Positions 1-64,000 of a stretch of DNA of 64,000 bases are shown piece by piece; positions within the stretch are counted from its first letter, which is position 1, and each line of letters begins with the position of its first letter. The stretch is from Watersipora subatra (Eukaryota; Bryozoa; Gymnolaemata; Cheilostomatida; Watersiporidae): assembly GCF_963576615.1 (NCBI RefSeq), contig NC_088708.1, forward strand, positions 48,223,196 to 48,287,195, read 5' to 3'. Under the pieces are notes generated by a model that was not told the DNA's origin, made no database searches, and worked only from the letters and a program-made list of their open reading frames with translations. The position numbers and the translations under genes are program-made.

Positions 1-381
1 GTCAACCTTTAAAGTTTATCGGAAGGTTACCCCTCTTTTCCTTGCTTGCGGCGGGCTTTTCCCCAGCGGATGTTTGGTAAAATTTGATTTCTTGCAAACC
101 TTTAGAAAAGTCCTTAACGAAAATATTTTGCCGATAGTGGTAATAATGACACCTAAGAACTACTAAAAGTTGTTTATCTCTATGGCTTGGAATAAAGTGA
201 TATTCTAAAGCGATAACAACCGTCTCGGTAGCCGTCGGGCAAAAAAACTGTTCGAGCTAACGAAGTTAAGGTCGAGTTATCTAAAGCAATTTATCATTGC
301 GTGGGAACGGACCAAACAAATCCGTTCGCGTGAACCATGTGTTCGAGCTATCCGAGGGTGCGTTATCCGAGTTTCACTGTA
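1..381 (-). mobile_element. family C element, 3' part (cut by window edge)
   Basis: This is the inverse orientation of the C element at 1793-2525, ending TTTCACTGTA at 381 with the AACTCGGATAAC-type inverted end. It shares the Tigger-style CAGT terminus and the internal run around the word CAAACAAATCCGTTCG. No coding capacity. Confidence 0.7.
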
Positions 382-1792
382 CTTATATAATCTTTAAACA
401 TACGTTTTGTACAAAATAACAAACTAAGACAACTTACAAATTCGCTTAACGAACAGCCATTCAAAATGTATCTCGTTTGTAAGTTGGAGAGCGTCTGTAT
501 ATCTGATATTTGCATCAGAACCACGAGGTCAAACAGAAATATGTAAAGAGCAATATCACTTTTTAGGCTCTAAAACCACCATCTTCATCTAATAATCTTT
601 GAAATTTTGTAAATTTCCACCAATTTACGATATGCAGCCAATGAAATTACTTGGCTATATTTTTACACTACGACGAGTAATACAACTAGTAGCCTATGAT
701 ATATATCAAAACTTGTCATGACATTCACGAAAATTGTTGTGCACCAAGCAAAATGGAACAAGAAATAACAGCTGGACAATTTTGGGGCACTGGTAGATGA
801 ACTCTATATCTGCATGGTAATATCTCATCGCCTATGTCGGTTGGTCAAGGTAGCACAACACATTTTGGGGATTAGACTAAGTATCGTGGATTTAAAAGCT
901 GTTGATGCTTGAGTCAGATCAAGATATTAGCAGTATAATGATACCTAGCTGCCCTATTACAACTAGCAAAAACTTTGGTGTTCAAAGAGACTGTTAATTT
1001 AACTTACAATTGTGGAAGCTCCAATAATATTTTTTTTATTTTTAAATAAATTGTGACTTAGCACAAGGCTTTATTTTCTGGAGGTACTGTAGGTTATTTG
1101 TAACTATACCAAGTAATTCATTGTAACGAAACTTGTCTCATTAAAATTTCTCTTGGAAAGACTTCGATTTTTTGTGGAATCTGTGCACTGCAATTCTTAG
1201 CGTCGTAAATTAGTTGAAATGTGGGTCTAGGGTGCCACATAGATCTGAAACAGTATTAAAGATGGCGGCCTTCGTAAGCTCATTTGTTTCAAATTTGTGC
1301 ATTGGTTAGTCTGCAGCTTTGACTTTGGTAAACCATATAGGTCTAACTTGCAAAACAATGACCGCCATATGTTAAATCCAAAAGATTGGCTTGCAAGGGC
1401 GGTTGTCTCCAAAACAGGTTTTTTGTTCTACTAATATCAAAACCATGAAGTAAAATTGAAGTTTCAAGGTTATATATCTATAAATAATTAAAATGTTTAG
1501 AATGCTGTAGGTTAACATTTTTAAGGAAGTTACACATTATGGAATGATTTCCAAAATAAATATATTTCGCAAGCAGGAGAATGAATCAATCTCGCAATTA
1601 TGAGACATAAATTTTTTACCAATTATATTGGCTCAGTAATATCTTGACTTACGATCGTCTCAACATAGGAAAGTTGGGAAGCACAACATTAGAATTGAGT
1701 AAATATTTGTCCTGGCACACAAAGTAGTCTACAAACATACGATCTCCGAAGTCTTTTAAAACGTTGCAATTCTGTAAAACAGTACATATATA
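382..1792. other. no gene recognised
   Basis: AT-rich unique-looking sequence. The 61-codon minus-strand frame at 1227-1412 has no recognisable motif or splice context and is likely accidental. Confidence 0.4.
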
Positions 1793-2525
1793 CAGTCAAA
1801 CTCGAATAACTTGCCTCGGATAGCTCAAACACATGGTTAACTCGAATGGATTTGTTTGGTTCGTTCCCACGCAGTGATAAATTGCTTTAGATAACTCAAT
1901 CTCAACTTCGTTAACTCGAACAGTTTTTTGCCCAAAGGCTACTGAAACATTTGTTATCGCTTTAGAATATCATTTTATTCCAAGCCATAGAGATAAACCT
2001 CAAATTTTAGTAGTTCTCAAGCGTCGTTATTACCATCATCGGCAAAATATTTTGTTAACGACTTTTCTAAAAGTTTGCAAACATTAAGTATTACCAACTA
2101 TCCGCTTAGCGATGGCCTTTCGAAAGCAAGGAAAAGTGAAGTAACTTTTGGATAAACTTGAAGTAAAATCGGCAAAGTTGATCTTGGTTAAAACGCTCAA
2201 AAGAAAAAAATGTTTTTTTTTCTGAGCATTTCAACAGCGATCAAGTTTTGCCAATTTTGATCTGAAAATTGTCGTGGCAGTCACATCACCTAAAACAAAA
2301 AAATCTCAAGTGATAGAAAAATCTCTATACTTTCTGAGATAAAAATTTTTTAAACTTTAAATTAGCAGCATTTGATTTGAAACAAGCCATTTATTCTTTT
2401 GATTTATATTATAGTTCGTATATGTACATGTATCTACTAATAAATACATGGACTTGTGACAGTGCTCTGATAACTCGAACACTTTCACTCGGCCCCGTGA
2501 GGTTTGAGTTATCCATGTTTGACTG
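1793..2525 (+). mobile_element. family C non-autonomous DNA transposon (Tigger/pogo-like)
   Basis: The element begins CAGTCAAACTCGAATAAC and ends GTTATCCATGTTTGACTG, so it has imperfect terminal inverted repeats. TA flanks both sides, as expected of a TA target duplication. It is 733 bp with no transposase. Related copies are at 1-381 and about 62128-62699, both inverted, and a fragment lies near 38850-39160. The superfamily is inferred from the CAGT ends and TA site. Confidence 0.75.
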
Positions 2526-2577
2526 TATATAACCACAAATCTACAAAGGTTTTTATGATTCTATTGTTCTTACTTTA

Positions 2578-3560
2578 TACCCTTTTTCCGATTTCACACG
2601 CTAAATGACGTATTAATTGATACATTGCGCCTACGGGTCAGGATGCCCCTGTTATAAAATAATTTTCGCCTAACTATAATAAAACACGATGCTTTTTCAT
2701 CTTTCCCATACTAGGACGAATTTGTTTTCCCGCCGTACGATATCAACAAAAATTTCTCTCAACATTACAATTTGGCGATTTGTGTGTTGATTATATACCT
2801 TATTGAGAGATATACATTGCTCGTCATGGTGCGTTCAGCGTTATCCCTTATGGTAAAAACGGATTCGCAAATAGATTAGTGATAAAATTTTAGTTGAAAG
2901 TTTGAAGTTTACTAAAAGGTAGTAAATGTTTTTACGAAGATAAACACTCTCCACGGTACGTTCTCTGTATAGTACATTGCAATGTGACATTTTCTTGTGA
3001 ATCATAATCACAAAACGCACTAAAATTCTTTTAGGTAACTATATAGTTACTAAGGTTAACATTTTATTTTGTTACTATTTTTTAATGATGATGATGATTT
3101 TTACCAGATGTTTGTTTAGGTTAGTTAATTACTATGGGTTTCTATACCACTCTACATAATATTTTCGCTTTATGATGCCAACACTGAAATGAACTAAAAT
3201 CATTTAATTGTATACTAAATAGTTTTGCATCAAATTCGTAGCAAAAGAGACTATTTAGCCATTACTTGCTAATAATTTCACATTTACTTTTAAACACCAT
3301 TACAGTTTTATTTTTCCTCCTAATTTATTTCAACAAAACACTTATTTCATTATATGAAATTTTAAAGTTAGCTGTTTGAAAACGTGTGAAAACCTTCACA
3401 GTTGTATCATTCTATCAAATAATTCATTTGAATTGCAAAAAAAGCATTTTTCTCCTGATATGAAGTTTAAAAGGTAAAATGGTAAATATTGTATATGTTA
3501 AATAAAAATACTTTCCAAAGACTTTTTTATTACCCAGGCAATGGCGGGCATTCACTTAGT
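2578..3560 (+). mobile_element. family A element (Helitron-like), body and 3' end
   Basis: The body runs from a CCGATTTCACACGCTAAATG start to a 3' end with TTTTTTATTACCCAGGCAATG and CACTTAGT. The same body recurs at 36.7-37.7 kb, 59.3-60.0 kb and in the nested copy at 17.5-25.9 kb. Other copies end in a hairpin AATGC-CGG-GCATT a few bases before CTAGT, as in Helitron 3' ends. No Rep/helicase coding is visible. Confidence 0.6.
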
Positions 3561-5577
3561 CACTTAATATGCCATGGCTACACCTACTATCCCTGTTTGA
3601 TCATGCGTCTCTAGGGCAATATCACCAAGGGCTCACCTTCGCTGAAGAAGTGGCCACCAACTAGCACTTTATCCGTAATAACTTCCTGAAGGTTCTCACC
3701 ATTCTATTCGCCAGAACATTTATTGAATTCTTTGAACACTAAGCCATTGTCCAACAATGTTATGTTGATCCTTCAATAGAAGCCTTTGAGTTTCATGGTT
3801 GTTTGTCACAGCAATCATTCATTGTATATTAAACGATCTTGATATTAACTGTCCTTTTTCAATTCTGCTGCTTTCGCATGCATAAAATTAGAGGTTTCGT
3901 GTCGCTGAACATTTGTTTTACAATGTCAAGGAGTCCTTTAGTTGCATGTAATTGTGCCTGTTGACTAGACAGCTTTGCTTGCCCAGACACATACCTGCCA
4001 GCCTAGGAATTAAGCTTCTTTGTGGCAATAGCCATGCAGGATCCTTCCAACTGTGACAACAACAGGAATTTCATCATGGTACTTTTGAGTGGCTATTGAA
4101 TAGTGCGCCAGTGCTTTAAATAGCACTTGCGCCCGGCAACTGTTCTTTAGCTGATAAAAGATATGCAATAAACATGCTTTAATACAATCTGAGGAACGCG
4201 CCAAAAAGTAGCGGCAATAAGGATAGGCTAGTTGATTGCCATATCATTTCATGATTGCCAGTTGTGATCATGTATCCTATGTAACAGATTTTTCATGTTT
4301 TGTCCACAACGTAATTCATGATTTATAGACACCATGGTAATGGTGTGATCTGCTTAAGTGAGATTTTTTAAAAGATCACAATCAACTTGCAATTCTTACT
4401 GACGCTGTTTTTTAGCTTTGAAGAATTATCTAATAGTATGTATTTTGCGTTTCAATTGATTTGGTTGTTCCAATTACATTCGGCAGATATCAGTCAAACT
4501 AAACATACATATAGCTTCGTGTGTTGAAAATACTGTCCATCCCTTTTAAAAATTATATGCCTCAATATATTGAAACAGTAATTTTAGTCACGTAACAGGA
4601 TAATGACAGAATTTGTATTATCTAAGTATTTGCTTATGTTCCCTGTTTCTGCCTTGCTTTCAATTGGCTTTGCAAGGTCAAATATCCACTTGCGCTCTAA
4701 AGAAATGGCCTTGGCCATTGCCACAAAGCCTTTGCAGCACAGCTTATAAATTTACCCGCAACGCATTATCCTTTGAAGGATTCAAAAGGAAAAAATTCAA
4801 ATGACTGCAGCATGATGGATTGCATGGACTTAACAATTCAGCATGGAAGGAACTAGGAACTACACATTGTCTGATCACAGCTGTTTGAGTATAAGCATTA
4901 GAAATAAAAATGGCTTCATACAATAGATGCAATTTGTAATAATCTGAGTTTTACAGACACTTCTCAAGAACATCTGCCGGCAGATCAATATTCCAAATGC
5001 TTTTGAAAGCATGCGGTCTGCAGTCGCCTTTTAAGTAAAGATTGTAACTGTAGTTGGAAGAAAGGAATCTGTTTAATGTTCATTAAAAAGAAAACAGAAT
5101 TACTTGAGTTGTTTTCATTTGTACTCCCACTTCGTTGTTTGAGTCCTGAATTCTTGTTCACTATTTGAAGCAAATGAGATCTGAGACGCATGAAAACCTT
5201 ATACAGACTGGCATAGTTGCATACAGACCTGCACAATGAAACCTAGAGTATGGTTTAATTCTTTGCTAAATTAACTTTACAATGATTTAAACAAGCTCAT
5301 CCAAAAATCTATTATCGAGAACTTTCTAATGCTCAGTATTTTCTGGAGTTAATCTATGATTTTTATTCCGTTTACTTTGCAGCTTACAGAAAATTTTTCG
5401 CACATAAATATGGGTTATCAGCTTCCCATCGGTCGGTTAATTGACATGCTAAGTCATTTGAATTATTAGAAAGCTAAACACTCAAAATGCTCTGGTCTAA
5501 TACGCCATTTAGATTGATGCAACTTATAATATTAATAAAAAATAGTTCATCCCTTTTCAGTTTTTACTAGTAGCCTA
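3561..5577. other. no certain gene; coding-like relics on the minus strand
   Basis: Three stretches read openly on the minus strand: about 4602-4757 (FVAMAKAISLERKWIFDLAK), 4010-4204 (AQVLFKALAHYSIATQKYHD) and about 3870-4000 (QQAQLHATKGLLDIVKQMF). They are interrupted by stops and I could not connect them with good splice sites. They may be decayed exons of an old gene copy; I do not recognise the protein. Confidence 0.2.
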
Positions 5578-6366
5578 CAGTGGAACCTCGATTCTCGAAC
5601 GCAATCTGTTCCAGAAGGTTGTTTGAAAACCGAGTTGTTCGAGTTTCGAAACAAGTTCTCCCATTAGAATTAATGTATGTAAATTTTAGTCCGTTCCGAG
5701 TCGATTTAACAACTTCAGTAAAGTATTTTAAACATTTTACACCATAAACTGTACTGTAGCCTATACTACTGCATACTATAAATAAAAACGGGTAGATCTA
5801 GATCGTGTCTAATTTTAATAAAATATTTTCCCTCTATGACGATGAAAAAAAAAAGTAAACATTTTGTATGCTTTGCTCTTAAAACATCGAAAACGTTAAA
5901 GGTTACGATACAATACCAAAAATCGCAGAAATTGATAATGAAACAGATCAGTTACATCAAAAGTCAAATGAAAAAGAAAATAGAAACAGCAATGGCACGT
6001 TTACTTCACATCTTTGAAGAAGAATCATCCTCCAAAACAATTTAGGTTAACTGGACTGGAGGAGTTGTGTCCCTAGAAAATCTCTTCGATAGAGTTGAAG
6101 TCCTCCCAGATGGCTTCTTCGTTTTGTAGAGAATTTATGACGCGAAACTTCTCCCTTTGTTTGAGAACCTTCTGAAAGTGACTCATAACAATGTCGTTAA
6201 ACGTATAAACATGCTGTTTCCGAAGCTGTTCCGAACGTTTAATTCCAATGCGCATGCTCCGGTTTGGTCGAGAACCGAATTTATGGTCAAGATCTGAGGC
6301 AAAAAAATTTTGTTCGAAAACCGAGTTAGTCAAGAACCGAAGCGTTCGAGAACCAAGGTTCCACTG
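5578..6366 (+). mobile_element. family I MITE, CAGTGGAACC ends
   Basis: Terminal inverted repeats CAGTGGAACCTCGATTCTCG and CGAGAACCAAGGTTCCACTG are flanked by TA on both sides. The 789-bp element has no intact transposase; frames at 5836-6045 (+) and 6073-6438 (-) lie within it or over its edge. The ends are typical of Tigger/pogo-derived MITEs. Confidence 0.8.
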
Positions 6367-8713
6367 TACAGGGATATGATGAACTGACTCACAATTAACT
6401 TCGGCTCGCCAAGTCAAAATGCAATCATGTCGCGACACAAAATTCAGCTACTCTGATATTGGCTTTGCATTTCAAGCTCGCCTTATTCCAGAGCGATTGT
6501 TTTTATAAGACTACATTCAGCGTATTTTATGTACATGTAATTCGTTATATAACCAAAATACTTGACAATACATTTTTCAAGTAATTTTATATATAGCATT
6601 AAAACAATTGCATAATATGAAACTGTAAAACACTCATTTTGAAAAGTAAATTATCTATAAAAACTAAATAAATAAAGTAACAATCAAAAAAATGAAGTCA
6701 ATGTTGTAACTTTATCTTCACATTAAAGGCAGGTGAATTAAAGTGGACCCTCAGCCATACAAGAGACAAGCTGCGCAGGTAGATTGGTAATGGAGATACT
6801 AAGATGGTCTGTGAGACCATTAAATTATTATAAGTTTTTATATTGTATTTTGATCATGTCAGGCCTCTTTAGCTTTACGCATTTCAATTTTTCATCATAT
6901 CACGTTCCTCCTCACGGTCATTATTAGATGCCCTTGTAGATTTTTCATCGGGTGATCCAATAGTATTTGCTCCTGTTTTTATGAAGTCTTGGTTTAATTC
7001 TAAGTTTTTAAAAACGGAGCAATACTACTACTGCCATATTTAGTCTTTTGGGATCAACTATTTGAAAATTAGGGTAACAACAAGCATAGCTTAATATTAT
7101 TTGGACGCCATAGAATCAAACTATGTGGAAAAAGTTGCATATATACATCACGGTTTATCAACTGCAGTATTATTGAAAATTTCAGACGTTTGTTAAAAAT
7201 TTCTTCCAATAATGGCTCAAATTTAACAGCACATGTCAACTTATTTATGTGGTAATATGATAGTATACTGCAAGTCAGGGTCTGCAGTTTGCATAATATT
7301 GTAATTATTTTTCTAAATAGTGAAGCTTCTCAGATTATCGTTTTATGAGTCACTTTTTCATTTTTAAATCAGTTTACAGTTCATACCTAAATTATTCAGT
7401 TCTTGGTCATTAATGAGGTTCATCACAACTTCTTGTTGTTTCAGCTCTTTTTATTGATCATTACTAAGTGACATGTAGCAATGCTCTCTTTCTCTTGATG
7501 TGTTACATAGTTTATTAATGTATTGTAACATTTTTTTTTTAAACATTCCAGCGTATTATTACGCTTGGGGAGAATGTGCTCGCTTGCTTCGCTTTATCTC
7601 AAAATTTCAAGCTCCATATGTTTGCGCTGCAAAACAATACCTTGTTTGTTTTCTCAAAATGATGCTATTAGCCAAATTTCTTGTTTATAAATTTTGCAAG
7701 TCAATCAAGTTATTCAATACCATTAAAATATATTGGAAAGATTGTCAGATTCTGTTAAATTTAAATAGGCTTATAATAATTAAGGCAGTGGCTTGCAAAA
7801 AGCATTTATGGCTAATACAGTTCAAGCTAGCACATGAAGCGGGTAATGAGCTTTTCATTTCCAAACTGCCAATAACCAGTTGCTAACTGGTTATTGGCAG
7901 TTTTGTTTAAAGCTTGGTTAGCGTGTCATGCTTTTATAATCAAATCTAATGACAATGTTTAGTAATTAGTATCAAAGCAGATTCAAGACCAGGTGAATTG
8001 GTCTGTCTTGATTTTCTTCCACCCCCCTTTAATCTAATGTACCTTGTCTATTTATTGATATACCAACCAGTATCTCATCCAGTGAATCGGGGATCAGGGC
8101 ATACAGCCATTATTTTTGTAAGCTGTTACTGCTTTTGAGGCATTTTCTTTCTCAAAATGCTTAACATGGAAAAATTATTACATAAAAAGTACAAAATTGC
8201 AGTGTATCCTTTAAAAATTTATTTTACTGCCGTAATATTGTCACTAGTTTATGCCTTCCCAAGTTTTTTGGTGCTGCATTTTTTAGTTACGAAGAGTTAA
8301 AAAGCTAAGTAATATGAAAACCATAAGTCAAAGACAATATCAACCAAAATGTTCAAACGTAATGCGTTATAATATGGGGTTATGATGTTTCGTGTCATTA
8401 AAATCACAGTCACTAATGCAAAAAACTTCTGAAATTAAGTTTGAGTTGGTCTCATATGAAATTTGTACCGAAATATACTGCTAAAAGATTTGTTGTTATT
8501 AACTCAAAAAGTTTCAATCAATTGGTGTAAGATCTCCACCAAAACCTTCATCTTATTGAACGTCATGTGATGGCATTACAAGTTTGAGCTGGCTCTAATG
8601 TTTAAAAGAAAATGTTTGGCAGTCTTCTACCAGGGTCTTGAGTAATGATTTCTGTAGCATGTAAAAATGTCATATTTAGTACTACTAACAAACTGCGTTT
8701 ACTGGAGGTGGAT
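6367..8713. other. no gene recognised, one hairpin
   Basis: AT-rich sequence. The 128-codon plus frame at 7500-7886 follows an acceptor-like poly-T/CATTCCAG, but the next frame is open too and no motif is recognisable. Its 3' end overlaps the perfect hairpin at 7863-7903. Confidence 0.35.
7863..7903. repeat. perfect inverted repeat, 19-bp stem, 3-nt loop
   Basis: Left arm AAACTGCCAATAACCAGTT, loop GCT, and an exactly complementary right arm. It has no poly-T terminator context or matching transposon family. Confidence 0.9.
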
Positions 8714-8799
8714 GATCTGGCAGTATATATTTTTCTTTATCTGCCTTGTGACCAGCACTGGTGACAAGGCAGATAAAGAAAAGTATATACTGCCAGATC
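8714..8799. repeat. long inverted repeat (about 42-bp arms, almost no loop)
   Basis: Arms starting GATCTGGCAGTATATA on one side and ending TATATACTGCCAGATC on the other pair over about 42 bp with about three mismatches, around a CCAGCACTGG centre. This could be a precursor-RNA-like hairpin or a template-switch palindrome. Confidence 0.85.
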
Positions 8800-8813
8800 G
8801 GCACCAGCAGACC

Positions 8814-8847
8814 ATGATGCTGTCACCAGCACTGGTGATAGCATCAT
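8814..8847. repeat. second adjacent inverted repeat sharing the CCAGCACTGG core
   Basis: Arms ATGATGCTGTCACCAG and CTGGTGATAGCATCAT pair with one mismatch. The centre repeats the CACCAGCACTGGTG core of the hairpin just upstream, so the two palindromes are probably related. Confidence 0.8.
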
Positions 8848-10739
8848 AATTCTATTTTTAGTTTGTACTACTCACGATGGTACTAACAACTGTCTCCTAT
8901 TCAACCTTACTACTACTGATCTCATTAATTGAATCATCAGACTTTAAGTTAATGGAAACATGGTCTTGCATTGTGCCATAATAAACAAAGTCTTGTCATA
9001 CATGCATTTATTTATCTTTTCCTAGGAGAAATGTTCCTTTGGTAACTGCAGATGCTTTGTTGAAATAATTTTTAAAGTCTTGCGCAATCAAATCTATACT
9101 GAAATGTACCTTTATTTACTGAATCAGTTGTGAATATGATCCAGATTTTCAATGAAGGTATTTTTAGTGCAATGTTAATGGTGTTTAGTAATACAGGTTT
9201 CTAATTAATATAATAAAGTACACAAGGTTTTTAGAAACAAACTAGTTTACTGAAAGGGTAATCTAGAGTTCCAATTTTTATTTTTGTTTCAATTTTATTA
9301 TAGTTTTTGATGAGCAATGATAGTGTAATAGCAATAGCAGTCCATAAAACATCCCGTAGTTGATGTGACAAAAATGCAGCTGACATTTTAACTTACAATA
9401 GTTATCACCATCCTAGGTTTAGCAGTGTTCATTTTATGCTCGCTTGTGAATATAGCCTATATATTTTGTCAAACAATTAAGCCCTTCTTCGTACTTCATG
9501 AATTTTAAAGCTGGTTATATCAAAAAGATTAGGAGTATTCCATTACGCTATGAGTGCTCAGATATCGGAGGCAGGAAATATTCATGTCCATCTACAGGCT
9601 TGCACCTGCTGCCTACTAATATTTCTTGCTCAGTTGACATTGCAAGGTAGCAACCTTAGCGACAGGTAAATTGAATAGAAAAATGAGCATATGGAACATC
9701 TTCTGTTGCTGTACTTAAGCATATGCAGTGATGTGAGATCCTTTTTTGCAGCTTTATGGCGGCAATGAGTGTAAGGCCCAACTCTATATGGCGAAGACCG
9801 CTTGCTGATTGATGCGTGCTGATCACTATCGCTATACAAAGGTCCAAACAAGTATGCCAGTGTTCCTTTTAAAGGCGTGATGAATTGTGTTTGCAACCTT
9901 GTGGTCAGGACGTCTAGCTATGACGTCTAGCTAAGAGTGTTCCAATGCGAGTCTGGGCTATTAGCTCACGCCTGATGGACGCTCCAGACCGCATTCGTTC
10001 ATTGATTATGAATCCGGCATTATATGGTTGCAAAGACATGCACTGCTAAAGCTTTTCGCTAATGTTTATATCAAATGATGAAAATTAATAAATGAAATGA
10101 CAACTAGGATACAACAATGATTTAGTAACATACTGTAGAATTTATCTCATTTAATTTGACAACTTTTATGCCATGTTAATGTTTTGTCGGCAAAACACAA
10201 ACTAAAGGATTTTTGTTGGTCATCTTATAAATTTCATTAAATACTTTCACATGTTTACGAAATCTCAAATGGTTGTGAAGAAGTAAAACTATCATTCGTA
10301 ATCATTGTTTTGTGGTAATCTACTGTTACTCAGCTGAAATACTTGAGCCCTGTTATTTTTTGGGGTTTTTGCAGTGGCTCTGGAATAAAGTATTACACGA
10401 GTGTGCATAAGACGACTCCATTGCACAAGGAAGGCATGAGCTGAAACCACTTTTCTAGGATACATCTTTATGGTATTCAGTTCCAAGGTTTAACCTATTT
10501 AATGTTAACCGTGCTGAAAAGTACTATTAGCTGTTGTCCTATTTAGAAGATGGTATGTCAAACTAGTTGTTTTCGACTGCTTGGAATTTGTTTCTAAAAA
10601 TGTGTTCAGTTCTTTCTCTTGAATATCCTTAATCTTTTTGCATAAATTTAAACACTCGCATCTTATATAATTACGTAGTTCACCGATTTACATTGAGTAG
10701 GTTTATATAAAAGTAGTCAAGATTTTATAAATTGCTGCA
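8848..10739. other. no gene recognised
   Basis: AT-rich sequence with short accidental frames. Minus frames at 9630-9896 and 9656-9847 overlap each other in different phases and show no motif. An 11-bp direct repeat GACGTCTAGCT lies at about 9907-9933. Confidence 0.35.
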
Positions 10740-11315
10740 TGCCGCCGCCGCAGCATGATGCCGGCTGCCCAGCAAGAAAGGCGCGACAAACTTATTGGTT
10801 GATTTTGCGTGGATATGGAGTGCGTCAACACATCTCGAGTGTTCATGTCCACCAGATCCTCTTCCTATTTGCCAGTTTTTCCGCGCTATTAGTGCTACAA
10901 TGAGATTTGAGATTTACTTTTAACATTTTTCGTCAATGTATTTTATTTGGTTTCTATTGAGGCGTTCCTCCTGCCAGCCGTCCAACCACCAGTGTTTTAA
11001 AGTTATTATTCAAAATGAGCCAATAAGATTTACTCTCCCAGCTGCCATCATCAATTCTCAGACAACCTTGTGCAAGGTCATTGAGTCTTATCAAGTTCGC
11101 CGCCATCTTTTTTATTTGGGCTGGAAAGAGGAGAAGGCACTCGGTGCATAACAATGCGCTCAAAACCACAAGTTTGCGCACTTTTCCGACTATAGACAAG
11201 CCATCTGGTATGACAGCCGCTATTGCTAGCCTGTCATTAGCAAAGTGGAATTTGTGCGCTATCTGAATAGCAGGGAATGTAAGCTAGACAAACGAGTTAG
11301 CTTCAACACGCGAGT
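10740..11315 (+). promoter_or_regulatory. CpG-richer segment, possible promoter or 5' non-coding exon
   Basis: This stretch has more CG dinucleotides than its surroundings (a GCCGCCGCCGC run at 10742, several CGCG words) and ends at CGAGT|GTAAGT, a good donor. It lies 0.8 kb before the candidate coding exon at 12094. Short open frames on both strands here look accidental. A diverged repeat could look the same. Confidence 0.22.
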
Positions 11316-12090
11316 GTAAGTCTTTCATTCAATTGTTTGTCTGTGGCTGATTAGCTGACGGATACTCCCCGCCAGTTTAGTCTAGACTTTTATTTGTTTC
11401 GCTCTCACATTCGCTATCTTTCTATTGTTTTACGGATGGATTGATTTCTTAATTCACTACTTATTAGCTTCAACCGTTGTCTGTAAAAGCCAATAGTTGA
11501 AAGATCAACTACTAGTATTAATATGCTGACATGTCACACTTGACTAACGGGCAAATAGGAGTGGATGATAGTCAGTTGGATCACTTATGCAACAGCATCA
11601 TTGACCATCTCATGTATTGATCAGCCAGATTGACTCGGCTCGTACTTGAGGCAATGTCACCATTTGGATCTGAGACGAAGTCATTGTGCGTGCAGTGTTT
11701 ATCGTTTGCTTGACTTATCAATGGCCGCGCGCGACTAGTTTAGTAGGAAGAAATGTAATGAGATGAATCGGCTGATAATATATACACAGATATTTCTCCG
11801 CAAGGATATCGTGGTAAGGATTTGGATTGTCAGATTGCTAGTTATAAGGCTTGTTTAGTAAATCCATTGATTGAAATCGTGCCAAGGTATAGAATGCTGG
11901 TTTAATCTGAAGTTTCTAGTAAGCTTTCCAGTAGATGGATGCCTAGTTATATGCATGGGTAGCCTCAGCACAAGTTATACAACCCCACTATTCTTAGTAT
12001 GTTGATACTTGTAGTTGTGTACAAGTGCCAATAGTCATTACTTCCTTTCCTATAGACTGTTCTGGTTAGATTTGTTGTCCGCTTTTATAG

Positions 12091-12172
12091 AATATGATTG
12101 ATCTGAAGACTAAGTTGACCCTGCTTGGCTACAACATAATCAACACTTGGCGGCAACCAAAAGCTAATTCAG
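12091..12172 (+). CDS. possible first coding exon of an unidentified gene
   Basis: A pyrimidine-rich acceptor (CCGCTTTTATAG) is followed three bases later by an ATG that opens 26 codons beginning MIDLKTKLTLLGYNIINTW, then AG|GTAACC as donor. The composition looks protein-coding. A possible 5' non-coding exon ends at 11315 before a consensus GTAAGT, in a locally CpG-richer stretch (about 10740-11320). I do not recognise the protein and found no convincing downstream exons before 17 kb, so this stays a candidate. Confidence 0.3.
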
Positions 12173-15100
12173 GTAACCTTGTTAAAACTTGTCATCCTAG
12201 AAAAGTTTTATCTTACTCCCAGTCTTCAAGTTGTATCGTCAGCTTTTCTTTGCCGTGTCATCCAATGCTTGACATTAGCATGGCAATACATTGGCTTGTT
12301 CCTTTGTTAAATGATTTTTTTAGATTTCGAAATCAAAGAGGAAGCTAGAAGAATAGTTTGAAGCTTATTCCTAAAACATGACGTTTTGTACTATCTTGAG
12401 AAATTTTCACATAGGTCTTATTCTTAACTCATCGACTCCATCAAAGAGTAATGCCAAGTTTTTGATTTTATTTTGGTTCCTCGTTTCAAAGATATCCTCT
12501 GTATTTGTTGTTCAGCTTTTGAAGAGGTATTTGTAGGTGCGTTCTGTTACACTCGAAAAAATAATCTATCCTGAATGTTTTAGCTTAGGGCTGATTGCTG
12601 TACAGAAGACACATTAGTTCACAAACTAGGTCATGGCTTAGCCTTTAATCAACCAATCTGACATGTCCATTTTTGGAGGTTGTTCACATGAAACCAGTTA
12701 GTAGTAACTAGTAGTTTGTTTTCTTGGTTTTAAATTTTAATGAATTAAAGTTGGCTATTCTAAACTGAAAAGATGGTTCCGTTAGTAATTACATGACTCA
12801 GTCTTAAATATAAACAGCATCACCGTTCATAGTTAAAAACCAAATGTTATGTTCCCGTATGAAGAAAGACCTATGGTGACATCACATTGTAATCGGTAAC
12901 ATTGCATCTTTGTATTTCTCTACATTCTATTCATCGAATGGCGCTATTGGAGAACAATCTTCGAAGCATGAAAAAACAATGATTAACTAGTTTTTGTTTA
13001 AAACGTGTCCGTGACTCTCATTGCAGATGTCATAAACCATATCACATGATGATCTTGTGTGGTTTTTGGTCGACATGGATTATATTGTACCACCATAGAC
13101 CAATCACAAGTGACCACTTTTTACAATTGCTCAATATACATTGAGCATGTTTAATCACTGTAAAGCTGCACTTTTTCAACGTCCGAGCATTTTCTTGATG
13201 TTTTCGTACTGAAGGTTCAAACGATAAAAGTACCATTATGTGAAGTCGTAAAAGATCTGAGCAATTGTTATGCAAAAAATTCAGCTTATGCAACTTTTTG
13301 TCACATTTCATTCTTGCAAAATCTTCCAGTGTTTTTGCCAGCCTACCTTGAGTATTAAACTGCAGCATTTAAATACTTTATTGTAATGCTTACCAAGGTC
13401 TTTTGCTGCATAAGGGATGGATATGTATTATGACTATGCGCAGGTCACCCACAAACCGATCAAGCCAGTGTTTTATTTGTGCAATTCATGTTTTTATATT
13501 GTAAACCTTGCACTTGTAGTGTACTGATCAATAAAATTACATCACCCTATCTAAAATGTATTTTCTAATGTTACAATTTAATAGCGATATAAAAAAGTTG
13601 TTTACTGTACTTTTTTCACACCATATTTGATGGCTATAACTTTTGAACAGTGCCAGATTAAATTTGATTCTGGTGACTTTCAGAAACATAATTTGTTTAT
13701 ATTGAATAATAAACAATTTATTGCTTCAAACTAGTTCCAAAACTTGCTGGTATAGCTTCTTAACATAATTATAAATCCTTTAAAATGTATGTACATGTAG
13801 CTGCATTCTGATGGCAGCCATTGAGACCATATTTTATGTCCAGAAAAAAGTAGTGATATTCAACTGGCTTTTGGTAAATGATAACTTGATATATCACTTT
13901 ATTAGCTGACACGATTGTAAAGATGATAAACGACAACGGAGTCGGGTAAGGTCTACTGACAGTGGTGATATGTGTATGTGTAGCAATACAACAGCAAAAT
14001 CGGTGATCCGAGATCTTTATAAATACTTGGTTTTTAGGCTGTCATAACCAAATGCTTACTTTATAGCAAATGCGGTCGGTGTATGCTGAAATTTTTTTAT
14101 TGGATCTTTGAGGTTCTGCGATAAAGTGATTACCGTTTCGGCTACATCAGCTGAAAATGACATATAGCAGACAACTGCAGAATTATAGATGTATGTAGGG
14201 CTAAACGATTACTTAACACTTATCCCAGCGATGATAGATTTTTTTTAGAGTTTAGTGCTCATATCCCTCTGTGGGTACATGTCATTTGAAAGCGCCCCCT
14301 AGGCAATAGGAGCCGAAATAGGATTGAAACGAGGTTTATTATTAATGCCCATGTTCAAGAATTTTATTAATCCCAAGAAAAGCCTGATTGACGTCATAAA
14401 AAGTCTAGGTATGAGGCTCTTGTAAATACATTTAGAGTGTAATTAGAAATTGATAAATGGTAGCCCGAGGGTTGGTGGAAGTGTGCAAGCTTTATAATTG
14501 TAATACATATCAAGTATAGAATTCTACCTTCTCATGATCTGGCAGGAATTTTGTCATAGTTTTAGTTGGTACATTTCATGGCATGCTCAATTTAGTTGTA
14601 TACATTGTATTTACTTCATTTTTACATTTCACATCAGGGCATTCTTCGCCGTAGTTCTTACCACATTTTATGATAGGTGATTTGGCTGTCGCTGTATGCT
14701 GCCAGTGTATTTTTGTCAATGAGGTCATAAAGCTCCAATTATTTTGGTAAAGGTTATTACAGGACTGTAATTGATACCTTGCCACATGGAATGTTTGCCA
14801 GCATACCATCTTGCTAGACTTGTGTGTGTCACTGAGAATGCCATATGGCATATGAGAAATTAGATTTAGAATGGTCTTGATGCGCATGGCTATGTAATGT
14901 TTGTCGAAATAGTCCAATCACCATTCGCTCATCGTGTATAATAATGATCCCTTGCTGGTTAGGTTGCATTCGTTGTATTCGTAAACTAGATAAAAATACT
15001 ATACATGTATGTCATGTTAGCCAAAATAAATAGGCTAATAAATAATGACACTATGCTATTTGGATACAAAACATACTAGAGGGTATCAAAGACATTTACT

Positions 15101-15888
15101 AACCTTACTATGAAAATACATTTGCCATTCACAGAGCTCGTTTATAGAAATTTTTCTTATTGGTAGCCCAGCCACAAATTTGCGATTCAGCGGTTGTTTC
15201 GTGTTATAACATCACGAGTTGTCCGGTAATTTTTTATACGGGTATTTATAATGACAGCCCGCAAAGATCGTATTTAATACTAAAACCAATTTTTATTGTG
15301 CATATAATGAGCAATAATTCGTTTAATTTTCGAAGACATTCTACTGTATAGGCCTTCATGTATTTTACACTAGGTGATTTGAAGATACGATCTTGGCTGT
15401 CAAATTTTCTAATGCAAATTCATCCAGTTTTACCAGAGATTTGTTGAATTTTAGAAACAGAACCGATTGAAAACAGTCGTAGTGAGAGCCAGTTATTGTT
15501 AGGCGTATCTATTTTCTTTTCTAATTAATTATTAACAAGACAAAACGTGAACAAACCAAGATGGTCACATCTTATGACCCTAATACTGAAAAAGTGTAAC
15601 CGCTGCAAAGCAAATGTGATCTGCTATTTGTCATTTGACAGGACAAATTGCTTCAACACACTGCTGTCACATTACTTGCCATTATTAAAGGGTCTCAACG
15701 TGCTGTGTACACTTCTGTAGGTTTAGATGTTTACAGGCTTTGCAGCTGTTACAATACTGTATTTTTTCACCACTAAACTCTTTGAGATATGCATAGCATT
15801 GTTCATCGAATTTGTGCTGTTGGAATTGGTATTATATGGAAAGGTTATTGTACCAGAACTTTTTAATATGATGAATCGGAGCATCACA
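12173..15888. other. no gene recognised
   Basis: AT-rich sequence. Minus frames of 108 codons (13042-13368) and 113 codons (14576-14917) lack recognisable motifs or splice context and I treat them as accidental. If the exon at 12094 is real, this may be its intron. Confidence 0.35.
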
Positions 15889-15994
15889 TGAGAGAGAGGG
15901 AGAGAGGGAGAGAGAGAGAGGTGGAGAGAGAGGTGGAGAGAGAGGTGGAGAGAGAGGTGGAGAGAGAGGTGGAGAGAGAGGTGGAGAGAGAGGT
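15889..15994. repeat. GA-rich microsatellite/12-bp minisatellite
   Basis: GAGAGAGG-rich sequence passes into about six exact copies of GGTGGAGAGAGA. It is purine-only apart from single T, so triplex-forming potential is possible. Confidence 0.93.
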
Positions 15995-17162
15995 CTTATT
16001 CAATCATGTTATTACAGTTATTAATTTATTATAACTTGGCAATTACAAGTTCATAAATAAAATTTCATTCATACATGTATAGGCCTACTTGTTCTTGGAT
16101 CTTGAGAGAGTTGCGGAACAGCTATAGGCATAGGATATTTTTATAAAATCTAGAACTCTTACGTTTAAAAGATCACTCCTTAAATATTAAAAATAATAGG
16201 TCACAAAGATTAAGGATTCGGCATATGTTAGGTCATCTGAGTTGTCTGTTTTTACTGTATCAAAATTTGTAGAATTGAATTTATTTAAGTTCTTCAAGTA
16301 TTTCAAGTTACTACAATAGCTTACCTAAAATGGTAAATTTTGAGTGCAATTTAATTATAGTAGATATAATTGTATTGTATTAAGAAAATATTGGATTTCA
16401 CTAGTAAGAGTTCTTTTTCATGAAGAACACTTCCTCAAATAGAACACTTTGTTGTTGTTGTTTGCTTTTGTGGACTTGGGTTGATAACATGGTGGTATGA
16501 GGTAGTAGGTTGTATAGTACTCTTTATAACATTTACTATGCATCCCGCTAGCTCGATCTAACATGTTAAAACATCATCATCATGCTGTCCTCAGCATTCT
16601 ACGATACGTCACATCATGCCACCATACGTGATGCATTCAGCAACAAGCTCGATTTACTTGCTATAAGAAAATTAGTGGCTCTGACACAACTGACATCCTT
16701 GATATGGTAACTGAAGTATAGAATAAAGATGAGAGGGCAAAAACAAAGAATTAGTAAGTATGGACCAAAGGGTAGCCATCGTTAGATGCCAAGAAATGAT
16801 GTCTTGGCTTGACACCTTCCCTGAGACCTCATCTTGTCACTGGACCTGTGATAACAGGGTGTGTGCTCAAGGTCTGTGTCTTGCCTGATCTTCCCAAACC
16901 TTGCGAAGATACTCTCATATATAGGGTCAGATAGTCTTGTCAAGCCTCCCATACAAGAAGCAATAAACTCATGATGGCAATTTGTGTGATGTTTGTGACA
17001 TCATCTGGTATTCTTTAGATGGGAAAGATCTTATTTATGTGAATATGTAAGCAGTAAAAAGACTAGGTTTCATTTGAATCTAATCTGGTCTGAGTTGATA
17101 AATTATCCGAAAGTAAATTCAGTATCAAAAGAACAAGATTTAAATATCTACTTTGTAAAATG
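15995..17162. other. no gene recognised
   Basis: AT-rich sequence with no supported feature. Confidence 0.35.
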
Positions 17163-17275
17163 ACTCCTGAATGCCTGGCTTTGCACGGGTAATAAAAAAG
17201 TTTTTTATCAAAATTTATTTTTTAGCTAACATACAAAATTTACCATTCAAGCTTTTAAATGAAGGTATTTATTTA
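17163..17275 (-). mobile_element. family A 3'-end fragment
   Basis: A diverged reverse-orientation copy of the family A 3' end: ATGCCTGGCTTTGCACGGGT, then AATAAAAAAG and a region matching the AACATA..TTACCATTC..CTTTTAAA segment. The open frame 17171-17383 is an artefact. Confidence 0.55.
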
Positions 17276-17681
17276 TTTCTGTGTTTGTCCAGCCTATGCA
17301 TAATTCAAATATTAAAAAGCTCGATGCATAGTTACATCGAACAGATTGTTGAAAAACATTTCCTACTTATGCTACACATTTAAAATTTGAAGTAGCTTAT
17401 AAACGGTGACAAGTAATGAATGTAGTTGCCATTGGCTAAGTTTTTTCACCCAATAAATATGAGTAACTTGAACGAATATTCTAATCTATATACATAAATC
17501 TCAATGTTTGTTTGTCTGTCATTCTTCTGTCCAGTAATAGTGATTTACAGTGTTTTAGCAGCGAAAAATCACTTTGGCACTGGATTTGAACTTCCAACAT
17601 TCAAATCGCAAGTCTACTAACAAGCACGCCTAACCACAAAGCTAATCTGTTTTTATAGCACCACTCTTGCCATATACTGTA

Positions 17682-18953
17682 AAGTAATACTTCAACTTAC
17701 GAGTGCTCCAACGTACGTGAAACTTGAGATACGAGCCAGCTTTTAAGCAAGTTTTAGCACTAACATACGAGCCATGTTTGAGATTTGAGCACTTGAGTCA
17801 GTTGCCAAGTATGCCAGAGGTGTTTTATGAGAACAGCATCACTCTGTATTTTTCAACTGCTCAGGTTATACTTTTGTACCGTGTTTTTTTGTCCGCGATT
17901 TTCAGTGCAGAATTATCTGAATTAAAAGTACTGTGCATAGACCGAAGGTTTGCCAGTAAAATGAAAGATGAAATGCAAAGAAAAAGCAAATGATAAAAAT
18001 TGATATTAAACAGAAAATTATTGAGAAATATGCGAAATGTGTATGCGTGATTGAGCTAGCTCAGCAAGATGACAGAAATACATCCACAATTATCAAACAG
18101 AAGGATTATATTCAGGGCATTTATTTAGTTCGCAAAAGGACTAACATCGTAGTTTCTAAACGGCGCAGCGATCTTCACGACCGCTGATGGAGAGACTGCT
18201 CAGGCATTGGATAAACAATTGCCCGGTGACAGCGTAACTTAAACGATGCTATGTGAAAAGGCCGGTGCTATCTATCAAAACTGTAAAATAGACATTCGGA
18301 CAAGTTGACTAGGGGTCAGGCATTAACCCTTTGTGACGACACCTGTGTCCGTCCTAATCGCAACATGTTGAAACAGCGACAAAGGCAAATGTCCTTAGAT
18401 AGGTTTATCTTAAAACGGCCGGCCAGTCGTGAAAGCAAAACAAAGGAAAAAATTAGCTAACCAGCGAAAAACTTCAAACTATGAACGCCGAAGAAATTTT
18501 AATTACGTTAAGTTAAAATTGGAAGTTTGTTTTTAGGTTTGCTTCTAAGTTTGTCTTTTAAGACTTTGATAAAATCCAAATTTATCAAAGTCAACTGTTG
18601 TAATAAAGGATAACTCTCTATAACTCTCTAGGATATCTCCCTCTCTGGCAAATGCTAGCGTTAGGTGCTATTGTATGTATTTAATTTTACATTTTAATTA
18701 ATCACATTTCCTTGCATTATTTTTTATTTGTTGCTTTTTGAAAGCATGTGGTAAGTTAGGACAATAACCAACATGTTCTTTCTGTTACAATATCTTGTTT
18801 TTTGAGTGTTTTATTTGCATTTTTTAGAGTATGGAAACCAATCAATATATATTTAATAGTTCTATATATAAATAAATTGCACCAACGTGCGAGTAAATTG
18901 ACATACGAGCTCAGTCTCGGAACGCATTAAGCTCGTAAGTCGAAGTATGACTA
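17682..18953 (+). mobile_element. family H Tigger/pogo-like DNA transposon, decayed
   Basis: Inverted ends are AGTAATACTTCAACTTACGA on the left and TAAGCTCGTAAGTCGAAGTA on the right, just before the terminus. Inside, at about 17996-18187, the frame KIDIKQKIIEKYA, then IIKQKDYI, then VSKRRSDLHDR resembles the CENP-B/jerky-type helix-turn-helix N-terminus of Tigger transposases. The catalytic DDE part is absent, so this is a dead, internally deleted copy. Confidence 0.7.
17990..18187 (+). pseudogene. relic of a Tigger-type transposase N-terminus
   Basis: A 65-codon frame with the pattern of a CENP-B-N DNA-binding domain: KIDIKQKIIEKYAK, then IKQKDYI and SKRRSDLHDR. The following stretch (to about 18440) continues in broken frames, with a LDRF-like motif near 18390. 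Stops and frameshifts show it is not functional. Confidence 0.55.
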
Positions 18954-19633
18954 CATATGCTTTTCGCGATTGCACCCGCTACATTGTTAATTAATAGCGT
19001 GCCCTCGGGTTATGATGCCCCTGTTATAAGATTTTTTCGTCTTACTGTTTGTTTGTTCATCCTTACCACATTAGGACAAAATCTTTCGACTTTTTTTGCC
19101 ATACGATATCGACAAGACTTTCTCTCAAAATTAAAATTCAGCAGTCGTGTTCTGATTAGGACGAAATGATGAAAATGCTAATCGCCAAAATCCCTCCCAC
19201 AACACCTGAAAGAGATATGATGTTCGCTATCTCAGTTCACCGTTATTCGTTATACCCTACAGGATGAATTTATTCGCGGAGTTAAGTTTCGCGCAAATTG
19301 CCTTTTTCATGCATATTCGTGGATTAATTTATTCGCGGCTGAACACCATCACTCTCTTTGAAGAGTTAACTCTACGCATGCGCACACCGCCTGTTTCGGT
19401 TTCTATTTAGCATACAACTACGAGTCGATCATGCTAAGCTATACATTTTTCGCTGCGTTCAGAGGTTTTCACAAATATTCATCGATTTGGAGGCCTTTGA
19501 TGAACCAAGAACTTGTGGTAAGTAATGAGTTTTTTCAAAACCATTTACTAAATTAGTTGAATTTTACTTTGGTTCTTCGGTAAAACACAATATTTATTTT
19601 TTCCATCCCTATCGCTTCGTTATTTGTTTTAGT

Positions 19634-19966
19634 GTGAGAGAGATATTTTTCATCATACACGGAGGCACAATGACTGCAAGGGTGGTAGATGTCATTCTTA
19701 GAAGGTCACCAATCATTCAGGGAAGTCTTGAAATTGAGGCAGAAGTGACCGCAGCTGCTAACGAGAAGAATATATCTGTTTTAAAAAAGGAACAAAAACG
19801 CCTTTACGAGCACAAATTTTTGGCCAACCGGCAGAACTTTGCAATAGTAAGCCACAAGGAGAGTTCTGATGATAACTTCCTTACCAGCCATGTAGTAGCA
19901 AGAAAATCGCCTTTAACATCTACCCAAGACAGTGACAGCGATATACAGCTGCTATTACCAAAATAA
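19634..19966 (+). CDS. unidentified 110-codon frame in element F
   Basis: The longest open frame inside element F, beginning MREIFFIIHGGTMTARVVDV. Its middle is charged and rich in Lys/Glu/Asn and its end is Ser/Asp-rich. It shows no HTH or DDE residues that I can recognise. It could be the N-terminal piece of a decayed transposase or accidental. Confidence 0.25.
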   Translation: MREIFFIIHGGTMTARVVDVILRRSPIIQGSLEIEAEVTAAANEKNISVLKKEQKRLYEHKFLANRQNFAIVSHKESSDDNFLTSHVVARKSPLTSTQDSDSDIQLLLPK

Positions 19967-20499
19967 CTAGTCAGAGAGCACCATTGGGGGTCCTACCACA
20001 CAAAGTTGTCGTCAGAATAGTCACTTAAAATCACTGTCGTCACTTTTAAAATCACTGTCACCTTTTTCAAGTTGGTAACCAAAACAACCTCTTTCTTCAC
20101 ATTCGTTATTTTAATACAAATATCCATTCTGGTGGCACTGGGTTCCGTTAAAAATCTGAAACTTGCTCAGTTTGAACTTTTGCTAACATAAAGCATGGCT
20201 CAACCAGCGACCTTCACAAACTTATTAGTGATGTTTGGGAGTGTTGCTGATTACTCCGCGAAGAGTGACAGCCGTCTTAGGTTTTTAGGGCTACATTTCT
20301 TTTACTGAGAAGAGACCGAGATTGTCTTTAATAATCACTGTCAGTCACAGACTGGGAAACGGATTTGCTGTCAATGTCGTGGCATTACATTGCTGTTTAC
20401 TGTTTGACAGTCTATAAATGCTGGGCCAGATGCTTCAAACCAAAACTAGTGAAGTTTCGGTTGAACGTGTTGATTTATGGACAAATAATAAGTTAGTAA

Positions 20500-21234
20500 A
20501 AGTACGGCTGGCTACACGAAACAAATTTTTCGTTGGTTCTAACCGAAATCACGAAATGATTGAAACAGAATTATTCTGCGCTGCTAGAATCGTGCTAGCG
20601 AGCACGATTCCAGCAGCTTTTGCAATTAGTATAGTCCAAGAGACGTATAATGACACACAATAAAAGTATAAGTGCAATTCAACATAGTACACACGATGCA
20701 ACTGCTTAGATTGCGTTATTGTATGTAGTTATTGTTTGGACGCCATAGCTACAAATTGTTTATCTTTCAATTATATTTCCTCTTTAGCAGCAAAAGGTTT
20801 GTGGTAGAAAATGTTGCCATCTTTAGCGCAATCAAGTCGGTTGCATCATATTTACTATGGTGAGTTTTCTTAATATTTTTCTTGCGTGTCGCATTATGTT
20901 CTCGGACTACATATATCTTAAAATTTGCTAGAGTCGTGCTCGCTAATCAACAATAGCGCAACTTAAACAGTTACGTCGTGTGTTCTATGTTAAATTGCTT
21001 ATGTACTTTTATTCTGTGTCGCGATACATGTCTTGGACTATACTAATTTCTAAAGCTGCTAGAATCGTGCTCGCTAATAATTTGTTTAATCTGTTTAAAG
21101 CGTTTCGTCAACGAACTCGGTGAGCATACACAGCTCAAATAATTCTGTGAATTTCAACCGATTAGTTCTGCGTCTTTCGTGATTTCGGCCAGAACTCAGA
21201 ACCAACGAAAAATTTGTTACGTGTAGCCGTACCT
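20500..21234. mobile_element. family D fold-back element inside element F
   Basis: Left end AAGTACGGCTGGCTACACGA and right end TCGTGT-type ACGTGTAGCCGTACCT are inverted. The arms stay complementary for several hundred bp in diverged form (CTGCTAGAATCGTGCTCGCT occurs in both). It is 735 bp, close to the other D copy at 24118-24858 (741 bp). Flanks are TAA on the left and TTA on the right, so the target duplication is not clean here. Confidence 0.7.
20581..20620. repeat. short inverted repeat in element D
   Basis: GCTGCTAGAATCGTGCT and its near-exact complement (one mismatch) face each other over a few bases. In the other D copies this word occurs once per arm, so here it has been locally duplicated in inverse. 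Confidence 0.7.
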
Positions 21235-22952
21235 TTAGTAATCCTACTTACACAATCATCGTCACCTGCATTGATAAATGGTCGTCTCGTCTGTCACTTT
21301 TTAAATATCCCTGTCGTAGGGTCGTCAGAATCGTCACAAAGCATGGGAGGACCCCCACCATTACACGCTAGTATTCACTTATCAAGAGTACCAGTTTAAT
21401 TTTATTGCTAGACAACCGCCATATGGACTAAATTGTTTATATTTACTCCATTCATCGTTTGTAAAATTTTATTTGTATTTGAAATATTTTATTTGTACAC
21501 TCAAGTTTGTAATAAATTATAATATATCTATACATAAAATATATAATATAATCATGTTTGCTGCAGCGATATCAAGGAGTTATTGTTGATGAAGGGGTTT
21601 AGGTTGACTGGTTGCTTTTCTGCCAATAGTCCTGCCTTGATGAATATTACTACTTGTCTCCAGTTTTCGTAATCGGAATAGGTTATGTTTCATTCTCAAT
21701 CTGCAGTAAACACAAAAAAGAAAAAATATTAATAAGTGTTGAGGAAGTACAAAAACAAAAGCTGAAGTATTTAATAAAAGCAATCAGTTTTTAAACAAAA
21801 TAATTAACTAACGCAGTTAATTATGGAAAAACGTATCCATAATGTCCAGATCAAAATCATGATCGACCTCAACTTCGGTATTAGAGATTGATGGAGTTGA
21901 TTTCAATGTAGAAAGGCTGTAAGAAAGATTTTTGCGATGACGAAGCCATGCCGAATAACTTGGGAAAACCTTGAATAATTTTGTGCGTAAAGAGTTTGAT
22001 GCAATGGCAATAAAACTCGCAGCCCCGGCGATGATTTTAAAGAAGTTTTGGAACTCGGCTACGTTTAGTACTTCTGCCTAGCGGCTATTTTTGCGATGAC
22101 GCCATTCTGCATATCTTGTGACAACCTTGAATAACTTTGTAAAGAAATGTGATGCATTGGCAGTGGGGTTAGCTTAAAGCCCTGGCAATGATTTTAAAAA
22201 GGTTTTGGAACTCGACTACGTTTAGTATTTATGCCTAGCGGCTAGTTTTTAATTTGATGCAGTAGTTATTCTCCCTTGTGATTAAAAATAGAACTAATTA
22301 TTCGTGGAATTTAATAATTCGCAGAATTGGCTGTTCGCGAAATCACGAATTTTTATAACCATTGAATATTTTCATCCTGTAGGGTAAGTTATAGTAGAAA
22401 CGAAACTGAAAACAGATAAGTAATAAAATTTTAGCTTATGACAAAGTTGAAGTTTGGTTTGATAAAATACATACTGAAACTTAGTCTAAGTATGTGTTTA
22501 GTAAGCTAAAATCATTTAAGTTACCATAAAATCCCTAATTGAATGCCATGCCGCTCTATTTTCCAGCCCTTCCTCTATAGTGGCTGTCAAATAGAGGTGG
22601 CATTCAAATAGTGGCTGGCATTGTATTGTTCAAATAGCTCGTCAGAATTTTGGGAAGATAAATTGAGCCCTTTCATGGGTGAAGCGAATGTCATCTATAG
22701 TTTGCCCTCGCCTTCCGGTGGGGCGACATTAACCTTTTTGGATGCAATAAATCTGCTAACTTACCTCCAACTTGTCAAAGATCCTTTAATAAATATGCAT
22801 TTAGAAGCCGAGAAATATCTTTACCAGTTGATATCTTTCGTTTGCAATTAACGTGCAATGATATTATAGCCTGTGTCCTGCTTTACAGTTTGTTGGAGCT
22901 TTCAATTTTTATTTCATTCTAAATTTGAAGACATATTTTTATTTTATATCTT

Positions 22953-23996
22953 CCATAAAACTTTTAATTGAACGCCATGGCGCTCTATTTCTCAACCTTT
23001 TCTCTATATTGGCGATCAATTGGGTAGTAGACATATTTTTATTGTATATCTATTTGCCAATTTTGCATAAAAACTCATTGCACTCATTGATATGTTTGCT
23101 ACAATTTGCAGCCAAAACTAGCTTTTGATGTGCAATAGAAGAGGAGTTAAGAGCGTCGATCATTTGTAAGATCAGATTACCACAATGATGCTTTCAAATA
23201 GTATTCTATAAATCTCCAAATTTATAAGTTATATAAGGATAAGCTATCAAATACTACAAATATATATTCATGAACAATTGACATCAATGGACCATACATT
23301 ACATGCAGAAACAAAAATTAATGTTTTTAAAACAAAAATATTTGCATCGTTTGCTAGGCTATCTGCGTTCTGATTGTTACTTTTGATGAAATGAACATAT
23401 TCTGGTTGTTCAATACCTTCCAAAATGTCTTCTTAACACTTCTTCAGCACTGCATAACTAGTCGATATTAGTATCCAAACAATTTTTTTAAACAGCAAAA
23501 CGTTTACGCGTTGCATTTAGTACAAATGCAAAGCGTAAAAGTTTTGCTCGCTCAACGTAACTTTTGGCCCAAAACTTGAAACCATTTATGCACATCAAAG
23601 TATTAAGACCGTGTTAAACAAGGAACTACCATTAGCTAGAGTCAGTAACATTGTATTGATTATTTTTATGGTGTTGTTTTCAAAGTTCATCTACTATTGT
23701 AAATTTGAACCGTTTTTTGTATGTGTGCTTCGAAGTATCAAGCGTGCATTAAACAAGGAACTACTGTTATCCTAATACAGTTATTAATTATCTCTATGGT
23801 GTTGCTTTCAAAGTTTTAATGAAAAAAGCGGAAAGCTTTAGAGATGGACAACAAGAGAATTGATTGTTATTAATGTAAACGATTCATTATTAATATGATT
23901 TTGTGGACACTTTTCTACTGATCACTTGATATTATGGGTTCATAAAGATGGAGGCGGTGTTTAAATAGAGGTGGCATTCAATTAGAGGTTTTACGA
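22953..23996 (+). mobile_element. family B element (inner copy)
   Basis: It begins CCATAAAACTTTTAATTGAA and ends GGCATTCAATTAGAGGTTTT followed by ACGA. It sits inside the outer B copy: the flanks TTTTATTTTATATC and TATTTAACAATGTTGC join as in the uninterrupted copy near 60480. Confidence 0.65.
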
Positions 23997-24117
23997 TATA
24001 TTTAACAATGTTGCATAAAAGCTCATTGCACTCATTGATATGCCTGCTACAGCTTGCGGCCAAAACTAGCTTTTTATGTGCAATAGAAAAGGAGTTACAA
24101 GCGTCAATCCATTGTAA

Positions 24118-24858
24118 AGGTCCGGGCACACGTAACCAATTATTCGTTCAATCTGACCGAATTCATGAATTTCACAGAATTCACAGATTTATTCGGCCAA
24201 ATATCACAGAATTGTCTGAGCTGTGCATGCACACCGAATTCGTCGACGAAACGATTTTAATTGGCTAACCAATTTTTTAGCGAGCACGATTCTAGCAGCT
24301 CTGACAATTGGTATAGCCCAAGACACGTACGAGGAAACACAATAAAAGTATCAGCGCGATGTGACCTGATACATACGTTGCAACTGCCTAGATGCGCTAC
24401 AGATGGCGACTGTTTCTGCGACGGAGCTTTTGCTGCATAAAAAGAAATTATTATTATCGAGAAAAAAAACTTATAGCTTCTAAAACATCTAAATGACAAT
24501 ACTGGATACACCCGGTGCCCATAATTTCTTTTTATGCAACAAAAGCTCCGTCGCAGAAATAGTTGCCATCTCTAGCGCATCTAGGCAGTTGCATCGTATG
24601 TATATCAGGTTATATCGCGCTGATACTTTTATTGCATGTCGTCGTACGTGTCTTGGACTATACCAATTGTCAAAGCTGCTAGAATCGTGCTCGCTAAAAA
24701 AAATTGGTTAGCCAATTAAAAGCGTTTCGTCGACGAATTCGGTGTGCATGAACAGCTCAGACAATTCTGTGATATTCGGCCGAATAAATCTGTGAATTCT
24801 GTGAAATTCATGAATTCGGTCAGATTGAACGAATAATTCGTTACGTGTGGCCGGACCT
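24118..24858. mobile_element. family D fold-back element, TAA target duplication
   Basis: AGGTCCGGGCACACGTAAC at the left and GTTACGTGTGGCCGGACCT at the right are the tips of two arms of about 330 bp (24118-24449 and 24521-24858) that are near-perfect inverse copies around about 70 bp. TAA flanks both sides, and the interrupted host (family B) reads CCATTGTAAGATCAG in the uninterrupted copy near 60600. The TAA duplication suggests a PIF/Harbinger-like mobiliser (inference). No coding. Confidence 0.85.
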
Positions 24859-25959
24859 TAAGATCAGAGACTGCAATGATGCTATTAAATAGTATGCTAT
24901 AAATCTGCAAATTTTAAAGTTATGTTTCAATAATCTATCAAATGCTACAAATATATATTTATGAACAAGTGACATCAACGGACCATACTTATAATACATG
25001 CAGAAACAAAAATTTGCGTCTTTGAAACAAAAATATTTTAATCCTTTGCTCGGCCAGTTGTGTTCTGATTGTTGCTTTCAATGGAATGAACATCTTCTGG
25101 TTGTTCAATATCTTCCACATTGTCTTTTGACCTCAACTCTTCTTCTGCACTGCTGAACTAGGCGATATTAGCATCGAAACAGTTTTTTTAGCAAAGCAAA
25201 ACATTTACGATATAATACACAAATGCACAAATAATATAATACAAAATACATGTAATGATAAACTTTTAGTCGCATGCGCATTCAGCACAACTTTTAGCCT
25301 AAAACTAGTCATTCGCATACCATCATAAATGTAAACCGTTTTTATATACTTCGAAGTATCAAAATCGCGTTAAACCAGGAGTTTCCATTAGCCTGATACA
25401 GTTAATAATTATTTCTATGGTGTCTTTGGTATTTCTATTAACAGCAAAAAAATGAAAAACATTAGAGTTGGATAACGAGAGAATTAATTGTTATTGATGT
25501 AAACGATTCAATATTAATATGATTTTGTGGACACTTTTCTACAGATCACTTGCTGACTATTACGATGGGTTTCTATACCACCCTATATATTTTCGCCTTA
25601 CGATATCAACACTGAAACAAATTAAAACCATCTAAATTGTATACCAAATAAGTTTTCATTGTAATCGTAGCAACACAGACTTTATTTAGCCATTATGTGC
25701 TAACTATTTCACATTTGCATCTAAACACCCTTACAGTTGTTTTATTTTTTTTCTAAATTTATTTCAAATGCACAAAACTAGTTTTTCATGATATGAAGTT
25801 TGAAGGTTAGAATGGTAACTGTTGTTATATGTTAAATAGAAATAAATTTTCTGTGCAAAAACTTTTTTAGCACCCAGGCAATGCTGGGCATTCATCTAGT
25901 CTCTACTTGTGTGAGCCAGTCGTCTGTACGAAGCCAGCTAAGAGTGTTGGGAAAAAAGA

Positions 25960-26060
25960 TTGCACCTCATAGGAATTGAACTCATACATTTGCCTGCCCG
26001 TATGTGAAGCCAAGCACACCACCGCTAAACGTTGCTACCTTGCCATGCCTTGGAATAATT
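25960..26060 (-). repeat. tRNA-like segment, degenerate
   Basis: The complement has an AGTTCAATTCC-like B-box (from GGAATTGAACT at about 25973) and a possible A-box about 50 bp further on. It lacks a clean cloverleaf and is more likely SINE- or transposon-derived than a tRNA gene. Confidence 0.35.
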
Positions 26061-26319
26061 GGGCATATAATCATTACACAGCATGGATCTCTCAAGGAGC
26101 ACTGGACTGCGAGCGTGCGTATTTTAACCAATCACTCTTAACTGGACATATGAACGACGACAGACGAACACTTGATTCTATATGTTTATTTTCCTAATTT
26201 TTCATTATCTGTTTGGCGCTTTTTTGTCTCGCGTTCACTCTGACTTTTAGCTAACTTTTTGAGAACTTTTTTCAAACTGATTCAAGGAGAAAGACTGAGT
26301 GATGTTGTTCTCGAAAGCA

Positions 26320-26463
26320 GCCTCTCATACTTGAGCATATAGTGGCCACCGAGAACCAGCTCGTATGCTTGTATCTCAAAGATTACTCGTATCTAAGGAG
26401 GAAATTCTGCACGTATTGCAATTTTCTCAAATGTTTGGGCACTCGTATGTCGAGGTATGACTG
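26320..26463 (+). mobile_element. family H right-end fragment
   Basis: Repeated CTCGTATG-type words lead into CACTCGTATGTCGAGGTATG ending ACTG, the right inverted end of the Tigger-like H family. The left end was not found. Confidence 0.5.
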
Positions 26464-26849
26464 TATATAGATGCGATACGTTTGTAAAATGAGTGCTTTT
26501 AAAGACGACACGTTCAAATGCGACTGTACATTTTCTTTAGTGCAAACACCTCCATTTTTAGAATCATTTAGATATTTTCTACACTATATTGATTATGCTT
26601 TGTGCAGATACTGTTATTTGGAGGACTTTGATTAACTAAAATGCGGCGATTCTTGACCATTAACTTGTCTGCGATTTAGCAACTGCTGTTCATGCGCACA
26701 AATTTCATAAGAGTTGTCGACTCATTACAACTGACATACCAACCACAGTAGGTTTGTCTTAAGGGCTGGTCACACGATTGCACAAAGACAAACAAGGCGC
26801 TGAATGAAGCCTCAATCTTTTCGCGGGCGAACTTTCAGGACTATATCAG

Positions 26850-27859
26850 ACCCCCTGGGCAAATTAATTTTCCGGAAAATTGATTTCTTTTATAAGGTTT
26901 ATACACTCTTTTGTATGTTATTATGTGCATATATCTATGTATAGACGCGCAATAATATGTATACATGTACATGTATATATCCAGATGTGTATACATATAT
27001 CTATATATGATAAATGAATCAAAACGTATAACATGAAATTATTTATATAAGTGGATCTACCAAGATAAATATATATATTGTATATCTTGTTAGTCTCTGT
27101 AACAAAGAGCTCCCACAAAGATGCACCTCCTGGATTGACAGGCTCAAAAAACTTTTCAAAATACTCTACTGGTTGAGCATCTACTGGAGTAAATACTGGA
27201 CCTGTCACTGCTGCAAACTGATGAATTGTAGAAGATTTTTCTCCCTTCACACTGGTAATATTCTTCCAGGCACTGGCATCATCCCCCACCAACCTCATCA
27301 TCATCACTGCTGCCAGCCTCTTCTTCAATATCACTTTCAGGTGTAAAGTCATTCCAGTCACAATCTGAACCTGATTCATTGTCATCTCTGGCTATTAAAT
27401 CTGAAAAGTCACTGTCATCTGTGATTCTCTTAGTAACTCTGGTACTAGTACTTGCTATATTAGAATAATCTTGGGGAGTTCTCTTAGAAGTCACCATGGC
27501 GATAAACTAAATTAAAACTGTCGAAGCTTTCAGTAAATAACGGCTAAAGCAAAACAAAAAAGAAAAAAGTTTAAAAATTATTTAGAACAATTTTCCAGGT
27601 TTTTTCGCAATTTTATATATACATGTATTTATTACTGCTTAAAACGATCGTTTTGTGCAAATGGAAAATTGATCTTACAGGCTAACCGAAGCCAATATAT
27701 TGTAGCTTGCTATCGGTCAAAAAAGTAAACTAAAAACTGCATTTAGCTAACCAACAACCGCAATAAGAAAATATGTTACTAAAAACGACAAAAACGTTGC
27801 TCCACCCATTTGAAGGAGTATCGCGAAGCGACAAAAACGTTTCTTTGCCCATAAAAGGG
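26850..27859 (-). mobile_element. piggyBac-type element, internally deleted
   Basis: On the minus strand the end reads CCCTTTTATGGGCAAAGAAA, the piggyBac-style CCCTTT terminus, next to TTATAA, a degenerate TTAA target. It carries only the 5' part of a transposase gene. The other terminus is probably near CCCCCTGGGCAAATTAA at about 26851, but is weaker. Confidence 0.6.
27062..27497 (-). pseudogene. piggyBac transposase (PGBD-like), N-terminal fragment with frameshift
   Basis: The first frame starts at 27497 with MVTSKRTPQDYSN and an acidic, Ser-rich N-terminus (ESGSDCDWNDF, EEEAGSSDDDE), as in piggyBac transposases. After a run of G near 27283 the sequence continues in the next frame with VTGPVFTPVDAQPVEYFEKF and ELFVTETNKI, matching the start of the PGBD domain (GP..P.eyF..Ff...l...iv.eTN). 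The catalytic Asp residues are absent. It is a dead copy. Confidence 0.75.
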
Positions 27860-28125
27860 TTATAATGCTATAACTATAACACTATAATGCTATATGTCGG
27901 AGTTGTCACCTCGATGAATATTCATCAACTATGTGCACCGTTACCGATGACCTCACCAAGGCAACGCGGATGCGTCAGGAGGGTTTGTAGATTTCAAACT
28001 TTACCGATAATTTGCCAAGCATCTACGACAGCGTATGCAATGGGTACCGCTTTGAGGATCACGATTGGCTGTCGTAGATTGATTGACCTATATTTTCTTT
28101 CATGACAGTTGCTGCGGAACTAGTA

Positions 28126-28809
28126 CCCTTCAGGATGAAAATATTCGATGGATTTAATAATTCGCAAACAGTCTTTTTCGCGAATTATTAAATTCCATGA
28201 ATAATTAGTTCTATTTTTAAACACAAGGAAGAATAACTACTGCCTCAAATTAAAAACTAGCCGCTAGGCAGAAGTAGTAAATGTAGGTTAGTTCCAATTT
28301 CTTTTAAATCATCGCCGGGGCTTTGAGTTAACCCCATTGCCAATGCATCACACTATTTTACAAAATCATTCAAGGTTGTCACAAGTTATTCGGCATAGCG
28401 TCGTCATTGCAGAAACCTCGTTTACCTTTTTTTTACATTAAAATCGACTCCATCAACCTCTAATACCAAAGTTGAGGACGATAATGATTCCGATCTGGAC
28501 ATTATGGTATGTATTTGATTTGCAGTGCAGATACGTTTTTCCATAATTAACTGCGTTAGTTCATTCTCTTGTTTAAAAACTGATCGCTTTTATTCAACAC
28601 TTCAGCTATTGATACTTGGCATGATCAACTTGTAGTTGTCAGCTAAATAGAAACCTAAACACGTGGTGTGCGCACGTGAAGGGTTAACTCTATTGCTAGC
28701 TGCAATAGAGTTAACCCTTAATAAAGAGTGATTGTGTTCATCCGCGAATATGCATGAAAAAGGCAATATGCGCGAAACTTAACTTCGCGAATATTTTCAT
28801 CCTGTAGGG
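28126..28809 (-). mobile_element. family F deletion derivative (MITE)
   Basis: Ends CCCTTCAGGATGAAAATATT and AATATTTTCATCCTGTAGGG, flanked by TA. The outer several hundred bases match the ends of the 3.1-kb element at 19255-22384 in reverse. It interrupts E sequence at TAG-TA-TTT; the copy at about 45968 is the uninterrupted site. Confidence 0.8.
28679..28719. repeat. perfect inverted repeat, 18-bp stem, 5-nt loop
   Basis: AAGGGTTAACTCTATTGC, loop TAGCT, exact complement. It lies inside the F derivative. The 3.1-kb F element has only one arm-like word (GAAGAGTTAACTCT) at the matching place near 19367. Confidence 0.85.
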
Positions 28810-28985
28810 TATTTCATCGTCTTCCCGACTGCATCGTATAATGAGAACTCTATACCGCAAACTATTCACTGATGTGAACACGTGTAGGTGGGTTTGTGAA
28901 CGCGTGAACATTGTTATTACAGTTGATCAGCGATGTATTGTGTGATTATCTCTGATATATATGGCGATATAGTGTGAACCAGCCA

Positions 28986-31900
28986 TCGGATGAGGTCTCA
29001 AAATACACAATTGTCATATATTTACTCATTTGTCAACTCAAGCATGAAGCTACAAAATTAAAGCCAAAAGCATGCTGTTAGCTGATTTCTTAGCCTGGTG
29101 ATCTCTTTTCTGACTTTTATGTAATAGCCATATTTTCAACTTACGAGACACAGATGAGTGTCAGTGTCCAAATAATTTTGATAATATTTCGAATAAATAA
29201 AAAACCAGCTATTACCCTACGAGCTTGACAGATTAATGACTACATTTAGAAACCGGATATCCCTGGAGTAGCTTGCCATATATCTAAGGCTACAGGGGTG
29301 AAAGTTATTCACAAAAGTTGTGCCAGCTGATCTCTTTGTAGCATATATTTTCTATTGTTGAAAGTATGAACAAGCAAGCCAGTCTAGATCAGTGTTTTAA
29401 GGTAAAGCAATGTTGAACTAGATATTTTCTTCATGGCCTCCCATTTGTTTTCACACCAACTGCCTCTCAACATTTAAACTATGGTTAATCTGGAAGGAAT
29501 CTAAAGGAATGTAAAAAATGGCGAGTTGACACCGCTTGACTGTTTTTCACTTTTAGTGGTCAGTGCTGGCACCTAGCAACCACAACAGGTGCGAGATCAC
29601 TGTAATACCAATGACATTAAATTCTAGTACAAGTTTTTAACAAAGAAAACTGTTAACACCATTAAATTTATGTTTAATAAGTAATAACCAGTGACTAGAT
29701 ATAAAACAATTTACTAAAAAGCAGCACGATTGGCTGAGTGAAACTACACAATTTGAGCTAGAAATCGTATGAATACTGTTGAGAAGCTGCTCATCCCTTG
29801 TATGTTACTTTCGTCATTCAGAAATGGTTGTTCAGTCCTTCATACTGAGCGCTGTGGTAGTTGTCATTGGCTGGCTTTTTTTAGTTTTCATTATTCCTCA
29901 TTTCTGGGATTGACAAACCCCTTGCATTTATGTTTAACAACCATAAAGTTCACTAATATTTTTCTTCCGCACCACATGTACAACACTTGACTTGTTTTAT
30001 TTAAATATAGAGTATACACATTTGAAAAGTTGTAAATTATTCTTTACGATTCTTATTACAATGCTGAATGTCACATAACTCCCTGAAAGCGTCAAATTTG
30101 AGTTGATCTTAAAAGAAAGCATTTTTTTCTCTATCAGTTGATATGTTGTTTGCTGTGTTACGCGATCGCATTGCCAAGATCTTTGGAGATTAAAATCGAA
30201 AAAATCTGATCGCCGTAAAAACGCTCAGGCCACAAAAACGTGCCCAGACTTGCCCAAAATGATGTCCCGCGTTATACAACCTGTCTCTATCTCTCGTATT
30301 CACATCGACTATTTGCGATAAAAGTCTAGTCCTACGCGGCTCTATTGGCATATATCTTATTTTGTATTTGCTCATGTTGGCTAGAATAAAATTTTAAATC
30401 CAGCTACAGATGCATTATTATGAATGTTTCAAAGGTATCAGATAACAAAAATTAAAAATTTGTTCCACTCACTTTCTCCAAATGTTGTGTAAACATTTGG
30501 GTACCGATTACCAATTCTACCGGTCTACGGTAATTCTATCGAGCTAACTATGTTGAATAAGGTCTTTGTTTCAGCACAGTTCCGCCGCTACCCATATACT
30601 AACAGCCTCCCATCAGTCCCGCCCACCTTATGTCCGTCGCCTATCCTTGGGGCGGGGCTGTATATCATTGCCTACACCGACTAGTAGTTTCTTACTACCG
30701 TAAGTAAGCAAGCCGCGTCTTTGGAAAGAATATACATTACATAGGGATAGAGTTTTAAGGATGACAAGTCTGCTGCAAACTGAATTTGAACTCACATTCT
30801 CCAGTTCTGCGGACATCCATATACCATATCAATTCACTACAATATTCTGCAAATCATGTTTTGCATTATCTTCAACAATATTATTTTATTATATAATTTT
30901 TACAAGCAAAAATATTTTCATCTCGGCATAAAGCTTTTATTAAAAATATTCATCAAGTCATGGCCACTCACAGAGTTTTAGCTGATACAATAAGACAAAT
31001 TCATCTACTGCAACAAACTCAAAAAAACATGGTTTATGCAGCACACATTCAAGTCTCTCTTTCCCCTTTATGGCAGATTCCACGCTGACAAAGCTGCTTC
31101 GGCTGGTGGGACAACATAAACATTCTGTAATCAGTAAAACAAATGCAAGAAATATATGTCATTCATAGATATGTCATTCTAAACCGTATCTATTGAAAGT
31201 TTTTAAATTGGGAGTTAAGTAGATTGCGAGTGTAAATTTAAAAACGAATAAACGTTTAACAAAGGCACAAGTACGCCAAGCCAACGATTCGGAGCTTTGG
31301 TTCTGGAAATTTAAGATTTGCATTGATCAATCGATTTTCTTCATTTTCTACAAGTGAAAAGTGAACATCTAATGTCAAATCATAAATCTAATTTACTAGA
31401 TAAAGCTGCCACAGAAAGTTTGAAGCAAATGTAGCTAGGTGAACCGATAAAAAACAATAAAACGATGATTTAGTGATAGCAAAAGTTATAATTTTATTAA
31501 TTAGTACATATATTATAATATTACCTTTAGTATATTCATCAATCTAAGCCATTGTATAGCTAGATGCTAAAGATTAAAAAGAAGCCGTCAAGAACTCACT
31601 GTACATACGTATCTCGCACACGCAGGAAATTACATTTTAGCCTCAAACCGGAAATATAATCTGAATATAAACTCAACAGGAAACTCTATAGGAGACTCAA
31701 AGTAAAAGATAGATTTACCTCCATCCTCCGATCTTCCTCCGTAGAACTTTAACTACCTGATGCCAAGAAAACTCGGAGTCACCTTCGCAGTAACTTTACA
31801 GCAATTTTACAATTACATGTATGTTGTTCGCCAATAAAACGTGTTGATCGAGTAATTCATTAAAGTAATGATGTTAATTAATTTAGTAAATATCGATGTC

Positions 31901-32714
31901 CATGCGATTTAATAATAGAGTAAAATCCCTAAATTTGAGATCACAGACAACACGTTTTACGAGTGATAACATTTATTACGGCCTATATAAAAATTTCGCG
32001 CTGATAATTGGCTAAGGAAGCGACCTCATATTTATCGCTCGTGGTTTCTTTTCAGATATATTGCTTGTGACGTCACGAAAGAAGCACCCGCTGGAACGTG
32101 GAACTTTTTAAAAGAGGGCCTCGTTCAAACGCATATATCTCTGGACAGGGTTGGTCTACAAAGACAAAAATGGCATCAAATTGTAGCTGATGTTTTAGCC
32201 TTTTATGGGTCTTAATTTCATTAAATCGAATTTTTTGACGCAACCACATCTTCAAGGCATTGATGATGTAAAAGGAGTGTCATGCCAATGTTTCTTTCAA
32301 AATGACTTATACTCTCTATTTATAACTAGTATTCTCACAGTCCATTGAGCTGTGGGGTATCATAAGTTCAAATCCTATATGAGGCAATCGTTCTTTCCAA
32401 CCTTCTACCGTTGCTTTGTTACGACAGACAGACACGGCTCGTACAACGGTAAAGATTATGGTAAAGGTTTTACCAGCGCTAGCCATGTACTGGCCAATGA
32501 AGCTGGAAATTAAAAGTTATTATAAATAATCCTTTTCTCATACGCTAATAGCGAAAATACTGTAATTGTTGTTTCTAGTAACCTAACAAAAAGCTCGTGT
32601 TATTTGATAACAATTAATCAAAAGTGAGCAATGCGAAGCTCTATGAAAAAAACACCAATGCTTTCGGAGAGATCAACACATCACTGCATCATGAGACTGC
32701 ATCACTGGAAACAG
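28986..32714. other. no gene recognised
   Basis: AT-rich sequence with short accidental frames. There are GC-box-like words (CCCGCCC at about 30619, GGGGCGGGG at about 30650), a CRE-like TGACGTCA at about 32069 and a degenerate tRNA-like segment near 30785-30835. None is tied to a recognisable exon. Confidence 0.35.
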
Positions 32715-34262
32715 CGTTGCAGTGTTACGCAGTGATGCAGTGTTACGCAGTGATGCAGTGTTACGCAGTGATGCAGTGTTACGCAGTGATGCTGTGTTAC
32801 GCAGTGAATCAGTGTTACACAGTGATGCAGTGTTACATAGTGATGCAGTGTTACGCAGTGATGCAGTGTTACGCAGTGATGCAGTGTTACGCAGTGATGC
32901 AGTGTTACGCAGTGATGCAGTGTTACGCAGTGATGCAGTAATACACAGTGATGCAGTGTTACGCAGTGATGCAGTGTTACATAGTGATGCAGTGTTACAC
33001 AGTGATGCAGTGTTACACAGTGATGCAGTGTTACGCAGTGATGCAGTAATACACAGTGATGCAGTGTTACACAGTGATGCAGTGTTACACAGTGATGCAT
33101 TGTTACACAGTGATGCAGTAATACACAGTGATGCAGTGTTACACAGTGATGCAGTGTTACACAGTGATGCTGTGTTACGCAGTGATGCAGTGTTACGCAG
33201 TGATGCAGTGTTACGCAGTGATGCAGTGTTACGCAGTGATGCAGTGTTACGCAGTGGTGCAGTGTTACACAGTGATGCAGTAATACACAGTGATGCAGTG
33301 TTACGCAGTGATGCAGTGTTACACAGTGGTGCAGTGTTACACAGTGATACAGTAATGCACAGTGATGCAGTGTTACGCAGTGATGCAGTGTTACGCAGTG
33401 ATGCAGTGTTACGCAGTGATGCAGTGTTACGCAGTGATGCAGTGTTACACAGTGATGCATTGTTACACAGTGATGCAGTAATACACAGTGATGCAGTGTT
33501 ACACAGTGATGCAGTGTTACACAGTGATGCTGTGTTACGCAGTGATGCAGTGTTACGCAGTGATGCAGTGTTACGCAGTGATGCAGTGTTACGCAGTGAT
33601 GCAGTGTTACGCAGTGGTGCAGTGTTACACAGTGATGCAGTAATACACAGTGATGCAGTGTTACGCAGTGATGCAGTGTTACACAGTGGTGCAGTGTTAC
33701 ACAGTGATACAGTAATGCACAGTGATGCAGTGTTACGCAGTGATGCTGTGTTACGCAGTGATGCAGTGTTACGCAGTGATGCAGTGTTACACAGTGATGC
33801 AGTGTTACGCAGGGATGCAGTGTTACACAGTGATGCAGTGTTACACAGTGATGCAGTGTTGCGCAGTGATGCAGTGTTACACAGGGATGCAGTGTTACAC
33901 AGTGATGCAGTGTTACACAGTGATGCAGTAATACACAGTGATGCAGTGTTACACAGTGATGCAGTGTTACGCAGTGATGCAGTGTTACGCAGTGATGCAG
34001 TGTTACGCAGTGATGCAGTGTTACGCAGTGATGCAGTGTTACGCAGTGATGCAGTGTTACGCAGTGATGCAGTGTTACACAGTGAATCAGTGTTACACAG
34101 TGATGCAGTGTTACACAGTGAATCAGTGTTACACAGTGATGCAGTGTTACACAGTGATGCAGTGTTACACAGTGGTGCAGTGTTACACAATGATGCAGTA
34201 ATACACAGTGATGCAGTATTACACAGTGATGCAGTGTTACACAGTGATGCAGTGTTACACAG
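32715..34262. repeat. 18-bp minisatellite, about 86 units
   Basis: Tandem copies of GTTACGCAGTGATGCAGT with common variants (GTTACACAG, GTAATACACAG, GTGAATCAG, GTGGTGCAG). Because 18 is divisible by 3 and the unit has no stop in four frames, long artificial frames arise on both strands (527 codons plus, 535 minus). Within it a 360-bp higher-order unit (20 monomers) is repeated: 33072-33386 equals 33432-33746 exactly. Confidence 0.97.
33072..33746. repeat. 360-bp higher-order duplication in the 18-bp array
   Basis: Reading the array line by line, 315 bp at 33072-33386 are identical to 33432-33746, including the rare TGATGCATTG and CAGTGATACAGTAATGCAC variants. This shows a recent segmental duplication of 20 monomers. 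Confidence 0.93.
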
Positions 34263-36349
34263 CCCGTTTAACCATGGCATGAGCCTAAAAAAACAATGTC
34301 AGTGATTGCTCACTGTATTTTCATGTATCCAGTATGAATTAAGTTATAGATTGACGTGTCCTCTAGTTTCGCTTTAACTAAATCTGTTAGCATGGATCAA
34401 AACTATCTTATCGCTGTTTGGAAATGGTCAATGCTGGCATAGTGATATTGCAGGGCTTTTGGCTTTGTAGATATTTAGTTTCTAACAAAATTGATGCCTC
34501 TTGCAATAACATTCTAGCAGTCAATCTGTGTTTTGCATCGTGAATAAAACAATGCACTGCTAGTCTATGAATCGTAGAGTATATGTAATATTATTATTCC
34601 TGACATTTATTGCAGCTACATGAATATTATTTTACAGTAATCGCATGAAAATGCTTTTTTCGCATCACTATTTCACATGTTGCGCCACTACTGTAGCGAT
34701 ATTTCACTATATAGAATTTTAGTACATTCAAATGCATATTGTACCATATTCTAGTCTAGAAGTATTTGTGTGAGACAATACAGGCTGATTAATGTACAGT
34801 ATTGAACAGTGCTCAATTTTCAATATCCGATTAAGATGTTAGAAAGTCTGTAACAGGCCTAGTTCAAACTGTGGGTTGTCTGTACAAAATACAATCATTA
34901 AATAATCATTGCATTATATTTGCATATTAATCAAAGCAGCCAGCTGACACCAAAGAATCAAACCTAACTGTATTATAACTACACAAAAATTTAAGTACAA
35001 AATATTTGAATAAAATCACAATAATAAATGGTTGTCAATGGAGGCAAAAATAATTAATACTCCACAAACATAATACAAATACGTAAGGCAATATCTTATG
35101 TAAGTATGATGATTCTACATGATAAATAAACTTATTATGATATGAAAAGCTTAGCCACGTAAGGCTAGCTAGGAAGATGTGGCTTAATTTCTGTTGTTGA
35201 GTTTAACACATGTCATAGAGGTTTTACAGGATGTCAACATGTAAATGGACTGTTGTACTTGCTATGTTTTAATATTAGGCAATTTTCATGTAATATACAG
35301 CCAACACCTTGACAGAAATATGTATCAAAAATTCAGTAGATGCAAACAAAGCATTATTTATAACCCATCCCATGACTAAAAACCACAACAATATGCCTTC
35401 TCTTTGAGTTATTTCATATGCTGCACTAGTAGAAGCTCAGGAGTGGCTTTGTTTTAATAATACAGGTTTTGAAGCCAAACAGGAAATAAAAGAAAAGACC
35501 GCTAGTTTGTACTCTTGCATGAACAGTTGTAAATATTACGTCAGAGAATTCCTCGAGTCAGAGATTTACCGCAGGGCTGAGTAGATCAACAGTCATAGCA
35601 GCTGAGCTGTCTGATGAGAGCTTCATGTAGACACCGGATGAGCACAAGATGTGTATATCATAACTGTAAGTCGACTTAGTCCTTACTAAAATGTTCAAAA
35701 ACAAAGCAACTGTAAGTGATGTTTACTACATACGATCATCCCTTCTGAGATTTCAGGGATGAATATTTCATAAGATAAAAGTATCTTGGCTAATAACTTA
35801 AACCTATATTCAATTATTTTAATATATGACTGATCATGGTCAATCACCAAAAATGTAATTCTAAAATATTTACAAAAGGTTTGCCTGTATAACAATAATA
35901 AAAAATCAATAGGCCTATATAGTATATATAATATATAGTATATATAATCTCATTTATATGACAAATCTTATTCCTTCTTGGCATATGATCTATCTGCACT
36001 TATCCTCTTCTCTTGTGTTGAAGAGTGTGCATACTACTGTTCTTAAAATAAAGTTCAACCACGAAAATTCTTTCAATCATGAAGACGGGAAGGTGATTGC
36101 ACTAAGCTGCCCAAATCAAAGTTAACCTTCTATATTGACCAGGTATGTAACTTTGTAGCAGATACAGAGAATGCTATTATATAGACATATGAATGGGGGA
36201 TGGTGCTTTATGAAGTCCTAAAGCTAAAGAGGTCGATGTATATAAAAAGATGTGCTATATTTTACAGGGCTAATGAAAAACATTGCATTTTAATTGGCTA
36301 CAACTTATAGGGTCTGGTGCACACTATGCTCATTTTCCTAGATGTAGTG

Positions 36350-36354
<5 letters not shown>
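34263..36354. other. no gene recognised
   Basis: AT-rich unique-looking sequence. The minus frame 35695-35895 has no motif. Confidence 0.35.
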
Positions 36355-36382
<28 letters not shown>

Positions 36383-36400
36383 TATATATATATACGGTAC
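36355..36400. repeat. TA microsatellite
   Basis: A TA dinucleotide run, broken once by GA, directly before the B MITE. Confidence 0.95.
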
Positions 36401-36403
36401 ATA

Positions 36404-36514
36404 CCATAAAACCTCGAATTGAACACCATGGTGCTTTTTTTCAACCCTTCCCCTACAGTGGCGGTCAAATAGAAGTGTTCAAATAGAGGTGGCGTTCAAT
36501 TAGAGGTTTTATGG
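36404..36514 (+). mobile_element. family B MITE, 111 bp
   Basis: CCATAAAACCTCGAATTGAA at the left and TTCAATTAGAGGTTTTATGG at the right form the inverted ends. TA flanks both. It is a minimal derivative of the 1.4-kb B elements at 22.5 and 60.1 kb and sits at the TA-rich head of a family A copy. Confidence 0.88.
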
Positions 36515-37726
36515 TATATATGTACATATTTCTTAAAGTCTGTCGTCTGTTTGGATATCTGTTAGTCTGTCAATTCTGCATTCTGTTGGACTCGGACTCA
36601 CGAAGACTGCCACCGCAAGTTTAAAATCTACACGCTCTACCTTTGAGCTATACAAGTCTACACTATCATATACCGTATAGCGTATGCACACACTAAATGA
36701 AGTATTATTTGAGCATTATGCTCATGCGTTACGATGCCCCTGTTATAAAATGTTTTTCGCCTAACTCTAAGAAACACGATGCTTTTTGTTAAACAAATTT
36801 TTTCTGCCACACGATATTAACAATAATTTCTCTCAAAATTAAGATTTGGTGATTTGTGTACTGATTATATAAGCTATTAAGAGATATACCTTGCTCGCCA
36901 TGGCGAGTTCAGCGGTAACCGTTATGGTAAAAACGGATTCGCAAATAGAGAAATGGTAAAATTTTAGTTATACGTTTGAAATTTACTAAAATACATACTA
37001 AAACTTGTTTCAAGTATGTGTTTAGTAAACTAAATTAATTTAAATGAGATTCAGCGCTTATGCTACACGTCTGTCTCGAAGGTAACAACTCTCCACCTAG
37101 TACATTGCAATGTTATATTATGTTGCAGATCTTAATCACAAAATGCACTAAAGTCATTGTAGGTACCTATAGTTACTAAGATTAACATATTGTTTTGTTA
37201 CTACTTTTCACTGATGATAATTTCTACCAGGAGGTGATTGCATTAGATAATTACTATGAGTTTCTATACCACTCTATGTATGCTTATAACCTACGATATT
37301 TTCACATGCCAACACTGGCATGCAAAAATTGGCATGCAAACATTAAAATGAACTAAAATCATATAATCGTATACCAAATAATTTTCACTGTAATCGTAGC
37401 AAAACAGACTATATTTAGCCACTACTTGCTTATGATTTTACATTTACATTTAAATACTTTTACAGTTTTATTTTTCCTCTTAATTTATGTCAACAAAACA
37501 CTTTTTTCATGATATGAAATTTAAAAGTTATAGTTATTTAAAAAAGTTTGAAAACTTTTACAGTTGTTTTATTTTTCCCCTAATTTATTTGAGCTGCACA
37601 AAAAACACTTTTCTCATGATATGAAGTTTAAAAGTTAGAATGATAAATGTTGTATATGTTAAATAAAAATAAATTTTCTGTCCAAAGACTTTTTTATTAC
37701 ATGGGCAATGCAGAATGTTCACCTCG
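36515..37726 (+). mobile_element. family A element, uninterrupted reference copy
   Basis: The order is a TA-rich head, TGTCTGTC-type region, antisense tRNA-like segment (about 36590-36665), body with GATGCCCCTGTTATAAAATG, and 3' end TTTTTTATTACATGGGCAATG then CTCGT. It serves as the ruler for the broken copy at 17485-25900. The ORF-less body argues for a non-autonomous element. Confidence 0.65.
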
Positions 37727-38334
37727 TTATGGATAATCGTGATCTATAAAACCCAAAATTAAGAATTGTCTTTCCCTTCATTCTAATACCTCACAATGTA
37801 AAAAGCAGGCAACTTTATGACTAGGTTGTATTTTATGACTGCGTGACCGCTCAGCCCAAACTAACACCTGTTTGAATATTCAGTCGATGGTTAATGGAAA
37901 TTTCCCTAAAGTTTGAACTGTCGCTTGCTACAAAGTTACTTAGGACACACGGTTATTCCAAACGGATTATTGCCAATATGTAGACCGACTTTTGTTACGA
38001 TTTATTGTTTTATTTCCAAGCATTTGCGTTATTTTCACAAAACTAGCATGAATAATTTTGAATGTCATTATATCGACTATATATTATAATATGAAAGTGC
38101 TGTCAGGGAGAGGCGCAGTCAATTGGAAGTCGTTTTATTCATAACTATCCTATCAGTTTTCATTTTATAATATATTATGCAATATTTGTCTTGGGTAGAC
38201 TAAATGTATTAACTCTGGACTTTCTCAGACTTTCAGAATAGCTTAGACTTGTGCAAATGGTGACCAATATTTACAGTTGGGAATATATCTACCCTTCCGG
38301 AGTTATAATCCAAACTTGTCACTGAACCCAAAAA

Positions 38335-38590
38335 CAATTGAAGATCTCAACGAAAAAATGATCAATGTCACATTTTCTCAAAATACTAGGTTTATCTTCC
38401 ATTAGATAGTTCTGGCCACAAAGTTTAGTCTCTGTGACAAACTTTCAGCAAAAATGATCCAGGTCTAGGGATATCCCTACTTAAACTTGCTCTTTGCAAA
38501 ACTGATCAAGTCCAAGTTTGTAATATATTGCTATAGCTCCAGTTTGAACAATTTTGACATTGATCATTCTTCCGTTGAGGTCTTCATTAC
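38335..38590. repeat. inverted repeat with about 40-bp arms
   Basis: GATCTCAACG..AATGATCAATGTCA at 38343-38370 is complementary to TGACATTGATCATT..CGTTGAGGTC near 38556-38583, separated by about 180 bp. It may be a degraded MITE; termini were not found. Confidence 0.6.
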
Positions 38591-38849
38591 TGTTATTAAT
38601 CATGAATAAAGTAAATAATAATAACAGAAGTTTTCACAAATTGAAACCAGTTTAATACCACTGCAGAGCAGCTATCTTATGAACATCTAGAATTGCCAAA
38701 AGGGAGAGTGTCACTGGTATAGAATTAGACCACACTTGTGGTACACTGTAATATTAAGAATGAACTTGATTTTAGTAGGTTTTATCGAAGTATTGATATT
38801 TTTCTATCATTTGCGATTGTTTTTGAAATTTCAAGTGTTCTGACTGACA

Positions 38850-39160
38850 GGATGTTTCAAGATTAAAATTGACAAAACTTAACCGTGCTTAACACACTCA
38901 GATCCAGTGAAAGTGCGATTATGATATCTATAGTTGCAAAGAGACCGACAGAATAGAGACGCGATAGAATAGAAGCGCATAACGCTTCAATTTAAACTGA
39001 AAAGCCAATACGATTGATAGCAACGAGTGACATCATTTTGCATGCGTTTTTCCTCGATTCAAATCTTGAAAGATCTTGGCAGTCAGATCACCTTAAACAT
39101 CAAAAACAATCGGAAATGATAGAAAAAAACTAATAATTTCTCATAAAATCTACTAAAATG
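38850..39160. mobile_element. family C fragment 3' of TMEM145
   Basis: AAATTGACAAAACTTAACCG and CAGTCAGATCACCTTAAACA resemble internal words of the C elements (2220-2330, 62180-62260). No termini. It may lie in the 3' untranslated region of TMEM145. Confidence 0.4.
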
Positions 39161-39186
39161 TTGTGCAGGGTGATCTTTAACACTGA

Positions 39187-39381
39187 CTAGTTGGCATACC
39201 GGCTGGCTGTGTGAACTGAGTTGGAGCTTCTATCAGTGGTGAACATTTCAATAAAGCGTTTTTCACCATCTGGTTCAAATGGTACTTGAACACCATTCGG
39301 GGTATAGGCACCACCACCCATGCCGGTCTCAATAGCAACTCCTGGGCCAGTGGTTCTAGGCTGCGGATCCATTGCTCCAAC
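39187..39381 (-). CDS. TMEM145: TMEM145 exon 12 (C-terminal tail and stop)
   Basis: The exon encodes 64 residues and a TAG stop. The tail is Gly- and Pro-rich at first (GMGGGAYTPNGVQVPF), then EKRFIEMF, resembling the short hydrophobic and acidic element near the end of vertebrate TMEM145. The acceptor is TTGTACAG. An overlapping open frame on the same strand is out of phase with exon 11. Confidence 0.85.
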   Translation of the reverse strand, partial: VGAMDPQPRTTGPGVAIETGMGGGAYTPNGVQVPFEPDGEKRFIEMFTTDRSSNSVHTASRYAN

Positions 39382-42300
39382 CTGTACAAGATAAACCAGT
39401 GAATTAATGAAAAACTCTTTCGATGAAAGCGAAATATTTTTTATTTGTAAAATTATACAAGGTAAAAGTTAACATGTCTTGCAGGGGTTGACATGCCTCG
39501 CAGGTATTGACACGCCTCAGTGTTGACATGCCTCGCAGGTATAGAAGGCTGGTCTTAACTAGATTGACTGACCCTGAAGTTGACAGTTTTAAGTGTCTGA
39601 ATTTTGCTGGTAGGATTTCAGTTGTACTTACTTTTTAGTTGACCAGTTAGACACCAACCAACCAATTATGTTCAAACCTTTCTTTGAAGCTAGTTGTTTC
39701 CATAAAACTGAAAAATTACTTTTTCAGAACACATGTTACGACTAGTATATTTTCCTTATTACGCGTACTTTTACAAAAACATTCGAATTGTACTAATGTT
39801 GTACTAATGAACTTTTCTTTGTCTACAATCAGAATTTGACTTATCTTTCTGCTAAGGTTTTATGTTGCCAATTGTTTTCCAGCACTTTCTGATGTTGACA
39901 TCCATGATGCCTTTATCTGTACATTTATAGACATAAAAGTAATTGCTGTCGGTAGTCATGTGAAAGCTGTGTTAGTATTGGTACTAATTGGTACTAATTG
40001 ATGGCAGACTTGAGACATTGTCAGTTCAAGGGTCTATTGAGACATTTTATTACTGGGAATATCTTTCAGTGCGCCTGCAAAATCACGAGTATGGTAGTGT
40101 GTTACATTTAGGGTTTTGCGACACAACGGTTACTTTTTGGCAATGATCAGTTGAATTTTTCAGGGCCAACGTTCTACCATGGGCATTATGAACCCACAGG
40201 ATCGAAGTTTTAAATCGTGTCAATTTAATCTATGTCGGTTTTTTGCTGGCACGATCCTGTTCACGGTTATATTTTTATCAACCTACTGTATGGAGTTTGT
40301 GTCACTCTGACTGGTGTCGTAGCAAGTGGCTCATAGACTTGAGCTAGAGCCATACACTTGAGCTAGAGCCATAGACTTGTGCTAGAGCCATAGACTTGTG
40401 CTAGAGCTAGGTGTAAATATAAGTCTCGGCATTCGCATATAATGTGTCCAAGAAATAATCGTCATACTTACTTGTGTTGTTTTTATATGATAAGGAAAGG
40501 TCTTGTTAGCCATAGTTGGCCAGGTGAGAATCTACAAGGTTAAAGAACCAGATAATCATGCGCTGAATAAACTCTTTGACAACTAGACACTTTATATTAT
40601 TATAAAATATATTATACACATTATATTATTATATACTATACATATTATATTATTATATACTATACATTGTATATTATTATATACTATTCTATATTATACA
40701 CATTATATTATTATATACTATATTATACATATTATATTATTATATACTATACTATACACATTATATTATTATATACTATACTATATTACACCTATTATAT
40801 TATTATATATTATACTATATTATACACATTATATTATTATATACTATACTATATTACACCTATTATATTATTATATACTATACTATATTACACCTATTAT
40901 ATTATTATATACTATATTATACACATTATATTATTATATACTATACTCTATTTTACACATTATATTATTATATACTATACATATTATATTATTATATACT
41001 ATACTATATTATACACATTATATTATTATATACTATACATATTATATTATTATATACTATACTATATCATACACATCAAAATAATAGCATCATAATGTAA
41101 TGCAATTGCACATTTTTTGCTACTAACAAAAAACATAATTAAGACAAATAGAGTTACTGATATTAGCTGGAAATGATGAACCTTACCATGCTACGATTGA
41201 TCAAAGCTTGTAAATATCTTGTGAAAAGTTTGCCAAAACACAACAAACTGGATTTGGAAGAAAAGTAGACAATAAATATAATATGTTCATATGTTTATTC
41301 TCAGGAATTCAGTGGTTTAGTCATTCACTGGATATTAACTGCGAATGACATTGCAGTAACTTGGCAATGTTGTCTCCACTGCCGAGTTATGCCAATTTCT
41401 GCGAGCCCAGGGCCTCAACTAGTTGCAGTGCTACTGCGCATGTGGGCCTCATCATACCTTAATATGTAAAAATTAGGCTTTTATTTATTTTTTTATTTAA
41501 TCCACTATTTAACGGTATTTATTTTTTGCTTAATGTTATATTTTTACTAATTGTATACTGTGTTTGTGATTTGTTACATAACACTATATAGTTACAGGTA
41601 AATAGAACTACTGCTGTTAAATATATTCAATGAAATCCAATCCATAAGCTTTATCTTCCACTTCGTGAATCTAAGCCCTACAGATACTGTATTTGTTGCC
41701 AGACAGACGTGTACTTTACAATATGTACATATGAATTTTCAATTGGCTACAACCATCAAAAAGTCACATGTAATTTAATAGAAAAACATACAAGCTGTAC
41801 AAGGTTTGTGAAAAGTAATATCAAATACACTAGTACGTGACCCTGACCTACATAACTATTTATTATTGAACGAATAAAAGCTATCAATGCGACTTACTAG
41901 GAATACAAGATGGCCGAAAAACGTAACGAACAGCATGCAACCTTGAACAACCTTTTCCTTGATCCAGACTGGAATGGTGTCAATGGCTATTAGAGCAACG
42001 GTGTTTCCAAACCAAAACCTACAATATATTGAACTTTTTCATAATATATTTCTAAACAGTGTATATTATTATAACTAACACAATGACTCACCATACAGTG
42101 TATATTATAACTAACACAATGACTCACCATACAGTGCATATTATAACTAACAGAATGACTCACCATACAGTGTATAGTATAACTAACACAATGACTCACC
42201 ATACAGTGTATACTATAAGAAATGGAACGTAGAAGCTCATTTTTTCTGGAAAGTGTTTCAAAGTGAAGCCAATGCCGTAAAGAAACCAGATCCAGCTAAG

Positions 42301-45300
42301 GATCCTCACACCAATGAGTGCGTAACCTGGTAGGCTGTCATAAAGGTAGAGCACTAAGGCTGGATCAAACGACTGCAACAGAACAGTTGAAGAAGTGACA
42401 ATATGGCTCATGGTTACTTGTACTAACATTTTAGAAAGAGTTTGTCAGATAAGCACCTAAGAGATTTTTTGGATCTGATCAGCAAAACCTTGCAGTTCCT
42501 TACATTTATTACTAAAATTTATTTACATTTGTATTTTAACAATTTAGTTCACAAAATCGAATAAACAGCATAGATAGATGACATCACTTTTCATAAGAGG
42601 ATCAATATTTATGACGTATCTATTAAATTTGTTATTTCAACTCTGAATGTCTTTTCTTATAAATGCGATGCTTTTGTAGAAACAAATGATCAGCTTCTCT
42701 GGGTTTCCAGATCCTGCCGCTGCCAGAAGTGTAAATTTAGATATAGCTTTTAAATAATTAGTACGATATACATGCTTCTCGCTGATTTTAACAGCGAAGA
42801 TTGCCTCAAAAGACTGCTTGAGTAATGAAAAGAAAGAGTTCACATTAAATAAGATAAATTAGTTTCTGGTTATTCATTTCATTTTTTTTTGATTTTATCT
42901 AATCATAATGATATTGCTATCATAATAGCTGAGCAAGGTAAGGCATCAATAGAGTTGGGTGTTATGTAATAACTTGACACATAATTGACTTACGCCTAAA
43001 TAAATTAACTCCTTAAAACAAGAAGTTCACAACTGCACATTGATGAATAAAATGTAATCTTTCATGGAATTTAAAAACTAGGAAAAATAACTTTTTTGTA
43101 AAGAAGTCATCAGTACTTCGAAATAAACAGGGCACTTACCTACACAGCACTAAAAGTATTGAGAGTTACAAAAGAGCCATTTACCTACACAGAACTAAAT
43201 GTATCAAGAGTTAAAAGGGAGTCACATACCTACACAGAATTAACAGTTTTAAGAGTTACAAGGGAGTCATTTACCTACACGGAACTAAAAGTATTGAGAG
43301 TTACAACTGATTCTCTTAACAAAAATCCTCCAAACTAATAGAAATATAGAAATAGCACTAGTTTTGCTTGGCCAACTAAACACAGCATGGAGATGAATAA
43401 ACGGATCACGCAGGTCTATGTAAATCCATATTTGCTAACAGTACATCATATACATGTGTGTATGAGCGTAGTGAGGTGATTTATTTAGCTTATACCAATT
43501 TTTCAAAATCCCATCGAGTACGCTTCAATCGTATGTCAACCAAGACATGACTATAAAAACCTGTTTTTTCTTGTCAGCAAACCATCGGACTATCATCGTG
43601 TAAGCTCACGCCACGTGTGTTCAATATTCAACTAAGACAGGAAGACACAAAAAACTGATCCAACTTATACTTACCACAATCTCCCAGATTATCATGGCGA
43701 TTGTAACACAGATAAAGACAATCGAAAAGACGATGATTTTAATTGTCCCTCCGACGCTTATCCTGCCCCGAGTGATAGTGTAGCCTTTCCCCATTAGTAT
43801 GAGTAGAATTACAAATATGACTTGACTAGCGAAGTCTAGAAACCGACCTGAAACAACAACAAATCTGTTTATTAAAACTGGTAATATTCGAGCCATAGTT
43901 GTGAATATGTGAATATTCCATGTTTAAAACAATGACAAAGGACTACAATTAATTGTGTAGAAACTTGCAATACTAAAACATTTTTTTATATGACTTACAA
44001 GCTTGTTTCCATAACTGCCAAATAGACGATGTCTTGGGTACGCACAGTTAGTAGCAATTTTCAAGTTTGTAGCAGAGCTCAGACTTGAAAAGTACTCAAA
44101 TTATAGTCTACTAGCAGTTGGAGCTGAGGCTACAATCTGAGGATTAAGTAGTTCTTAAGCTAAAATTAGCTAATAGATAAACAAATGTTGTAACCATGTT
44201 TATATACTGTTTATACAGGTAGATAAGGCTGACTTCTAGTATATGTTATTGATTAATACTATGGAAAATATGCTATGAGAAATAGTGTGACAACTTCCTA
44301 ATAGTTGTGGTCACAACCATAAATAGACATTATTAGGCAGTACTTATCTTCCTCAACAACTGATACTTTTGTATTCTATTATTGCACCGAGTAAAATGGT
44401 TGATGTTCAGCTTATTATAAAATATATAAAATTAAATAATATATATTATATATATTTTATAATATATATTAAATATTATAAAGTATAAATATATATTCTT
44501 ATGTTTTATAATATATTAATATTAATTAATTTTAAAATATAAATATAGCAATACTCTTTGTCAAATATCAACAACTCTAACAAGGTACATCTGTACAACT
44601 TATAAAATGGCTTAATAGCAAAAGCTCTGGCAACAAGTGACGTTACTAAACAGAACACACCGGAAGAAAATGTCCTGAAGCAAGTTTATCAGTAATTCTG
44701 TTTTTAGTATTAACAATTGTATAAACACTTGGAGAACTGGCAAGTTTTCAGATGCAACCATCTTCAGCATTCCACTAGTATATAAAGTACGCATGGAATA
44801 TAACAAAAATATGTTAGTGTTCTTTGTGTTGGTCTGAAAACATAGCAATTAATAACAGGTACTTGAAGATCAATACATTAACTCTCTCTACATATGGGAC
44901 AAGTCTAAACTTAACCATTAACTACTATAAAAGCAACTTGTTCTGACTTGTCAAAAACCAAAAAATAATTCACTGTTTTTTCATCTACAAAACTGCTCAG
45001 TTTGTCTCCTATGTACTTTACTACTAAAGGTTGGTTCACGCTTAGCCTGTCTTGACAAACTGTTGTTTTTGCAGAGTTGTCCCCCGTCGAGCGGGCGAGC
45101 AACACAACAGCTTGTCACAAGACGTACTGCACCTGATGCATCAGCTGCACTTATAGGGAGTTGTTCTCTTCCGTCTATGCGGCTTGGTTGCTATGTTATG
45201 TCAGTAGCTCCATTGGTAATCATAGCGGATTTCGCGCACAATTTTATGTAGAAAAAAATAGGATTACAACGTTTAACCAGCGACCAGTCTCTGCGGTAAA

Positions 45301-48300
45301 CTTTAGTAGAACTTAAGAATAAAATAAATTGAAAATAAAATCCATAAGAACAAATAAAACTGACTGATACAAATATAGAAATTACACTGACTGAGCGCAC
45401 AAATAACGACATGTTTAGTCGCTGTTGTTGCCTAAATTCTCAAGTTCTACTAAAGTTTACCGCAGAGACTGGTCGCTGGTTAAACGTTGTAATCCTATTT
45501 TTTCTACATAAATTTGTGTGCGAAATCTGTTATGATTACCAATGGAGCGACCGACATAACATCGCAACCAAGCCGCATAGACGGAAGAGAACAACTCCCT
45601 TTCAGTGCAGCTGATGCATCAGGTGCAGTACGACTTGTGACAAGCTGTTGTGTTGCTCGCTCGCTCGATGGGAGACAACTTCGCAAAAACAACAGTTTGT
45701 CAAGACAGGTTAGTTCACGTTATATCGCCATATGCAGGAGTTGTGCTCTCAGCAATTATTTATCGACTATGTGCCCTGTAAACCGATTACATCGTCGAGA
45801 TAACGCAGATATGTCGGGAAAGATTGCTGATGTCAAACTTTCTTGATAGTCCACTGTGCATCTATGACAGCCTGTGCGATATGCACCACTTCGAAGATAG
45901 TGATTAGCTGTTGCCGATTGATTGATCTATACTTTCTTTCAAAACTGTTGCTGCGGGACTAGTATTTATTCATTTTCATGACTCCATGCAATGAAAACGC
46001 AATGCCGTGGACTATTCGCTGATGTGAACTCAGATGGGTTTGTGATAGTATAAACATTGTTATCAGAGAGCATCACTAAGGTTTAGTGGGATTAATGCCG
46101 ACATACTAAGATATGTAGGAGTTGTGCTCTCAGCGATTATTTACTATGATATAGTGTGAAACAGCCTTAAAGCAGCCAATTATGGATTATTTAAAGTATA
46201 ATTTGTACCCAGATTCTTCCAATTAGCAATGGGGATGCCTGAATAGCCGTAATCAACCCAATAGATTAGCTGGGCTATGAGGGCAAGGTACTCTACGCAG
46301 AGTGAAGCCAGGTACAACTTGAATGTCGTATGGTAGAGTTGGCGAATGTGCAGAGAATCTAAAATATGACTTCGTATTACTATAGACAAACTCAATTATC
46401 AATAGAGAGAATAACTCCAAATTAGAAATGAGTTTCTAGCATATCAACAGTAAGTACTAGAATACTCTGAATGCTAAGCATTTCATCAGCGGTACCAACA
46501 TTATAGGAACTCAAAAGATGCAAATTGGTAATAAAATTAAAAAAAATATTTGTTTTCATTTCAGTTTTAAGAAAATAAATGAACATTTTTGCCAAAAACT
46601 ATGTTTCATAATTTTAGTGAGTTGACGATTAGAAATTTGGTACAAGCAATGACAAATGAAATAGTCTACATGTGTGCAACCGCAATACTACACTTACATG
46701 TTAACTTGCTATAGTTGTTAATTTTTATAAACTTCTCTGTTATTTTAGATTGCTTCGTGTATACGCTAAAAACTAATGAATGTTCATTTCAACTCACCTT
46801 AATTATTATAACAAACTGTACAAAACAAACAAAAAACTATTATAGATAGTAATTAATTTCACTCACAAAAGTGGACTACTTGAAAACTGCTGGGTCTCTT
46901 GTAATGAAGTAACTACCTATATTGTATCTTTGAGTTGCTATTCAAATATTCAGATGATTTTTCTTTTTAGTATAAACAAAACTGCTAGTAAATTTTGGCA
47001 GATCCATGTTTTCTAGTTTGATTACTATGCCTTTATAAACCAGTGCTCGTCCAATACCATTATATGTAATTTTTGCTAATCAACATTCGCACCACTATGG
47101 AACTTGTATTAGTCATGCGTACCACATTTGTGAAATTTGAACAGATAGCATAATCAAAGAATATTTAATTACCACATTTATAGGAGTTGCGACATCATGA
47201 TTTGATAGAATCATAGCTAAATGCCATATTTTAGTTTAGATACTCAGAAACCTCTGTTTCCGTACTAAGCTTATACGTAAATAAATAATTATTATCTTTT
47301 ATGATGTGATTTAGATTATAAACTGTGACCAAACAACTATTATACAAATAAAAAATTGTAGCTGTCATTTTGAATTTTTATAAACAGTGGAAGTAAATAG
47401 ATAACACAGGTCCATGGAGGCACGTTGGTTACAAAAATAATTTAGTAAAAATCAGGGGAGATAACTACTCAATGTGAGAAGTGCGCCTCTAGAAGAGAAG
47501 TCAGGTACTTACATGCGACGTAGAGTGAGAGGCAGAGAAGAAACATGTAAGCTAAGAAGAAAGCTATCGTCTCCTGCAGGATGTCTGCAACACATAAAAT
47601 CTGGGTGTGCCACTCGCCATTAACCATGACAAAGGAATGCTTTGAAAATTATAAACATTACCGGTCTGTGATAATCGATTGAAAGTAATATTTATTGCAT
47701 CAATGAAAATATATACTTACAGAACTCGTCTGCAGAATAGTGCTTAAAGAAGAAATTATTCTCATCCAAATCATTGGTCATTGTTATATTGTAGTTGAGG
47801 AAGAGGCCCTGAAACAAGAACATCCGTAGTCTAGGGCACACTGTAACGGTATAAATACACAAGCGAGTTTTTGAGCATTTTGGGAGTCTTCCAGTGAGTA
47901 TGAAGGAGCCTTGCATAGCTCCACTCACTGTTGTCTAGCAGACAAACATTGGGTAACCGATCAGGTTGCGAGACTCTTGCTGAGTCTCGCAACCTGATCG
48001 GTTCATTCAAAGAAAAACCTCTCGTGTGTTTTTTTGCCAGACGGAGGCTACCTGCGCCAACCAAAAATGCTGTCAAAACATGATTGGTTGCTTGTTCATA
48101 CTTGAACGAGCTTCCCAAAGCGGAAAAATGGTCAATAAGGAGTTTTAGTAAAGATATCATACCTCTTCCGTTTTACTAAAATATTCCTAGCCTCATGCCT
48201 AAAAGAACCAGGTACAGTAGCGACTCCCCCAGGTATATTAGTACATTGTAGGATCATTTAAAGGACCCTTTGATATATGGAGATAGTAACCTTAATAGAT

Positions 48301-51300
48301 TACAACTGGCTCAAGCTATATCTATTTCTCTAAAGTTTTGCTATGGCCATTGATGTCAATTAGTTCTAATGAAGAAAATTTTAAGCTGAAACCAAAACTT
48401 TTAAAACTAATCACTGCTAAACTTTTAGCTACAAATAACTTCAGAATTCATACATTTTGACTTGTATGATCTCTTGTGATTGCATAAAAACCTGCTTCAA
48501 GTATGGAGGTATCTTCAAAGCCAAGGAATGCTATGACATATTAGTGTATGGGTCTGTCTAGGACCAGCCAATGATATTCCTTACAATCATGCGACATCTG
48601 TATGCAAAGTAAGAGCTAACATGTTTTAGTAATAACTAACTAACCTTGACATAAGCCGAGTTTATTCAAACACTGTGAACAAACATGGGTTGAGAAAGTA
48701 ATATATATGTCAGTTTCAACTAAGTTAAGACTGTAGCGTGCCAACCTAGACTCGCCTACTCAAGACTCTATACATGTACAAACAGACATAATAACCTGAG
48801 TAAACAAATAAATTTTAGTAATTTACACAATTTGAGTCGGAAAAAATGTGTCTGGTGTCTTTATAGTTGTCTAGCACTAATTCTAGCCAACCCTCTACAT
48901 ACATTGTTGCGCTATTCAAATACCTGCTTTATAAGTTATAACTGTAGTTTGCTAAAGTAGGTACTCTTATAAAAATACTGGATAAGTATTTGACTATTAA
49001 AGTAAGTCTTATTACTTACTAATTATGTAAGTTACAAGCTTTACTAAATTTTGTCTAAATAAGACAAAATTTAAGTAATTTTGTTAAACTTCTGACTTAC
49101 TTATTTAACTAGTAAGTAAAATAAGTAAGTCTTTACTTATTTTACTTACTAGTTAAATAAGTAATATAAGTAAGTCTTTACTTGTTTTACTTACTTGATA
49201 AGTCAATTTTTATTACTTAAGTAAGTCAATGTAATTGACTTACTTAATTAGTCAAATTACTTACTTAATTTGACTAATGACTAATTTTTGTGACAGCCCT
49301 ACACCTACCAGACTCTAATAAGTACTTCAAGCATGTATGTGTAGCAAGAAAACGAGTGCATTATATGAAACCACATAAAAAAGCTAAATGTAATATATCA
49401 AATTATATTTTATGAAGCTAATGTAACCAAATTAGCATCAATAAAAAATATTTTAATGTTACCTAATCAGAAAGAGACGTGAAGTATGCATACGCTCGGA
49501 GTCATAGCTAGCAACGGTTAAACTAATTGAATTTACAGCGTTTTATTATTATCGCATTTTTTTTTTATTTTACTTTGGATTTTTAATGGCATTTTCACCT
49601 TCACTCACAAAACTTTAAAATCTTGATATAAACTTTGAAGATTGTATGTTAGAAATACTCTGTGTGTACAGCCGTAGCCAGTAGTTCAAATTATAAATCG
49701 GTGTTAGAAAACTTTGTAGATGAAGTAGAGGATTAGCTGTATAAGAATGCTTGTTAGCATGTTGAATGTAACACCAATAGTCCTACTAGTCCAATAGTCC
49801 TACTAGTCCAATAGTCCTACTAGTCCAATAGTCCTACTAGTCCAATAGTCCTACTAGTCCAATAGTCCTACTAGTCCAGTAATCCTACTAGTCCAATAGT
49901 CCTACTAGTTCAATAGTCCTACTAGTCCAATAGTCCTACTAGTCCAATAGTCCTACTAGTCCAATAGTCCTACTAGTCCAATAGTCCTACTAGTCCAATA
50001 GTCCTACTAGTCCAGTAGTCCTACTAGTCCAATAGTCCTACTAGTCCAATAGTCCTACTAGTCCAATAGTCCTACTAGTTCAATAGTCCTACTAGTCCAA
50101 TAGTCCTACTAGTCCAATAGTCCTACTAGTTCAATAGTCCTACTAGTCCAATAGTCCTACTAGTCCAATAGTCCTACTAGTCCAATAGTCCTACTAGTCC
50201 AATAGTCCTACTAGTTCAATAGTCCTACTAGTCCAATAGTCCTACTAGTTCAATAGTCTTACTAGTCCAATAGTCCTACTAGTCCAATAGTCCTACTAGT
50301 TCAATAGTCCTACTAGTCCAATAGTCCTACTAGTCCAATAGTCCTACTAGTTCAATAGTCCTACTAGTCCAATAGTCCTACTAGTCCAATAGTCCTACTA
50401 GTCCAATAGTCCTACTAGTCCAATAGTCTTACTAGTCCAATAGTCCTACTAGCAAAACCAAAGAGCAATAATAAAAATGTTAAATTGATCAGGCAATAGA
50501 ATTAAGGGTCAACAGAAGTGGGTGATTAGCTAATCATGCCTAGTCATTCAGATTACACCCTACCGTGATTGGATAAACTCAAACGTATCAATATAAACAG
50601 AAATTATCTCCCTTTGGTTTCCTCTTTCCTTGGTTCCTTTTCCATGATATCGCTGAATTATTCTATGGTAGACCATATTATTAGCGTGTTAAATAGCAGT
50701 ATGAGTAACTTGTTTCTCTACATGATCATATTTTTATTTTCACGATCTTCAGCTGGTGAAATCATGGTTTTATTTTTGTTCAATTATCAGGCAACTAATA
50801 GAAGCATAACGATACCTGGGTTGTGGCGCAATTGTCGACGACGATGTACCACCATCTCTCTCTCTTGGAAGAAAAAGTTCTTCCTCCTTTACATTCATAC
50901 CAATCCTCTCCGTTGATTTGAATAATGCTGCAGCCAGACCACCGATAGCGTGTCGTTAGATTTATGACCTGGTTGTTCTCCGGCAGCAAAACAGATTCTT
51001 TCTCGTAGCATGTCTGCCAAATGACCAATTAAAGTGGAAAATCTGTTCGCTTATACGTATGTATAGAAGTTGTACATGAGTACCATTTCAAGCAGCAATT
51101 ATTGTTTAAATTTAGGCTAGTGAGTGTTATTTAAATTGATGCGTTAGATTATCCAAAGTGATGTCTGCTTGCATAACAAATCAACTATTCACAGATAAAT
51201 ATATGTTTTCATATAATAACAGCTCCAACTTATAGTTATGTACAATATAGTAGCTACATATGCCTAACATGGATAAGAAAGGAAATTAATAACTGGGAGA

Positions 51301-54300
51301 CAATATTCATTTTTACAATATTAGAGAAGCCATTTGCTATACAGCAAGAATTCAACAGCACGTATATGTTGGGAATACAATGACAGAACTGGCTCGAATG
51401 CCATTGAAAGCATTTTCTTCCTTTGCCAACTTACTAGGTCAAAGGTCGCTTGAAGAGTATAACTTGCTCAGATTTTACCATTTGAGCCCAAAAACACAAT
51501 TTCATAAAGAAAATGAGCGTGAATGATGGTATGTGTACAGCTACAGCTGAATTCAAGTTAAGGAAGTTTATCTCTGACTGTATCAAAGATGCAAAGCAGT
51601 AAGAGCCATCTATCATATTAGGAATATTCTCCTCTGGCAAACACAATTTCATAGCCCAAAGGAACTGAGCAAGCTACAAAAAAAACTGACACGCAGTTGT
51701 ATTACCACCCGGAAACACCAGTTGAAGCAGTGAGTTGAGGCTACAAATATAGGAAAATAAAATAACACAAATCTTACCAGGGCTGGGGCGCTCACTTGTT
51801 CCTGCAACATTGCTTAACATTTAAAAAGAATAAGAATAATACATACAATAGGAATAGCAATCAATATATATAAATCTCACAAAGTTCGTGTCTGTGTGTT
51901 TTGGTTTGTCCAGATAGAGCTATTGCAATATTAGAATGAAGAATCTGTATCGGAGAAAATTTGATCTTGGAACCTCCCTTTCACCAGTTGACATGCTAAC
52001 CTATTGAGCCACGCGAGATTGATAGATTGATTGGGCGATATGAGTAAATATTTGGGTAAAAATACCACTACACGTTACGCAGCTTGATTAAAGCTTACTC
52101 TCACGGCTCTTATTAGTAAGTTACTATCCTACTCAATTTAGCCATTGGCAATGTGCCAGTCTAATGGCAAGTGGCAGGCAGATGCATTATCTGCCACTGT
52201 TTTATAACCATTTTTAATACCTGTGCACCACCGGGGATTCATCTAGTACATATAATAAGAATAACAATACATATAATGGGAATAACAAGAATACATACAA
52301 TAGGACTAACAATAATACATATATCGGTAATTAAAATAAAAATATGCTACAGGAACAACAGCTAGGAATAAAATGATATAGGAAAAACAGTAACACATAA
52401 ATACATACAATAATAATAACAATATATATACATATATATAATTTATATATATATGTTATATATATAATTTTATATATATATAAAACAAGAATAACAATCT
52501 ATTTTATTTTTAATTAGCTGTAATTCAGACAACAGAGCTTGAAGGTAAAACTAAAGCCTGTGTTCCAGACCAATAAACCCACATGTTCATCTATAAATAT
52601 AAGGAATATATTGCTGCATCAGTGTCTAAACCCCACCATCTATGAAACCCTACTACCTCGTACATGTACTATGCATATTATTTGTGACAGAGGTATACTA
52701 CCAACATAGAGAAGGCTTACAATCAGTGTTGAGCACAAAACCCTCATTTAAACTTATGCCAGACTGCTTGTAACCCACACATTATTCCTAGAAAATGTCA
52801 GCTGCTGACAGCGCTCCCCCACGTAACAAAGTATAAATTATCATATTTAACATTTGTGGAGTTGTTCACCACTGCAATTATAATGCTACTAGCATTCATT
52901 AAATAACTTTACCCGCAGTGTGGCATAAATGCAAAAGGTAACGGCAAAAACTTACTTTTTTTGAACGTAGTGAGGGGTAGACCTCTGGCCATTGTATGTC
53001 ATGATAGAGGAGAATATTCTGTGCTGCATTAGGACCTTCGTCGTATTTCTATTATTGAAACATGATGGTTATTATATGTATAAGTAACAACGAGGAGATA
53101 ACTCTACACAAAACTGTGCAAAATTGAGAATGACAATGAGTACGACGCATGAGCATAGTGCAAGATACTTACTCGAGGGTAGTAGAACTCAAACTGCAGT
53201 CGTCCGGCTTTCGATAAAAAGCAAAACCTGGTCAAAAATTCCCAACTCTACAAAAGCACCATAAGAATTTACACTGATTACACAGTAGTCATAAAAGTAC
53301 ATTGAGGGTAGCATGGCTAAAGCTAGGCGAATTGTTTGGGGAAAGCAGCAAATAAAACCAACGAGGGAGTAGTTCCCTTGGTACTGCATACCTACCAAGC
53401 AGGTGCTAACAACATCAGCACTGCTACTAGTATTGCAGAACCACAGCACCGCTACTACTATTGCAGAACCACAACACCGCTACTAGTATTGCAGAACCAC
53501 AGCACCGCTACTAGTATTGCAGAACCACAGCACCGCTATTAGTATTGCAGAACCACAGCAATGCTACTAGTATTGCAGAACCACGCTGTTGATGAAGGAT
53601 GAAGCCAGCTCCAATCTACTAACACAATTCTAAGACAAACTCTAACACTGTCTCCAACTGTAGAATAAACCTTGTTTAGTACTAGTAATTATTGCTGCGT
53701 TGTCTATTATTGACAATAACTTAAGCTCTATTGCTGGTTTACTTAGATCACTACAGAACACAATTTTTGAGGCAACAAAAAGATAGTAATTTGATCAAAT
53801 CAGATCTAACAAAATCCTGGGTTTATGTCAACAGAATAAAAGTTCTTAAACAAATGAAAAAACCATGAAAAAACAATATCGCTTGTCTAATGTTTCGTAG
53901 AATCTATGTTTAAAAAGCATTAGACCTTTTGTTGCTTTATGTGATGCCAATATTTCTCAGCTTCTCAATTGTAATGAAGGTTACACTCGAGGACTCATGA
54001 TAGTTTTTCAACCTGAATGCAAGGACAAAACATGCACAAATCGGTCATTTAGCACCTTCATGGCAATTGACCAATAAAATGGAAATCTGAGCAAGGGCAA
54101 TTCCCTAACTACATCAAAGCCATTATACAAGTAGTTTGGCAACACAAGTCAATAGCTGATGAAATCAGATTCTTAAAAAAAATTTGCTATTTTCAGAAGA
54201 TACACTTTTAAACCGTATGTAAATAAGTTTAAAAAGTTTGAATAAAATGTTATAGATATAATGTGATCAATACGTATGCATTTTTTTGAAATTATCATTT

Positions 54301-55023
54301 TAGCGCAAAATTCAGATGTGGACTAAAATTTACATTCTGCCGATTGATACTGCTAAAAAAACCATTTTGGATCCAAATTTTTGCTGTTGAAACACTTGGT
54401 CGTTTTTAAACATAAAAAAAGATTGTCAGGTTCACAACAACCTTCTAAATAAATAGCGTTTTGCTACAGCAAAATGAGTATTGAACAAATACAGATTACT
54501 TTGATGAATGGTGATGGCAAAAAATTGCAAAAATAGCTAATAATTGATGCATCACAAACCAAGTAAACTTAACACAATATTTGGTTTGATGCATTGATGT
54601 GTACACAGTTATCTAACGCATAACAGGTTTCAATAGAATTGTTTTGATAAACAACAAAAACAGATAAACCAGTGCTGCAGAATTTATGTGAACTATTTAT
54701 TTAACTGTTAAAATATTCTGAGCAAATAAATAGACTATAAAATAGGACAAATTATGATGCATTAAAAAATCGACAATAAAAACTTCTGTAATCTTACGAA
54801 TATTGCACTTCTTGCACATCAATATTGTCGCATGTGTAAATAATATTCCACCTTCAGTAATAGAAAAACTACAAACTAGTAAATTTAATAACCATCGTAC
54901 TTGAAAAATTGTTGTTTCTAGTGTTCCCGAGACTTTTAACTCTTCAGATCGCTCTGATAGCAGCAATAATGTAAGGATGACAAAAAATAATTTGTTTGCA
55001 CTAGGTAAGACTGTAACCGCCAT
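39187..55023 (-). CDS. TMEM145: TMEM145 orthologue, complete, 12 coding exons
   Basis: This is a seven-helix membrane protein of the GPR180/TMEM145 (intimal thickness-related receptor) family. Members sit in secretory or plasma membranes and their molecular role is poorly defined. Exons, 5' to 3': 55023-54901, 53247-53173, 53048-52956, 51013-50816, 47808-47721, 47584-47513, 46358-46209, 43847-43675, 42372-42200, 42018-41898, 40531-40472, 39381-39187. All borders are GT-AG and all phases join, giving 1521 nt and 506 residues, close to the human protein's length of about 490. Residues 1-26 form a signal peptide. Residues 27-192 are the luminal/extracellular domain, with the hallmark FCFLSKAGRLQFEFYYPR (about 49-66) and NLT and NIT glycosylation sequons. 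Seven hydrophobic segments lie at about 194-440, with family motifs RQLYHTTFK, GKGYTITRGRIS, FDPALVLYLYDS, HFPEKMSFYVPF and NKTFPYHIKTTQ. The tail (443-506) is poorly conserved. Exons and phases are seen directly; the orthology call rests on recalled family motifs. No UTRs or poly(A) site could be placed. Confidence 0.93.
40472..40531 (-). CDS. TMEM145: TMEM145 exon 11
   Basis: A 60-nt exon, phase 0 to 0, encoding ILTWPTMANKTFPYHIKTTQ. NKTFPYHIKTTQ matches the cytoplasmic block that follows helix 7 in the family. Acceptor ACCTTGTAG, donor GTAAGT. An AT-rich minisatellite begins about 60 bp upstream. Confidence 0.93.
40592..41080. repeat. AT-rich minisatellite in TMEM145 intron 10
   Basis: Irregular tandem copies of ATTATATTATTATATACTAT separated by short spacers (ACTATATTACACC, ACATATT, ATACACATT). 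The 142-codon plus frame across it (YYIIIYYT-type) is an artefact. Confidence 0.95.
41898..42018 (-). CDS. TMEM145: TMEM145 exon 10 (helices 6 and 7)
   Basis: A 121-nt exon. Its first base completes Trp of TVWFWFG. It encodes the rest of helix 6, PVWIKEKVVQG, and helix 7 (CMLFVTFFGHLVFL). Acceptor ATATTGTAG, donor GTAAGT. Confidence 0.93.
42057..42212. repeat. 36-bp tandem repeat across the exon 9/intron 9 border
   Basis: Just over four copies of a unit containing AACACAATGACTCACCATAC. On the minus strand each copy carries ACTGTATG|GTGAGTCATT, the exon end and donor of TMEM145 exon 9, at 42200, 42164, 42128 and 42092. Confidence 0.95.
42200..42372 (-). CDS. TMEM145: TMEM145 exon 9 (helix 5); end lies in a tandem repeat
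   Basis: The exon encodes SFDPALVLYLYDSLPGY, helix 5 (IGVRILSWIWFLYGIGF) and the HFPEKMSFYVPF loop. Acceptor TGTTGCAG. It ends in phase 2 inside a Trp codon before donor GTGAGT. The last part of the exon and its donor belong to a 36-bp tandem repeat, so three further identical G|GTGAGT donors lie at 36, 72 and 108 bp into the intron. The in-frame codon after Trp is TGA, so use of any later donor would truncate the protein. Confidence 0.93.
43137..43305. repeat. about 44-bp tandem repeat in TMEM145 intron 8
   Basis: Four diverged copies of a unit with TACCTACACAGAACTAAAAG and GAGTTACAAGGGAGTCATTT. On the minus strand each holds GTGTAGGTAA, a donor-like word. Confidence 0.88.
43675..43847 (-). 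CDS. TMEM145: TMEM145 exon 8 (helices 3 and 4)
   Basis: A 173-nt exon encoding helix 3, the strongly conserved GKGYTITRGRIS loop, and helix 4 (IIVFSIVFICVTIAMIIW). Acceptor TTGTTTCAG, donor GTAAGT, ending in phase 0. Confidence 0.94.
44400..44545. repeat. AT-rich low-complexity tract
   Basis: Overlapping TATAATATATA and TTTATAATATATTA words with partial inverted symmetry, in TMEM145 intron 7. Confidence 0.8.
45028..46167. mobile_element. family D/E element with giant internal inverted repeat, in TMEM145 intron 7
   Basis: The left end AGGTTGGTTCACGC and right end GTGTGAAACAGCCT are flanked by TAA on both sides. The left 290 bp (45028-45320) recur inverted at about 45436-45720 around about 115 bp, so the first 0.7 kb folds on itself. 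The remainder (45720-46167) matches the E sequence at 27.9-29.0 kb. Paired open frames on both arms (for example 45063-45251 and 45504-45692) are mirror-image artefacts. The right end stops 41 bp before TMEM145 exon 7. Confidence 0.8.
46209..46358 (-). CDS. TMEM145: TMEM145 exon 7 (helix 2)
   Basis: A 150-nt exon, phase 1 to 1. It starts with the conserved RQLYHTTFK loop, then helix 2 (ASLCVEYLALIAQLIYWV) and YGYSGIP. The acceptor is ATATTTTAG. The donor GTACAA is non-optimal but is the one that keeps frame, restoring Gly before RFLDFA of exon 8. Confidence 0.9.
47513..47584 (-). CDS. TMEM145: TMEM145 exon 6 (helix 1)
   Basis: A 72-nt exon, phase 1 to 1, encoding ILQETIAFFLAYMFLLCLSL, the first membrane helix. 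Acceptor TGTTGCAG, donor GTAAGT. Both split codons resolve to Tyr. Confidence 0.93.
47721..47808 (-). CDS. TMEM145: TMEM145 exon 5
   Basis: The exon encodes 29 residues plus one base of a split Tyr codon. It holds NYNITMTND, with an N-glycosylation sequon, and HYSADEF, the conserved element just before the first membrane helix. Acceptor TTGTTTCAG, donor GTAAGT. The preceding intron is about 3.0 kb and carries a 22-bp perfect hairpin and a 17-bp minisatellite. Confidence 0.93.
47955..48003. repeat. perfect inverted repeat, 22-bp stem, 5-nt loop, TMEM145 intron 4
   Basis: AACCGATCAGGTTGCGAGACTC, loop TTGCT, exact complement. It is GC-richer than its surroundings and lies about 150 bp upstream of TMEM145 exon 5 (within intron 4). 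No flanking transposon ends were seen. Confidence 0.95.
48960..49303. repeat. AAGTAAGT/ACTTACTT quasi-palindromic tract with hAT-like end
   Basis: Direct and inverse runs of AAGTAAGT fill about 300 bp, including TTAAGTAAGTCAAT-GTA-ATTGACTTACTTAA. The tract ends TTTTTGTGACAGCCCTA, which resembles hAT terminal repeats (TAGGGCTGTCA). A matching left terminus was not found, so the element call is tentative. Confidence 0.6.
49776..50452. repeat. 17-bp minisatellite, about 40 units
   Basis: Highly uniform copies of TCCAATAGTCCTACTAG with a few variants (TTCAATAG, TCCAGTAG, GTCTTACTAG). It lies in TMEM145 intron 4, about 360 bp downstream of exon 4. The uniformity suggests recent homogenisation. 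Confidence 0.97.
50816..51013 (-). CDS. TMEM145: TMEM145 exon 4
   Basis: The exon encodes 66 residues, phase 0 to 0. It begins TCYEKESVLLPENNQVINLT, the conserved ectodomain block with an N-glycosylation sequon, and has several cysteines (TCYEK, SGCS, YECK, DNCA). The donor is GTATCG, weaker than the other donors of the gene. Confidence 0.92.
51868..52247 (+). mobile_element. family A short copy with antisense tRNA-like segment, TMEM145 intron 3
   Basis: TATATAAATCTCACAAAG.. and TCTGTGTGTTTTGG.. form the head. The tRNA-like segment follows (GGAACCTCC on its complement as B-box region; GAGCCACGCGAG), then GGGGATTCATCTAGT as the end. The body is mostly missing. Confidence 0.5.
52425..52490. 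repeat. TA-rich microsatellite, TMEM145 intron 3
   Basis: Interrupted TA runs with partial self-complementarity. Confidence 0.9.
52956..53048 (-). CDS. TMEM145: TMEM145 exon 3
   Basis: The exon encodes 31 residues, phase 0 to 0. It contains the conserved QNILLYHDIQWPEVY block. The acceptor is AATAATAG. The donor GTAAGT follows a run of seven A, where a one-base slip would change the frame. Confidence 0.92.
53173..53247 (-). CDS. TMEM145: TMEM145 exon 2
   Basis: The exon encodes 25 residues, phase 0 to 0, after acceptor TTTTGTAG and before donor GTAAGT. It holds WEFLTRFCFLS followed by GRLQFEFYYPR, the most diagnostic block of the family's ectodomain. A 28-bp tandem array lies about 170 bp upstream, in intron 1. 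Confidence 0.93.
53418..53583. repeat. 28-bp minisatellite, about 6 units, TMEM145 intron 1
   Basis: Copies of a unit containing ATTGCAGAACCACAGCACCG with CTACTAGT. Each copy carries TTGCAG on the plus strand. The plus frame 53336-53542 is an artefact of the 28-bp period. Confidence 0.95.
54901..55023 (-). CDS. TMEM145: TMEM145 exon 1 (start and signal peptide)
   Basis: The exon encodes residues 1-41. The ATG at 55023 is followed by a hydrophobic run (LFFVILTLLLL) that fits a signal peptide, then the start of the mature domain (LKVSGTLET). It ends in phase 0 at CAA before the donor GTACGA. I chose this start because no other in-frame ATG precedes the hydrophobic run. Confidence 0.88.
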
Positions 55024-56395
55024 CTTGAATGTGTTTGGTCACATGATCGTTGTTGCACCGCAACAACGTAAATACGTCGTAAACAGCGGGATTCTTGTAA
55101 CTCAATTACGAAGGCCTGTCGATATCGTTACGGTCTATCGTTTAAAACAATCAAATCCATGCGTGGTTTAACTAAAATAATTTTTGTGAAAACAAATTAC
55201 ACGTAGGTATAATACTGTACATTGAAAAAAACTATAAAAAAGAACGTAAAAAGAGAAGACAACTCTAATTTTAAAGTTCGTATTTCATTACACTATTTTA
55301 CTACTCTTTACTAAAGCAAATAGTGTGATAAACCCAATGCTTTGTGTGATACACCTCCCTAAATTAACCAAAACGAGCTAAAACAAATTTCCTGTTTTTT
55401 AGTGATTGCAACTGAAAGCAATACTTCACCCTACTAGAAATACTGGACCCAACTAGAGGGAGCTGAAAGTAGCTTGCTGTTTTTTGCTAAAGTTACGAGA
55501 AGGAGCTGTATACAATGCTGCATAAAATACAACCTGCTTGACCAAACAGAAAAAAACTCAATACTTTGCTAAAAATTTCTAAATTTGTTGCTCTGATAAA
55601 CAAATGTACTTTTTAATTCTCAAAACTGTAGGCCTACTCAAAAAATAAGCAGCCCTTATCAGTGAATTGATTCCTTATGCTGTCGAGTAAGGTAGCATGA
55701 CGCAGGTCGAGATTAATTCCCAGGCGATTCACTCTCTTCTATTCATTCCCAAGGGCTAGTCTGAGATGTTATAAAATGCACTCTTTGCACTGACTTACAC
55801 ATTAATAAAAAACTACCCCTTATCACTTCATCACCACAGACTAATTGCCCCTTTTTGCTCATGAATACCCCTTTCCACTGTGTAGAAAGGGGTATTCATG
55901 TACCAAGCTAAAAACATACCCTTTTTTTATGAAAACACTCTAGAGTGTCAGGCCACCAAAAACACCCCTAAAACGTGCTTTTTTCACTATTGCTTGCATC
56001 ACTACTTTTATCATGCTAATGATTGATAAAATATTTACTTGCTATTTTTTTCTTAATATTACTAATTTCTGATTATTTATGATCGATGCAAATTGCAAAT
56101 AAAACAAACGAACATAAAACATGTGATTTTTTAAAATCTTCCTGATTAACTTCAATTCAGAAAATATTTCAATTAGAATTGTAGATGGCTATTCAGGGCC
56201 ACCACGTATTTGATAAAGCTCGGGCTTTACTTATTTCAACTAGTTTCCTGTTTTACTACAATACACACTTGTGGCAAAATCAAATACTGAGTTTTTGAAT
56301 GCCACAAAGCTTTAAAAAAATGAGCGAGTACATTTGTGACAGCAAAGTTTATAGTAGTGCACAGCCTCACTGAACTCTCCTTGTTATAGTACTAA
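55024..56395. other. upstream of TMEM145; no gene recognised
   Basis: The first 150 bp 5' of the TMEM145 ATG hold several CG dinucleotides (AACGTAAATACGTCGTAAAC) and probably the promoter and 5' UTR. The rest is AT-rich with one hairpin at 55860. Confidence 0.35.
55860..55900. repeat. perfect inverted repeat, 16-bp stem, 9-nt loop
   Basis: CATGAATACCCCTTTC, loop CACTGTGTA, exact complement. Confidence 0.93.
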
Positions 56396-56916
56396 TCTAT
56401 ATATATACATGTAAATCTCAGTGTTTGTCTTTTGTTTGTCTGTCTGTTCGTGTGTCCAGTTACAGCCACAAAATTTTAGGAATAAAAAATTTGCTGCACA
56501 CTGGATGTGAACTTGGAACCTCCAGTTCTGCATACGAGCTTTTATCCAATGCACTACACCGTCCAACTGACTATACTCTGGAATAAATTGTGCTCATACC
56601 CATTGCAGATGGCAATCTTTCATGGCTTCATGCTAAACATTTTAGCTAGCATTACGCTCGCATTATGCTAAAATTGTTGGCCAGAATAAATATGCTTAAA
56701 CTCACATGGGCAGCAAGACTATTGCAATCAGTATAGAGCTGTAGTAGGCACTTCAGTCAGTGCAGTATGAATTACACAGAAATAAACACAATACAGCAAA
56801 ATAAACAAACACCTTCATTTAAATGTTGGAATGGTAGACATTGTATATGTTGCATAAAAAAATTTCTGTGCAAAAAACTTTTTTATTACTCGTGCAATGC
56901 CGCGAATTTATCTAGT
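56396..56916 (+). mobile_element. family A element, short copy
   Basis: Head TCTATATATATACATGTAAA with TTTGTTTGTCTGTC, antisense tRNA-like segment at about 56508-56575 (complement carries GGTTCCAAGTTCAC), a short body, and the 3' end CTTTTTTATTACTCGTGCAATGC then ATCTAGT. The open frames at 56384-56566 and 56767-56973 are artefacts. Confidence 0.62.
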
Positions 56917-58119
56917 TTATATCTATATCTGATTTATCTTGTCTATCTCTTCTTTAAGCTATTGTATTTTTAAAGTCTGACAATCACCATAAAACTGCAT
57001 ATTTGTATAACGTTTAGAAAAAAAAAAATTACTACAAAGTAGTTATCTCCACATGAAGACACAGTGGTGTTAGATTACCAGTTCCAATGCATTCTGGATT
57101 ATTACATATAAAATTGAAATATTGGAGTACGGATACAGAGAAGCAAGGATTTTTATGCTGCCATAACAGTGAACACTTTCAGCAATAAACCTGTGTCACA
57201 CAGCTTTGTGACTTTATGGGTACAAGCCTCAAATGGCCATGCTTTGGGAATAAACATAATACAGTACTTTAATTTTACCCAACTATAAACTATCTACACC
57301 AGGGTATGGTGCTGGTTGAATAGAAGATATGGATAGAAAATAGGCATTAATGTATGATTCTTTTCTTTGTTATTTATGTATAATCATATCACAGGATACT
57401 TAGTAGATAATTTGCAGTCTAATCTTTACCACAGAAGTTTCTAGTGACTGGATCTCCTATAAAAATAATCTAAGTGGGCAGTTTTCTTCTACAGCGTGCT
57501 CTGCATCTGACATCCGCATTCCATTATAAGAAGTTGTCTACTTTTATTGCAGTTACATCAATGTTCAAAATCTAGTTCTGGGCACAACACATAGAATTAG
57601 AATGTGGTCCTAGAGTGAGGCTAATGAGTAACTTTAGTTGTGGCACTCTGAGTATAATTACTGGCTAACTTATTGTCTTTTAGTAAAATATTCAAACTCG
57701 AATACAGTTCAAACATATTATACAGCTGACACACACAAATGGGTGAATCATGTACTTTTGTAATAAAGCTTATGTCTAACTACTATTATATGAAGGAAGT
57801 CACGTTAATTTTTTACCTGCTCTCTTTTTTCGATGTCCTTCTAATTAACTCAACTCTATCTCTCCAATTAGTCGGTTTTTTACTAAATAACCCTACTAGA
57901 AAGTGCGCCAACGAGTTCTTATGGTTTCGTCTATTTGAAAATATTTCAAATAGTAAGTGACTCGATGGGTACTAAAGTCTACTTCAGGGTTTTATCTTTG
58001 TACGCTAATAGACACTGTGAGATGACTTTAACTGTTTGTCCAACATATGAATCCTGTATATACAGCGACAAGATTTCTGTTTGATTGGACAGAAATTCTA
58101 ATCTCTAATAATTGATTGG
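56917..58119. other. no gene recognised (downstream of the SLC22-like gene)
   Basis: AT-rich sequence; probably includes the 3' UTR of the SLC22-like gene. No canonical poly(A) signal could be assigned. Confidence 0.35.
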
Positions 58120-58228
58120 TTATTGTTTTTGTTCTCTCTTTTCAGCTTCCAGAAGATCTTCATCAGCTCCACTCTCCAACTCGTCTTTTTGCGAGTGGCT
58201 GCCGTCTCCTACCAACTCAAGAGGAAAC
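58120..58228 (-). CDS. SLC22-like last exon (acidic tail)
   Basis: The first base completes a Glu codon. There follow 35 residues, rich in Glu and Asp with a Lys/Arg/Gln end, then TAA. Acceptor TCTATCACAG. The phase agrees with the preceding exon. Confidence 0.82.
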
Positions 58229-58891
58229 CTGTGATAGATCGAAAAGTCAGAACATAGATAACAAGGCGAACATGTGAACATAGCATTCACCCTATAGGGC
58301 ATCAATTACTAAAGATAGAGTACATCATATTTTCATTTAATACCAGCGATGGTAACGCTTAGTGAATTTTTATATAAAAACACTCCTTACTCAGTTTTGT
58401 TAGCTTCTTTGATGAATTCAGGAAGTCTCCTTCGATTGGTCTCTGGTGGGATTAAATGAAGAAATCCTCCAATCACCATCATTATTACAAATGTTATCGG
58501 CATTATCAGCTCAATGTTTGGTACATGCAGGAATCGGTCCTGTAAAAGTTACAGCATTGTAGCAAAGGAAAATACAATAGCTATATAAATCAAATTTGTA
58601 ACGTATGAGGTTGAGAAATGTTGGCTGAAAAATAATGCTTACCATATCAAGAATAAAAGGGGCGAGTATAGCACCACCCCGGCCAACTAAAGAATTTAAG
58701 GCAGAAAGAATACATCTATGCGTTGTTGGATACAGCTCTGTCTCCCAGATAATGATAATTTGCCATGCTGCCGTGATAAACAGCTTGCCGAGCATGCTCA
58801 GACTCGTCACAGCCAATCCAGCTTCAAAGTATGAACAGCTAATGACTACAGGCTCAAGGCTAGCAAAGAATATCGATGAAGAAGTCACCTT
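58120..58891 (-). CDS. SLC22-type transporter (major facilitator superfamily), C-terminal exons only
   Basis: This is the 3' end of an organic cation/anion transporter-like membrane protein. Three exons, 58891-58643, 58539-58391 and 58228-58120, join in phase into about 168 residues. The first holds a run typical of SLC22 helices 10-11: GLAVTSLSMLGKLFITAAWQ, then ETELYPTTHR, equivalent to the family's 'ELYPT.vR', then GRGGAILAPF. The second has the last helix and PPETNRRRLPEFIKEA, equivalent to 'LPET....LP.tieEa'. The last is a short acidic tail (DELESGADEDLLEAEKREQK) with a TAA stop. Borders are GT-AG. The first eight or nine helices must lie upstream, beyond 64000, or be missing: I found no matching exon in 58900-64000. 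The substrate cannot be inferred. Confidence 0.85.
58391..58539 (-). CDS. SLC22-like exon (last helix and PPET motif)
   Basis: A 149-nt exon, phase 0 to 2, acceptor CTTTTACAG, donor GTAAGG. It encodes the last helix (LIMPITFVIMMVIGGFLHLI), followed by PPETNRRRLPEFI. Confidence 0.87.
58643..58891 (-). CDS. SLC22-like exon (helices 10-11)
   Basis: A 249-nt exon, phase 0 to 0, after acceptor CTGCCTAG and before donor GTAAGC. It carries SMLGKLFITAAWQ, TELYPT and GRGGAILAPF. The plus-strand open frame over the same bases is a shadow. Confidence 0.85.
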
Positions 58892-59149
58892 CTAGGCAGG
58901 AGGCTAGAAGTTCAAATGTTAGTAGCTGTTGCTATGGGAGACGCCCATCATGCTGTGATACATTGCTGATTTTAGTTTGACAACCACCACAGCCCTAAAA
59001 TTCTTTTGCCAATAATAAGGAATATCATTTAATTGGCATTTTACTAAAGAAATAAAGAACCAAAATAATAAAACATCATTATGGCAAACTGCACATCTTA
59101 CTGCATAATGCTCACCAGTGTACCCACACTTACATGGTTTATCTGATAC

Positions 59150-60013
59150 ATGTATATATAAATATCATAGTTTGTCTGTCTGTCTTTCGGTATGTCCGAC
59201 TATTGCTATTAAAATCTTGGAACTAAAATCTCACAATTGGCTGGATTTGAACTCACGAAGATTGCAACCGCAGCATTAGGATCCGACTGTCTAATTACGA
59301 GTCTACAAAAGCTCTTACGATTCATAGCTCTTACTATACATTGTATACACCCTTTTCCGATTTCACACGCTAAATGACGTATTAGTTGAAACTCTGTTAG
59401 CTCTATAAAACACGATGGTTTTTCTTATTTTCGTGAGCTTTTATTTCCGGTTTTTTGTGGGGGTTCAATTGCTAAATATCAGTCAAAGCCAATACTTCTC
59501 ACACAGAAAATTGTATTATCTTGAGTAGGAATAGCCTCTAAGTTCTCTTTTCGTTCGGTCAGACAAAGACGGTCTGATATCTCATTTTTACATTTGTACC
59601 TGTTTCAAGAGGTACCAGTAGGCTATCGTCGTATTCAAAGTTTTGATTGATAGCTTCTACAGCAACAGTAACCTTTTTTATGGATACAATTCTATATACT
59701 CTTGGTTATTAGTAATTCAACATATTCATGATTTTTTTCAGTTCATTTTAATTATGTCAGTAACAATTCACTTTTCATTGTATCATTGTAACAAATCATA
59801 CCTTATCTAGCCATTACTTGCTAATTATTTCACAGTTAAACACCTTTACAGTTGTTTTAGTTTTTCTCGTAATTTATTTGAACTGCACAAAACACTTTAC
59901 TCGTGATATTAAATTTAAAAGTTATGATGGAAAATGTTGTATATGGAACATAAAAATAAATTTTCTGTGTAAAGACTTTTTTATTACCTGGGCAACGCTG
60001 GGCATTGATTAAT
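59150..60013 (+). mobile_element. family A element with tRNA-like head
   Basis: TGTATATATAAATATCATAG and GTCTGTCTGTC, antisense tRNA-like segment at about 59240-59315 (GATTTGAACTC B-box complement), body, and end TTTTTATTACCTGGGCAACG. Its terminus is extended by an inverse copy of its own last 18 bases (palindrome at 59993-60031) in place of the usual CTAGT. Confidence 0.62.
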
Positions 60014-60031
60014 AATCAATGCCCAGCGTTG
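59993..60031. repeat. perfect inverted repeat at a family A terminus, 18-bp stem, 3-nt loop
   Basis: CAACGCTGGGCATTGATT, loop AAT, exact complement. The left arm is the normal 3' end of the element. Confidence 0.93.
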
Positions 60032-60068
60032 ATTTCTTCTAATTGAAGAAATTCTAAGTTGATTTCTT

Positions 60069-61431
60069 CTTAAACTTCTAATTGAATGCCATGGCGCTCT
60101 ATTTTTCAACCCTTCATTTAGAGTGGCAGTTTATTATAGGTAACTTTCTAATAGAGGGTGGCATTGCATTTTTCGAGTACCTCGTCAGAATTTGGGCAAG
60201 ATAAATTTAGGCCTTTTACGGGCAAAGCTATATTTTGCCCTCTTTCTTCGTTGGAGCGATATTAAACCTTTTGAATGCAATAAATCTGCGAACTTACCTC
60301 TATATAATACCTTTAATAAATATACATTGAGAAACCGAGAAATATCTCTTACTAGTTGATATCTATTGCTTGCAATTAACCTGCAATGATAATATAGCCT
60401 GTGTCTTGCTTTACAATTCGTTGGAGCTTACAATTGTTATGTCATTCTCAATTTAAAGACACATTTTTATTTCATATCTATATTTAGCAATGTTGCATAA
60501 AAACTCATTGCACTCATTGGTATGTTCGCTACAGTATGCAGCCAAAACTAGCTTTTTATCTTTTTATGTGCAATAGAAAAAGAGTTAGGAACGTCGATCC
60601 ATTGTAAGATCAGATTACCGCAGTGATGCTATCAAATAATATGTTATCAATCTGCCAATTTATAAGTTATATAATGATTATCTATCAAATACTACAAATA
60701 TATATTTATGAACAAGTGACATAAATGAACCATACTTATATTACATGCAGAACCAAAAATTGCTATATTTAAAACAAAAATATTTGCATCGTTTGCTCGG
60801 ATAGCTGCGTTTTGATAGTTGCTTTCGATGGAACTACATCTTTTAGTTGTCCACTACCTTCCACAAAATCTTCTGACCTCAAATCTTTTTCTGCACTGCT
60901 GACCTAGTCGATATTAGCGTCCAAACAATTTTGGCAGAGCAAAACTTTTACTCGTTGCATTTGGCACAAATTCAATGCGTAAAAGTTTTGCTCGCTAAAC
61001 ATAGCCTTTAGCCTAAAACTAGTCATCCATTTACCAGCGTAAATGTAAACAATTTTTATATACAGAGCTTCGAAGTATCAAGACCGCGTTAAACAGGGAA
61101 CTATAATTAGCCTGAGACAATTATTAATTATTTCTTTGGTGTGGCTTTTAAAGTTTAAATGTAAAAAAGCAAAAAGCTTTCAAAGTGAACAATGAGAGAA
61201 TTGATTGTTATTGATGTAAACAATTGATTATTAATACGATTTTGTGGACACTTTTCTACTGATCACCTGTTATTATGGGTTCATAAAGATCAAAGATTGT
61301 CAAAGAGGCGTTCAAATAGAAGAAGGCGCTCTATTTTTCCACCCTTCTCTCATAGTGGCAGTTAAATAAAGGGGGTGTTCAAATTGAGGTGGCCTTCAAA
61401 TAGAGGCGGCGTTCAATTAGAGGTTTTATGG
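60069..61431 (+). mobile_element. family B element, 1.36 kb
   Basis: The left end TTCTAATTGAATGCCATGG is degraded; the right end TTCAATTAGAGGTTTTATGG is intact and followed by TA. It is uninterrupted, so it serves as the ruler for the nested B copies at 22.5-25.5 kb. No transposase was recognised. Confidence 0.7.
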
Positions 61432-61534
61432 TATATCTATATACGTACATGTATATAAATCCCGGTGTTGGTGGTTTTATTTGTTTGTCCAGTTATGGTG
61501 ATGAAGTTTTAAGAAATAAAAATCCTGGTCATGT

Positions 61535-61630
61535 GCTATTATGGTTTGTAATAAAGGAGTTGTGCTATTATGGTTTGTAATAAGGGAGTTGTGCTATTAT
61601 GGTTTGTAATAAGGGAGTTGTGCTATTATG
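61535..61630. repeat. 29-bp tandem repeat, about 3.3 copies
   Basis: Copies of a unit beginning GTGCTATTATGGTTTGTAAT and ending AAGGGAGTT. Confidence 0.95.
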
Positions 61631-61794
61631 CTTATTCAGCTTTATGTAGCTTTATGTATAGCTTTGACTTTATATATTGAATGCTTAATTTATCAATAAT
61701 CAGTCCGCTTCCTGTAACTATGTAGTGAAGACATACATTCTTTAAACTGTCTAGTCAATAAAACTTTATTTTATCAATCAACTTATTATAGGTA

Positions 61795-61850
61795 ACACGG
61801 GATTTGAACTTGGACCCTTTGGGTCTCTAGACAAGTGTGCTCATCCACTA
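61795..61850 (-). repeat. tRNA-like segment (SINE-type boxes), split by element K
   Basis: The complement reads CAAGTTCAAATCCCG, a B-box match to GGTTCRANNCC with mismatches, and GGTAGTGGATGAGC upstream, an A-box-like word. It lacks a full cloverleaf and lies within a family A copy, so it is not a tRNA gene. Confidence 0.55.
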
Positions 61851-63033
61851 CCCTAGGACACTTATATTTCGCTAGTATTTGGTTTCGTGAGTAGCATACA
61901 GAGTAAAATTTCACTGCACCTTAATTTCGCAGCTCTGGTGAAAATAAAGTGATGTGAAAATAAATGCAGTGGAACAAACATAATTAGATTCCTCAGGTTC
62001 AGTTCACCGCAGGCCTGTATTCACTGGTTGCAAGTTGGGGTGGCTAATGTTAGGCGACTAGTTATGAACACCTGGGGGTGTTGAGGGGGCGGTGTAAGCC
62101 CCCCAACTGGTTTCCTCAGCCGGGCCTCTCATGGGAAGTTTTAAAACATTTTATCGGAAAGGTATCAACATTTTTCTATTTTTTGAGATTAGTTTTGTTT
62201 TAGGTGATGTGACTGACGAGACGTCTTTAAATTAAAATAGGCAAAACTTGACCGCAGTTGAAACACTCAGAAAAAAGACATCTTTTTCTTTTGAGCATTT
62301 TAACAAAGATCAATTTTGCCGATTTTATTTTAAGTTCATACGGTGGTTTCCACGCTTTCAATGGGACATGACCACGCGGATGTTTGGTAAAACTTGATAT
62401 TTTGCAAACCTTTATAAAGGTCGTTAACAAGAATATTTTGCCACTGATGATAATAATTAAAACTACTAAAAGTTGATGTTTATCTCTATGGCTTCGAATA
62501 AAGTGATATTCTAGAGCGATAAAAACTGTCTCCATAGCCGTTGGGCAAATAACTTTTCGAATAAATGATGTTGAGGTCGAGTTATCTGAAGCAATTTGTC
62601 ATTGCGTGGGAACAGACCAAACAAATCCGTTCGAGTTAACCTTGTGTTTGAGATGAAATGTTACATTTTATCCGAGAGCGAGTTATCCGAGTTTGACTGT
62701 ACTTAGCCGCGGAAAGTTCCTAAAAAATTGGGACGGCTCAGCCAGCCAGCTGCTCCAGGGAATACGGGCCTGGTTCACCGATAAGAAAAAAATTTCAATT
62801 TGCGACTAGTTTGTAATTGTGAACCGCAGGTAGAATGGTGTGGGCGAGGTCGATAATGCAATTTGATCGCTTGCTGCCATTTGTTTCTTGGACTATCAAT
62901 GAACAAAGCTATTTAATTTCGCAGTTTCGCTCGTTCGTTATGATAGTTTAGTTTCGCACATGAAATTTTCGTGAGAGGATGACTCCGCGAGAATGCGAAA
63001 GTTAGATGAGGCGAATACATAAGTGTCCTAGGG
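61851..63033 (+). mobile_element. family K DNA transposon, CCCTAGGACAC ends
   Basis: CCCTAGGACACTTATATTTCGC and its inverse GCGAATACATAAGTGTCCTAGGG, flanked by TA. The end style resembles family F. It carries a nested C element (about 62128-62699) and a locally GC-richer stretch at about 62060-62130. No transposase was found. Confidence 0.78.
62128..62699 (-). mobile_element. family C element inside K
   Basis: Inverse-orientation C copy ending GAGTTATCCGAGTTTGACTG at 62699. The other end is truncated. The 102-codon minus frame 62227-62535 lies within it and is accidental. Confidence 0.65.
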
Positions 63034-63394
63034 TATACTACGTGTCAACTGGTCAAAGTGATGAATAATTGTGAACATATTTATGCACCTGCCAATCTTT
63101 AATGGCTTCATGCTTCAGCTAGCATGCTTTGTGCTTCAGCTAGCACGCTAGAAGATAATGGTTGTGTGAGACATCATGACGCAATCTTTTTCCAATCTTT
63201 TTTGCTGGCATATGTTATAATAATTAATTAATTAATAATAATCTTATTCTAGTAACGGCTTTTATTATAGTAAGGTTACTAGCTTAAGTTACTCAAATTC
63301 ATTGGAGAAAGAAACTTAGCCAATGAAAAGTAAATTTTTTTTGTTAAAAAACTTTATTATTAATCATGCAATGCGGGTCATTCAGCTACTAATA

Positions 63395-63646
63395 TAATAT
63401 AATATAGCATAATATGATATAATATGATGTAAAGTGATATGATGTAATGTAATACGATATAGTATACTGAAATATGGCATTCTTATGCTATGATACGGTG
63501 TGGTGTGATTTCCTGTGATGTAAAATGATATACTGTGATATTACATGATATAGTGTAATATAGTATAAGGTAGTACATGTATAATATAATATGAAATAAT
63601 ATCATATATATGTACATTTATATATAGATATATATCTATATAAAAA

Positions 63647-63692
<46 letters not shown>
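63395..63692. repeat. AT-rich low-complexity tract and TA microsatellite
   Basis: Words of the type AATATGATATAATGTGATGT drift into an uninterrupted TA run at about 63645-63690. Confidence 0.9.
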
Positions 63693-63693
<1 letters not shown>

Positions 63694-64000
63694 CTAGCTG
63701 TACTACCCGGCGTTGCTCGAGTAATAAAAAAGTCTTTGGACAAAGAATTTATTTGTATTTAACATATAACAACATTTATTTGTATTTAACATATAACAAC
63801 CTTCGCCATTCTAGCTTTCAAATTACATATCATGAGAAAAGTGTTGTGTGTAGTTGAAATAAATTAAGAGAGAAAATAAAAACAATTGCAAAGGTTTTCA
63901 AAATTTGTCAAACAACTGTAACTTTCAAATGTCATATGTTGAGGAAAATGTTTTGTGCAAGTCAAATAAATTTAAAAAAAAATAAAACAATTATAAAAGG
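63693..64000 (-). mobile_element. family A 3' end, cut by window edge
   Basis: It begins ACTAGCTGTACTACCCGGCG, then TTGCTCGAGTAATAAAAAAG and the AACATATAACAACATTTA stretch, the inverse of the family A 3' region, abutting a TA microsatellite. Confidence 0.7.

Follow-up and report, generated by a model that had tools for sequence, protein, structure and literature searches.

The window analysed in this study is a 64,000-nt stretch of DNA, positions 48223196-48287195 on the plus strand of contig C1. Its minus strand carries, from 55023 to 39187, a TMEM145-like gene for which 12 exons and an open frame of 502 residues were predicted from the sequence. The exon boundaries were chosen by eye for GT...AG and then joined, so the GT start and AG end found at 11 of 11 introns reflect the way in which the boundaries were picked, and the join of exons 1 and 2 (donor GTTATT) is the least certain of the model. 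A 343-aa stretch of the predicted protein, from exon 5 onward, matched PF10192 (GPR180-TMEM145_TM) over model positions 1-224 of 224, with 153.5 bits against a curated cut-off of 23.7 and an E value of 8.5e-45, a match that places the host gene in the GPR180/TMEM145 transmembrane family. Hydropathy analysis, with overlapping rows merged by hand, indicated a signal-like segment and seven more hydrophobic segments, the predicted helix 6 corresponding to residues 372-390. A search of solved structures with the predicted protein returned 2 matches at E values up to 1, the best being 0.62, and no usable relative. Upstream of the gene, at about 58150-58920 on the minus strand, exons resembling those of an SLC22-kind transporter were noticed by eye.

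The part of the gene of interest here comprises exon 9 (42200-42372, minus strand, 173 nt), which ends in phase 2 within the Trp378 codon, intron 9 (42019-42199, minus strand, 181 nt when the first donor is used) and exon 10 (41898-42018, minus strand, 121 nt), which is preceded by the acceptor ATATTGTAG|G. These features were defined by splice-site inspection and in the joined model.

A 36-bp tandem array across the exon 9 donor

TRF identified a tandem array at 42067-42218 (152 bp) with a period of 36, 4.2 copies, 94% matches and a score of 276. Read on the minus strand, the array begins 19 nt inside exon 9, crosses the donor and occupies most of intron 9. Unit 1 (42183-42218) is part exon and part intron, with 19 nt of coding sequence followed by 17 nt of intron and the donor at 42200|42199. 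Units 2 (42147-42182), 3 (42111-42146) and 4 (42075-42110) are wholly intronic, hold copies of the donor at 42164|42163, 42128|42127 and 42092|42091, and differ from unit 1 at 2, 2 and 1 of 36 bases, respectively; pairwise differences among the four complete units (42218-42075) range from 1 to 3 of 36 bases. A fifth copy, partial and read by eye at 42056-42074, has a 3-base insertion and lacks a donor. The exon 9 junction is thus copied three more times within its own intron, and the three added units account for 108 of the 181 nt of intron 9.

The end of the exon and its donor, ACTGTATG|GTGAGT, are identical in the four units, the last exon bases being 42200, 42164, 42128 and 42092. The 14-mer ACTGTATGGTGAGT was found at exactly these four positions of the array with a spacing of 36 bp, which confirmed the original prediction of a 36-bp repeat with four donor copies. 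The whole 783.7-Mb genome (239 contigs) contains 8 occurrences of the 14-mer, 4 of them in the array, for a chance expectation of about 6. The 4 other sites show 12-15 mismatches in the 22 outer bases and are unrelated beyond the 14-mer. Chance therefore does not account for four copies spaced at exactly 36 bp.

A 511-bp stretch extending from exon 9 to exon 10 had a single match in the genome, namely itself, and the search therefore offered neither a close paralog nor another haplotype for comparison. The same result, together with the lack of any clear similarity between the array and the 4 other 14-mer sites beyond the 14-mer, led us to reject an origin of the unit from a dispersed repeat or a mobile element; this rejection is not absolute, as very common words are skipped in the DNA search. 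The copy number of short arrays can in general be misassembled, and a repeat collapsed or expanded during assembly would offer another account of the array; the distinct substitutions in the four units, the length of merely 152 bp and the single matching place in the assembly render such an artefact exceedingly improbable.

Reading frame and the choice among four donors

Splicing from donor 1 carries the frame into exon 10, and the joined frame is open with this donor only. The proposal that the first donor alone is in frame was, however, incorrect. A period of 36 is divisible by 3, so donors 2-4, which add 36n bases, preserve the frame just as donor 1 does; what distinguishes the later donors is a TGA directly after Trp378. 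Since this stop follows Trp378 immediately, donors 2-4 would all give the same truncated product of 378 residues. The truncation that had been predicted for the later donors was accordingly upheld, with a different position: by hydropathy, the stop lies inside the predicted helix 6 and not between helices 5 and 6. The possible lengths of intron 9 for donors 1 to 4 are 181, 145, 109 and 73 nt, respectively. Under the established rules of nonsense-mediated decay (NMD), mRNAs with a stop ahead of downstream exons are expected to be degraded, and exons 10-12 lie downstream of the TGA; decay of mRNAs spliced from donors 2-4 would therefore be expected.

Because the 14-mer is the same at each of the four donors, the local sequence is silent on which of them wins. 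If the TMEM145-like gene is functional, donor 1 must serve often enough for the protein to be made, and it would presumably be the winner in cells. An RNA fold that hides the later donors was considered and rejected, as nothing unusual was seen in the predicted structure of 311 nt (z 0.09; equalled or exceeded in stability by 45 of 100 shuffles).

The nearness of a donor to the acceptor can favour that donor, and Krainer et al. in 1990, judging by the title of their paper, reportedly described the activation of proximal sites by SF2. The most downstream donor of the array would give a compact intron of 73 nt, and its proximity, which can favour its use, counts against a neutral reading of the array. 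The extra donors might then compete with the first and direct a steady fraction of the transcripts to the stop in helix 6, with the copy number setting the protein dosage. Such unproductive splicing would fit with four donors identical over the 14-mer, the in-frame TGA added by every later donor, the shortness of the smallest possible intron and a human minisatellite that, by the title of a paper, reportedly provides multiple splice donors. It would have to operate without any unusual RNA structure to gate the sites, and amphioxus cases of similar anatomy are described, in the passages cited below, as free of splicing disturbance; we consider this explanation unlikely. A copy-number-tunable off-switch, in which the identical donors lead to the same stop and the length of the array, variable between individuals or cells, sets the amount of functional TMEM145-like protein, is very unlikely. 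The switchable, length-polymorphic loss of function that the original prediction gave as its second reading gained no support from the one assembly analysed, from the single genomic match of the exon 9-10 stretch or from the predicted RNA structure.

Tandem repeats in the window and overlap with exon boundaries

The frequency of comparable arrays was estimated using twenty 10-kb loci (L011-L030, all 20 used) spread across the initial 26 Mb of C1, the flanking L009 and L010 entering no count. Merged arrays with a period of 15-80, at least 2.8 copies and a score of at least 100 were retained. This 200-kb sample contained 38 arrays that covered 7.7% of bases and is thus very repeat-rich; with the same filter, the window had arrays at 8 places (10 TRF rows), which covered 5.3% of bases. 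The 8 arrays of the window were rotated through all 64,000 positions relative to the gene's 22 exon boundaries. On average, 1.13 boundaries fell within an array, and 44% of the positions had one or more so placed; when just the 11 donors were counted, the corresponding values were 0.57 and 37%. This null is generous, since the 8 arrays include the exon 9 array and a single array of 1545 bp gives nearly half of their bases. A narrower set of 9 arrays (period 20-60, 2.2% of the window) led to expectations of 0.49 for the 22 boundaries and 0.25 for the 11 donors, and this null, like the rotation, includes the exon 9 array itself and ignores selection against such overlaps. The observed number of boundaries inside an array was 1, close to what was expected. 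When copies with no more than 8 mismatches in 30 were sought within 600 bp of each of the 22 exon boundaries of the TMEM145-like gene, 1 boundary had them.

The array itself is no chance string. That it covers a splice site may well be a coincidence, of a kind that could easily occur in DNA so rich in tandem repeats. The exon 9 array was chosen from the window for its looks and therefore carries less weight.

These results bear on whether the splice site had any part in seeding the array. A random minisatellite could have come to lie over the end of the exon, a possibility that is compatible with the rotation, in which an array covers one or more boundaries at 44% of positions, and with the C1 sample, where at least three GTRAGT on one strand occurred in 0 of 38 arrays and the reversed motif reached this number in 3 of 38. 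The window pointed the opposite way, with at least three GTRAGT on one strand in 3 of the 15 arrays examined and the reversed motif in 0 of 15. Two of the three GTRAGT-holding arrays are TTACTTAC-rich arrays at 49097-49269, remote from any exon. Enrichment of donor motifs in arrays was therefore not demonstrated in the 38 arrays of the sample and the 15 of the window, which disagree and are both small, and the counts do not separate an array seeded by the splice site from a random minisatellite. We regard a random minisatellite as a reasonable possibility, though somewhat doubtful; it overlaps with the explanation that we favour, from which it departs solely in giving the splice site no role in seeding the array, and the odds of the two are not exclusive.

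Several other repeats were observed in the window. In intron 8, at 43136-43306 on the minus strand, TRF reported a 45 bp x 3.8 array in which four units contain TGTAG|GTA, so that an acceptor-like and a donor-like sequence stand back to back (AGGTR x 4). This array resembles a recursive or dual-specific site, and the gene model has no exon boundary there. Each strand of an 18-bp x 85.8 array at 32718-34262 has open frames that exceed 500 codons; they follow from a unit length that is a multiple of 3 and do not argue for a gene. Intron 4 of the TMEM145-like model contains a 17-bp x 39.9 array at 49774-50452 with 96% matches. In intron 7, at about 45030-45830, two stretches appear by eye to be mutual reverse complements, with the look of a foldback element.

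Origin of the array and its known parallels

We consider it likely that the array is a near-neutral, mirage-type minisatellite lying over a working splice donor, the first donor giving the productive mRNA. It would have arisen when 36 bp lying across a functional 5' splice site were locally duplicated in tandem, through slippage or unequal exchange. The first donor would then supply productive mRNA, and the three downstream donors would be unused or would yield early-stop transcripts removed by NMD, so that the array would be effectively neutral. The original prediction had offered, as one of its readings, that the array grew from the splice site and is tolerated as the first donor works. This reading fits the sequence in that unit 1 is part coding and part intron, the later units are intronic and the frame is open with donor 1 only; the use of donor 1 in cells, on which it also depends, we infer. 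Unit 1 begins, at the upstream end of the array, with its 19 exonic nt, which code for part of the predicted helix 6; this arrangement would fit growth from the junction into the intron. The residues around this exonic part are presumably similar in human TMEM145, and this would agree with growth in the same direction.

The exon 9 array is real, mirage-type and ordinary in kind, and repeats that copy splice sites are already known. As a single case it alters little of what is known. With four identical 5' splice sites following one another in a single short intron, it offers a clean natural case for asking how the spliceosome picks among equal donors, and it suggests that other animal genomes rich in minisatellites merit a systematic search for mirage-type repeats.

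The closest known parallels are the 'mirages', repeats spanning exon-intron boundaries that were named in amphioxus Adh3 and are known there in Adh3, TnC and the globins BflGb6 and BflGb9, with similar repeats in PGBD5 (PMC3087553, PMC3902484). In the passages cited here, Adh3 is described in the globin paper as having units of 10-72 bp and somatic instability, the two haplotypes of BflGb6 as having 6 and 3 units, and splicing as regular, without sign of interference from mirages; the PGBD5 paper, which added the PGBD5 repeats, states that the Adh and TnC mirages generate no aberrant mRNAs (PMC3087553, PMC3902484). The array described here likewise spans an exon-intron boundary, as 42067-42218 crosses the predicted exon 9 donor at 42200, and its copies carry splice signals, with 4 copies of ATG|GTGAGT. 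The two are alike in having a minisatellite-like repeat over the boundary with many copies of AG/GT signals, and the unit size falls in the range given for Adh3. They differ in the gene concerned and in that length differences between haplotypes and somatic instability are reported for amphioxus, whereas the present array is seen in one assembly. The name was coined in a cephalochordate; a COX1 search of the present genome, intended as a way to its mitochondrial genes, gave 0 matches.

In human segmental-duplication genes, 27 intron modifications from repeats at exon-intron boundaries are reported, and variable internal tandem repeats, exon and intron cases taken together, average 30-bp units x 4 and 160 bp in the part of the paper cited (PMC2812944). 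This average is close to the size of the exon 9 array. In contrast, copy number there varies between paralogs and novel introns form, whereas one matching place was found here. Models of intron creation by tandem duplication or dual-specific splice sites, as outlined in the portions cited (PMC3443670, PMC4974935, PMC10809524), also involve a splice signal duplicated inside a repeat. In these models, AGGT serves a new intron both as its donor and as its acceptor, whereas the exon 9 array lengthens an existing intron and contains no AGGTR on either strand; intron gain by this route was rejected. The repeats in an earthworm metallothionein paper are, in the part consulted, intronic and so no close parallel. 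A literature search on this TMEM145-like locus found no paper, a result that weighs little as the search was made without the organism name. A search on TMEM145 and hearing yielded nothing of use.

Finally, a 1995 paper, by its title, reportedly describes a human minisatellite with multiple splice donors, and another paper cites it for minisatellites that interfere with splicing. As far as the title tells, that minisatellite resembles the exon 9 array in supplying several donors and differs from it in that its donors serve a transcript, those of the exon 9 array being putative donors recognised in sequence. From the amphioxus mirages, the human boundary repeats and the 1995 minisatellite, it follows that both the anatomy of the exon 9 array and its possible effect are in print.
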